This document shows, piece after piece, positions 1 through 64,000 of a DNA stretch of 64,000 nt. The DNA is from Sipunculus nudus (Eukaryota; Annelida; Sipuncula; Golfingiida; Sipunculidae), in assembly GCA_026874595.1 (NCBI GenBank), contig CM049317.1, positions 51,479,618-51,543,617 of the forward strand. Reading direction: 5' to 3'. Positions within the stretch are counted from its first letter, which is position 1; every line of letters begins with the position of its first letter. The notes under the pieces are model-generated. The model saw only the letters and a program-made list of their open reading frames with translations, did not search any database and was not told where the DNA came from. Made by a program: the position numbers and the translations under genes.

Positions 1-900
1 TAGTAGGACTCGAAGTGTCAGGAAGGATGCAAAATATGTCCTGGGGGTCACAGTCCATCTAGCCGACCAACAGAAACTTCTTATACTAAAGCGGATGAGT
101 CGAACGCAAGAAACGGGTAATATGCTGGTCTATGAGATCTAGAGATCGCCGTATAACGGGAGAGAAACCTACCGACTAGGGGTGTCCACATAGACCTTTA
201 CTTTACAGGACGTCATAAGTGAACGTGGAACGGAAAAACATATTTAAAAAAATATATATACAGCTACTGACACATTTATTTCATCCAATTATCAGCATGT
301 CCCAGCAATCACGCGGGCATTTAAAGCTGAGACAGGCTGCATTCACTTCAACAGGAGCTCTCGGTACCACTGGAAACTGTCCCCGATCGTCCGTTTCTCC
401 CCTGAAATAACGAAATGCATGTAATGTTCAGATGTGAATATCAATGAATTTGACAGTTTCTCTTATAGGACAATATTTTGTCGGAAGATTATCGTAAGAA
501 AAGATCACAGAGTCATTCATGCGTGTCATATCGCGGGATTTTATAATGCAGATGGAGCAAAGGTTAATATTTTCACGAGTAGTCATCTAAGCACACACAC
601 ACACACACACACATATATTTATATATATATATATATATAAATGATCTGCGTGTCTTTCCTAAGCGGTCACACAGCGCTCTATATTAAGTAACATATATAT
701 TGATATTATAATATAAAATAAATTTAATTCTTATGTTATCTAAAATCTTTCATAATCTGTAAAGAAATCAGTATGTTCTTGTCGGAAAAACGAGCATGTA
801 CTGTATGGGTTTTATCTTGGATAAACGGATATGTACTGTATAAACTCTTCACTTTTCCGATAAACGAGGATTTAATGTACGAGGTTTTACCTTGTCCCTC
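1..900. other. AT-rich intergenic sequence with a microsatellite
   Basis: No gene recognised. It contains (AC)n then (AT)n at about 590-640. The short open frames here look like chance. Confidence 0.6.
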
Positions 901-905
901 TCTGT

Positions 906-3900
906 CTATAAACACGCCCGCTGTTGATCAAAGGTCATGAAAGTAGGAATCATCGACATGGCGTCCTGCAGATCAGGTTTCAGTGCCAGACAGTCAGCGT
1001 TGGTTTCAAACTTCTTCCACGCGCATGTCTGAAGCTCCACTATTGCCGTTTTTAAAGCAGTGGCACTGTTATATGCAATGATTAAAAACATATCTAAGAT
1101 GTAAACACTTGTCATATATTGTCACATTTTTGTAGCCTGTCTTTTGCGTGTTTCTTTTTTTACCTCGGGAAATGATTGAATTACCCAAGGTTCCACAATT
1201 TGCCTGTTAACAACTTTATGAAAAGGGTAAGAAAGGATATTGGTGACATTTTGTGGAGGTTATGTTGCAGCTTTTTCACAATGGGTATTCCCCCCCCCCC
1301 CCCCCCCCCAAAATATTGGTTAAAAGTCGAAGACGTCACTTGAAATTTATCATACAGCGTTCACCGTTATTCACAATCCAATTACGCTTTAAACTTTTAC
1401 ATTTACGTTGGGTAAATTCTCAAACATATGCCCAGCCTACATGTATGAAATTGGGAACAGTTTCTGATGTTATTATCCCATCCCATTTTGCACGAAATTT
1501 TTATGATGACCTGGAAAATACGAAACGAATCTTGAGTATTTAGAATGCGACGTTGTAATTGGAAATTATGAAAGCTCGTAATGTGTACGATCACAATAGA
1601 TAAATCGATCGTAAGGAGATATCTGATACACAAATGTATTGGTTTGGGCGTTGGTAATCGCAGCTGACCATTAGTTGCCAGACCATCACGTGACCGTCTA
1701 AAAAGTCGCAGCCAAAATATTCCCTCTTCGACCAGCGTTCGGTCATAGAAGTCATAGTTATATTGCCCTATCACATATGACAAGTCGCAAGATTTCATTG
1801 GTTTTCTACGTTGGCCTTCCGACGACAGAACAAGTCGAACGATAATGCGGACACTGGTGGCCTTGTGATGTTCGTTCGATAGTCCTATTTAAATGTGACC
1901 GCAACTGTTTTTATGGCAAATAATCACCTACGCGATCGGCCAGACATAAAGAATTACCTACGACGCTAAAAAAATGAACATGTTCAAAAATCTACGACAA
2001 GTGCTACGAGCACCTTAATTGTTCTGTCGTTCACATGTCGTTTACCTGTTGTGCGATGTTTGGGACTTTAGCTGGTTTTCAACAACAAATGTAACCTTTA
2101 AGCGTAATAAAAACTGTTAAATCATCTATATTTCTTATATACGTGGGTAAATAGGCGCATAAATATTTAGTTTTTGTTATTAGCATCGTCCAAAAAAGGA
2201 AGAAGGTATTGAAGTGCTAATGAATTACAATATTAAATAAAAAACTAGTTAATTGTAAAATAGTGTTCCCTTAAGCCGTGACTTGGCCGACCTACTTTTT
2301 TGTATATAAAATAAACAATTAACACAATTTAACATTCGCAGTAAAATGAATTTTTACTCACCTGCAAGGGTCTGTTTGGCGCATATTATGTATGACCTCG
2401 TCTAAACATTGCAAAATTGTTGGCACGACCGGGCAGCCTGTAGACATAATATGCACCTCATCGAAAAAAATATATTACGAAACCCGTTGCAATATTTCTT
2501 TAACATGAAAATGACAAACCTGTAACAAAAAATCTCTGGCTAGAAGTACTAGAACAATTTTTCCGAGGGTTACGTAATTATTTCCTGTTCTCTGTGCGTG
2601 TATACGGAATGGCTAGTTTTAATTGCCAAAGACAAGCGCCGGACGTGTGGTGGCATATGTATGAAAAAAAAATCCAATATGAATAAAAACATTCTTTTTA
2701 TTTAACTTCATGTCACTGGGTACTGTTTAAGATAAGGAATTGTACAAAAAAGTTATCGGTTTAAGCTCTTGCGCCATCATTCATATTTAGTTATATCCTC
2801 TTACTATAATTTTAAAGCCGGTAATGGTAATCATAGACCTTTCCAGCCTCGCTGGCGACACCTACCCGCGATGGATGACAGTGAGTGCTCCGAAAGTTAT
2901 ATTGTAAAAAAAATTATATTTGCATATATTTTAAATAATAAATGAAAATATTCTTACAAAATCTCAAAGAATGAGCCACCTGTCTGAACCTCTGGCGTAT
3001 ATTAAATTTTGACAAAACTTGCAATGCAGACGAAAGTTAAGCGCAATGGACATGCACGAAGAAAAGGTATATTAAAAGTATTTTAAAGATACATTCAAAA
3101 CATTTGATAATGCAACACGTGCCTTTGCACAGGGAGTTTGCCAGGCCAGTGAATCTCTTTTCATCACGGCCGATGGAGGAGGCAATTCCTCTCGGAGACA
3201 GTTCAGTTCACCGTCAGAAATGTCGTTTAGGCAATGCTTAACGTCCTGTAACGGTCCCTGTATCGATGAAAACATCTTTATTCAATCATATCACGGCCCA
3301 TTTTACTGTGAAAATGTGATATTGTGATACTGTTTATTGTCGAGGCAGTACCTGATTAGATCGAAATCATTCAACATAAAGATACTTTGCAATATCCTGT
3401 GTCTCGGGAACTTAAAAAAGAATTTAACGTGGTAGAACGCATGAATTCTCCATGGGGAGATAATTCAGCCGGATTCAACCCTCTGATTGAATCTGCATCA
3501 AAATGTAAGAGCCCGTGTCCCATTCATTCTCAAGATTGTTTGTTCTACTCCTGCTGACATTAAAACAAACCAACCAACAGACACACATTACCATACAAAA
3601 CGTGGAACAACACATCTTTGGTCATATTAATGCCCTGGACTTCTAAATATGTTTGTTATGAAAACCTTACTTGACGTTTTGTTTGCAGGTCGTCAGAGGT
3701 AAAAGATATAACAGAAACCTAATCCTTCTCTCGCAAAGCTTGCACTGATCATTCGCCTGGACTGTACAAAGAAAAAAATTGAACATTTTGTTTGATAATT
3801 GAGAAAATAATAATTAAAAAAGAGTATCCTTACGTCTGCGAGCGAGCGCCCCCCCCCCCCCCTTGATTTTTATGTGAAACTTAAAACAAAAAGCAAAATC

Positions 3901-4408
3901 CCCATTACCCCTTATATATAGTTTAATCCTTTTGCTTGAATTAAGCGATGTGAAAGCAGTGGTGCTCCCCATGCATATAAAACATTCACTAACAAGGGAT
4001 AGACGAAGAGCCCCTGCTGTCGTTCAAAATGAAATATTTAAAGAATAATGTCAAAATCTTTAAGGATAAAACTTGTAGCGGTATTATTCTCCGAATATAT
4101 CATAATTTATGCTTGGATTTAAAAATGACAGTATGACAATAATGCACAGTATACAGATCACAATTATAGTTAAAGCAAATGTGCGTAAGACACACTTCGT
4201 ACATTTTCAATAATGGTTTATGAATTATTTTAGACAAAGACAATATTTTATATCTAACCTTTACTTGTATAAACGATATGATATTTCATCCAAACTTCCA
4301 AATTAAATATACATATACGAAGGGATTTGGACTTTGAATTAATAAAAACAATGATGTAGTTCAGGTCAAGGTTTAAACCATCGTTCCTTACACAATAAAA
4401 TGTTATAA

Positions 4409-4502
<94 letters not shown>

Positions 4503-4621
4503 CTTGATATTTCTTTATACATGATATGTATCGTTGTATTATATATACGTCATAACGGTAATGAGAATAACTTACCGAAACAGGCTGCACAGACAAACAG
4601 TAGAATTAAGCGGGCCAGCAT
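906..4621 (-). pseudogene. Five-exon paralogue of the 12-Cys secreted protein, probably decayed
   Basis: Exons on the minus strand: 4621-4576 (signal peptide MLARLILLFVCAACF), 3761-3671 (VQANDQCKLC...PLTTCKQNV), 3257-3123 (DVKHCLNDISDGELNC...), 2437-2362 (GCPVVPTILQC...TDPC) and 1065-906 (SATALKTAIVELQTC...QQRAC-L-stop). Splice sites are canonical for exons 1, 2 and 4 (gtaag, gtaag, gtgag). Intron phases equal those of the gene at 46769, and all 12 mature cysteines have counterparts. Exon 3 is 135 nt, a multiple of 3, where the phases require 3n+2. Its reading frame matches the family in the middle but shifts at both ends, so I call it a pseudogene. Shifted splice sites that rescue the frame cannot be excluded. 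The stop directly after the last cysteine means no basic C-terminal tail. Confidence 0.78.
4409..4499. repeat. (TA)n microsatellite in intron 1 of the paralogue
   Basis: About 90 bp of TA dinucleotides with one AA interruption. Translations such as YIYIYI across it are artefacts. Confidence 0.9.
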
Positions 4622-4629
4622 GGTGACAG

Positions 4630-5770
4630 TTGAAAGTCAAACTGTTCTGGTCTGGTGTGAACCGCAAGTCGGGAGGCCAGTATCTATATACTTTTGACAT
4701 AGTAACCGAGTCATACACATTATTTAATTTTCAAATCTTTATATATAATTATAGGAAAAAGTTATATACGAATTTTGAATATTATTTGCCTGTTAACAGG
4801 TTTGTCCAAACCATTTCTCACATTATCAGTGAGGCTACACAAAAAAATTGTTTCATGCCCTCACAGCTCTTTTTTACATGGTATTACATTTTTTGTGTAA
4901 TTTATAACTTCTTGTTGCTGCTAATTGCTATTCTTGCAACGATCAAAGAGTTTTAGAAAATTACAATACGTGTAAGAATAATGCAAATGTTTTCATGGAA
5001 AGAGATTACATTCGTTTAACATTTATAGGCATAATTTTACTCATTTCCGAACGTTTGTATCCTTCTGGAAGGCTTGAAATGTCAGCAACAATAGTTTTGA
5101 CATGCAGGCTAAAAATAAAAGAAAGAAAAAAATAAATGAATAAATAAATTCAAGTCGGCTACAAATTTTGTTCTTGAAAGTCCTTGAAAGCCATATTAAT
5201 TCTTTTGTTTGGCCTAAACTGCTCAATCAAGCGTCATGAGCCGTGATGCCGCATGGTGTCTCTGGAACTATAATCTGGATGTATTCAGGCGAACACCGGA
5301 ACCCTCCCCCTCCAAAGTCCTGAGCGATAATGGGGAATCTGTTATAAAGAATGCGACCTATGAAATAAGGCCAAGGTCAAAAAGTGACAAACCCTTGAGT
5401 GTACCTTGGTTCCAATAAACAATTCTAAAAGTTATTTTGGACCCACATGGGTTAATGAGTTTATTTCCATATTCATGTTGGGTAAAACAAAAATATAGTG
5501 GGTTCACCTACATAGGTCTGTCCGAGTATAAAACCAACGATATCATTTTTTCCGATTCACCATCGCTTAGCTATTGCATATATCTACATCTTAAATAGGC
5601 AAGTTCTTTACCGCAAGGGCATTAACAGTTGCGATAGAATTAAATAGCAGGGGCGTACCCGGGGGTGACCCCCCATCCCCCCATATTGATAAAAAAATTC
5701 CAGATATATATGTACACCTAAAAGCGCTATAAAACAGTACAAAAATTGACTGGATACAACATACATGCAT
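4630..5770. other. Intergenic sequence upstream of the paralogue
   Basis: AT-rich sequence with no recognisable gene. At 5649-5690 the string CAGGGGCGTACCC followed by a G/C run looks like a hAT-type terminus, but no partner end is obvious. Confidence 0.4.
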
Positions 5771-7062
5771 GTCCTTGGGCAATGACGCTCAGCCGACCTG
5801 CATTTTGACAACATGTCCTTGAATAGACAACTAATTAAGATAATGCAGGTGGCATTATAGTTCATGCATATTAGCCGAAGTTCATTAAGAACCATATGCA
5901 CACCAAATTTGATGACAATCCAAAACTCTATCCTTTTACCTTTACCTTTAAATCAGATAATATAGGTCACAGTGACCTAATTTCAGGTTTCCAAGGAGAA
6001 TTTTCATGGGCCTCTCTGCATATCAAGATACAAGATTCTAGGTTCAGTCATTACGATTTGTGCCCTATTAACAAAAGACCACATCTTTAAAAGTCTCAAA
6101 AACAGAGATAAAAATTCGAAAAAAAAAACAGTTGGCACCACCAGTCTGCAGAAACGGATGAATCATTCCATGACCAATATCCATGCCAGATATCATGGGG
6201 ATCAATGAATTAGTTGTTCAGATACTTGAGCTTTTGTATCAAATTGTTCATTATTCTCGGGGTACTACGAAGCCCCATAGCTCAGAGGTTATGGTTAACA
6301 GAGAATTAATTTCAGGTTTCCAAGGAGACTTTTCATGGGCCTCACTGCATATCGAGATACAAGATTCTAGGTCCAGTCATTTCGATTTGTGCCCTGTTAA
6401 CAGATGATCGCATCTTCAAAGGTCTCAAAAATAGAGAGAAAAAAAATTGAAAAAATACAGGTGGTGCAATAAGTCGCAGATATTGTTGAAACACTCCTTG
6501 ATCAATATCCATGCAAAGAATCGTGGGGATGAATGCATTAGTTGTTCAGATATTTGTGCTTTTGTATCAAATTTTCCCTTATTTTCCAAAAAGATCGAGG
6601 TCCATTTATTACGATTTGTGCCCATTACCAGATGAACGCATCTTTCTAGATTTAAAAAAAAATAAAGAAAAAAATCATTTAAAAAATAGAAAAAAAATAC
6701 AGGTCTGCAGAAAATGATGAAACAATCCTAGATCAATATCCATGCAAAGAATCATGGTGATTAATGCATTAGTTGTTCAGATACTTGAGCTTTTGTATCA
6801 AATTTTCTATTATTCTATTATTCTGATAGGTATTTCGGAGCCCTATATTTCAAAGAATATGGGAAACAGAGACATAATTCAAGGTTTCTTAGGAGATTTT
6901 AAATGGACGTCTCTAAATATTAAGTCATAAGATTCTAGGTCTAGCGGTTACGATTTTTACCCTGTTAACGGACAGACGGCCGAACGACCAGACGACCGGA
7001 CGGACGACGGACAAAGAATGATTACTAAAGCTCAGCTGACTTACAGTCAGCTGAGCTAAAAA
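5771..7062 (+). mobile_element. Helitron-like non-autonomous element with tandem core
   Basis: The left end (GACGCTCAGCCGACCTG at about 5784) is followed by three to four diverged ~340-bp units. Each carries the string gattctaggtccagt...gatttgtgccctgttaacag and a run of A, then a variant of ccatgcaaagaatcatggtgat. The right end has GGACGGACGACGGACAAAG-type sequence and a 13-bp perfect hairpin at 7029-7057 (AGCTCAGCTGACT, loop TAC) followed by AAAAA. No protein is encoded; the repeating peptide-like frames come from the tandem units. Assignment to the Helitron or 'pearl' type rests on the tandem core and terminal hairpin and is inference. Confidence 0.6.
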
Positions 7063-7460
7063 CATAAGGTCGGAGGTCACATTTGCCATGTAAAATCCGA
7101 AGCCAGCTGTATAAACCATAAGTAAACCACTGATAATAAAGGCATAATATATTTGACCCTATTAATCATCACAAAATGAAATCGTGTCCAATAGTTTCGC
7201 TAATGATACACCGCAGACGCCAAAATAACGTAAATTATGACATTAGAAAGTATTAAAGCCCAATCTGTCTACAGTATTAAGTGCATGACCATCCAGTATC
7301 AAATAATAGTAAGCATTTTGGAAAATGTAATAAGTATAATAAGTATAATAATAAATATATATCTCACATAATCACATTTTACTGTCTCGATCCATGTCTG
7401 ATAGCTCTCCGTACATTTAACTCTTGTAATTAACTGGCGCGTTTATGAATAATGTCAAGG

Positions 7461-7805
7461 CTAAACATTAACACTAGATAATAAAGACACAGACATTCCC
7501 TTGTCACTAAACTCTTCCTCCGCAAATAGATTCTCGCCGTGTCGCATTCCCATCATATCGAACCCGTGATAGCTACGTATTCCTCCCAATAACTCGAACC
7601 GCTCGTTGGGGCTGCCATATTGCGTACACACTAAATCCAAGGAGTCACAGGTCACATGTCGTAATTTATAGTAGAAACCGCTAGTAGAACATACGGTGTT
7701 GCGCTGACTGATGCCTGTGTTTTCTTTTAAAACGGCATTTCCCGGTCTGTTGTTTTCACATTCTTCGTTATTTTGAATATTTTGGTTGGAGGTACCCGCC
7801 TCCAT
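7461..7805 (-). CDS. Hypothetical protein, 114 aa, unrecognised
   Basis: The open frame runs from ATG at 7805 to TAG at 7461. Composition is protein-like: polar N-terminus (MEAGTSNQNIQNNEEC), five cysteines, a charged middle and no low-complexity runs. It contains SPNERFELLGGIRSYHGFDMM, which I cannot assign. No signal peptide or membrane segment is seen. It could be a single-exon gene, a first exon or chance. The 200 bp upstream (7980-8050) contain a cluster of TGTCAAT motifs that might be regulatory. Confidence 0.35.
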   Translation of the reverse strand: MEAGTSNQNIQNNEECENNRPGNAVLKENTGISQRNTVCSTSGFYYKLRHVTCDSLDLVCTQYGSPNERFELLGGIRSYHGFDMMGMRHGENLFAEEEFSDKGMSVSLLSSVNV

Positions 7806-7979
7806 TTATTTTAATGCTGGCTTAAAGTGACCTAATCACCTATAACACATGTTGAATTAACATGAAAATAGCTTCTTCCCTTTCAAATAAATCTGTACCT
7901 GCCAAAATATTACCTTGAAACCGTTTGCTTACTCATGTTAACGAGTGTTAAAAAAAGCAGTGGCCCGGGCGCGATCATC

Positions 7980-8205
7980 GGTGTCAATATAAACACTGCG
8001 CTCGGGGCCGTGGGCATTGTGTCAATCACGTGTCAATACACGTGTCAATCAGGCGATGCCTGACTGACTTTGCCCAAAAACACATGAAATACATGTAATA
8101 CATGTTCCGGCTGGCTAAAACCCCGTGTGTTGCGGCTCAGATTCGAACCTTCGGTCACGCGGTCATGTTATGGTAAACAGACACACGTGGTCTGTGTTTA
8201 CCAAC
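7980..8205. promoter_or_regulatory. TGTCAAT cluster and CACGTG hairpin
   Basis: Four copies of TGTCAAT occur at 7982, 8020, 8031 and 8043; the last three lie in a 30-bp stretch with CACGTG-type E-box cores between them. At 8170-8202 an imperfect inverted repeat (TGGTAAACA ... TGTTTACCA) surrounds ACACGTGG. The location is 175-400 bp upstream of the minus-strand frame at 7805. A regulatory role is inference only. Confidence 0.3.
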
Positions 8206-8554
8206 AAGCAGAGCCATAACAAGGTGTTAAACAGCTGTATGCGAGGTACTGAGACTGTTTGCTGAGATGTTTTTGCTTGGAAACTTTGTATAAAGCAAAA
8301 CCTGAACTGATAGTGAGAAAGAACAGACATGATATTGCTCCTTGAAAAATTTAAATGTACATTTTAGAATTCCATTAAGGTTTCGTACGGAAACACATTA
8401 ATACCCTAGCTCATACTAACTGAAGTATTATCAAATGTCTATTGCTTGTAGTGATCATATATGTGTGTGTGTGTGTGCATGCGTGTGAGTCTAAATGTTG
8501 TTATGTTCTGGTCATATTATATGAAATGTATTACTATTATGTAATTGCTCCAAT

Positions 8555-8601
8555 TACCAAACCGAGTGGAAAACAACAGCAAAAATGAAGTCGGCCACCA
8601 T
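8555..8601 (-). pseudogene. Relic of a third exon 1 of the 12-Cys family
   Basis: Read on the minus strand, the sequence around ATG at 8601 (TTCAACTGTCTCCATGGTGGCC) aligns with the paralogue exon 1 and its 5' leader (TTCAACTGTCACCATGCTGGCC). The exon is 2 nt shorter than the other two, so its frame breaks inside the signal peptide. The donor is a weak gtaatt. No matching exons 2-5 were recognised downstream. It is evidence of a wider tandem family rather than a working gene. Confidence 0.5.
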
Positions 8602-8913
8602 GGAGACAGTTGAAGGCCACCCCTTTTGAAATAAGCTGTTACGTAATTCATAATGATGCTGCGAATACTGTTTAATGTAGTGGGTTGTCCCTTTCATCTA
8701 CACCATTCACATCATTTAATTCTTTTATCCTGACTTTAATGTAATAATAACGTTATGAAATACTTGATTCTTTTCAAAGATTTGGATGATTTCCGAGACG
8801 ATCCTGCAATCATCGAAATTTAAGCATATGAGGGATATAATTTGCAAAGTATATTTTTTATCTAATGAAACCATGGCTCATTCTTTTATGGTGCTACCGA
8901 CACAAGAGTATAT

Positions 8914-9190
8914 GGAGCGTGGTGGCGTAATGGTTAAGGCGCTTGACTTGAGACCCAAGGGTTGTTGGTTGTGTCCCGATCTGACCGCCGTCTGCGCTAA
9001 GGCAAAGTCTTTACCACAAAGGTTCGCCTTGTCGACCCAGGAGTGAATGGGTACAGGTCATGGGAGGAAGGCAAATGTAGAATGAAATAACAACCTAGCG
9101 CCTGATACTGCTGCTTGGGTTGTATGCTCCCCAAGGAGCCGAGAAAAGCTACAAGGATGAACAGGCCCGAAAGACCAGGAAGGCAAAGTG
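8914..9190 (+). mobile_element. tRNA-derived SINE
   Basis: The head has a box-A-like TGGCGTAATGGTTAAGG at about 8922-8938 and a degraded box B, GGTTGTGTCCC, at 8967-8977. A non-tRNA body follows with GAGTGAATGGGTACAGG at 9042-9058. The acceptor stem and box B are too decayed for a working tRNA gene. Confidence 0.55.
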
Positions 9191-9260
9191 AAAAGTCGGA
9201 TGAGACTGACATCGTCAGTGACATCAGACTATAAACCCCCACCTTTTTATTTAATCATAC

Positions 9261-9385
9261 AAGAATATATCAAACCATACAAGAATATATCAAACCATAC
9301 AAGAATATATCAAACCATACAAGAATATATCAAACCATACAAGCATATATCAAACCGTACAAGAATATATCAAACCATACAAAAA
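9261..9385. repeat. 20-bp minisatellite, six units
   Basis: Six head-to-tail copies of aagaatatatcaaaccatac (9261-9380), two with single substitutions, plus a partial seventh. The unit is not a multiple of 3, so the open frame across it is coincidental. There are no unique spacers, so this is not CRISPR. Confidence 0.9.
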
Positions 9386-9721
9386 TAGCAGGAGTGTCTA
9401 TGGGTGCAGGATTCTGCGCCTCCTCTTTTTCGTCCTTGAAAATCTTAGAAATGGAAATATATGCGCCTTATAGCGAAATATAGCACCAAATTCGGTCTCC
9501 GCCTTTTATATCCCTATACTTAGCGCGCGAGATTAATGTATTAAGTCGACTATAGCACTCACCGCATCCTTGTTTACCTGTGCCTCGGTGCCGAGTTCAC
9601 CTTTTCTGTTCAAGATATAAGAGATTCAAGACAAACTGTAAAGGGATCAGACGCATCAGGCACAGAGGGGGATTTCTCTACAATTTAACATAAATTTAGT
9701 CAGAAATAATACAGTTACGAA

Positions 9722-9723
<2 letters not shown>

Positions 9724-9806
<83 letters not shown>
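9724..9806. repeat. (AT)n microsatellite
   Basis: About 80 bp of pure AT dinucleotide. Confidence 0.95.
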
Positions 9807-10159
9807 CATGAGTACACAGAAAAGTCGACATAATGCCTATGAACCCATGACTTTCCGATTGCCGGCTACAGCAGATCCCTGATCTCTCTTGTATATTCAC
9901 ACTTTTATATGAACCAGCGATATTTATATGACGTCAGAGAAATACCTACTACATGTGTACAACAGCAACTTTACATGCAGCAGGGAGAACTGGTGGCCTG
10001 ATATCGTGTGCAGCATATATTATATAGGGGGAAGTATGAATAGTCATGCTGGTTCATTGTTTACATAAATGGAAGATGAATGCACAGAAAAGTCAGTTCA
10101 CAGCACAATTTTTCTGTGTATACATGTTCAATATCTAAATACGGTGAAACAGCATGTTT

Positions 10160-10174
10160 TTTCATCTCTCTCTC

Positions 10175-10226
<52 letters not shown>

Positions 10227-10240
10227 AGTGTGTGTGTGTT
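10160..10240. repeat. (TC)n then (TG)n microsatellite
   Basis: Long TC tract followed by GTGTGTGT. It marks one edge of the inverted duplicate at 35212-37325, where the complementary (GA)n/(CA)n lies at 37290-37333. Confidence 0.85.
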
Positions 10241-12465
10241 TATGTGTTAATTGTATTTATTCTAATTCATTTATCCAAATTTGTTGCTTAACTGAATATT
10301 GGTGATGTTATATTTCGTTGTTGTTTTTTTTTATTACGAAAGTTGGCCGTTTTTAATATATCATTACATGAAGGCATTTACTAATAAACATTATAAAATG
10401 AAATATTTGATCATTTCAGATCCACTTTTGTGTAAAAAGACATGATTCATTATAGTAAGGAGAGACATATGTATGTAAACCCTCCAACATTGCCAAAGAT
10501 CTTGTGGAGGTTTTTGTTGGCCGATGTGTCTGCTAGGCAAATTCTATCTGTAAATTCTATAGATCTAGTCTATTTTTATGTCAGGTATTATTAAGTTCAA
10601 CTGAAATATTGTGAAAGATACTCCATCTACATTGCTGAATATCATTGACAAAATCCTCCACTAAGAAATCTAACATATATATGTTATATATTAACCAATT
10701 GACTTACTTTTTTTGGAAAATTCCAATCCTGTCCAATTCTGATTCGGCTTCCGTGACCTGAGCTACTCTGACAAAATAATTAAAAAGCAATAACTGTCTC
10801 AGATAATAGTTTAAGGTTTTTAAATTCCTGGATAACGATTTAAGGAGTGTGAATAATTGCCTCCGCTAGGGGAGTATGCGTTCATTTCCGTTCGTGTGTT
10901 TGTTTACATTATAACCCAAGCAATCATGAACGTAATCTCATGAAAGTTTCAGGGCATTTCGAGAATAGACCAATGAAGAATCGATAAGATTTTAGTGTGG
11001 ATCTGGCACATGGTCCGGATCCAGGAGCGTCATCAAGGAATAGTCACAAATCTACGTTGACTTATACACGGATAAACCTGGGAATATGGCCCGAAAAAGT
11101 AAATGGCATAGGCTCGCTTCATTAGAATGCAGATTTCTATTTTGGGGGGGGGGGGGGAATACAAGTTTTAGAAACAGCAGGAACACATAAGCAAATCCAT
11201 GAAAACATCGGATGAGTACATCAAATGAATGTTCTTTATGTATTTTGCTTATACTGTATGGTTTAATAAACTCTCTCGTTGTCTGCATGGGTTGGTAAAT
11301 AGAACTAAAAAGCGCCAATAATTTGAAACGAATAAACACAATTCAAAATTATAGTTGCATACCCAACGCTACTCTGGGATAATAGGCTTCAGAGCTATAG
11401 CCTACACCCATCACATGACGAAACATGCGAATGATGGCAGGCTTTACTCCTATGCAACTATCCACAGGAGCAAAGACCAAGGACAAAAGCCCGTCAGTCA
11501 AAACGACTACTGTATTGTATCTGATGTCGACTACTGGATGCTGATGTGACAACTAAATTACTGCATTTATGAATTAAAATACCATCAATCTTGTGTGTTA
11601 TTTAAACCGGTTTTGAAGCTCCTTTTTAGAAATAAATACTAACATAGTGTCTTACTGATAACTGCCACATAGGTTATGATAAGCATATAATTTCAAAATT
11701 ATTAGAAAATTACGCGTATAATATGACAATGAGAATAGATCTGAGGGAGGGTAGCAAACGTCCTACGATTCAGGGAACAGTAAATAAAAAGTTTAGTTCG
11801 AGTGATGTGGCTTACTCCATATCTCTGTGCCCGAAGAGTGGGAACAAAACCCCATTCTCATGGCAACCTCCGGGGGTCGAACCATGGTCGCCCGCGAAGA
11901 ATTATCCAGTCCTGAACATATATATATATATAAATATATTGTTGTGAAACTGAAAATACAATTTCTTTTGTAGTCCAGCATACGTGGTGACATGTATAGC
12001 TTAAGTCTGTATACCATTATGGAAAATAATTGAATGACTTATTTGGCTCATATTAAATATGCCATTATAAGTGGCGCCAGCTGTACCTGTGCAACATATA
12101 TACTCGTCATATGACAGTGGATGCCTCAGGTGGCCAGCCCCCACCCCCATCTTACTTTGCATTTAATACTGACTTTTAACCAACCGGACTTTCCGAAAAT
12201 TAACGGATACATATAATTTTTCAAAACATATCAAGTTTCACTGGAGCCAACCTTGACTGCACCAATCTCATAGAGAACTATACTTCTGTTTATGTCATGA
12301 GATAACTAAGAAACTGGACTTCGAAAATCGTGCGTCCCAAACAAATGAGCGGGGGCCTGGATAGCCGAGCTGTAAAAACGTCCGGCCCTCTCCACTGGCG
12401 ACCCGGGTTCGATCCCAGGTGTTGCCATGAGAGTAAGTTTTAGTGGCCTGTCCAATGTTGGTAGT
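10165..12465 (+). repeat. 2.2-kb segment, copy 1 of an inverted duplication
   Basis: From the TC tract to the head of the SINE at 12351, this segment matches the reverse complement of 35212-37325. Landmarks include attggcgctttttagttctatttacc, the run cctccgctaggggagtatgcgttcat, and the tRNA-like head. The copies differ by substitutions and small indels; for example, copy 2 has about 30 extra bases near 36345. No long frame is conserved beyond about 40 residues. It looks like a dispersed repeat, perhaps an old transposon with no recognisable protein. Confidence 0.75.
10860..11160 (+). repeat. Dispersed 'ggagtatgcgttcat' repeat
   Basis: A ~300-bp block also found at 36380-36690 (-), 42830-43050 (-), 44430-44660 (-) and 51270-51640 (+). 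It has conserved words tatgcgttcat, catgaaa(g/t)tttcagggc, atcaaggaatagtcac and gcagatttct. It is a moderate-copy family with no coding content seen. Confidence 0.6.
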
Positions 12466-12650
12466 TCTCTCCGGGTTCTCCGGCTTCCTCCTCCTCTCTC
12501 ACTACCCTGGCGTACTTTATATCTACTGTCAATACGCCCTTAAGCCCGGACCTTCCTTTACAGACTCTTACTGTCAAACTTCTGGTCGAGGGAGCCGCCG
12601 CGGACATAGCTTCGGCTATGTGCTGTGACCGGCTCGAGCGTCAACTTCAC
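12351..12650 (+). mobile_element. tRNA-derived SINE
   Basis: The head gggggcctggatagccgagc holds box A (TAGCCGAGCTG, 12362-12372) and a perfect box B GGTTCGATCCC at 12406-12416. A body rich in ctccgggttctccggcttcc follows. Its 5' half occurs reversed at 35212-35345. The tRNA cloverleaf is not complete. Confidence 0.6.
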
Positions 12651-12828
12651 TTCAATAATAATATAAACAAAGCTTTATTGTAATAATGGACATGAAATTA
12701 TTTCATTTATTATTTAATTTTCATTTATGCTGTGACAACTGTTTCTCTTGTTTTGATAACTAAAATTTCACAAGAAAGCTGAAAAGGCTGATTCTTTGCA
12801 AAATCTAAAGTATACTTGGAGCGTAATG

Positions 12829-12831
12829 TCC

Positions 12832-12900
<69 letters not shown>
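12829..12900. repeat. (CT)n(TA)n microsatellite
   Basis: CT tract followed by about 50 bp of TA. Confidence 0.95.
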
Positions 12901-12903
<3 letters not shown>

Positions 12904-14880
12904 TTCCTGCAGATGATAACTTAGATTCCAAGTCCTCCTAAAAATCCATGGTCACTGGGTGAGATCATTTGGCACATAATTAAATGAAGGCTTCGTAAGT
13001 TTTTTTAAGATAACAGCCATTTAAGAGTCATGTTATTAACCTTGAGGCATAAGAAGGGTCGGAAAGGGGCTCAATATAAAAATATATTTGTTGCCTGCAA
13101 TAAACAACAGCATGCCGTCTAGACCAAAATCAAAAGTGCTAAAGGTCATAGCGACAGAAAATGTCAGTGATATCGAAATCCAATCGATTTTTTTTATATA
13201 AATGAAATAAGTAAATACATCTGTACTCTGGAAAAGGAGGCCTCGGAACCATAGATCCAACATAAATACATACATAATACATAATACATAGTCACATGAA
13301 AATTAATAATAAATATAAATAAATAATTACTTAATAATAAATAACAAGAATACAGTTTTCAAGAATACACAGTTGTTAATAACAAAATATTAATAGAAAT
13401 AATCTTCAATCAGGTGAATAAATATAAAATGTAAAAACATAACTAGCGATAAATTAATGTAATATACTAAGGTTTTGTATAAAGATGCAATGCAAAAAAT
13501 TACTGATTTCCCCGTCATTCTTGTTTAATATAATTAATACAAAATGTGTTAAAAAAAACAAATTGAAATAATAATCAGATATAATTCTATTTTACACATA
13601 ATAATTATAAAAAATAAGAATGATATATTTTTATATATAATAGTTTTCATATATTGATACTTTTGATAGCATTTAAGTTAGAATATCCATGTAACATACA
13701 TGGATAACAAATTGAACAAACATATATTTTTGTCATATTTTTTTCTAGAGAAGCCGAAAATATTAGTACATAACCAATTTAAATGATGTAGAAACTTTAA
13801 ACCGCAAACAAAAAAAATGAGAAACGGACTCACACACCACAACACGCACAAATAATAGCCTCTCAATGTCTAAAGAAATAAGAACGACCAAACAAATATT
13901 TCACCCCAGAAAGAACAACTACAATTAATATTAAATTTTATGAATTCAAATTTAACTTTCCGTTGTACATCATAAACATAATTTGTTTATTCATAATATT
14001 TTGATATATATATATAAATAGCAGATTTTAAAGTAAATAACCAATAAAAGAAGGATCACATTATCACATATGTGTTCATCTTATACTGGCTTCTGATCTC
14101 CGCCGCTAGTTACCGCTCCCTTCTTCCGTGGTGCGGGACCGATTCGGCACACAACCCCATGTAATGGCGCGGGACCGAAATTAAAACCACACAGGACCTG
14201 AAACGGTATTTTGCTTTACTGTCTCGGTCCCGTAATCGAAAGTGTATGGGACCGAAAGGACCTGTATTTAAACCAAGAACAGAGCCATCTGCAGAAAAAC
14301 GGATAACAAGCAGAAACCCTGTGACCAGGAAGCGCCATCTGACGGTTGGCAAATCTGTTGGTCTTTTATGAGAAATTTATTTTCTAGTTTAAATTGAAAC
14401 TTTGTTATGAAGTTTACACTTAAAAACTTAAATGAGTTTAGGTCTGGAGGGATTTTACTGGTGAGTTTTTCAACGGGAAGAAAATCAAATGCCAAAATAT
14501 AAATAAAGCTTACATTATAAGTTGATTCCATGCGTGTGGTCGTTATACAAGGTTAAACATGCGTTTTTTTCCATTATACAAGACTCAGAAACCTGTACAC
14601 AAGTCATTGGGGAACGCACTACAACGGCCATCAATCCTGTTGCCTCCTATTGACATTTCTACAGTCATTAATAGAGATAAATTTAAATGTCAAATATTTC
14701 ATGTTCGTAAATGCTTACATTGAACTTGGGCCACCCAAGCCATTCTTATTTTGTTTGTGCTCTCTGTTAGCTCAAACTTGTTAAAGAGCACTAATAAGGA
14801 AAGTAATCCTGTTGATTTTTTTAGAACTGTAGAACACCTTTGACCGGAAAGAAAAGATATCACGAATCATATTAATTTCA
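12901..14880. other. AT-rich intergenic sequence
   Basis: No gene recognised. The stretch 14110-14345 is GC-richer and repeats GGGACCGA or its complement four times (near 14138, 14171, 14223, 14248). Its nature is unknown. Confidence 0.4.
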
Positions 14881-14884
14881 CTTA

Positions 14885-15466
14885 CATAGCAACAATACAG
14901 TCAATACAATCACACAAAAATAATGTGCACAGTACTTGGATACCAACTCCGTCAAAACGATAAGTTCTTTAAATGTATACTCTCTGAGAATGACAGTCCA
15001 TTGTAAAGCTCTTGTAACAATCCAGAAAGTAAACTGAAATCCAAATGCATAAAATCCAGGAGAAAGTCTTAGAAAAGCTATAATTGCCGCATTCGTCGGA
15101 TAAGGTCCTAGAAACTGACAACGCTTCTGCGTCTGCTGGATTCTGCTCTGCTACTCTCTGCTTGGCTCAAAAACACAGCCCCTTTATATACCTTCACACC
15201 CCAAGACGAGAATTTTCCACTTCTCGAACAGTCTTTAGGATCCTACACAACACAGACGCATTTCAGGAATTATCGAGAAGAAGCCTTGTGTATCCCCGCA
15301 CACCAGGGTCATCACGTGACGCATGACCAGGCGTGAAAGCCCAAGGCTAACATGACAACGAGAGTTCAACAAGTACGGATTAAACAGAGAATGTAATACG
15401 CGGCCAGACACGAGTGCCACAACAGGAGTTACGCCCGTGTCACATAATAAAAAAAGATCTGTAACA
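14885..15466 (-). repeat. 3' LTR of the gypsy relic (truncated) and polypurine tract
   Basis: On the minus strand the LTR begins TGTTACAGATC at 15466, directly after a polypurine tract GGAGGGGGAG (15467-15476). It matches 39114-40290 throughout, except that the 587-bp MITE present there is absent. The last ~88 bp are not recognisable, so the far end is truncated or diverged near 14885. Confidence 0.8.
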
Positions 15467-15598
15467 CTCCCCCTCCTGTAAGAAAAAAGAAAGTTTTCAC
15501 GGTAAAACTTTCTTTTTGCGATTACACTCACTAAATTTTTACAGCATCTCAAAATCATCTTATTTACAACATTACATAAACATCTTGTTTACAACATT

Positions 15599-16102
15599 TC
15601 ATAAACATCTCGATAAGCAATCAGCAAATATATTGTCTTTCCCTTTAATGTGTACGATATCATGATTGTAATCCTGTAAGAACAAACTCAATCTCAACAA
15701 TCTTTGGTTTTTACACTTCAACTTGTTCATGAACGTGAGGGGATTGTGATCACTGAAGACAATGATAGGCCTGACTGACGAAGTAACATAAACTTCAAAA
15801 TGTCGCAACGCCAAAATCAAAACCAAACATTATTTTTCAATAGTGGAGTAGTTTTTCTGGTTTGCATTAAACTTTCGTGAGAAATAACAAATTGGATGAT
15901 CTATGCCATCATTGCCTTCTTGTAACAACACAGCACCAGCAGCAGTATCACTAGCATCTACAGCTTACTTAAAAGGTACAGAAAAGTCTGGAGCTTCTTA
16001 AACTGGTGAACTTTGCAGAATTGCTTTCAAATTCTGAAATGCATTTTCACACTGAACATTCAATACAAACTTTTGTTTCTCCTTTAACAAATTAGTCAAA
16101 GG
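15599..16102 (-). pseudogene. rnh: Retrotransposon RNase H
   Basis: The frame with internal stops contains AVDASDTAAGAVLLQEG and HPICYFSRKFN, then LRHFEVYVTSS, FSDHNPLTFMNKLK, RLLRLSLFLQDYNHDI and HIKGKDNIFADCLSRCL. These are the usual RNase H motifs of gypsy elements. Stops fall before EAPDF, before AVDAS and after STIEK. Confidence 0.82.
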
Positions 16103-17103
16103 TTAAGCTACAGCAGCAAAATTTGGAAAAAACTTCCTGTAGTACCCAACCATACCAATAAAACGCATTATTTGCTTTTTGTTCTCTGTTCTAGGAAATG
16201 CAGAAATAGCACTTATCTTAGCATCAACAGGGTTTACCTGACCCTGCCCTACAATATGACCCAAAAATGTTACTTGTGCATGACAAAACTCAGATTTCAC
16301 TAAGTTGACGGTCAGACGTGCTTCAGTGAGTCTTTCGAAGAGGTCACGAAGAATTTGCAGATGTTTCTCCCAGGTGTCGCTGTACACGATGAGGTCATCA
16401 ATATATGCGTCGCAGCCCTGAATGTCCTTGACAACCACATGTATGAGGCGCTGGAATGTGGCTGGTGAGTTCTTCATGCCAAACGGCATAACTTTATACT
16501 GGTACAGTTCTTGCGACGTCACAAATGCGGACACTTCTTTCGCTCGATCTGTCAGCTAAACTTGCCAGAATCCTTTTGGCAAGTCAAACTTGTAGACATA
16601 TCTGGAGCTACCGACTCTATCAACACATTCATCGATCCTCGGAATCGGGAACGTGTCGGTCTTGGTGACAGAGTTCAGTTTTCGATAATCTGGGCACATA
16701 CGGTAACTTCCATCAGGTTTTGGCACAAGAATACATAATGAACTCCAGTTCCTGTTACTAGGTTCAATAAAATCATTGTCCAGCAAATATTGAATCTCAT
16801 CCTGTAGATACCTTTGCTTTTCTGGATTCAGTCTATAGGATGCTGCTTGACTGCGCTTGCCTCGCCAACATCGACGTCATGGCACAACATGTTAGTTCGC
16901 GTTGGAATGTCACTAAACAAATGTTCATAATTCAGCAGCAGGTTCTTGAGATCATGTTGTTGTTGTGCGGTTAGTTGTGACAGTTTGGGATCCAGGTTTT
17001 TAAGCACGTCTGAGTTTTTTAATGGTACTGTACCACACTGAATGTCTACATCACACTTACAATCAGTATCTACTTTAACTGGGTCAGGGTCAGTTTTACA
17101 CAA
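16103..17103 (-). pseudogene. rt: Retrotransposon reverse transcriptase
   Basis: The linker LKNLDPKL...LFSDIPTRT...HDVDVGEA leads into the fingers (NDFIEPSNRNWSS, ILVPKPDGSYRMCPDYRKLN, FPIPRIDECVDR) and then KFDLPKGFWQV. After a frame break at about 16540 come the palm YQYKVMPFGMKNSPATFQRL and the catalytic AYIDDLIVYSDTW, then FLGHIVGQGQV and GMVGYYRKFFPNF. The Y-x-D-D box is intact but the frame is interrupted. Confidence 0.85.
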
Positions 17104-17700
17104 TTAACAGCAGACATAAAATTAGACCCTTGGCCAGACTGGACGGACTTTGGTAATCCAAAAGTTGTAAAAAACTTGGTCAGAGCTTTGACAACACTTT
17201 TGGCATTAATTATGCGCAATGGTATTGCCTCAGGGAACCTGGTTGATGCGCACATAATTGTCAGCAAGTATTCATGTCCAGATTTTGTTTTGGGCAGTGG
17301 TCCAACACAATAAACAAAAATCCTACTAAATGGTTTCTCGAAAGCAGGAATAGGCCTAATGGGGCCTTAGGAGGATTCTGATTGGGCTTGCCTACCATCT
17401 GGCACGTATGGCATGACCTACAATATTGTACAACATCTTGCCAATAGTAGGCCAATAGAAGTGTATACTAACTTTCTGATAAGTTTTATTTATACCTAAA
17501 TGGCCAGACAAAGGAGCCTCATGTGCCATGCTTAGAACTTCACTGATAAAGCTTTTGGGCATTACTATTTGTTTTTTGATGGCCCACTCATCATCAGCGG
17601 ATACATCAGGTGGTCGCCATTTACGCATAAGCACTCCATTTTGACATAGAAACCAACAGGGTTCTGTGACAGGTCATCTTTAAAAACTGCCCTGGGAAAC
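17070..17700 (-). pseudogene. int: Retrotransposon integrase, zinc-binding and partial core
   Basis: Order on the minus strand: MRKWRPPDVSADDEW, the HHCC zinc domain (AHEAPLSGHLGINKTY ... FYWPTIGK, then DVVQYCRSCHTCQMVGKP), then core pieces CASTRFPEAIPLR, FFTTFGLPKSVQ and GSNFMS. Frameshifts lie near 17640, 17440 and 17265. The catalytic Asp expected before QGSNF is Gly (SGQGSNF). The core stops at FMS and is joined within a few codons to the RT linker, so the second half of the core and the C-terminal domain, perhaps 200 residues, are deleted. Confidence 0.78.
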
Positions 17701-18057
17701 AAACATAAAATATCAGGGTCCTTATGCTGTTCCGCGATAAGTTCTGTCCTTGAGAATGCTGCATTCTGTACGGGCGAGTCGTTTGACGATTCACTAGTGA
17801 TTCCCAGAGTGTTATTATCTGGACCATTATCCTCATGTGTGTTTTTCTTGACCATAGATCTAGTTACAGCACATGAAGGATACAAACCCGGAATGTCCTG
17901 ACTTTCCAGATCAGTGTCCTGATCAAGTGCCGGCTTTTCTGTCACTATTGGTACAGGCTGCACTCTATCACCTGAAACATCATTGCCTAGTAGCAACTGA
18001 ATTCCCTTAAATGGTAAAGTAGTTTTTATGCCCACAGTATTATTCCCAGAAATCAAA

Positions 18058-18534
18058 TCAGTCTTTAAAATGGATACTGTGAAGCGGAACTGAAGTGTGC
18101 CTGTCTGAAAACACAGCATTAACAAGTGCATGTGCACCAGTAAAGGACCTATTAGAAAATGGCAAAGTGTTTGCAAACATGAGAGTCTGGTCTGAACCAG
18201 TGTCCCTCAAAATTCTAATAGGGGTAGAATCTGAAAAATCAATTGAAAGTGATACAAAACCATTATGTATGAATGGCTCAGATAACTCCATTTCAGAGTC
18301 GAGTGAGGAATCTACAAGATCAACCTCATCAAACAAAGAACTGACATTGAAGGTGTCAGTCATAAACTCTGTTTCAGAGTCATCTAAGGAATGTACATCC
18401 TTTTTATCATCAAACTCCTCATTGGAGTCAACAGAGGAATTTTCCTCAGCAGAAACAAACTTTTGTTTGTCATAAGAGGACCTGTTCTCATTTGAAATAC
18501 TCTTACAAGAGTCATAAAAGGACTTATAGTACAT
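18058..18534 (-). pseudogene. pro: Retrotransposon protease region
   Basis: An acidic serine-rich linker is followed by LRDTGSDQTLM, the aspartic protease active site (D-T-G-S), then HALVNAVFSDR. The frame shifts near 18066-18075, after which the 17.6-18.1 kb frame carries the rest (ISGNNTVGIKTTLPFKGIQL, then LLGNDVSGD). The protease would process the polyprotein. It is broken here. Confidence 0.75.
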
Positions 18535-21500
18535 CAGCCAGAGGGTTCATCGGTACAAAAAAGGTGACAATTGCTATCAAAGATTTTTTGAAAGGTGTAT
18601 GTGTGTAGATAATAAAAATGCCTGATGGCAGTATGAAAGTGGTAGCTTTCTGTAAAATATCAGCCTGTTTTGAAATGTACTTGCACCGAAATCGCAATTC
18701 TGCAAGACACAGTTATATAAAAATATTATTAAGTTATAACATTTTAAAACAAGTTTGATGTCAGTTGATAGTAGACATTTATAGCTTTCATCTGGTGTGT
18801 CATTCATGTATATAGCTTTACATATTCTAAATATATGATTACTTTTCTTCACCCATCATAGCAATTTGTATAATTATAGCTAACTTATTAAAAAAAACAC
18901 AAGGTGTATTTCTGATAAGATCAACCGTGACCAGTTTGGTTTTATAAAGTCATTAATAAAGTCTGAAGTCTTTTAGCTGAAAAATAACATGTCTGGCACC
19001 CAAGTACAATTTGTAGATTTGGGCGTGGTCAGAGAAAGGTGTTATTCCGTTCTTCAGTTAGCCGGTATATGTCCCATTGCCACCAACTGTCTAGAGAGAA
19101 CATTAATGCCTGGTTGATGTTTTTGAGTCCTTTGTGTTGCATACCCACGCACTTTTTGAATTCTGATTGGTAAATCCTCCCAATTATTCGACGTGGCAGC
19201 TTTTGGGGGCCGATGTATAGACTAAAACTCGGATGTCGCAAGCCGAATGTCACACATGACATGTATGCAGGCACGGGTACTCGGCTAGTTGTTTTAATAT
19301 ATGTTTTTTGCATGTCTCCGGTTGAAAAAAAGGGCGTCAAGTCATTTTATGCAGTATATTTTTATTTGTATGTTTTTGTTATATTGGTGCCTAAGTCATT
19401 TGTGATATCATACAAACTAGGCCGCCGTATCAGCACTTCTTGTCAAATTCGCTTTCTTACACGAAATATATAAGAGCATTCGGCTGAGAGAGGGCTATGT
19501 TGTCTGCTGAAATATTGCCATGTAAATATTCTAACAAAATTAACATATAAAATGAAGGCAAGAGCAGTAAATGTACCTACAACATGTTGCTTGGGTGGCA
19601 CCATAAATAAATGATAGATATTGCAGTTTGCCTTTGTGTCAGGACTAATTGTGAGGCAGAGCTGTTTCTGAGTTGTCTATGTTTTATACTGTTAACATTT
19701 CTGACAGGAGAGAGATTTCTAAATAAATATTAATTTCTATAAGGGAAACCAGATGTTTATTTGAATCGTTCGGCAAACAGTGTATTAACAAGAATATAAA
19801 CCAGTTTGCTATAAAGCCAGTAAGTGCAATAACTCATCCTGTTCCGGTTTTATGTTTTACAAAAGTCCAGTAAATGCTAGTGATAAGCCCAAATAAATAA
19901 AATCAGTTGTTGAAATTGAACAAATCTAATTTAATTCTAACCTGCTTTGACTCAGGAGTTCAGGGATTATTTTTCAAACAAGACCCTAGCAGTCCAGTGT
20001 CAACCAACTTTATCGGATTGGAAGACATACATGGTTCGCCTTGGGCTATGTACTTGCACCAGAGAGTGCCATTAAGATCATTTTGTTTTTATCTTTAACA
20101 TGCAATTTTTCACTGAACTGTCAAAACACCATGTGTCCCTGTCATTCCCCAGGTTTGAGGGAGATCATGTTAATCACTGACTGTTCTACTGGCCGAACAA
20201 ATATAATATCAATGGGGTTTATGGTTTTGCCCTTAAGAGAATATCATCTCTCGCTCAGTAGGATATAATTGTAACTGTTAGATAAAAAAATGTAGATACA
20301 TATTCTAAAACAGTTTTGTTTTCATATTATTTTCTTTCATTTAAACATTTCAGTAGAAACACACATTATAATAAACATGAGAGTAACTGATTTCTCCTGG
20401 TGATTTCTATTTTAATTCCTTGCAAGTGCTAACTTTCTAATGACTTGATTTGGCAAGGTAGCCAGGCTTGAAATAACTATAAGATATAATAGACTTATAA
20501 AAGCCCCGGTGATAATCCAAAATAAAAATGACGAATTGATTTTCATATTCCACTTGGTGTTATCTTTCCAACCATGCAAAACAGAACTCATCAGATTTGA
20601 TGTTTTTCTGTCAGAAAGCGATTGCATATTTATATGATTATGATCTTATGAAATGATATTGCTTATTTTCCTTTAAACTAACATTGAACATTACTTAGTT
20701 TTATTTCAGAATATGGAAGTTTAAAATACACAACGGCCTTGTTGTGAAATAATGTAACAAACAATTCTTTAAAGAGTCTTTATCACACAGCGAACATTCA
20801 AGCTGAACATAAGTACATGTTCAAAGTACATTTTTACATAAGTAAACTTATTCTATATCTTAAATACATAATTACCTGTTACCTCTTCTGTTGTTTTAAA
20901 TGTTTAACTTAACTTAGTGCCCCGCTGGTCATAATGCTCAGCTGAAACTATATTGGTCAGTGATCTAATTCTTATCGACTAAGAGAGTTTAAGAGAACCT
21001 GTATACACAACGTCTGAACATCCCAGGACTAGCGATCACGAATTGTGCCTTGATATATATCACACTGATAACTGCAGTCTGTTATTCACAAAAAGAAAAA
21101 ATGTTTTACTTTTTTGCATTGTTCATGATCGAGAATAATGATGGAACAACAGAGAGTGAACTAAGAAATACCATTTCAGCTCTAGTCCATTATAATCGGT
21201 AAGCTACATATAGATTAAATTTTCTTTCCATTAAAAAAAAACTGTAAATGTACCGTTTTTGCTCGCACAAGACAGGTAAACATAAATGGTGCCATCTGTA
21301 GTTTATATACTTGTAAAAGTCACATGATCAATGTCTGGTAAAGCACATTACAAATCGTAGGTAAAATCAAAAATGAACTACAACAATAAGCGAATATAAG
21401 TTTATGCTTTCCCTCACATAAAAGCTATCTCTTTTTATTTCCTGACTTGCATAGGAAGAACTGGAAAAGATCATTTTGACTCAAGTCAACGTAAGTGGCG

Positions 21501-22387
21501 ATACTTACAACTAACACTGACATACCAGTCATGGGATCAATATGCTGGGTATTGGTCATAACACTATGAATACAAACACTTGTGATCAGCAAGGTTAAAA
21601 TAAAGTAGAGACAAATCTTATAATAATTCAGCACACCTCATACTTATCTATCATCTCCAATGAATAAGCCATGGAATAAAATAAGTTTTATTTTTTGGCC
21701 TGCACAAGTTAGGACAACCTATAGCCTACAAACAAAATACCAGTCCAGTGATCAATATTACTACATAACTTGGGGATTACAGTTGCGGCAGCTCCCGCTG
21801 TATTCGGTTACCGAAATAACTTATATCTGTTGATATATTCTATATATGGAGTATTTTTCTTAAGGGTGAGGCAGAAGCGGGGGGGGGGGGGATGCCCCTT
21901 TTTTATAGGTTTCTTTTAATAGGGACCTTTTTTACAGCTTTGCCATCAGTCCTGGCGTGGACCCCTCCATTTTAAATCCTGGATTAAATCCTGGAGTAAA
22001 TTTATATAACCAGTCCTTATGCGTTTTTCCTAGGGGTGAGTGCAACTATAAGAATGTATTACTTAAGCAGTATACCCCCAGTGGCCATAAATGGCATGTC
22101 ATACTAAAGCGTATGGTTAAAGCTATCATTTGAGACCAACTTTAACTGGATACGTTTTACATATTTAGTAGTATGGGGCTTATAACCACTCTGAAGTCGG
22201 TGTCCTTGAGATGGAAAAAAATTATACGTCATCCGACATAAAACATAAATTTATTCACTGAAAGCTACCACTTTCATACTGCTATCAGGCATTTTTATTA
22301 CCTACACATGTATACCTATATCAAGCACACATGGTGAAAATTTGTCACCAAAATGGTACCGATGACACAAATTTTGGGGTCTGGCTG
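18535..22387. mobile_element. 3.85-kb hAT-like element with long terminal inverted repeats, inserted in the gypsy relic
   Basis: Both ends read inward CAGCCAGA, and the homologous inverted arms (18535-18660 and 22255-22387) share catcggtac, ggtgacaa, taataaaaatgcctgat and gtatgaaagtggtagctttc. The flanks contain GTACT on both sides within 8-bp windows (TAGTACTT and ATGTACTA, minus strand), a decayed 8-bp duplication. CAG...CCCC termini with 8-bp duplications fit hAT. The interior (18660-22255) has no recognised transposase, so it is non-autonomous or its coding is eroded. Confidence 0.65.
21866..21995. mobile_element. Fragment of a 'ggatccaggg' MITE
   Basis: It has gaggcagaagcggggg, then a G run, then ccagtcctggcgtggacccctcc and aaatcctgg. 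This matches the element at 52083-52295 and part of 29755-29960. It is nested inside the hAT-like element. Confidence 0.45.
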
Positions 22388-22499
22388 AAGTACTATTAGC
22401 CTCATTTAGAGAATACTTCTCGCAGGAGTCTTGAAAGAACCTAGCCTTATTTAATTCGTCGCAGGAATCAACTGAGGATTTTGCCCCGCAAGCTATTCA

Positions 22500-23770
22500 G
22501 ACGGCACTTGGGCCTTTGTAGCATCAAACTCTATATTTTAGTCAACAAGGGAGTTGTGCCCCTTATTTACATGAAAAGAGCCTGGCTCTTGTGCTATGCT
22601 ATGAATAGATTTTGAAACAAACCCAGAAGGTTTGCTTTTTGGTTTATTCGCAAGTTTCCAGCAGTCAGATATTAGATGACTTTCCTTCTTGCAGTAATTA
22701 CAGATTTTCTTTGAAAATGACTGGTCTTTGTTGGACTAAGACACAGTGGACGTGGACTGAGATGTAGCAATGGACTTTGCTGTACTATCAGGACTACTAG
22801 TACTGGGTGACTGCGCTTTAAACTTCTTTTGACCATACTGATTTACATTCTTGTTTGTGAATGACTGGTTTGATTTGTTAGTAACGGACATTTTGTGTGT
22901 TAATGAATATATAATCATCAGCCAATTGAGCAGCAATGTCAAGTGCCTAAGGACTTTTCTCATAAAAAAAACTTAACATCTGCGTTAATGCAGCGCTTAA
23001 ATTCCTCAAGCAAAATCAACTGGCGCAAATTGTCATAATCTTTCATTACATTTTTAGAGCTACACCAGCGATCAAACAACTGCTCTTTTGTCCTAGCAAA
23101 TTCGACGTAGGTCTTTTCTTTACGCTTTTCCCAATTTCTGAATTTCTGGCGGTAGGCCTCCGGAACTAACTCATAACCTTTTAGGATTAACCGTTTACCA
23201 GGACATAGTCAGCAGCAGCTTCTACTGAAAGCTCTGTATAAATTTCTCTGGCCTTGCCAGTCAATACACTTTGTAACAGCATAGTCCAATTATCCCTAGG
23301 CCATTTTAAATTTTCAGCTACCTTCTCAAAGTGTAAGAAATATTTATCAACCTCTTTTTCTTGAAAAGGTGGGACAAGTCTTATGTGTTTAGCAACATCA
23401 AACCTGTGAGTTGGGGCAGCACGTAGACTATGTTCTAGTTTTAAGTCTTTCTAACTCCAGTCGTTTTAACTCAATTTCTTTTTCTTTTTCTAGTTTTTCT
23501 CTTTCTAACCTTTCTCGCATTTCTAACTTCTTTAATTCCAATTGCATAGCAAGGCTATAATTTTTTTTATGTTTCAAATTCAATCTCTTCAATTAAACGT
23601 TTGCTAACTAGATCTTGCATAATTTTGGCAATGATATCAGGCTTTCACAAAGTTTTTTTCACACTTAGCCCTAAGTGTTGTCCCAAACGCAACAACTGTT
23701 CTTTTGACAACTGCTCAAGTTGATCAGGGTCGGGATCGTCAACAAATGTCTCAGGTTTGAAATCTGCCAT
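22500..23770 (-). pseudogene. gag: gag remnant with SCAN-like capsid region and CCHC zinc knuckle
   Basis: ATG at 23770 begins MADFKPETF, followed by SKEQLLRLGQHLGL. Further on, in broken frames, come FDVAKHIRLVPPF, FEKVAENLKWPRDNW and LVPEAYRQKFRNW, then LFDRWCSSKNV and LEEFKRC, the hallmark words of the gypsy gag from which vertebrate SCAN domains derive. A CX2CX4HX4C knuckle (CNYCKKESHLISDC) lies at about 22660-22705. Stops occur after KKTL, before the knuckle (TAG near 22737) and elsewhere. It would have formed the virus-like particle core. Confidence 0.78.
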
Positions 23771-23792
23771 GTTAAGATGTCAAAACAATAAC

Positions 23793-23832
23793 AAACAAGG
23801 GACCCATGGGTCACGGCGCTCAGCTGAACGTG
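23793..23832. repeat. Isolated terminus of the Helitron-like family
   Basis: aacaagggacccatgggtca then cggcgctcagctgaacgtg matches the ends at 24849, 38997-39026 and (reversed) 61778-61815. It abuts the gag start and marks where the gypsy relic is cut off. Confidence 0.5.
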
Positions 23833-24848
23833 ATTGGACTAAAATTGTTTCTTCACTGAGATACTATATCGAGTCAATAAAGCTTATGAATATCATGGAC
23901 ATGTTGGGCTATTATAAAGGAATGTAATGTAATATGTGAGTAAATGATAAATGAAATTACCTGACTGATGGATTAATAGAGTCAAATATAGTGGTTTATT
24001 TTTTATTTATTTAGGAGGGGTTGAAAATTTGAGCAAATATGAATGCAATGACAGCAGTAATAAGCAGTAGTAGAATGATGATAAGGCTATTTGTTGAAGG
24101 ATCTAAAGTGTATGGTAGTCTGCAAGCTTTCAATTTGACAGATATGATGTTATGATTAACTATGCTGATGAAGTGATTTATGAATTTGTGACTGTATGAC
24201 ACAATATCTCTTTAGTCTTGACAAGGTACATTATTGTGATGCCCACTATGTCTACATATTACACAATATTGACATTACTTCTGGCATGTACATAGGTACC
24301 TATGGACGAATAGTTATACAAAATATTAAAGTATGAATATATCTGATTCATCTTGTTCTTGCTTACTGAGGCTGACTTTGGGATAGGGTTCGGAGAAGGG
24401 AAAAGTAAGGGCAGCACGAAGGTGGATGTAGAAATATTCTATTGTAATGTTTTTCATTTATATAAGAATATGAAAAGCTAAGAGGAAAGGGGCCCTCCTA
24501 CTTGGTTATAGTAGAGTTCTAAATATATGATTGCAAACTAATACTCTGACAAGACTATCATGAAGAAAAACAGGAAAAGTTTTGAGATACTGTGATGCAT
24601 ATGAAAATTTACAGATGGACAGGCAAGTGGACAGAATGGACTAATACCTTTATTTCACTTTCAAGGGAATAATGCATTTAAGTTTATATATAATCCTATT
24701 TTTTTTAAGCATATCCACTTTTTTCATTAAGAAGTTTTTATCTGAATCATTTTTTTATTTACAGGTTTTATAAATGTTTAATAAAAAAACCTGAAAATAT
24801 ATGTTAAAATATTAGAATTGTTGCAAAAGTTGCAATCATTATATATAC
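23833..24848. other. AT-rich spacer
   Basis: No gene, repeat arm or RNA recognised between the gypsy relic and the repeat array. Confidence 0.5.
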
Positions 24849-26056
24849 AGAGTAAACAAGTGACCCAGGGGTCATGACGCTCAGCTGACCAGGAAGACAT
24901 TGACAAAAGTAATTTTATCATCTGAATGTCAAATTTGAATGAAATACTTTTTCCAAACTTGACCTTTGGTATAAAATCATCCAATTTTCATTGGGGTACT
25001 ATGGAGCTCTGTAGCATGAAGGAAATGGGTAACAGACACCTATTTTCAAGGTTTACAAGATGACTTTTCAGGGGTCTCCCAGCATGTCAAAAAATAAAAT
25101 TCTAGGTCCAGTTATTATGATTTGTGCCCTGTTAACAAATCCAAATGTTTATTCTGGGGGGTATTTCAAAGCCGCATAGGATGAAGGATATGGGTAACAG
25201 AGATGTAATTTCAGGTGCACAAGGAGACTGTTCAGGGGCCTCCCAGCATATCAAGAAAGGAGATTCTAGGTCAAGTCGTTATAATTTGTGCTCTGTTAAC
25301 AGATGACCAAATCTTTATTCTGGGGAGTACTTCGGAGCCCCAGAGAATGAAGGATATGGGTAACAGGGACCTAATTCCGGGTTTCCATGTAGACCTTTTA
25401 TGGGCTTCCCTGGAGGTGAGGACAGAAGATAATAGGTCCAGTCATTATGATTTGTGCCCTGTTAATATATGACCAAATCTTTATTCTGGGGGGTACTTCA
25501 GAGCCCCATAGCTCACAGAATATGGGTAACAGGGACCTTATTTCGGGTTTCCATGTAGACCTTTTATGGGCTTCCCTGGAGGTGAGGACAGAAGATTCTA
25601 GGTCCAGTCATTATGATTTGTGCCCTGTTTACAGATGACCAAATGTTTAAAGATCACAAAAGTAGAGAAAAAAAATCGAAAAAAAATTTTAAAAAATATA
25701 GGTGGCACCACCAATCTGCAGAAATTGATGAAACACTCCATGATCAATATCCATGCAAAGAATCATGGTGATTAATGCATTAGTTGTTCAGATACTGGAG
25801 CTTTTGTATTAAATTTTGCATTATTCTGGGGGGTACTTCAGAACCCCATAGCTCAAAGAATATAGGTCACAGTGACCTAATTTCAGGTTTACAAGGAGAA
25901 TTTCCATAGACCTCCCAGGATTTAAAGTAATAAGATTCCCGGTCTAGCGGTTACGATTTGTGCCCTGTTAACAGACAGACGCCTGGATGGCCGGACGGAC
26001 GACGGACAAAAGGTGATCACTAAAGCTCAGATGACTTTCAGTCAGCTGAGCTAAAA
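24849..26056 (+). mobile_element. Helitron-like element with tandem core
   Basis: The left end is aaacaagtgacccaggggtc then atgacgctcagctgacc. Several tandem units repeat cttcagagccccatagc, atgggtaacagggacc and tctaggtccagtcattatg. The right end has ggacggacgacggacaaaag and the hairpin gctcagatgactttcagtca...gctgagctaaaaa at about 26025-26056. Confidence 0.62.
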
Positions 26057-28385
26057 ATTGAAAAAAATACAGGTGGCGCCACCAGAATGCAGAAACTGAT
26101 GAAACATTTCATGATCAATATCCATGCAAATAATCATGGTGATCAATATGATAATTGTCCAGATACTTGAGCTTTTGTATCAAATTTTCCTGGGGAATAC
26201 TTCGGAGCCCCATAGCTCAGAGGTTATGGGTAACAGAGACCTAATTTCAAGTTTTTAAGGAGACTTTTCATGGGCCTCTCAGCATGTCAAGAGAGAAGAT
26301 TGTAGGTCCAGTTGTTACGATTTGTGCCATGTTAACAGATGACCGCATCTTATGAGGTCTCAAAAAAAGAGAAAAAAATTCGTAAAAATAAAAAAAATAC
26401 AGGTGGCGCCACCGTACTGCAGAAACTGATGACACATTCCATGATCAATATCCATGCAAAGAATCATGGTGATCACTGCAATAGTTGTTTAGATACTTGA
26501 GCTTTTGTATCAAATTGTCCATTATTCTGAGGGATACTTCAGATGACTTACAGTCAGCTGAGCTAAAAACACTTAATGGTCAATATCCATGCAAAGAATC
26601 ATGATGATCTCCGTATTAGTTGTTCAGATACTTCAGCTTTTGTATCAAATTGTCCATTATTCTAAGGGATACTTCAGAGTCCTATAGCTTGAAGGATATG
26701 GGTAACAGAGAACTAATTTCAAGTTTCCACAGGCACTCTTCATGGGCCTCCTTGCATGACAAGAATGAAGTTTCTAGGTCCAGTTGTTGCAATTTGTACC
26801 CTCTTGATAGATAACCACATCTTCAAAGGTCTCGAAAAAAGAGAAAAAAAATTCGTAAAAATTTGAAAAAAATAGAGGTGGCGCACCCTCTCTGCAGAAA
26901 CTGATGGAACAGCTCATCATCAATATGTATGCCAAAAATCATGACCATCAGTGTTGTAGTTATTGAGATACTGCACTTTTTGTATCAAATTTTCCATTAT
27001 TCTGGGGGGTATTTTGGAGCCATACAGCCTAAAGAATATGGGTAACAGAGACCTAATTTCAGGTTTCCATGGAGAATTTTCATGGGTCTCCCTGTGTGTC
27101 AAGAATGAAGATTCTAGGTCCAGTCGTTACGATTTGTGCCATGCTAACAGATGTTCACATTTTTAAAGGTCTCAAAAAAAAGAGAAAACAATTCGTAAAA
27201 AATAATAAAAAAAAAAAAAAAGGGGTGGCGCACCCAGGCTGCAGAAACTGATGACACACTCCATGATCAAAATCCATGCAAACAATTATGGTGATCCCTG
27301 CATTCGTTGTTCAGATACTTCAGCTTTTATATCAAATTTTCCATTAATCTGAGCTGTACTTTGGAGTGCCACAGCTTAAAGGATATGGGTAACAGAGACC
27401 TAATTTCATATTTCCATGGAGACTTTTCATGGGTCTCCCTGTGTGTCAAGAATGAAGATTCTAGGTCCAGTTGTTACTATTTGTGCCATGCTAACAGATG
27501 ACAGCATCCTTAAAGGTCTCAAAAATAGAGGAAAAAATCGTAAAAAATTGAACGATACAGGTGGCGCCACCAGTCTGCAGGAACAGATGACACATCTCAT
27601 GATCAATAGTTATGCCACAAATCATGACCATCATTCAAGTAGTTAATGAGATACTGAAGTTTTTGTATGAAATTTTTTACTTTTCTTGGGGGTACTTTGG
27701 GGCTCCATAGCTCGAAGAATATGGGTAACAGAGACCTAATTTCTGATTTCCATAGAGACTTTTCATAGGTCTCTCAGTGTGTCAAGAATGAAGATTCTAG
27801 GTCCAGTCTTTACGATTTGTGCCTTGTTAACAGATGTTTACATTTTGAAAGGTCTCAAAAATAGAGAAAAAAATTCGTAAAAAATTGAACGATACAGGTG
27901 GCGCCACCAGTCTGCAGGAAGTGATGGAACATCTCATGATCAATATGTATGACAAAAATCATGACCATCAGTCAAGTATTTAATGAGATATTGAAGTTTT
28001 TGTATGAAATTTTGGACTTTTCTGGGGGGTACTTTGGGGCCCCATAGCTGGAAGGATATGGGTAACAGAGACCTAATTTCTGGTTTCCATGGACACTTTT
28101 CATAGGTCTCTCAGTGTGTCGAGAATGAAGATTCTAAGTCCAGTCATTACAATTTGTGCCTTGTTAACAGATGTTCACATTTTTAAAGGTCTCAAAAATA
28201 GAGAAAAAAATTCGTAAAAAATCGAAAATACAGGTGGCGCCACCAGTCTTCAGGAACTGATGGAACCTCTCATGATCAATATGTATGCAAAAAATCATGA
28301 CCATCAGTCAAGTAGTTAATGAGATATTGAAGTTTTTGTATGAAATTTTGGACTTTTCTGGGGGGTACTTTGGGGCCCCATAGCT
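26057..28385 (+). repeat. Continuation of the ~340-bp tandem array
   Basis: Successive units carry caggtggcgccacc (for example at 26073, 26402, 27560, 27898, 28234; spacing about 330-370). A truncated right-end hairpin sits inside at 26533-26572. The array stops abruptly at 28385 within cccatagct. Confidence 0.75.
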
Positions 28386-29590
28386 AGTCTTTTACACAGA
28401 CACACGGTGGCGCTCCGCAACCCCCAGTGGGTCTGTAAACGGAGACCATTTTGGGCCTGGGATTCCGCCCGTATCTATTCAGATGAGTTCAAGCGGCGCA
28501 TGCGTGGTTCGCGATTCCGTTCAGGTACCGCTGCAAGCGAGTCACGCATTTTCTCTGTCAAAAGTCACTTACATTAGGAAAACTGACGCTGTGTCATTGA
28601 CCTACGGCATATACCCAGGTTATTGCAGCTTCTGATTATCAATCATAAGTGTACCACATGTGCATTCATAATTATATACTGTATTAAACGTTGCTCTTTC
28701 TGATATCGCTCAAGTCCATGTGACACATGATGTGTGTAAAGTTTTGCCTGTATGCTTCGTGTGCCAGACTGTTATCAATTAATAATTAAAATGTCGAAGT
28801 ACGACCAAGTTTTGATTTTTAACAATTAAACTATTTAAAAGGTACTATATGTTCAGAAGGGGCAGTATTATACCTGTACTGCCTAAGTTTTTCTTCCCAG
28901 AAAATTTTCTCAGTGCCACGCCCCCTTTTCTTTGGTTTGTGTGTGTGTGTGGGGGGGGGCAAATGTTTTTTTCACAATGTAGGCAATGTGATAAAAATGC
29001 CAAAATTTTGAGCCGAATGAACATCATTATGTGATAGTTTGATACAACAAAATATTTATAAATGATTGTCATTTTGTTTTATTTTTTTTATTGTTTTGCC
29101 CTGGATTAAATTTTTATGTTTTTAAACAACAAATTATTATTGTGACATGTGTAACTCCCTTATTACCTTAAATGTTTAAAGACTGCTGATTCATTAAAAC
29201 AACACATTAACCGAAAATATAAAAGATAATGCAGTTCAATCATTGGTAGTATATATTTCACCTTTTGATATAAAGATACATGCAATCAACAATAATTAGT
29301 ATGACCTAATATATGAAAAATTGTGTTCAACAAATATCATGCTTTTATTAAAAAAAGACATATTAAATCAGAGAAAACCCTGTCATGTTTAAGTCATGCT
29401 GGGTTCATAAATAAACTTTCCCAGATTTATTTCATTGTTTTATCATTTTTAGTATTTCATGAATACATTCTATTATTATCCCTATTTTTAACAATACATG
29501 ATAATCGTACAATATAACCATATCATATTTATTTTATGTAATGCACATGAACTTTAATATCATCTGACTGAGTTTTAATAAATTTACTGG

Positions 29591-30408
29591 CAGTGTTGTA
29601 CAATTTCAGTCTTGACTTGGACTCCAGTTCAGACTCGAGTTCACTTTTTTAGGACTCAAACTTGGACGCGAAGGTCCTGAACTTGGACTTGTACTTAGAC
29701 TCTCAGGTTTAATTATTTAAGAATTCAAGAAATCAGTCAGAGTCCATCACAAGCAGAAGCAGATTGAGGGGGTCCAGAGGTCAGGACCCCCCCCCCCCCC
29801 CCCTCCTTTTTTTCATACGCCGCAACCTTTTTTAAGGGTTTCAGACAACATTTGTGGCCTGGATCCCCTATTTTACCTGCCCTTGGGACCTTATTTTAAG
29901 GGTTTTCATTAGTCATCCTAGCTGGGTTGGACTCCCCTTTTCTAAATCCTGGGTCCACCCCTTTTGAGTCCAATAAAAAAGAAAACTCTGTCACATATTA
30001 TGTTAAGATTGTGCAATGGGTTATCTACTAATTGAATATTAAACAAAAATAAGACAAAACATATCAAGTTTTAGCTCTGTATCAGAAGTTAAATGTAATT
30101 AAAATTCAAATAAATCGCACTTGAAAATTAATAAAATTTGCATGATTATATCAAATATCCTTTTCAAAGATCTTTTAATAAGAAAATTTGTGTCAAATTT
30201 GGACTCATGTTCCAAATGACTCGGGCTCGAAGAAGTTGGACTTGGACTCGTGTTCCAAATGACTTGGACATGAAGAAGGTGTACTTGGACTTGAACCTGA
30301 AGGACTCAGATTAGACTTGAACCTTAAGGACTCAGATTTGGACTTGGACTTGAGTGACCTGGACTCTTGCACTTGGACTTGGATGGTGTGGACTTGACTA
30401 CATCACTG
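29591..30408. mobile_element. 'ggacttggact' repeat with short inverted termini
   Basis: The ends are CAGTGTTGTA (left) and, reversed, CAGTGATGTA (right). Both arms are dense in ggacttggact or its variants. A second MITE-like piece with a C run lies inside (29755-29960). Termini resemble hAT, but no 8-bp duplication is seen. Confidence 0.5.
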
Positions 30409-30409
30409 A

Positions 30410-32772
30410 ACCATGAACCTTCATGGTAGGAAATGCAAATCATCTGCCTTTAGAGATCAACTTTTTATTATATATCAATAAATACAGAAATACACAAGAC
30501 TGAAGCACTCAGATAAAAGGCTACAGCCTGGCATGTGTCAGCTTATCTACTTATTACTTTTTATCAGGTGCCTGATTTGAAAAAAAAAACTGATGTTCTT
30601 ATGGTTAACCACAACAATGAGTGAAATATAGTGTAAAGTTAAATAGACCTGGTATGGACTCTTTGTTTTTAGGCAAATCTGGTCTTTATTATTGGTATCC
30701 CCCTTGTCTATTCCTATATTTAAATTAGTATTTTTGTTGGACCTTGTGGACTTGCATAAGTATATATTTTACCATAGAAGAAGATCTGTGCTTGTATCCA
30801 TGTTTTATTAAGGATTTGTTATATGTATTAACATTATTTAGATATCAAAATAGTTCTTCCCATGACATTGAATAGAATGATCATATGTCTATGTGTCTGC
30901 ATAGTATTTGACCACTGTCTTGTTCAAACTGTGCAATCATATACATGTAATTGGTACAATGTAAATGCTGTCCTTAAACAATTTTCTCCTTCATGTAACA
31001 GTGATCTTAATTTTTTTTACTGCAAAACTACAGGACTTTTCATTTCCACATGTTGCGGGTTAAGTTGCAATTGGATTTTTTTTCACATGAAATCCACATT
31101 GAAAATTTATTAGTGTGCAAATCAAGGTTTATAGGTTTGTGCTTTTAACTTTCACCTCCAAAAATGCAAGTAATTTATTAATGCAGCAGAGCTATACCTT
31201 AACATATGTATCACATAGACTAACACATAGCAAGTATTCACTTTTTTTTCATTACCGTGGGCTCTTTCACCGGGGTATACAATAAGGGAAAAGAACTGGG
31301 GGGGGGGGGGGGGGGGGGCTACAGTAACCGTCTCTTTTCTAAGAGGCTTCCCGAAGACTGGCAGTAGTATACTCAGCTGGGCACACTAAAATCATACATT
31401 TGAGACCTTTCTAACATTTTGTTGAATTAAAACTTTAAATACTTTGTTGTTGTATTTTTATTCTGGGTAAAATCCTACAATGTCACATTTGATTTCGATT
31501 AGAGATGGTCCAATAAAATTCCATTGATGTGTCTGATCATGAAGGCAAGGCTACAGATATGCCAACAATGCCATGTTACATACTCAGAGGAAACCATTTC
31601 AACAATTTTTTTCAAAAAAAAAAACAGGTTTTAAAAACTATGGTTCCTTAAGAACAGCTGTAAATTCTTCTCAGAGAAATTCTTGTAAGTTGTTTTAATG
31701 CTGACAGGGAATATGATACAGGTCAAGGTTGGAAAAAATAAAGTCTGTGCTGATATACAACTGATTTTGTATTATACTTGTATAGTGGTCATATCAATTT
31801 GATAAAATTAAAACTACAGATTATATGTCAGATTCAGACCAGCTCACTCAGTATGTGCTGTACAAATCATATAAGTATATAACATGTTTGCAAACTTATA
31901 CCAAAGCCAAAAATATAGTGACTGATGAAATGAATTTATTTTGTCATGGACATAAGGGTGCTTCTTCAGTATCTTTCTGGAACTAAAACTTTACATTTTA
32001 GAACAGCACCAGTCTCCAAAATTACTAGTAGTACAACAGCATGTTCTTTATTTACAGCTGAACATATAGTGATCAGCTATTGAGATGTACCCTGCTATAT
32101 ATAGGAGCATGTCAGTAGCAAAAAAAAATCCCAGTTTAGGTTAAATAGGTTTTACCAAGTTATTCTTCAGAATTGGTTTTACCACTAATTTCTGTTATTC
32201 AGAGTGATGTGCTTTGTACATGCAACCCAACATGAGTTACAGTGCAAGTAGCGAATGGGTGTAAATAGCTTCTTTTAGACAGGGATGATGTGGTCAGAGC
32301 CACTTGGCTTAGCTACCTATGTTCTCAAAATGTGTGCTTAACTTTTTTTGACCAATTCAAAAGAAGCTATTCTTTAAAAAATATATTCAAATATACTGGG
32401 CAAAAACCTGGGGTATATATTGGGTAAAACCTAGAAAAAATACTTTTAACCCAGGTTTTATCCACTGGATTGGGTAAATAGGTTTTACCTAGGTCAAATG
32501 GCAACCCTGAATATACTACTGTTTATTGCCCTCACATAAAATATGTGTCAGGTGACTTTCCTTTTCAAACAATAATCTCCACTACACCATTTATATGTAT
32601 ATTTTATGTCCTTAGGTATCACCTAGAGATCAAAACTATCAAAACGACATGGATATTACTGTAAATGCAATAAATTAAATTAAGTAAGCCCTTCAGTGCT
32701 GGTTGACTGGCTTTGATTCAGTAAATTATTTGATGCACTATTACATGCAGCCCAAAATACATACTGATAGTC

Positions 32773-32824
<52 letters not shown>

Positions 32825-33780
32825 ACATGTGCACAAATGTTCAAGGAAGCAATGAAAGAAACTGACACTAGGTTGAACCTGATCTTTAATACTGAACATA
32901 TATCATAAACATTACCAGTATATTGCATTTTCTACCAAGAAACATATATGACCAAAAATAATAAACAGAAATGATGCAACAGTGAATGCAGTTTTATCAA
33001 GCACATGCTAATAAATCTTTAGCATTATAGCATTTAACCAATGACATTATTGCCTATAGAAGTTAAACTGCACTGCAACATTCTTTATCTGAGCACACCT
33101 CTATATCCAACTGGAGATGATCAAATACATGCACCCTAGTAATACACAGGGTAGCTGGTATTATTTTAAAAAGATGTAACTGAACTGCGAGCATTAATGC
33201 CATATCTTTTCACATTAAAATTTAAGACAGATGATCCTCTTAAGATATCTTTGACTCACACTTTGGGTCTTCAGACTTGTCCCCAAGTTAAAATGTTATT
33301 CATATTGGACCAGTTACATCTGTTTGACTTTTTAACCACTGAAAATCCAATTTAGCCTTGAACAAATGTCTCTCCTTCATAAAACACTGTTGGACAAAAC
33401 TCAAAATATTTTTATTTGCTGCAACAAAGTTGCATCATTTGTCTTCTAATCTAACATGTCTGTATTTTCTTTTCTAATGTTTTTGATTTTAGTACCTTAA
33501 TTTTATTCAAGTATATTTATTTATTAAACGCCTTTTTCCATTGATAAATCAGAAATACTGCACATATTTATATGACAAATATATTTTTAGTTTTTGAATT
33601 ATTTGTTATAAGGTTATGGCATGATACTTGGAATGTATATTACACAATGTATGAAATATGAGGTTAAAATATATGAATCTTTGTGCCAAGTGTCATTAAA
33701 CACCAGGTCATATAAAGAAATTATACATTCATCCTGTTACACGAGTGACAGAATATATACTAGTATACATACATACATAC
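30410..33780. other. Non-coding AT-rich sequence
   Basis: No convincing gene. It includes a 19-bp G run at about 31300 and (TG)n(AG)n at 32783-32825. A short frame at 30862-31113 begins with a hydrophobic MTLNRMIICLCVCIVF and has several cysteines, but nothing else supports it. Confidence 0.45.
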
Positions 33781-33787
33781 CTATTCT

Positions 33788-33789
<2 letters not shown>

Positions 33790-33823
<34 letters not shown>

Positions 33824-33824
33824 T
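33790..33824. repeat. (TA)n microsatellite
   Basis: About 35 bp of TA following catacatacatac. Confidence 0.9.
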
Positions 33825-34438
33825 GGATCTAAGGCCCAGTAAAGTAACACCCGGTGAATATATTTATAAAGAACTTGACACTATAAAATATATATACAGG
33901 CATTATAAAAAAGAATTATGATTGATATCTAAAATGATTTTTGAAAAAAATATGATAAATATTGTTCTTTCTAAGTGATTCGTTTTGTCTAGGGCTAATG
34001 TTGTCCCACACATTTTGACAAACCTCAGGCAATGGGTAGTTTGTCAGAAAAAAAACACTTCACGACTTACCCTGACGACAAGCCTATAGTTAAGGCTTTA
34101 GGAGCACACCGACATTCTGTTTAGCCTTAGGTTTGACATATATGCATATCCCACTTCGTGTCCTTTACCCATATAGATGACATTTTGCTTCCGTAATAAT
34201 TAGCAGTTGTCTTTACAATGTGTGTCTATTGTTCCTTCATCATGGACCCCGATGTTTAAAAAGATCCCTTTGAAGTACTCGTCAGCTGACAACCAGCACC
34301 ATGTGCGCGTGTTTATTGACAGAGCCACGCAGGGGCTTTCCCGGGATTGGCCAATGAGAAAATTCCGTAAACCTGGCCAATCAGCGAATGCCTTTCATTC
34401 CCTATCCACAGGCTCAATCGGAGCCTGTAGCAGAGGCT

Positions 34439-34655
34439 ACCCCATAGCTCGAAGGATATGGGTAACAGAGACCTAATTTCTGGTTTCCATGGAGATTTTT
34501 CATGGACCTCTCTGGATGTAAAGTAAGAAGATTCCAGTTCAAGCGGTTACGATTTGTGCCCTGTTAACGGACAGACGCCCGGACGGCCGGACGGACGACG
34601 GACAAAAGGTGATCCCTATAGCTCAGATGACTTTCAGTCAGCTAAGCTAAAAACC
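34439..34655 (+). mobile_element. Right-hand remainder of the Helitron-like element
   Basis: It starts mid-unit at cccatagctcgaaggatatg and runs through ggacggccggacggacgacg to the hairpin gatgactttcagtcagctaagctaaaaac. It continues the array that stops at 28385. Confidence 0.65.
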
Positions 34656-34794
34656 ACTGAGATAAATCCTGTAAAAAATGAACTGTAAACAATATGTAAT
34701 CTTGTAAACAGTGTATGATAAAACAATGTGTCCAGGTCAAGGCCTAATAAATTTGAAAACTGTTAAGCATCCCGACGAGAGTCCGGAACTTTTT

Positions 34795-35030
34795 GTTACG
34801 GAACCTAATATAAACAGATCACGTATGCGTGAATATAACATCCCTAATATCAGATAAGCAACAAATTCGGATAAATTAATAAGTATAAATATAATTAACA
34901 CAAACACACACACACAGAGTGAGAGAGAGAGTGAGTGAGAGAGAGAGAGAGAGTGTGTGCGTTACGGAACCTAATATAAACAGATGACGTATGCGTGATG
35001 AACACAAATTCTGTAACGGAAATAAAAAAA
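34795..35030. repeat. Direct repeat, copy 1, left of the inverted-duplicate segment
   Basis: cagataagcaaca...ttcggataaa, a (CA)n(GA)n tract and acctaatataaacagatgac then gtatgcgtgatgaacac are repeated in the same orientation at 37234-37400. A 40-nt sub-block (cggaacctaatataaacag) occurs twice here. Confidence 0.65.
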
Positions 35031-35032
35031 AA

Positions 35033-35200
35033 CACGCATTTCATGAATTATCGAGAAGAACATAGCCGTGTGTATCCCCATACACCAGGGTCATCACGTG
35101 ACCCACGACCAGGCGTGAAAGCCTAAGGCTAAAGGTGCTTTTCCATAAGTGCGTAGTCCGTATCCGTAGTCCGTATGCGTAGTCCGCATGCGTAGTCAGC
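35033..35200 (-). repeat. Gypsy LTR fragment plus MITE fragment
   Basis: 35033-35132 matches the LTR at 39488-39583 (cacgcatttcatgaattatc, ccagggtcatcacgtgaccc). At 35133 the MITE begins exactly as at 39584 (aggtgcttttccataagtgc). The match stops near 35200, where the inverted-duplicate segment starts. This shares the LTR-MITE junction with the 39-kb copy. Confidence 0.7.
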
Positions 35201-35211
35201 AAAAATCGCTT

Positions 35212-37325
35212 TGTAGACTTTTGGACGGGCCACTAAAACCCACTCTTATGGAAACACCTAGGATCGAACCCGGGTCGCTAGTAAAGAGGGCCGGACGTTT
35301 TACCGCTCTGGTGTCCAGGCCCCCGCTCATTTGTTTGGGGCGCACGATTTTTGAAGTCCAGTTTCTTAGTTATCTCATGACATAAACAGAAGTATAGTAC
35401 TCTATGTGATGGGTGCAGTCAAGATTGGCTGGCGCCACTTATAATGGCATATTTAATATGAGCCAAATAAGTCATTCAATTATTTTCCATAAAGTTATAC
35501 AGACTTAAGCTATACATGGCACCATGTATGCTGGACTACAAAAAAACTTTTATTTTCAGTTTCACGACAATATATATATATATGTTCGGGACTGGATAAA
35601 TCTTCGTTGGCGACCATGGTTCGACCCCCGGAGTTGCCATGAGAATGGGGTTTTGTTCCCACACTTCGGGCACAGAGATATGGAGTAAGCCACATCACTC
35701 GAACTAAACTTTTTGTTTACTGTTCCCTGAATCGTAGGACGTCTGGTACCCACGCTCAAATCTATTCCCATTGTCATATTATACGCGTAATTTTCTTATA
35801 ATTTTGAAATAATATGCTTTTCATAACCTGTGTGGCAGTTATCAGTAAGACACTATGTTAGTATTTATTTCTAAAAAGGAGCTTCAAAACCGGTTTAAAT
35901 AACACACAAGATTGATGGTATTTTAATTCATAAATGCAGTTATTTAGTTGGCACATCAGCTTCCAGTTGTCGACATCAGATACAATACAGTTGTCCTTAT
36001 GATTGACGGGTTTGGTCCTTGGTCTTTGCTTCTGTGGATAATTGCATTGGAATAAAGCCTGTCATTATTCGCATGTTTCGTCACGTGATGGGTGTAGGCT
36101 ATAGCTCTGAAGCGTATTATCCCAGAGTAGCGTTGGGTATGCGACTATAATTTTGAATTGTGTTTATTCGTTTCAAATTATTGGCGCTTTTTAGTTCTAT
36201 TTACCAACCCATGCAGACAACGAGAGAGTTTATTAAACCATACAGTATAAGCGAAATACATAAAGAAAATTCATTTGATGTACTCATCCGATGTTTTCAT
36301 GGATTTGCTTATGTGTTCCTGCTGTTTCTAAAACTTTTATTTACTGTGATTATTGTTGGTTGTTGCAGAATTTCCCCACGAAATAGAAATCTGCACTCTA
36401 ATGAATGCGAGCCTATGCCATTCACTTTTTTGGGCCATATTCCCAGGTTTATCCGTGTATAAGTCAACGCAGATTTGTGACTGTTCTTTTATGACGTTCC
36501 TGGATCCGGACCATGTGCAAGGTCCACACTAAAGTCTTTTCGATTCTTGATTGGTCTATCCTCGAAATGCCCTGAAACTTTCATGAGATTCCGTTCATGA
36601 TTGCTTGAGTTATAATGTAAACAAACACACAAACAGACACACAAACACACGAACGGGAATGAACGCATACTCCCCTAGCGGGGGCAATTATTCACAGTCC
36701 TTAAATCGTAATCCAGGAATTTAAAACCTTAAACTATTATCTGAGACAGTTATTGCTTTTTAATGGTTTTGTCAGAGGAGCTCAGGTCACGGAAGCCGAG
36801 GCAGAATTCAACAGGATGGGAATTTCCCAAAGAAGTAAGTCAATTGGTTAATATATAACATATATATGTTAGATTTCTTAGTGGAGGATTTTGTCAATGA
36901 TATTCAGCAATGTTGATAGAGTATCTTTCACAAAATTTCAGTTGGACTTAAAAATACCTGACATAAAAATAGACTAGGTCTATAGAATTTACAGATAGAA
37001 TTTGCCTAGCAGACACATCGGCCAACAAAACCTCCATAAGATCTTTGGCAATGTTGGAGAGTGTACATTCATATAAGTCTCTCCTTACTATTATGAATCA
37101 TGTCTTTTTATACATAACTGGATCTGAAATGATCAAATATTTCATTTTATAATGTTTATTAGTTAATGCCTTCATGTAACGATATATTAAAAAAAGCCAA
37201 TTTTCGTAATAAAAAACAACGAAATATAACATTATATCAGATAAGCAACAGATTCGGATAAATGAATAAGAATAAATATAATTAACACAAACACACACAC
37301 AGAGTGTGTGAGAGAGAGAGAGAGT
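35212..37325 (-). repeat. 2.2-kb segment, copy 2 of an inverted duplication
   Basis: Reverse complement of 10165-12465, from the SINE head (box B complement at 35261-35270) to the (GA)n tract. It is sandwiched between direct repeats 34795-35030 and 37234-37400. Confidence 0.75.
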
Positions 37326-37470
37326 GTGTGTGTTACCGAACCTAATATAAACAGAGTACGTATGCGTGATGAACACAAATTCTGTAACGGAGATAAAAAA
37401 AAATCAGATTCTGTAACACTAGGCGGCGTGAAATGTCTAGGGGAATGAATAAAGAAGTCAGTGTTTTTTT

Positions 37471-39026
37471 TTAGCTCAGCTGACTGTAAGTCATCTGAGC
37501 TATAGCAATCACTCTTTGTCCGTCCGGCCATCCGGCCGTCCGGCCGTCTGTCCGTTAACAAGACACAAATCGTAACCACTGAATCTGGAATCTTCTTACT
37601 TTACATCCAGAGAGGTCCATGAATAATCTCCTTGGAAACCTGGAATTACGTCTCTGTTACCAATATTCTTCAAGCTATGGGGCTCCGAAGTACCCCCCAG
37701 AATAATGAAAAATTTGATACAAAAGCTCGAATATCTAAACAACTAATGCATTGATCACCATGATTCTTTGCATGGATATTGATCATGGGGTGTTACATCA
37801 GGTTATGCAGACTGGTGGCGCACCTGAATATTTTTTTAAAATTTTTTCTCTTTTCTTCAGACCTGCAATGAAACTGTCATCTGTTAACAGGGCACAAATC
37901 GTAACCACTGGACCTGGAATCTTCAAACTTAATATCTAGGGAGGTCCATGAAAAACCTCCTTGAAAACCTGAAATGAGGTCTCTGTTACCCACATCCTTC
38001 AAGCTATGGGGCTCCGAATTACCCCCGTGAATAATGCAAAATTTGATACAAAAGCTCAAGTATCTAAATTACTACTGCATTGATCACCATGATTCTTTGC
38101 ATGAATATTGATCATGGGATGTTCCATCAGTTCCTGCAAACTGGTGGCGCTACCTGTATTTTTTCCAATTTTTACGAATTTTTTCATTATTGTTGAGACC
38201 TTCAAAGAAGCTGTCATCTGTTAACAGGGCACAAATCGTAACCGCTGGACCTAGATTCTTCTTACTTGACATCGAGGGAAGTTCATGAAAAGTCTCTGTG
38301 AAAACATAAAATTAGGTCTCTGTTACCCATATCCTTCGTAGTAAGTACCCCTCAGAATAATTAAAAATTTGATACAAAAGCTTCAGTATCTGAATAACTA
38401 ATGCAGTGATCTCCATGATTCTTTGCAGGCATGTTGACCATGGAGTGTTCCATCAGTTCCTGCAAACTGGTGGTGCCACCTATATTTTTTCAATTTTTAG
38501 GCATTTTTTCTCTATTTATGAGACCTTCAAATGAAGTGGTCATCTGTTAACATGGCACAAACTGTAACTGCTGAACCTAGAATCTTCTTACTTGACATCC
38601 AGGGAGACTAATGAAAAATCTCCTTGGAAACCTGAAATTAGGTTTCTGTTACACATATTCTCTGAGCTATAGGGCTCATAAATACCCCCAAGAATAATTA
38701 AAAAATTGATACAAACAAAAGCTCCAGTATCTGAATAACTAATGCCTTGATAGCCATGATTCTTTGGATATATATTGATCATGGAGTGTTTTATCAGTTC
38801 CTGTAGACTGGTGGCACTAACTGTATTTTTTTTCAAATTTTTACGCATTTTTTTTCTATTTATGAGACCTTCAAATGAAGTTGTCATCTGTCCAAAAGCC
38901 CACTGAAACCCATTCCTAAGGACACTTCACAATATTCATGATTTGTTTGCACTCTGGCAGTCATTTTGCTCATTGTTCAACATTCCATGAATTTAGCAGA
39001 GCGTCATGGCTCATGGGCCACTTGTT
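37471..39026 (-). mobile_element. Helitron-like element, minus orientation
   Basis: It starts with ttagctcagctgactgtaag then tcatctgagc, followed by gtccgtccggccatccggcc. About four ~340-bp units follow (shared words ggcacaaatcgtaacc, catgattctttgcat, gatacaaaagct). It ends with gcgtcatggctcatgggcca then cttgtt. The LTR at 39026 directly abuts this end. Confidence 0.65.
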
Positions 39027-40290
39027 GTTAACAAATAAATATAATTTATTCTTAAAACAGCCCTAACAATACAATATACTAAATCAATACAATTTACAGT
39101 AAAACAGCGTTATAGCAACAAGTCAATACAACCACAGAGAAAATAATGTGCACAGTACCTGGGTACCAACACCGTCAAAACGATAAGTTCTTTGAATGTA
39201 TACTCTCGGAGAATGACAGTCCAGTGTAAAGCTCTTGTAACAATCCAGAAAGTAAACTGAAGTCCAAATGCATAAAATTCAGGAGAAAGTCTTAGAAAGG
39301 CTATAATTGCCGCATTCGTTGGATAAGGTCCTAGAAACTGACACACGCTTCTGCGTCCTCTGGATTCTGCTCTGCTACTCTCTGCTTGGCTCTGAAACAC
39401 AGCCCCTTTGTATACATTCACACTCTAAGCCGAGAATTTTCCACTTCTCGAACAGATTTAAGGACCCTACACAACACAGTTAACACGCATTTCATGAATT
39501 ATCGAGAAGAACATAGCCGTGTGTATCCCCACACACCAGGGTCATCAGGTGACCCACGACCAGGCGTGAAAGCCCAAGGCTAAAGGTGCTTTTCCATAAG
39601 TGCGTAGTCCGTATCCGTAGTCCGTATGCGTAAGTCCGCATGCGTAGTCCGTATGTGTAGTCTGTATCCGCCGGGAGCGATTTATACGCACTACGCATAC
39701 CAATCATCGTGTCGATTTCAGATTTAGCATTGATTTTTCCAATTCAGGCCGTGTTGTATGCAGTCTCCATGTCAAACTGGTAAGAATGTCATTTCTGGCA
39801 TCAGATCTCCGGAAACCAAACATATTGGCAATTGGCTGAATTTTGTTTTCCTTTCTTTATCACAGACAACATGATTTTTATATGATTGAATTGAAGCATA
39901 AACATCACTGTCGCGTATAAAATATTACTAATTATAATCTTTCAAAAATTTTATTATTTTAACTTTATTTTTTTTTTTTTTACTTTTGATGCTAATATAT
40001 ACAAATGTACAATACATATATGGTGAAATGGCTTGCAAAGGGGAAACTTTCATGCAGCTATCGAGCACCTATCATTACGGAGTATGGACTACGCATATAC
40101 GTACTTATGGAAAACGAACTTTGCGGATACGGACTACGCATACGGACTACGCACTTATGGAAAACCACCTTAACATGACAACGAGAGTTCAACCAGTACG
40201 GATTAAACAGAGACTGTAATACGCGGCCAGACACGAGTGCCACAACAGGAGTTACGCCCACGTCACATAATAAAAAGAGCACCTGTAACA
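39026..40290 (-). repeat. Solo-type gypsy LTR interrupted by a MITE
   Basis: The minus-strand start is TGTTACAGG at 40290; the proposed end TTGTTAACA is at 39026. It matches the 3' LTR at 14885-15466. No internal retrotransposon sequence adjoins it on either side, so it is a solo LTR or fragment. A matching 5-bp target duplication was not found. Confidence 0.7.
39584..40170. mobile_element. 587-bp Harbinger-like MITE
   Basis: The terminal inverted repeats are long: left AGGTGCTTTTCCATAAGTGC then GTAGTCCGTA, right (reversed) AGGTGGTTTTCCATAAGTGC then GTAGTCCGTA, followed by short GTAGTCCGTATGC-type subrepeats. Flanking TAA triplets (39581-39583, 40171-40173) form the duplication. The LTR at 15345 has a single TAA at the same place (ggctaacatgac), an empty site. 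Three-base T-A-A duplications fit PIF/Harbinger. No transposase is encoded. Confidence 0.85.
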
Positions 40291-40340
40291 ATATATATAT
40301 CCCGTGAAACAGTCTGTTGTGAATTAACAGTGTTGTTTTT

Positions 40341-40348
40341 CTTCAGAG

Positions 40349-40387
<39 letters not shown>

Positions 40388-40446
40388 TATAAATATATAT
40401 ATATATTATATATATATACACACACACATATATATATATATATATA
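40341..40446. repeat. (AT)n/(AC)n compound microsatellite
   Basis: Alternating AT and AC dinucleotide blocks directly after the LTR. Confidence 0.9.
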
Positions 40447-40449
40447 CAT

Positions 40450-42260
40450 GGCCGACACACACAAAAACCACAAATTACCATTGCTTATTGTCAGACAATT
40501 ATTGAAGCCATATTTTTTTTATATCTCATTTAATTAATCAGTAGTTACGTCATCAATGTTTAATCATCATCATCATCATTCTCTTTAAAATCATGGTATT
40601 ATCAATATAGTCACACAGTACGCATTAATATCAACCTCAAAAGAGTTGTACATCAACATAGGTCAACATTATCTTCATCATCATTATGGCTATATTATTA
40701 TAATCATTGCTGTGGTATTATTAACAACATCATCATAATGACACCATTACTAAAGTAGTCATGCCATCCTCCCTATAGTTGTATCATCATTAATGCATCA
40801 TTAATGAGTTTATATGCAATTGTACTAACATTTTTTATTGTACTAAACCTTAACATTCTGAGCTCATTCAAAATTAAATTTGCATATACGCATTGAATGT
40901 ATTTAACTACTATGTACTACTCCGCTCATATTGCAAATGCCAAAAACAGTTTTGAAGTTTATATGTGAAAGGGCATTGTTCATTGTGTGCATTTGGTCCA
41001 ATTAGAGTTAATAAAATCGTTGTGGTATAACACCGAGGCATACCTTCATTATGTGAACAGTAAGATAAGATGGTGTTCTCCGCCCCGGTGTTAGACCAAG
41101 TGATGAAATCGATGATGTAATTATGAAATGGGATATCAGAAAGGTACGTTCATACACGAACGCTGTTTTGGGACCACAGGAATACTTTACGGTCGTTCCG
41201 GAGTTCCTGTGGCCTTTGAAAAATGCACGGTTGCCGTACGTCAACCGCAGGTTATAGCCCAAAGTACCCACCGTACGGCGACCGTATCCCGGTTTTGACC
41301 GAGGCTTAAAAAACAGGTGCCCGTATCGCATCTAATTGTAACAGACAAACAGTTCCTAGTATGGAAATACCTTATTTATAAAGGTATATCTATATGCTTT
41401 ATACAATATTTAAAGAAATACCATATGCCCAATGATTTAATCCTTCGTGAAAGAAACCTATATAATACCCGAGATTTACGGGAAGATATAGAAAAAAGAA
41501 GACTCCCCGTAGGATACACTTGTCACCGTTCAGAGAGCCGTTAATTAGTTACATAATTTGTCGCCAGATGGCAGTGCCTGTTCTACCCGTTACGCCACAA
41601 CAAGAGCAAGTTTGATGGATCTGTTGGGCTTGAGTAATTATAAACCACGGCGTGGACAGGGTGGTCTATACACGAAATTTAATAGAGTTTTTGTCAAAGC
41701 TGCATCAAGAACGATCTGACGAGTGAATTGTTTAAAACATTACCAGCCCATATTTCAGTATATTGCTGCCAGAGAACACCTTTAAACAGGATGGATCGTA
41801 ATTTACTACATTTGTCAGACTTTGAGCTCTACCCTTAGATTTACGTTTCATTTTATATATCCATTGGGGTGTACTCTCGTACTCAGTTGATATTGACAGA
41901 TTTTAAGAGGGTCCAAATGTAAGATGTAGTGATTGTTTTAATCTTCAAACGTCTGTGTTAGGTCGAAATATGATCAATGATATATGTCTTTAGATTTTAA
42001 TATTATAGATATATTAGTTACAAATTTAATTCATTGAGTCTATATTTAGTTATTTATAATTTGCCAATTTCTGATTTTACAAACAGGAGGAGCGAAATCA
42101 TGTAAGATAGCAGCAGTTTTATATTTAGACCAATGTTTTTTTTTAACTTACCTTCAAAAGTCAATATGGCGACAGGCTCGCTTTAACATCGCATTGCTTC
42201 TAAACCGTACACCATTTGTTCTGTATCGATTGATAAAGCCTTCTATACCAGTATGTTGAA
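40450..42260. other. Intergenic sequence
   Basis: No gene recognised. There is a short (CAT)n at about 40565. At 41160-41222 a 9-bp perfect inverted repeat (CCACAGGAA...TTCCTGTGG) is seen. The 107-residue minus frame at 41008-41331 has no recognisable motif. Confidence 0.4.
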
Positions 42261-42269
42261 TGAGTTTGA

Positions 42270-43620
42270 ACGAAAGACAGCCAGCGAAGAAAGGACTCTA
42301 TCGGCTGACGATATATTTTACCATATTAATGGTATCAATTACTACCATCATCCAATCAACATCTGTCAACAAGTGTCCATTATCCTGACACTTCAGACAA
42401 TATGTCGTGCCAGGATTTTTTTCTCACATATTAAATAAATTATTTTACCGAAATTCTTTGCATGGTATGGTGGTGTTTTCCATGTAAATAAATACCGGGT
42501 TACCTGGTTAATTTATTTTAAGAATTTTTTAAAAAGAAACTAACTTTGATAAATAAATAAAAAACGCCAATGACCATGGGCGCCCCCTGGTCTAATGGAC
42601 TATTACTTTCCGTTAAATATTTGTTTTGAATATGACATAATACGTGGTGATTATTTAGTAATCTAAAATATCGATGTTCTGTTAATTTTTACCAAGGAAT
42701 TCGATTTTAATATCTTTTAAATTAGTCACAATATATGTCAAGTTAAGATAGTATGGCTTTACTACAGCGAAGAACCAGAAATCTGCATTTAAGAAAAGCA
42801 AGCTTCCACCATGTGTGTGCATCCGACCCATATTCCAAGGTTTATTCGTGTATGAGTGACTTTACATCCGTGGATATTCCTTGATGATGTTCCTAAACCC
42901 AGATCAGGTGCCTGATCCACACCGAAATCGATTTCTCATTTCCCTTTCCGTTAAAATTTCATGAGATTCCGTTTATGATTACGCGAGTGGTGATGTGAAG
43001 AAACAGACCAAAGCACACACGAACAGGGATGAACGCATACACTCCTGACAGAGGACAATAGTAAAAAGATCAAAACCTGTCTGTATTGTCTCACGAAATA
43101 ATTTCAGGGGTAATGCCGGAAAACACGGTGCTTGTGGAGGTATTCGCTCTAAATGGCCTATATTATGGATTTGGGGACTAAGGCATGTCTGGGAATAGGA
43201 TATAAATGCTTAAATTCAAAGAACTTACAAAAACCGTTCTAGCGGCATTTGCGTAGCATGTCATAAATTACATGATGTCTGAACTGCCCTAGAGATCATA
43301 TATAGGTCTTACAAAGCGAAATGATCGGAAGAGTGGCCGTGCTGCCATGAATTATTTATGATCCACAGTACCGTTTGGTTCATATGTCATAAATAATAAC
43401 CTATACTTGACACTAAATGGAGAGATCAAGAGTTATGTGGGATCACAGCCCCTATATCTGAAAAAAAAAGAATTCACACAATTGGACACAGTACAATTTT
43501 GGGCAAAGGCTCCGGTTGTGAATATTAATGATAATAATGTGGCATTTTTTTCTGTTTTAGACATTGGGCCTACGAATTTAGAAATTTGGTGTTTTTTATG
43601 TTCATAGCCATAGCTTCCAT
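42270..43620 (+). repeat. 1.6-kb tandem duplication, copy 1
   Basis: It shares agccagcgaagaaaggactc, atattttaccatatt, ggggtaat.cc.ga.aacac, and the block catgtcataaataataac with copy 2, about 1,600 bp downstream. Both contain a ~60-residue frame (here 43407-43607). Confidence 0.7.
43407..43607 (+). CDS. 66-aa hypothetical frame in tandem copy 1
   Basis: Reads MTLNGEIKSYVGSQPLYLKK, then KEFTQLDTVQFW...NINDNNVAFFSVLDIGPTN. No family recognised, no signal peptide. The equivalent in copy 2 (45023-45205, 60 aa) differs at four residues in the shared part (S/L, T/S, L/F and the loss of the end). Flanking non-coding DNA is equally conserved, so coding is not demonstrated. Confidence 0.2.
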   Translation: MTLNGEIKSYVGSQPLYLKKKEFTQLDTVQFWAKAPVVNINDNNVAFFSVLDIGPTNLEIWCFLCS

Positions 43621-43631
43621 ATAAGTTATAT

Positions 43632-45240
43632 AAAAAAACAGCCAGCGAAGAAAGGACTCTGCCTTTAGAGTTCTTTTTTAAGAGTCAACTGACGGTTTCA
43701 TGTCCACTTCCAAGAAATTCTATGGTTTGAATTTTACCCTCTAAAGTCCGTCCCACAAAGGGACGCCCATCCTTATTTTGCAATAATTAGGACATGCTTA
43801 TATTTCTGTCTTTTATGTTACAATAACAAAATGGTGTGCTTTCCCGGCAATAGAGAATAAAATATTTTAGTCAAACTTTATAAATGTAACGTGCAGGATG
43901 GCGTCGTTTAGCGAACGATATATTTTACCATATTTATGGTACCAAGTGCTACCTCCATCCAATCAACACCTGTCAAAGAGTGTCCTTCACCCGGACAGCA
44001 GAAATATGTCGTGACGGGGATAGACTGTTTTCTCACATATTAAATGAAATGTTTTACTCAAATTCTTTGCACGGTATGGTGGTGTTTTCTATGTATATTA
44101 TAACCGGGCTACCCGGGTAATTCACTTAAGGTAAGTTTTAAAAGTAAACTGACTTTGTAAATATATAATGCCAATAATCATGGGCGGCTCTTGGTCTGAT
44201 GGATTATTACTTTCCATTAAATATTTGTGTCAATATGACATAATACGTGGTGAGGTGTCTACAAATCTAAAATATCGATGTTCTGTGGATTTTTACCATG
44301 GAATTTGGTTTATTTTCTTATAAATCAGTCACAACATATCAAGTCAAGATGGTATGGCTCTACTACAGCGAAGAACCAGAAACTTTATTTTAAATAATGC
44401 AAGCTTCCGCCATGTGGGTGCATCCACTTACTCGACCCATATTCTCAGGCTCATTCGTGTATGAGTGAATTTACATCTGTGAATATTTCTTGATGACGTT
44501 TTAAACCCGGATCATGTGCTTGATTCACATCGAAATCGATTCCTCATTTCCCATTCCCGAAATGCTTTGAAAATTTCATAAGATTCCGTTCTTGATTACG
44601 CGAGTGAAGTTGTGAACGAACAGACCAAAGCACACACGAACAGGGATGAACGCATACACTCCTGACAGAGGACAATAGTAAAGATCAAAACCTGTCTGTA
44701 TTGTCTCACGAAATAATTTAAGGGGAAATACCCGGATAACACGGTGCTTGTGGAGGTATTCGCTCTAAATGGCATATATTATGGATTTGGGGACTAAGGT
44801 ATGTCTGGGAATAGGATATAAATGCTTAAATTCAAAGAACTTACAAAAAACGTTCAAGCTGCATTTGCGTAGCATGTCATAAATTACATGTTGTCTGAAC
44901 TGCCCTAGAGATCATATATAGGTCTTACAAAGCGAATTGAGCGGAAGAGTGGATGTGCTACCATGACTTATTTATGATCCACAGTACCGTTTGGTTCATA
45001 TGTCATAAATAATAACTTATACTTGACACTAAATGGAGAGATCAAGAGTTATGTAGGATTACAGCCCCTATATCTGAAAAAAAAAGAATTCACACAATTG
45101 GACTCAGTGCAATTTTGGGCAAAGGCTCCGGTTGTGAATATTAATGATAATAATGTGGCATTTTTTTCTGTTTTAGACATTGGGCCTACGAATTTTGAAA
45201 TTTAGTGTTTTTTATGTTCATAGCTATAGCGTCCATATAA
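43632..45240 (+). repeat. 1.6-kb tandem duplication, copy 2
   Basis: Head-to-tail with copy 1. The 3' parts (43090-43620 and 44700-45240) are almost identical, whereas the 5' parts have diverged and copy 2 holds extra sequence at 43660-43900. Confidence 0.7.
45023..45205 (+). CDS. 60-aa hypothetical frame in tandem copy 2
   Basis: Copy of the frame at 43407, ending early because Trp (TGG) after LEI is TAG here. It is either a neutral by-product of the duplication or a short gene losing its end. Confidence 0.18.
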   Translation: MTLNGEIKSYVGLQPLYLKKKEFTQLDSVQFWAKAPVVNINDNNVAFFSVLDIGPTNFEI

Positions 45241-45327
45241 GTTGTATAACACTGATGATTATGCTAAATGAAACATATGACCCTGTTGATAACTGAACAT
45301 GTTATATCAGTTTCATATGCATGCAAG

Positions 45328-46183
45328 TTTTTAGCTCAGCTGATTGAAAGTCATCTGAGCTGTGGCGATCACTCTTTGTCTGCCTATCCGTGTGTCCGTT
45401 AACAAGACACAAATCGTTACCGCTCGACCTAGAAACTTCTAACTAAAAACCCATAGAGGTCCATAAAAAATCACCTTGGAATTCTGAAATTATCCTCCGA
45501 GCTATAGGGCTAGTAGGTAACCCCCCCCCCCCCCCCGAATAATTAATAATTTGAAACAAAAGCTCCAGTAATAACTTATGTATTGATTGCCATGATTCTT
45601 TCCATATATATATATATATTAATCAAATATTGTTTCATCATTTCCTGATGACTGGTCGCGCCACCTGTATTTTTTTTCAAATTTTTACGCTTTCTGTCCC
45701 AAATTTTGAGACCTTCAGATTAAGCAGTACGTCCACTAACAGGGCACAAATCGTAACTGTTAGACCAAAAATCTTAAAGACCTGAAATAATGTCATGGTG
45801 ATCTATATTTTGCGAACTACAGTCTGAAACATGTTGGTGACCTATGGTCAGATGAGCAAAAATTTAAACCCTAAAAGAAGATCAGCAGAAAGTTGACCTT
45901 TGACCTTAATTTGTTTACATGTTGATGGGTATATATGTGTAAATGATGCATGTTTACACAAAAAACACGTGTATCTCAGAGAATATAGGTCGGTGACCTC
46001 ATATTTTGTTTGTAAGGAGACTTTCCAAGGACCAATCTGGATATAAAGTTAGCATTTCTAATGAGAAAGGTTTTTATGCCCTGTTAACGGACGGACGGAC
46101 AGACGACCGGACGGAACAACATACGACGGACAAAGGATGGTCGTTATAGCTCAGATGACCTATGGCCAGGTGAGCTTAAAAAA
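45328..46183. mobile_element. Head-to-head Helitron-like element with the same terminus at both ends
   Basis: The left end tttttagctcagctgattga then aagtcatctgagc precedes gtccgttaacaagacacaaa. The right end, reversed, reads ttaagctcacctggcc...tcatctgagc then gtccgtccgtccgttaacag. Thus the hairpin end occurs at both ends in inverted orientation, unlike the other copies. A C run lies at 45521-45537. Confidence 0.6.
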
Positions 46184-46768
46184 TTAAATTAAAATCCTAA
46201 AATAGGGTGGGCAGAAAATTCTACCTTTAGCTGTTGGACTTATAATTCAGCCCTTAAGCAATTCAGAAATATCGCATTCTCGAGCGGCAGACAGTAACTA
46301 AGCAGACAGACAAATTAGGCAGCGAAAACATTATATTCGCCTATTCAATGCCAAGTTAAAACCACCGACATTGTTCATCTTTCTCTTTTACGCAAAAGGT
46401 GGTAGCCCAAACATTTTACAATCATGCCAACATGCGCAGCGAAAAAGGACAAAGCGCTTAACTCATAAAAAAATAATACAATGTCAAGTACCAGCATGGC
46501 TTAATTTTGCATTTAGATGACTGTCGGGAAAGTGATCATAAAGAAAGGTCACATTCATTACAGAGCTGGAGAACTGTTAAGCTAAATGTCTATACCGGTC
46601 GACAGGCAAATATGGGTGAAACATGCACCCATTCTTCTGTAATTATATAGAAAAGAGGGTAATAAGATAATATAATAGAAATGAGGGAGGGTACCGGACG
46701 TCACATGATTCAGCATTGAAAAATTTAGTCCACGGCCTGCAGCTCATTCCGACGCACCAACTGTCACC
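46184..46768. other. Upstream region of the 12-Cys gene
   Basis: No other gene is seen. There is no unambiguous TATA box, although ataatataatag lies at 46667-46679 about 100 bp before the start codon. ggacgtcacatg at 46696-46707 resembles half of a CRE. Both are only candidates. Confidence 0.3.
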
Positions 46769-46814
46769 ATGCTGGCTGCCTTGGTTCTATTTGCTCTCTG
46801 TGCCTCTGGGTTTG
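46769..46814 (+). other. Exon 1 (signal peptide) of the 12-Cys gene
   Basis: This coding exon is 46 nt long, starts at ATG and ends at the donor TTTG|gtaggt in phase 1. It encodes almost all of a hydrophobic signal peptide. Its length and phase are identical to exon 1 of the minus-strand paralogue (4576-4621). Confidence 0.88.
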
Positions 46815-49800
46815 GTAGGTATCTTGTTTACAGTATGACTGAACATTTACTGGAGTAGAATGTACCGTAATGAACATGTACCGCAAAATAAAGGAGTATT
46901 TCTGTAGAAAGGCTCCTCTCGCGTAAGATTTTCTTCGAAATAACTGCATTTCCTGAACACCTGAAATATTTCCAAAAGTTAAATAGTCAAATTTTATGAA
47001 TGAATGAATGTTTTATTTCAGACACATACATTGGTCTATATATAGATGATTATTATGACAATATTACAGGAAATATTATTATAATGTTTATAATACAAAT
47101 GACAATTCTCTTTACTTTTTACTCATTTTTCTTACTTTTTTTACAACTCATTTTGAACATTTTGAATTTGTTCGGAAAAAAAGTATTAACTCGATTACCG
47201 ATGATTACTTTATTAATAATGGAAGAATACGAAAAAGCATTTGTATTACAAACATAAATGTTCAAAATATGTTCACCAAAAATATTTTTAAAATAGATGG
47301 TTGGAATACATGAAAAGTTTAAGTGTTTCTGGTAAACTGCTTCTACCAGGAAATGTAACATTTAACATTAATATTCTTTCGTCTTCAAAAATTGCTAGAT
47401 AGTTTCTGTAGTACTGCCGAAAACGTACTATTAAAAGTTGGTCTTTGAAGTTTTCATTCATTTTATCCCAAACATTTAATGAAATTATTCAGTTCTACAT
47501 TGCAACCTTAAAATTGTCGAACTGGCTTTTAAGGTCCAAACTTTATTCTGTGGGATGTGATTTTCATTTTTGGATTGTTATTTGATAAAGCATGGCATTC
47601 GATCACATATATCATTTCCTGCGTGCCGCACCGCTATAATAAGATTGTATCACATCGCGATCCCTTTATACATGATTTTTGTGCATTCCACATTATGCAT
47701 TCCGTGCATATGGGATCATAGTTTTATTTTGCTGTATACATTGTGTCATCGACAGCCCAGGCTAACAATGACTGCGCGGCTCAAAGACAATGCGGACAGA
47801 AGCTGTCGTCCCTGCAGCCTGCATACCCTCTAACGACCTGCTCAGAGGACGTCAAGTAAGAACTTTGTGTACATTAAGTAGTATATATGAAGTTTACATA
47901 CATTTTGTCACAAATTTTTGATTAAATTATTTATTTCAATATTGCAACCTTTTAAAATGGTTGACCACGCTTTTTTGGTCGATCGTCACTCTGCAGCATG
48001 TGATTTTCATTGTTGGCGCCACCTGTGTTGACCTACTTTCTGCAAGCTGTAATGGTCTTGTTTGCCTTTTTTCAAAAGATGTCATAAAGTATTAATATTT
48101 TGGCTTTCATAGCAAAGTTAAAATTTGCTAAAAGGAAGAGAAATAACATGAGTATAAATTCAGGCAAATTATTTTCAATATGGCATCTCTACGGAACTTT
48201 AAATTGTGTCGATCACAAAATGTGACAACTTGATGTGTTTCTATACGTGATGTATTGTCTGTTACCAAATATCTTAGGAACTGCTGCAGCTTTCAGTATC
48301 AAATTTCACGGGAATATTGATCATCTGACTGCTTAATAATTTTGACCTACAGGTAGCTACTTTCTGCAGGCTGTTATGTTTTTTCTGCTTGTTATGTATT
48401 AATATTTGTTATAATCTTTCGGAGACCCGGCATAGTTGTTCCCTCGCCTATGCAGTTGTGCGTAACAATGACGGGTGGCGCCACCTATACTCCTTTCTGT
48501 GCAGTACGAATATGGGTGTCTTTTAGATAACAGCCCATATCTCAAGAGTGGTTAAATGTATTGAGCTGAAATTCTGCATGTCCATAGATCTTGGATCTCT
48601 CCTCCTGGTAATGGAGACTGGTGGCGCCAACTGTAATACTTTTTGCGAAGCGTCCATCTTTGCATTTGCCATCTATTCGTCTTAGTGGTTTATTAAGTGT
48701 ATTGGGTTGAAGTTGTGCATGTCCATAGATCCTCGACACCTCCATCTCGTTAACAAAACTGGTGGCGCCGTTTGCAATCATTTTTCCCTGGCGTCCATCC
48801 GTACATTTGCTTTGGATGAAAATTGCTCATTTCTCAGGAGTGGTTCAAGGTATTGAGCTAAAATTTGGCATGTCAATCCATCTTGGAAAGTTTTCTCGTA
48901 AACCAGACAGGTGGCGCAACCTAGCTTCCCGTTTTCGTAGAATAAATTAATGCCTTTTTCTAAGGAGTGGTTTGCCGTATTGGCCTGAAATTGTGCATGC
49001 TCATAGATCTTGGACTCCTCCATCTTGTACTCGAGACTGGTTGCGTCATCTTCAATCGTTTTCTCGTCGCGCCACCCGTACATTTGCTTTGGGTGAAAAT
49101 TGCTTATATCTCAGGAGTGGTTCAAGGTATTGTTCTGAGATTTGGCATGTCCATCCATCTTGGAAAGTATTTTGAAAATCAGACAGTTGGCGCCACCTAC
49201 CTTCCAGTTTTTGTAGAATAAATTAATGCCCTTTTCTGAGGAGTGATTTGGCGTATTGGCCTGAAATTGTGCATATCCATAGATCCATATCCTCCATCTT
49301 GTACTCAAGACTAGTAGCGCCATCTGCAATCGTTTTCCCATGGCGTTAATCCGTCAGGTGGTTTAGTGTATTGGTCTGAACTTGTATTGGTCTGACAGAT
49401 GGCAAAACCTACCTTCCTGTCTCCACTGAATAACTTAATGCTCTTTTCTCAGAGCTTAAGTGGACTTTATTGAGGAGTTGTGTGACATATGGGCCTGAAA
49501 TTGTACATGTCTGGGATTATTTATGTCATATTTAAAGAGTGATGATGCTATTCAGCTGTTTTCATGTGGCTAAAATCCTACTTAAACTGTTTTACTGAAA
49601 AGTTTTGCCTACCGATGATCATGGTTTTATAGTTTATGTTTAATCAAACTTCTGCTAATTTCCACCTACATTTTTTTGCAATTTCTTGGAGGTTATTAAT
49701 GTTTTGCCCTGTCTACTGTACACACTCTATTTCCCCTTATCTCACTTCACCCGTACCACTCTGATTTCACCAGATACACGTTGTCGCTTGTCGACAACCC

Positions 49801-52774
49801 GTATTCTAGTTTGGCTTCCATACAAAGTAAATAATTGCTTAAAGGAAGTGAATAAAATAAGTATAAATTCAGTCAAATTATTTTCAATATTGCGTCCTTA
49901 CGGAAGTTCAAATTTTGCCAAACACAAGATTTGACAATTTGTTGTGTTTGCAATCGTGATGCAATATCTGTTACCACATATGTTAGAAAATGCTGCAGCC
50001 TTCAGCACAAAATTTCACAGGAATATTGAGCATGTGACCGCCATTTGATTTTGACCTGCAGGTGGCGTAACCTGTGTTGACCTACTTTCGGCAGGCTGTT
50101 AAAGTCTTTTCTCCCCTTCAAATTAAGTATTACTATTTTGAGCTTCTTATCAAAGAAAACACTTCCTTGAAGGAAGGGAAATAAAATGAGTATAAATTCA
50201 GTCAAATTTGTTTCAAGATGGTGCCTTTACAGAACTTCAAATTTTATCTTCTGATTAATGTATTTCCTGTCCATCCTTTGCTCTTACATTTTTAGTTCGT
50301 TCACTCTCTAAACTTGTGCAACAGGACAGTGTCCACTTGGAAAGGAATGAATGGTATTTTCACATTCATTTTTTGCTTTCTTTATCATCCACCATCGTGC
50401 AAAGTAGTGAACATTAGACCCCTTGGTCTCTTGTTACTAAATATTACCTTGTGCACCTACAGCACTGTTTTTGCTTGGCTATTTTCACGTTCCTGTCACA
50501 GAACTTAAGCACTTCACTTCAATTTCTCAGGAAACTAAGCTGCCGGTGGCCTCAGGGTGACGTAACAGCTTAACAACTTGTTAATTTAATTAACAGTCAG
50601 TCAAAGCCTGTACAGAATAACAACCACTATACATCTTCTTAAATGTCTTCCGAATTTGCAAACTTATTTAATGATTTTCTTTTAGCTTTTTGCAAGATTG
50701 GCAACATGAATTCGTTTCATATTAAGTCAACACTCGATATCACCTAACATTTCAATGAAATTCATTAATTAATGTGGTGTGATACAATATCTGGATTAAA
50801 TTTTCAAGCGGGCCTAAATACGAGGTATGCGGTTTGTGGGTGCTTTCTAGTTTCTTATTTCCCGGGTCTATTTTCCTTTGGTAAAATTTGCGCTGTTCTG
50901 TAGAACCAATGCCGTTAATTAGTCTCAGCATCAAGTGGTTTGAAATTCAGTAAATATCTATATAAAGTAAAACCTCTACAATGTGGGTACCCTTGGGACT
51001 GGGCCAAACTGCCCACTCTACAGAGGTGCCCACTACATGGAGGCCATGATTGCAACCTATATAATATGGAGAAGAAATCACGGGACTGTCAAAAACTGCC
51101 CACTATACAGAGGTGTCCACTTAATGGAGGTGCCCACTAGAAGAGGTCCCACTGTATCTATATATATGCATACAGTAAAACCTCGCTTGTCAGTTGCAGA
51201 GCTCACTTAAATCGAAAAAACAGCTTTTGCCGAAGTTTCATATTCGGAGTTCGAAGTTTAGTTTTTGCCTTCGCCAGGAGGGTATGCGTTCATCCCCGTT
51301 CATGTGTGTTTTTGTGTGTGTTTGTGTTTGTGTGTTTACAACATGACTCACGCAAGCTTAAACAGATTCTCATGAAATTTTCAGGGCAATTCGGGAATTG
51401 ACCATTCAAGACTCTGTTAGATTTTGGTGTGGATTCTATACATGACCCGGATTCAGAAAAGCCATCACGGAATAATCACAAATGTACAGTCACTTATGTA
51501 TGAATGGACTTGGGAATATAGGCCGAATATGTGACTTTAAACCCGGTTTCGTGAGCATCCCTCAATAAAGAACCTCCACATGGCGTAGGCATGCATTCCG
51601 TAGAATGTAGATTTCTGGTTGGGGAAAAAGGCGTTTGTGTATTACAGATTAAATTTTCTATTGTATTTACATTTGAATCATGTTTTTCGGAACATACCTA
51701 TGATTTTGTAACCCATATCGAAGGCTAATTTGTTTCTTTGAAATATAAAAAATGAGATACTATACTTACACTATAATGATCTAATCTTTCGTGTCTTAGA
51801 CATCTGTCCAAAAACTGATAAAATGCCCGGCTTATCTCACCTGTACAGGAACAAAATACCAGAAGCGAAGACATGCCTGACCGACATGATGACCGGTAAA
51901 CTGACATGCATGCCAGCGGGTGCCCCTCCTATGCAAATCTTACCTGGCAAAGTCGGAGTGATCAGAAAAGGAATCGAAGGCTTGGCAAATTCAGTGTGTA
52001 AAGGCAAGTGTCTACACTTTCATTTCAGCTTTGCATATGCACTACGAGTAAGGTGTGCGTCTTGTTAGTCCTAATGAGTCTGCAGAAGCGGACCCAGAGG
52101 GCGGTCCAGGGGTTCTGAACTCCCCCCCCCCCCCCCCCCCCCCGCCGCCTCTTCAACCTTTTTGTAAGAGGTTCTGACCAGTTGCGGCATGGAACCCCCC
52201 TCCCCGATTTTTCGGACCCGGGTACTTTTTTAGGTTTTATCATTAGTCCTAACGGGCTGGATCCCTCCTTTTCCTAAATCCTGGATCCGCCCCTGGTCTG
52301 GCTAACCGCCCCGGTGTGGCTTAAAACATACCTGATCCGGCTTACCTCTTGTTAAAGCCAGCTATTCCCTACCTTTTTTCTATAGAATTTGTGTGACTTC
52401 CGACTGACTGTGCGTACCTATTAATTATAATGAACTCCATGTAATGCCTCATAAGAAATGTACTCATAACGTCCCTGTGATGCAGGGGCGTCAATATAGG
52501 GGGATGGGGGAGGGGGGGGGGGGCTATATATTCCCTCCACTCTTTGGCAAGGGGGGGGGGGGTTAATGTAATCATCCCCCCTCACTATTCAGAGAATAAC
52601 ATTTATATATTGCAGATGAAATGTATTCATGAATAGAATTATAGACTTTGGTTCCATATATGAGTTTATTATGAAATATCATATCTAAACATAGTTTAGA
52701 ACTTATACTGGATACATAATACGTTATTTCTAAAAATTTATAATAAACTGTAATATAACTGAAATGTCATTAGG

Positions 52775-52809
<35 letters not shown>

Positions 52810-55800
52810 TTGAAATGTGTCATACAGAGGATTAAAAAAGTTATTTTGTCCAAACAATCGCATTAAAGTGCTCAACATATATATATATATATCACTGCTG
52901 TGATGGATGCATGTGGTTGATTGCATTTGTTGGTTGCAAAAGGCCCTTTGATAAACCCTGGTGCGTTTGAATTGCATCATTATTTTTGCCGGCCACTTCC
53001 TTGTTATAAAACACGTAACATAAGGTGGTTTGTTACATGTAAGCTGAAGTTGAACGCTCACTAGCTGAACGATCACTAGTTGCAAAACGCCCTTCCCAAA
53101 ACTGATTCGTCTGGTTGTTTTGACGGGCCACCATTTGTTATAAACACGTGGATATAAACAAACTAACAGCCAGTGTGCCGTTGGGTCAGCCTTCCCTGGC
53201 CTTTTTCTATAAATGGGATTACCTTGAGTGAATACACGTTAGATATCGGAATTTTCCCCTGTGAAGTGAAAACAAAAATAAAAAAAACATTTCTGCATTA
53301 TGATTTGAATAGTTCTAGGAAAATTCAATGTTTCCTGGAAGTTTATTTTTCAGACCTTGGCCTTTTAACACATTTTTGCTGACATGCTGCATGTTTTCTA
53401 GGTTGCCCAATCGTATCAGCCATTGTGGAATGTATCAAACCAGTAGCATCTACAATAGATCGCGTCAATCCCTGCAAGTAAGTATGGACCTGCTTTTTAA
53501 TTGATTTTTTACCACATGTATGTTGAATTGTAAATCAAAATCCTCAATGACCCGGAGGGGGGGGGGGGTGGTTCTTTGATCATAAAACTAGTCGTGATCC
53601 TAATAAGACTTGGTTGGCTTTAGGAAATTTGAGGACAGATCCTGCCACCTAGAGATCAACTTATAGTTGCTTATTCAAAACAAAATCTCCGGGTATGGTC
53701 AATATTTGACTGTTAAGGTAAAAACGTTATATTCGTTGTCCTCGTATTTGAAATTTACATTTCTCTTTTTTCTATCTGAATATGCAGCTATCGTCACGAC
53801 ATGTAATTATGAAAGTTGAAAACTGAATTACTGACACATTTGAGTGAATTCGATCCCATGATCGCTTATTATTCGCTCAACAACGGCACCTCTAGTTACT
53901 GCTGGTTTATTAAGAATATGTGAGAGCCCCGAGGGGTAGATTTGAAGATTATTGAGGAAATATTAGGAAACTATAAATTATCTAGATGACAGAACTATCT
54001 CTAAATCGCTCTGTTAGAGGTCTGCGTTTTTCTCTCCCAGTAAAAGAGGTGTATGAGGTACCTTGGTTGGCCATTACACACACATACAGTGCCGTTTTCC
54101 ACATGACCGTCGTCACGACTCGGAGTAGGCCCTATACGTCCACAAATAGCCTACTGAATCTAAAGGCCTGCGATTGTCAATGCCTTTACACTACAAGGAT
54201 TACGTGTCTGTATCACACTTCTAGCCAAAATGTTAGTAAAAATAGAAAGATATTGCGGGAGGTAATCTTTCTGACATTGTCTTATTTGTTAGCCCATGTG
54301 ATAAATATACTCTAGACCACATGCTTGATAAACAATTGTATTCTGTGCAGGATTACCTGATTCAGTTTAAATAGAAAATGAAAATAGAATGTCTAAAAAT
54401 CAGTGAGCATTACAAGAACAATGCAGCCTTGGGTTCTAAATTGGCATAGGTAAAGGTTGTGGGGTTTATAGTCTGATATCAACGACGATGTCAGTCAAAT
54501 ACGACTTAATTTTACACTGGCAATCAATTTGGAAGATGGGATTGAGCATTAACATAGAAGAAAGACACTACTTTGAAACAGAAAGGAAACGGTTGATAAA
54601 TGTATCCACTGTGACAGTATTATAATTCATATATTTCCCTATATGTTTTTTTTTTTATAATTTATTTATATTCTGTATATCCTCAGATGTTTGAAATTCA
54701 TCTATATATAATATTTCAGCAAAATTGCTTTCTACACTGTTCTTAAAGAGGTTGTTTCGGAGTTTATATACTATATATTTTGTTATGTTTTACACTCTTC
54801 AATAATCATATTATTATTCATATTATTTTAGTGAAACTGCTTTCTACGCTATGGTCGCTAAGGTCCAGAACTGCATGGTAGGCAAGCTGGCGCCCAGCAT
54901 GGAAGCCTGCCTGGCAGTTCGACCCCATATAATCGACACCATGAAGGGGATAATTGAGTATGTGAATAACAGCAGGAAACAGGCATGTCAGAGGAGAGAA
55001 GGCTCGGGTCAGTCACCATATATATATAGTATACCCTTGATAATCCGTACAAAGCGTGGGGGCAACACAGGCTAGAGCACTAAAACATTTGGCTCAGCAA
55101 ACGGTCAGGCGGGTGAAGGTTTAGGATTGCATAAAATGCAAGACGCCCCTTGGATATGCGAACTTTATGATATATATGTGAAGTTCGACCCCCACAATAT
55201 AAACATAAAATGTTCTCATGCGCATAGCAAATCGTGACCACTTTCATATCTATGGAGCCAGTCCGTTGCCAAAATTCGTCATACAAATTGTGTGGTCATA
55301 CAGAAGGAACCACGTTCTGCCTTTTCATAGGTTCTCAGTGACTCAGCATGACCTTTTGGTCAACCAAAACAACGGCAAGAGTTTGTTGAAAGTTATTAAA
55401 TCACGAATATTGGAAAGCCAAAGTAATTTATCGAAATATTTTTGTTATCATACTGTTAAGTCAATCTACGTGGGCCAACAATATTAACAAGCAAATTCGT
55501 GGAATTTATGTCCTCCGCTTCCGCCTCTTTTTGTCCCCCTTTTACCTTCTCAATATGTTTTAATTTTTATTTTCCCCTGAAAATGTCTCCACATGTCATT
55601 GTGCCTGTGTTTTAGTTTTCATTGTCCTCTGAAGATGTCTCCACACATCATAATTAATTTTTGTGAATTCTGAACAAAAGGGAATTTTTGTTTGTTTGTT
55701 GTGGAGCTTGTGATAATAATTTTTCAGACAGACACTCCAAAACCATTCCAAACCAAAATATGCATGAGAGCAACCAAAATTTGAATGAAATCGGATAATA

Positions 55801-56288
55801 TTTAGGAAAGTTATTGCACGGAAACGAAAACCTGACGTACGGACAGACAGACAGACAGCTAGACTGACAGACAGACAAACCAAAATCAATGTCTAACATT
55901 TCGCGGAAGCGGGGGGGGGGGGATACTTAAATGTATCAATGCAGTATGTAGCACATTAATGGAATCAGTTTAATATCTAAGGGTTTTAGTTGTGCTTTTC
56001 ATGATGGCTCAGTAAGAAAGGAACAATCATTTAGCCAAAATTAAAATCTATTAATTTCATCATGATACTGATTAATTTAAACAACATCTTGTTAATATCA
56101 GTAGGCAGTTCCTTTCCGCTGGCTTCCTACAACTTGCCAATATCGCCGCATTTTTTGTTACTCATTTAGCCTGTCCAATAATTTTTTTTTATTTAGATAA
56201 CTTGGTAATGAACAGCATGAAACTAAATATATCTCTCGTTTCAGTTTTACATTGATGGAATTTGGGATAGGCAAAGTTTGGCCAGTTG

Positions 56289-56354
<66 letters not shown>

Positions 56355-56584
56355 CCATCTTAACACACAAGCAGGTGTAAAGAATGTTAATGTACTTTGT
56401 TTGTTAACTGGCCTCATCAGGTATTTCTTACGTATATCTAATTTGTAATTTACTGATAATCTTCCAAAGATCACTAACATTGATATAAACATTTGAACTG
56501 TTATTCTTCATTCTTTCAGCAAGAAAACGGTCGATCGTAGACAGCCTCAAGGAATACCAGGATTTCCTTTGGATGTTTAAGTGA
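46769..56584 (+). CDS. Six-exon gene for a secreted 12-cysteine protein (205 aa)
   Basis: Exons: 46769-46814, 47756-47855, 51849-52003, 53402-53477, 54832-55007, 56520-56584. Intron phases are 1,2,1,2,1 and the joined frame is open to TGA at 56582-56584. Residues 1-18 are a signal peptide (MLAALVLFALCASGF, then AQA before NND). The mature chain has 12 cysteines at about residues 22, 28, 44, 58, 69, 99, 102, 111, 125, 140, 152 and 178, with short amphipathic segments between them. N126-E-T and N171-N-S are N-glycosylation sequons. A basic RKR (186-188) precedes a 17-residue tail. No membrane segment is seen beyond the signal. I infer an extracellular, disulfide-bonded, mostly helical protein. 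The final cysteine block loosely recalls the insect 27-kDa haemolymph glycoprotein (DUF1397) layout, but that is only a guess. The start sits in CAACTGTCACCATG, which the paralogue at 4621 shares. Function unknown. Confidence 0.88.
47756..47855 (+). other. Exon 2 of the 12-Cys gene
   Basis: The acceptor is catcgacag| and the donor gtcaa|gtaaga, for 100 nt entering in phase 1 and leaving in phase 2. It encodes AQANNDC... through PLTTCSEDV with cysteines spaced C-x5-C-x15-C. The paralogue exon 3671-3761 has the same PLTTC block with C-x2-C-x15-C. Confidence 0.87.
48470..49420. repeat. ~120-250-bp tandem array in intron 2 of the 12-Cys gene
   Basis: Diverged units repeat words such as ctcaggagtggttcaaggta, gaaattgtgcatg, ccatagatcttgga, and (g)gtggcgccacct near 48477, 48621, 48760, 48908, 49188. 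Frames found across it are shadows of the repeat. The rest of intron 2 also has single units at about 48015 and 50060. Confidence 0.7.
50965..51165. mobile_element. Mariner-type MITE in intron 2
   Basis: Left end agtaaaacctctacaatgtg; right end, reversed, acagtgggacctcttctagt. Internal halves repeat gcccac.(c)tacagaggtgc. ACAGTRRRACCTCT termini at TA are typical of Tc1/mariner miniature elements. A second cagtaaaacctcgcttg end follows at 51175. Confidence 0.55.
51270..51640 (+). repeat. Copy of the 'tatgcgttcat' dispersed repeat
   Basis: It matches 10860-11160: gccaggagggtatgcgttca, tctcatgaaattttcagggc, catcacggaataatcacaaa, tagaatgtagatttctgg. It lies in intron 2, 200 bp before exon 3. Confidence 0.55.
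51849..52003 (+). other. Exon 3 of the 12-Cys gene with a GC donor
   Basis: The acceptor is cctgtacag| at 51848. The exon is 155 nt and encodes NKIPEAKTCLTDMMTGKLTC and onward to NSVCK. The best donor is AAAG|gcaagt at 52004, a GC-AG intron with an otherwise perfect consensus. An alternative GT donor after 51997 (T|gtaaag) has the same phase and would drop two residues (KG). cDNA would decide between them. Confidence 0.8.
52083..52295. mobile_element. MITE with CAGGGGCGGATCCAG-type termini in intron 3
   Basis: Left CAGAAGCGGACCCAG; right, reversed, CAGGGGCGGATCCAGGA. A 5-bp direct repeat GTCTG flanks it (52078-52082 and 52296-52300). A 22-bp C run is inside. Related pieces lie at 21866-21995 and 29755-29960. 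Confidence 0.6.
53060..53240 (+). repeat. Dispersed repeat, copy 1
   Basis: The words actagttgcaaaacgcc, tataaacacgtggatataaa, caaactaacagcc and tttttctataaa recur, diverged, at 58555-58770. Confidence 0.5.
53402..53477 (+). other. Exon 4 of the 12-Cys gene
   Basis: The acceptor is ttttctag| and the donor tgcaa|gtaagt, for 76 nt. It encodes GCPIVSAIVECIKP...VNPC with three cysteines. The paralogue exon at 2362-2437 has exactly the same length, phases and cysteine positions (GCPVV...QC...DPC). Confidence 0.87.
54719..54765 (+). pseudogene. Duplicate of the start of exon 5 in intron 4
   Basis: The sequence atatttcag|caaaattgctttctac resembles the true exon 5 start tatttta|gtgaaactgctttctac about 112 nt downstream, including the 10-mer tgctttctac and an acceptor. 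In the same phase it reads NKIAFYTVLKEV against NETAFYAMVAKV. No donor follows before the real exon. It is either a failed tandem exon duplication or a cryptic alternative acceptor. Confidence 0.5.
54832..55007 (+). other. Exon 5 of the 12-Cys gene
   Basis: The acceptor is tatttta|g ending at 54831 and the donor is TCGG|gtcagt, for 176 nt. It encodes NETAFYAMVAKVQNCMVGKL...CLAVRP...QAC...EGS with three cysteines. The paralogue exon at 906-1065 aligns along nearly its whole length. Confidence 0.87.
55010..56510. other. Intron 5 of the 12-Cys gene
   Basis: No other exon recognised. It contains an internally repeated gacagacagaca stretch (55840-55880), a G run at 55911 and a (TA)n tract of about 62 bp at 56292-56353. 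Confidence 0.55.
56520..56584 (+). other. Terminal coding exon 6 of the 12-Cys gene
   Basis: The acceptor is ttctttcag|. The exon encodes ARKRSIVDSLKEYQDFLWMF, then K and TGA. It adds a basic cluster and a 17-residue amphipathic tail that the paralogue lacks. Confidence 0.83.
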
Positions 56585-56668
56585 ATGGAAACTGTTCCAG
56601 CAGTCACACAGCAGTCTTATGCTGTCCGTGCCCACGTGATCCATGAGTTACGCGGATAAACGAAGGAA

Positions 56669-56674
56669 AATAAA
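56669..56674 (+). promoter_or_regulatory. Polyadenylation signal AATAAA
   Basis: AATAAA lies 85 nt after the stop codon of the 12-Cys gene, on the same strand. It is the first canonical hexamer after the stop that I can see. Confidence 0.6.
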
Positions 56675-57398
56675 ATAGAGTTAAAACGCATTGTTTTACA
56701 TATTGTCATTCTTCTATTATTAACACAAAAACATAAATGTAAATTCTAATGGGCCATGACACTCAACCTAGTTTTATACATTATTAAAGGCTATAGTTCA
56801 GAAATGCAATGTAAATATTTGCTTTGCTTCTTTTATTTTGTTATGTTCTGTTATTCTGCTCTTTTTTCTTTTCATTTCTGAATTAATACATTCATCCTAA
56901 ATAAATGTTTTGATTCATTTTTAATATATTATTTAACTTTCAAGCTGACGTAGTTTATTCCATGTTTTGTTTAAATGAGGCATATATGTGCATAGACAGC
57001 TTTATCATTCTTTGCGAGCGCGGCTAAAAAGCGCATTGAATATACATTTCACCCCATGGGGAGTATGTTCTTTGAACTATCCAAATGCTTCTCTCCAACC
57101 CAGGAGACGAGCCGACAGACACTATTTGGCACATTTTGGACGGGGAGACATGTCCAAAAGGCGCAAGAAAGCCCCAACTCCTCTCCAACGACGCCCTCTC
57201 TATCGTAAAATACTGCATACGCCACTGCACTAGTAGTTGTATTCTGTAATCTTAAACAAGAAACCCAGGGAATAACGCTTACTCTTTAGAGTGCTGTGTA
57301 TGAAAGGGAGTAAGATTGAAGTTAACTAGTGATACTGAAAATGCCTTTCAGTTCTACTCCTACATGAGTGGCACCAATATTTGCTCTATTAGTGGTTA

Positions 57399-57737
57399 GG
57401 CCAAAAAAATAAGGTTTGGTTCTCAGGCACTATTTTTTCAGAAATCAATGCGGGCGGGCGGGCGTTTTTTTTTTTTTTTTTTTGTATGATTCCATAAAAA
57501 TGTCAAATGATAATGAAGAGCATGATAATAACAGATTTATTTAGCTAAACAAGTAAAAACACTACATAACAAATGAAATTTTATCAAAATTGTGTGATTT
57601 TATCTACTTGAAAGAAATGTCCGAGCGGCTGGAGCTCAAAAGTGGCAAGTTTCTATTGAAAATAAAAAATTTTGATGCGGGAGTTTAAAATTGACGCGGA
57701 CGGTGCCTGAGAACCATACCTTTTATTTTATTTGGCC
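57399..57737. mobile_element. 339-bp Harbinger-like MITE
   Basis: Left GGCCAAAAAAATAAGGTTTG then GTTCTCAGGCAC; right, reversed, GGCCAAATAAAATAAAAGGT then ATGGTTCTCAGGCACC. The flanks are TTA on both sides (57396-57398 and 57738-57740). The interior has a GGGC run and a T run. Three-base TTA duplication fits PIF/Harbinger. Confidence 0.8.
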
Positions 57738-57739
57738 TT

Positions 57740-59260
57740 AGAGCAGATTCATGTCAAAGGTCTTACATTATACATGGCTACCTGCCTCATCCCATTCAAA
57801 ACGACCATCTATCAAATTCTGTAACTTCACTTTGCAAAATGGATCATATATATTGTATTACTTATAACTGAATTAGTGGACTTAAATTCCACATATTCCA
57901 AATCGAATTATGTTTCGTCATATTTTTTCGTCTGTTGACACAATGTTGCTTTTCAGTTCAACTTGCATATTATTTGAAATTATTTCTTGCTTCCATTTCT
58001 GCGGTCTCGCTTTCTGAACCAATAACCATGGCAAAACCAATGTGGTATACATGCCACAGTCTGTAGGCATTAAATATTTTAAATCTTTTATTCTGCCGTT
58101 TTTTGTTATACATCTGAAAACATACTTTATAACTACATTGGCTATACACGTATTCCAAATTGGGCTTCTGTCGACTATGATATACTTGTTATTCCATATT
58201 TGTTGTAAAAAATACCAACAACTGATTCAGGATTATACATTATATAATACGCCCAAGACTTCAAACTGTGAATATAAAAGGCACTTTTTTACCAAAACTA
58301 GATGGATCAAAATTTTTGTCAACATATCTTAAAGGTGCCCATTCACCTACCTTTTGAAAAAGAATTTATGTGATTTCTGGCTTCCTCTGTGTATATATTA
58401 ATGATCTAAGGGAAATTTTGGTTGCGAAAAGTTCTTGAGAGACCTTCTTGGAGGATGTAGGAACCTGTATATCAACAACATGTTTGTAAACACAGCAATG
58501 TTGACAAGCAGGAAAAATATGTAACCTTAGTGGGTAGGTTGCATATATGCGGAGGTAGAAGGGTCACTTGTTGCAAAACGTCATTTGCAAAGCTCTGGCT
58601 TATCTGACTGATGCCAGATGCCCTTGTTGAATTTGTTTTGATTATTTTGGTGGGTCTCCATATATTATAAACACGTTGATATAAACAAAACAAGCAGCCT
58701 CTGTGCGGTGATATCCACGTTTTCTGGCCCATTTTTATAAAAGCTTCAAGGGATTACCTTTAGTTTTTAAAGGTCAGATCGGTGATTGAGCCCCTTTAAA
58801 CCACCAATACTTAAGAGATAGAAGTTTGGTATGACTGTATACTTTGTTACTTATTAATTACTTAATATTGATAGCCACATTACTCTCTGACTATCAATGA
58901 CAGAAGCTATATCCAACTATCCTATACCACCACTTTCTGTTCTACTAATAAATACCTCATACATGATTTAAGGCTTTTTTGCTTACCAAATAAATCAACA
59001 ATACAAATCTATTCGATTAACAAACTCTCTCGGTGGTTCAATAATATTTATGACATATAATAAGTTTGAAATACGCAAGGTTTTCAGGAAAACCTTTCAA
59101 ACAAAAATGTTTAAGATCTTATCTTGCACAAGTTGTGTCCTTTCCATTTTAATGTACAGACACTCAAAAATAAGTAATAGGATAACTTCAGGTCTTAAGT
59201 ATGTCATGTTTCTAATATTTTTATGCCATTTTTATATAAATTAATCCCTTTAATACCTTT
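57740..59260. other. AT-rich intergenic sequence
   Basis: No gene recognised apart from the dispersed repeat copy at 58555-58770. Confidence 0.5.
58555..58770 (+). repeat. Dispersed repeat, copy 2
   Basis: Diverged copy of 53060-53240 (cacttgttgcaaaacgtc, tataaacacgttgatataaa, catttttataaa). Confidence 0.45.
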
Positions 59261-59261
59261 G

Positions 59262-59640
59262 ATGCAGAGTGTATGGTCTTCGTTTTTCCCATGTTGGCAG
59301 CTTCGTATTTGCAGACTTTTCAGATGAGTTCTTAAAGAAAATATGTTGTGTTGTCAGCAAATTAATATTGTTAAATCTCATAGCCGTTTATATTGATGCC
59401 TCTAATCGAACTGAAATGACCAACAATTATTTCCAAAATTTCAATGAAAAACATTAATAAACAAGGGGCAAATTGATCTTCCTGTCCTGTTCCCCGTTCT
59501 AATTGGAACTAGCCAGTAGTGTACCCATTGGTAAGCAGTACATAGGAAAGCAAATGAAAGCTTATAATCCATCGAGTCAAATGTTGCTGCAAAATTCATG
59601 GATACAAAATAATAGCTTTTGTTGTAAATGATCTAACCAC
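59262..59640 (-). pseudogene. LINE reverse transcriptase relic
   Basis: Frames on the minus strand contain NFAATFDSMDYK (the usual FxKAFDS block), then NGYTT.-stop-FQLERGTGQEDQFAP (NG..S..F.L..GVRQGDPLSP), then IEILEIIV...IRGININGYEI-stop-QY-stop-FADNT (QYADDT box with the second Asp as Asn). Two or more frameshifts and three stops; inactive. It looks like part of a non-LTR element; the clade cannot be set from this much. Confidence 0.65.
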
Positions 59641-60379
59641 CACAGCCCTTATGCAGCGTCCCTTTGACCAAATAATGCTAATGAGCCCCCAAATGGCTCT
59701 CACACAAAAACTTTCAATGCGTATGGTTGCGAGAGCTGTTGATAAGACAATTGTGACGTCACATTGACTGACGTCATCAGCTGAAATTGCTATATCTCTG
59801 TTCTCCAGTGATAAAGATATAACAGTCATTGTGAAGTGCTATGTTTTGGATTATTGGTTTCATACGAGTTACGTGCATGGTAAGACATTATTAATCACTC
59901 AGTTTGGCCTGGAGCAACGTTTGGCCGAGAACTTTTGATACTCTCTCTTTTGTAGAATAAATATTTCCCGTAAAATATGTTGACAAGGGTACTGATACAG
60001 ACTACAAGTGTACTGTTTGGGAGTGTCGCCCAAAATATGTACATTTTGCGGTTGTCGGCTGATTGACTGTTTACATAGCCAATGGTAACTTGATCGATTT
60101 CTTCCTACTTCTCTGCTTATGATTATTCATTGGATGAATATACGATTAAGGTCACATAGAGTTCATGGTTAGATCAATTACAGAACTCTAAAATACCAGA
60201 AATGAGACGATTAGTGTCAGACATTCTCCTGCCTCTTATATATGCGCTCTGATCTTCATAAATTAACTTTTCCATTGTCTGGATTAGATAAATTAATTCA
60301 TTGGTTAATGGCTTGACATCAACACTTAATAGAAATTTGATGACAAATGTCAGTTCCCGAAAACTGGTTGGGCCCCCAA

Positions 60380-61815
60380 TTTATTTTCTAATTTTTACAA
60401 TTTTTTTTATTTTTAGACTATAAAATGACAGCAGTGTAAGTTTCTCAGTTGTGGTTTCATCTAGTGTCCGAAACCTGACATGTTTATTGATCATTAGTGG
60501 AAGCCCTATAGTAATCACCCTATCCATCCGTATGTCAATCCAAACTAGAGATATCATCTGGATTACAAACTTGACTTGTGTATGGCCAACCACTAAAGCA
60601 AGAAATCTAATAATTTTTAGGTCATCAAGACAAAGGTCAAGGTCACAGGAAAAAACTTATTTATAAGGATTGTGGATGCATTTTAAGTTAAACATTTCAT
60701 CTCAAACCTTTCATCTTGCGCGTATAGCTGACCTTTCAGTGAGTCAATAACCAAATTGACTTTTGGATCACGAGGTCAAAGGTCACGGTTCAAAGAGGTT
60801 CAAAGAGAGATTAGTTTTCAGATAATAACTACCGTTTGGTAAGACATAGTGGTTTCAAACTTGACTTATATATGGCCCATCACTAGGGTAAGATTCTTTT
60901 TGATTTGGGGGTCATGAGTTCAAAGGTCAAGGTCGCAGAACCCATTTCTTGAAAAATAATGTGGATGCATTTTAAGCCAGATCCTTCTTCCAGATATTGC
61001 TCACATGCCAATTGGGGAAGATTCTTTTCGATTTTTGGGTCAAATGTCAAGGTCACAGAGCCAATCCATTCACAAATAAGTTTATGAAAAAAAATTCTTT
61101 TTTGGTTAGACAGATTGGCTTCGTGCTTGATTTTTTAATGACCCTCTACTAAAGTAAGAATCTTATTAATTTTTGGGTCATGAGGTCAACCCATTTCTTT
61201 GAAAAAAATGTGGATGCATTTTAAACCAAACTTTTCATCCCAAACCACCCTTCTCCAAGATATTGCTCGGATGCCAATAGGGGAAGATTCTTTTCGATTA
61301 TTGGGTCATAGGGTCAATAGTAAAGGTCACAAGGCCCATCCATTCACAAATTAGTTTATGGACCATAACTCTGGTTTGGAAAAACAGATCGGCTTCATAC
61401 CTGATTTATTAATGACCCATCAATAAAGTAAGAACCATTTTGATTTCGGGATGCTGAGGTCAAAGGTAAAGGTTACAGGACCCACATCTTTTGAAAGGTT
61501 CTGGATGCATTGTAAACCAAACTTTTTATCTCAAACTTTCCACCTATCACACCTTTTACCTGCCCAAACTGGAAGAAAATTTTTAGATTTTGAGGTTACC
61601 TGTTCAGAGGTCAAGGTTACTGAACCTACTTTTTTATAAGACTGGTATGATAATCTAAATGCTTTAAGTTCAAGGATGGTAATTTCTCAGATGTTTTTGG
61701 TCGCAAATTCAAGGGTTAAGGTCACAGTACCCACATTTTGAAAAAGCTCATAAATATATCCTTACAGACAAATTCAATTGAGCGTCGAGACCCATGGGTT
61801 CCTGTTTTTTTTTTA
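60380..61815 (+). repeat. ~250-290-bp tandem array rich in AGGTCA words
   Basis: Units recur at gtggatgcattttaa (60668, 60960, 61209, and a variant at 61502). Each carries gggtcat.aggtcaaaggtcaa-type strings. The right end is gagcgtcgagacccatgggt then tcctgtttt, the same terminus as 38997-39026 and, reversed, 23793-23832. It may therefore be another non-autonomous element of the same broad group. Confidence 0.65.
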
Positions 61816-62246
61816 CAAAATGAAGTAAGCGGCTGGCAAAAGTTCAGTGAGAACTAAATAAAAACCGTATTCCTTTAGGATAGAAATACACTGATATTTT
61901 TACCGAAATATGTGGACACAATATGTTGAGACTCGTTACGTTTTTAAAGATTATTTTACTCAATCACGATATGGGATATTAAAAGGAGATAGAAAATACA
62001 ATATAATAAATTTCCTGCATGGTGTTGAAGATTATTTATTGATCTGATAATCACACAATGTCCAAAACAAAGGGCTAAACAATAAACTCTCTTGTAAAGC
62101 CTAAGTGTAAATAACAAGAACGGCAAACCGTCATCCCATTGCTTTCCTCTAACTCTTATCATACTCTTTAGGGTTTCATGAAATCGTTCTAGAGCCCCTT
62201 GACTTTTAGCAAGGTATGCACCGGACTTATAATTTGTGATGCCTAA

Positions 62247-62446
62247 GGCCCCTCTTCCATGATCGCGTTTCCGCGCGCGAAAAAAAAAAACCCGTGCGGG
62301 AAAATCGCGCATCGCGCAATTGATTTTCCGCGATGATATTACCCGAGCGCCGAAAGACGATCGTGGAAACGCCATGCATGGTTACCCTGAAGGAATTTTT
62401 CCGCGAGCTGAAACGCGCGCGGAAACGCGATCAGGGAAAACAGGCC
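62247..62446. mobile_element. 200-bp CpG-rich Harbinger-like MITE inside the integrase relic
   Basis: Left GGCCCCTCTTCCATGATCGC then GTTTCCGCGCGCG; right, reversed, GGCCTGTTTTCCCTGATCGC then GTTTCCGCGCGCG. The flanks are TAA (62244-62246 and 62447-62449). Taking out the element and one triplet leaves the integrase frame continuous, so the boundaries are exact. Confidence 0.85.
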
Positions 62447-62659
62447 TAATTCTTCCTTAAACGTACCAAATATAATTGACATAAAATTTTAACCTGATCT
62501 GTTTGCATTTGAATGTTTTTAGGCTACCCGGGAAGAGTTTAACCAAAGCTTCTACATTATTCTTATCGAAATCGTTCTGAGGGGAATGGCTTCTCAAAAC
62601 CTATTGGCAGAATGCACACATTATATTTTAACTATACACATTTTCATGTTAAGTCTTCC

Positions 62660-62687
62660 TGGGGGGGGGGGGGGGGGGGGGGGGGGG
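62660..62687. repeat. 28-bp G run
   Basis: Homopolymer in the integrase relic; its length in the assembly is likely unreliable. Confidence 0.9.
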
Positions 62688-62900
62688 CTCGATGCAGTCA
62701 AGGATTATTCTCTCGAAGCCGCCATGTGTAGATAGAATGGGTAACATTGGAACAGGGTCAGCTCAGTAAGACAGTTTTGCAATCATATGGCATAGGTCAC
62801 AAGTTTTGCAAAATTTTGCCACATCGCGTTTCAGTTTAGGCCAAAAGGCGATTTTGAGTTTTGTTTTCCTGACGCCTACGTGTTCAGGTATGTGTAAGTT

Positions 62901-63290
62901 TTAATATTTTTGTTCTGTTTCCAGGTGGGACCACAATCTGGTTAATTATTTTCCAGGTTTCATTCGTCGAAAAAAAACTGTTCCTCCTATGTTTTTTTTT
63001 TACTATTACATTATTTTACATAGCAAAACATGTAGGTGCGTTTACAGCTTCATTTTTAGAGAGCAATACAGGGATACTTTTCTTGCGTTTCAGTTACTTC
63101 GTCTGTGTTCATGTTTGGTGCTGCATCTTTCTTTCTCTGTGTATGATCACTTACATCAGGCAGGTTCGCCATTGATAATCCTTTTTTCATCCAGGAGGTT
63201 ATTTGTACTTGTTGCCACTTTAGAATTGTCCTGCCAGTCACATCATGACTGGTTGTGTCCATTATTTTAGTCACTTTGCCACTGATGCCT
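62901..63290 (-). pseudogene. Possible linker of the second gypsy relic
   Basis: A 72-residue frame (63274-63056) lies just upstream of the integrase zinc domain in the same orientation and ends QEKYPCIAL. Position suits the protease-integrase linker, but no diagnostic motif is seen. Confidence 0.25.
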
Positions 63291-63419
63291 ACGCTTTAAG
63301 CCACTGATGCCATTATATGAATGGGTCATAAAAGTTGAACCTACCTAGATGTTGCGACAGAAGATTCAAGGCATGACGGATACAATTTGGGCCCTTCAAG
63401 GTGCGGAAATCATGTTTTT

Positions 63420-63746
63420 CCCATAGCTCGCAGAATATAAGTCACCATGACCTAATATCAGTATTCAGATACTAGGGCTTTTGTATCAAATTTTTAATTA
63501 CTCTTTAGGGGGGGGGGGGGTTACCTCCGACCTCTATAGCTCGGAGGATATAGGTCACAGTGAAATAACTTCAGGTTTCCAAAGAGATTTTTATGGACCA
63601 CCATGGGTATTAAGTGAGAAGATTCCAGGTCCAGTTACCATGGTTTTTGCCCTATTAACGGACTGACAGACAGACGAACAGACAGATGAACGACGGACAA
63701 AGAGTGATCGCTACAGCTCAGATGACTCGGTCAGCTCAGCTAAAAA
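63420..63746 (+). mobile_element. Helitron-like element, right-hand part
   Basis: Begins mid-unit (cccatagctcgcagaatata), with a G run at 63509, tataggtcacagtgaaataa and ttaacggactgacagacaga, and ends with the shortened hairpin gctcagatgactcggtcagc then tcagctaaaaat. Confidence 0.6.
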
Positions 63747-64000
63747 TGAGAGGAAGCATGTGATACTACCCTGTCACGCAGTCCGAATGGAATTCTGCTG
63801 ATGTACATATATGTAGTTAAGATAGCATTGAAAATCGGCGGTTACCTTCACCGAAAACAAAATTGAAAAAAAAAATTGTAGTGCTCATAGACGCATCAGT
63901 TCCGAAGATATTCAGCTAATTACAATATTATTACGCAAGCTGGTCATATTTTGAAAATTCGTAATCAACAAACTTTAATGTTTTGTGACTATGCCTTTTT
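63747..64000. other. Window end, no feature seen
   Basis: AT-rich sequence without a recognisable gene or repeat. Confidence 0.5.

Follow-up and report, generated by a model that had tools for sequence, protein, structure and literature searches.

A six-exon gene for a predicted secreted twelve-cysteine protein in a local cluster of copies in Sipunculus nudus

The locus raises two questions: whether a six-exon reading of this Sipunculus nudus DNA is a real gene and what kind of protein it would encode. The window, i.e. the whole stretch of DNA analysed, is 64,000 nt long and corresponds to positions 51479618-51543617 of contig C12, in an assembly that comprises 153 contigs and 1.43 Gb.

Gene 1 and its copies

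The candidate (gene 1) was rebuilt from the sequence at 46769-56584 on the + strand. Its start lies at 46769 and its stop codon ends at 56584, with five introns between, and the six exons give 205 codons with intron phases 1-2-1-2-1. The original prediction of a six-exon gene with a start, a signal peptide, five phase-consistent introns in alternating phases 1 and 2, a stop and a polyadenylation signal was thus reproduced. The features considered are the following:

46519..46768, + strand, stretch upstream of gene 1 similar to the upstream stretch of gene 2 (local score 133.5)
46769..46814, + strand, exon 1: signal peptide, phase 1 out
47756..47855, + strand, exon 2: C1-C3, phase 1 in, phase 2 out
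51849..52003, + strand, exon 3: C4-C6, phase 2 in, phase 1 out
52004..53401, + strand, intron 3: GC-AG, its GC donor common to all four intact copies
53402..53477, + strand, exon 4: C7-C9, phase 1 in, phase 2 out
54832..55007, + strand, exon 5: C10-C12, phase 2 in, phase 1 out
56520..56584, + strand, exon 6: KR site, C-terminal tail, stop
56669..56674, + strand, polyadenylation signal AATAAA

Four of the five introns are GT-AG, and intron 3 is GC-AG (AAG/GCAAGT). The most likely cleavage of the signal peptide, read by eye, is AQA/NND, which leaves a mature chain of 187 residues with a calculated mass of 20.4 kDa, a calculated pI of 9.02 and two N-glycosylation sequons. There are 13 cysteines, one of them in the signal peptide (exon 1) and 12 in the mature chain. 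The twelve mature cysteines that had been predicted were therefore found, but they are spread over four exons (2-5, three each, with none in exon 6) and not over six.

With gene 1 masked, the remaining window was searched with each of its exons; the six best matches all fell at 343-4621 on the - strand, in order and on one strand, with E values for exons 1-6 of 0.008, 2.5e-4, 0.001, 4.6e-5, 3.2e-4 and 0.33, respectively. We refer to these matches as gene 2:

4576..4621, - strand, exon 1
3671..3761, - strand, exon 2
3123..3257, - strand, exon 3, frame broken
2362..2437, - strand, exon 4
891..1065, - strand, exon 5, stop codon directly past C12
343..401, - strand, exon 6, in which KR and tail can still be made out

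Gene 2 is a decayed paralogue of gene 1 that has kept its exon layout; we consider it decayed because the frame of exon 3 is broken and a stop codon stands right past the twelfth cysteine. The aligned pieces of the two genes have 70 identical residues over 183 codons, and the differences between them are lowest at second codon positions (0.35) and highest at third positions (0.52). The likeness of the upstream stretches (133.5) exceeded the maximum of 300 shuffles (118.5); of 300 segments taken elsewhere in the window, one scored as high. Profiles built from two rows for exons 2-6 matched only gene 1 and gene 2 in the window, the next match having an E value of 0.056.

Outside the window, twenty 10-kb flanking stretches were searched exon by exon, for a total of 263,617 bases with the window included. 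The cluster consists of five copies on one contig, i.e. four intact ones (gene 1, alpha, beta and gamma) and the decayed gene 2. The three intact copies outside the window, in window-relative positions, are:

-44786 to -52775, - strand, alpha: open through six exons, 207 aa
-24050 to -17894, + strand, beta: open through six exons, 195 aa
67337 to 78888, + strand, gamma: open through six exons, 207 aa

The prediction of a small paralogue family nearby was right in that paralogues exist; in the window, however, there is just one, decayed and 42 kb away, and the three intact ones lie outside. All four intact copies agree in their exon phases, in the GC donor at intron 3 and in 13 cysteine columns (12 of them mature), and all four have an invariant KR site, behind which exon 6 encodes a tail that is similar among them and 15-17 residues long. 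Among the matches listed, alpha mirrors gamma in inverted orientation with pieces 78.6-84.1% identical, and beta likewise resembles gene 2, inverted, with pieces 84.6-88.5% identical. On C12, a large inverted duplication was observed at about 51426100-51558600 (window -53.5 kb to +79 kb), in which alpha/gamma and beta/gene 2 are mirrored.

In whole-genome searches, the matches inside the cluster were three for gene 1 exon 5 at E<=0.001 (self included), five for beta exon 5 at E<=1 and three for gene 1 exon 2 at E<=1. No copies were found outside the cluster with these three exons, in a search that scores the best candidates only, so that more diverged members could escape it.

Judged on its sequence, gene 1 is a real gene, because the paralogue in the window repeats its exon order and the three outside keep its exon phases and cysteines. 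Secreted, cysteine-rich orphan proteins are frequent among invertebrates, and a single copy is seldom convincing by itself; in this case the exon structure and all twelve cysteines are fixed by four intact paralogues.

Elsewhere in the window, retroelement remains were observed at 16106-17673 (- strand), with matches to reverse transcriptase, to the integrase zinc-binding domain and, below the cut-off, to the integrase core, in separate open frames. Tandem arrays at 25012-28385 and 37554-38891 have units of about 166, 336 and 326 bases with the common word GATATGGGTAACAG or its complement; a satellite had no match when compared with plasmids. Intron 2 of gene 1 holds diverged repeats every ~115-150 bases (48503-49511), with related sequence in intron 4 of gamma. 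An open frame at 30832-31110 (+ strand), possibly due to chance, has a hydrophobic start and a cysteine run (..YTCNW..SPSC..YCKT..STCCGLSC..) and had no Pfam match. In the window, Rfam gave no matches at the gathering threshold and ARAGORN no tRNAs.

Two halves of six cysteines

Exons 2+3 and exons 4+5 carry six cysteines each, and each pair has phase-1 borders and a phase-2 intron inside. In gene 1 the cysteine spacings are 5-15-13-10-29 for exons 2+3 and 8-13-14-11-25 for exons 4+5. In a test that was devised after the pattern had been seen, half-spacings as close as these came up 12 times in 20,000 random placements and 8 times in 20,000 permutations (10 and 15 times in a repeat run). For alpha/gamma the corresponding counts were 27 of 20,000 placements and 15 of 20,000 permutations; for beta they were 5 and 133.

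The residues of the two halves were compared as well. With local alignment, between 290 and 1771 of 2000 shuffles did as well as the four pairings of gene 1 and gene 2 halves. With cysteine-anchored alignment, 41 of 1000 shuffles were as good for gene 1, while the remaining pairings gave 78, 836 and 328 of 1000; hhalign gave a probability of 0.15% for half against half. A tandem duplication of a two-exon, six-cysteine module is, on the exon and cysteine layout, likely, although unproved, and the residues give it no support, their comparisons being close to chance apart from the anchored one of gene 1. The layout of three cysteines in each of four exons (3-3-3-3) provides a testable hypothesis, concerning both module duplication and disulphide pairing, and a motif with which relatives can be sought.

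For segments picked by eye, an amphipathic-helix signal as high was found in 1 of 2000 shuffles for the exon 4 segment, 68 for exon 3 and 108 for the end of exon 5, and in two of the seven segments tested the helical moment did not stand above the shuffles (1168 and 551 of 2000).

Proposed explanation and alternatives

Our leading explanation, which we put forward tentatively and at somewhat less than even chances, is that gene 1 is a functional gene, in a local cluster, for a secreted, disulphide-locked and probably all-helical protein of two six-cysteine modules with a binding or carrier role. The chain would run from the signal peptide through a module from exons 2+3 and one from exons 4+5, the two arisen by tandem duplication, to the KR site and the tail of 15-17 residues. 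Each module would adopt a helical fold held by three disulphides, which, by analogy with the snail protein CRASP described below, may be one simple bond and two nested ones. Secretory cells would release the protein, a prohormone convertase possibly removing the tail at KR, and in the body fluid it would serve as a carrier or binding protein; this role appears the most likely of several and is not established.

Pairwise dN/dS over the four intact copies was calculated with the Nei-Gojobori method (custom script). The values were 0.37 for alpha-gamma, 0.56 for gene 1-alpha and 0.46 for gene 1-gamma, and those of beta were 0.34 against alpha, 0.36 against gamma and 0.43 against gene 1; whole-gene dN/dS is thus below 1 in all six pairs (range 0.34-0.56), so that the coding sequence is under constraint. 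Between 47730 and 47878, over exon 2, gene 1 shares 93% identity with alpha (150 columns) and with gamma (129 columns), the other aligned pieces of gene 1 being 68-80% identical to alpha and 65-81% to gamma. For exon 2, dS between gene 1 and alpha is 0.04, compared with 0.38 for the whole gene; between gene 1 and gamma the two values are 0.19 and 0.41. This exon 2 tract looks like a putative gene conversion.

These values bear on the view that the protein is a rapidly evolving secreted protein of defence or reproduction, with its surface under diversifying selection. Clustered duplication and gene decay would agree with it, and in exon 4 dN is above or near dS for gene 1 against alpha (0.40 vs 0.29) and gamma (0.32 vs 0.37), as raw values over 26 codons; the whole-gene ratios below 1 in all six pairs speak against it, and we regard it as unlikely. 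That gene 1 itself is untranscribed or dying, as the decay of its sister copy gene 2 in the window might suggest, is extremely improbable given its six-exon open frame, its usable splice sites and its dN/dS of 0.43-0.56 against the other intact copies. The invariant KR and the similar tail in exon 6 would also suit a peptide-hormone precursor, in which the active peptide is the C-terminal one past KR and the cysteine-rich part is its carrier, an arrangement seen in neurophysin-type precursors. The tail, however, has no amidation signal and is not repeated, as read from the sequence, its helical moment is ordinary (263 and 433 of 2000 shuffles as high), and the cysteines are invariant, so that we rate such a precursor as distinctly improbable.

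Family membership was addressed with profile and structure searches. For none of the four intact proteins did Pfam-A give a family at E<=10, a result to be read with the HMMER filters in mind, which discard most matches above ~0.1. Against the PDB nothing was significant, the best E values being 0.86 for gene 1 and 1 for the four-row profile. As regards Pfam-A, the statement that gene 1 matches no named family held, and the strong match that had been named as counting against it was not found. None of the titles or abstract openings consulted names its family, and of seven pattern matches of exon 5 to viral contigs none was confirmed. The suggested echo of DUF1397 in the last cysteine block received no support from these scans. 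A member of the DUF1397/27-kDa haemolymph glycoproteins that has diverged beyond profile reach would have a similar size (profile 207 positions) and the same secreted cysteine-rich character, but the empty Pfam-A result stands against it, as does the absence of PF07165 matches in this genome, a weak search in which the 14 control genomes were silent too; we consider it very unlikely. The mollusc-type haemocyanin domain PF14830 likewise gave 0 matches in this genome, again with silent controls.

The predicted product of gene 1 is a secreted twelve-cysteine protein with no family name so far. A wider claim, about which we remain doubtful, is that the copies represent an unnamed extracellular family and fold, built from a tandem two-exon, six-cysteine helical module with phase-1 borders, confined in this genome to one inverted-duplicated cluster and with a C-terminal peptide released at the conserved KR, of which CRASP would perhaps be a remote member minus one bond.

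Comparison with known systems

DUF1397 proteins (PF07165) are secreted, cysteine-rich chains; gene 1 is similar to them in size but has no match to their profile. The nematode DUF19/T20D4.11-like domain (PF01579) is extracellular with twelve conserved cysteines, two characters that gene 1 would have in common with it; gene 1 differs from it in having no Pfam match, and in the Pfam-A scans the intact proteins stayed below the curated cut-off of the DUF19 profile.

The nearest described analogue of the gene 1 protein is CRASP, the cysteine-rich atrial secretory protein of Achatina achatina haemolymph (UniProt W1I921; PMC4596865), by analogy and not by significant sequence kinship. CRASP is a secreted protein of 158 residues, released from atrial cells, with ~60% helix and ten cysteines, paired as a simple Cys3-Cys8 bond and nested 39-85/49-56 and 97-129/109-118 bonds, which were determined by mass spectrometry and one of them by elimination (PMC4596865). 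Its authors found no relatives in the databases of 2015 and advised seeking homologues by disulphide pattern and cysteine spacing; in pilot experiments they obtained negative results for antibacterial, opsonic, agglutinating, haemolytic and neurotrophic activity, and they propose ligand binding (PMC4596865).

Like the gene 1 protein, CRASP is secreted and similar in length, it starts with C-x4-C (C-x5-C in gene 1), and its block C-x9-C-x6-C-x28-C resembles C-x13-C-x10-C-x29-C of gene 1. Unlike it, CRASP has 10 cysteines instead of 12, a C2-C3 gap of 30 instead of 15, and an acidic calculated pI of 4.57 against 9.02. The sequence compared comprised the 142 of 158 residues given by published tryptic peptides (PMC4596865). 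In local alignment with gene 1, 19 of 1000 shuffles were as good (25 of 1000 with the cysteines kept), and 60 of 1000 in anchored alignment; for the family profile, 115 shuffles were as good among the 878 scored of 1000. On these residues, kinship between the two sequences appears not significant.

A spacing set as close to that of CRASP was obtained in 22 of 3000 random arrangements, alike for the best register, which drops C7 and C12 (distance 34), and for the bond-model register, which drops C7 and C8 (distance 60); when spacing is the only measure, six or more alternative registers lie closer to CRASP than the latter. Supposing that the bonds of each gene 1 module were a simple one and a nested pair, the plan of CRASP would be the same minus the second simple bond.
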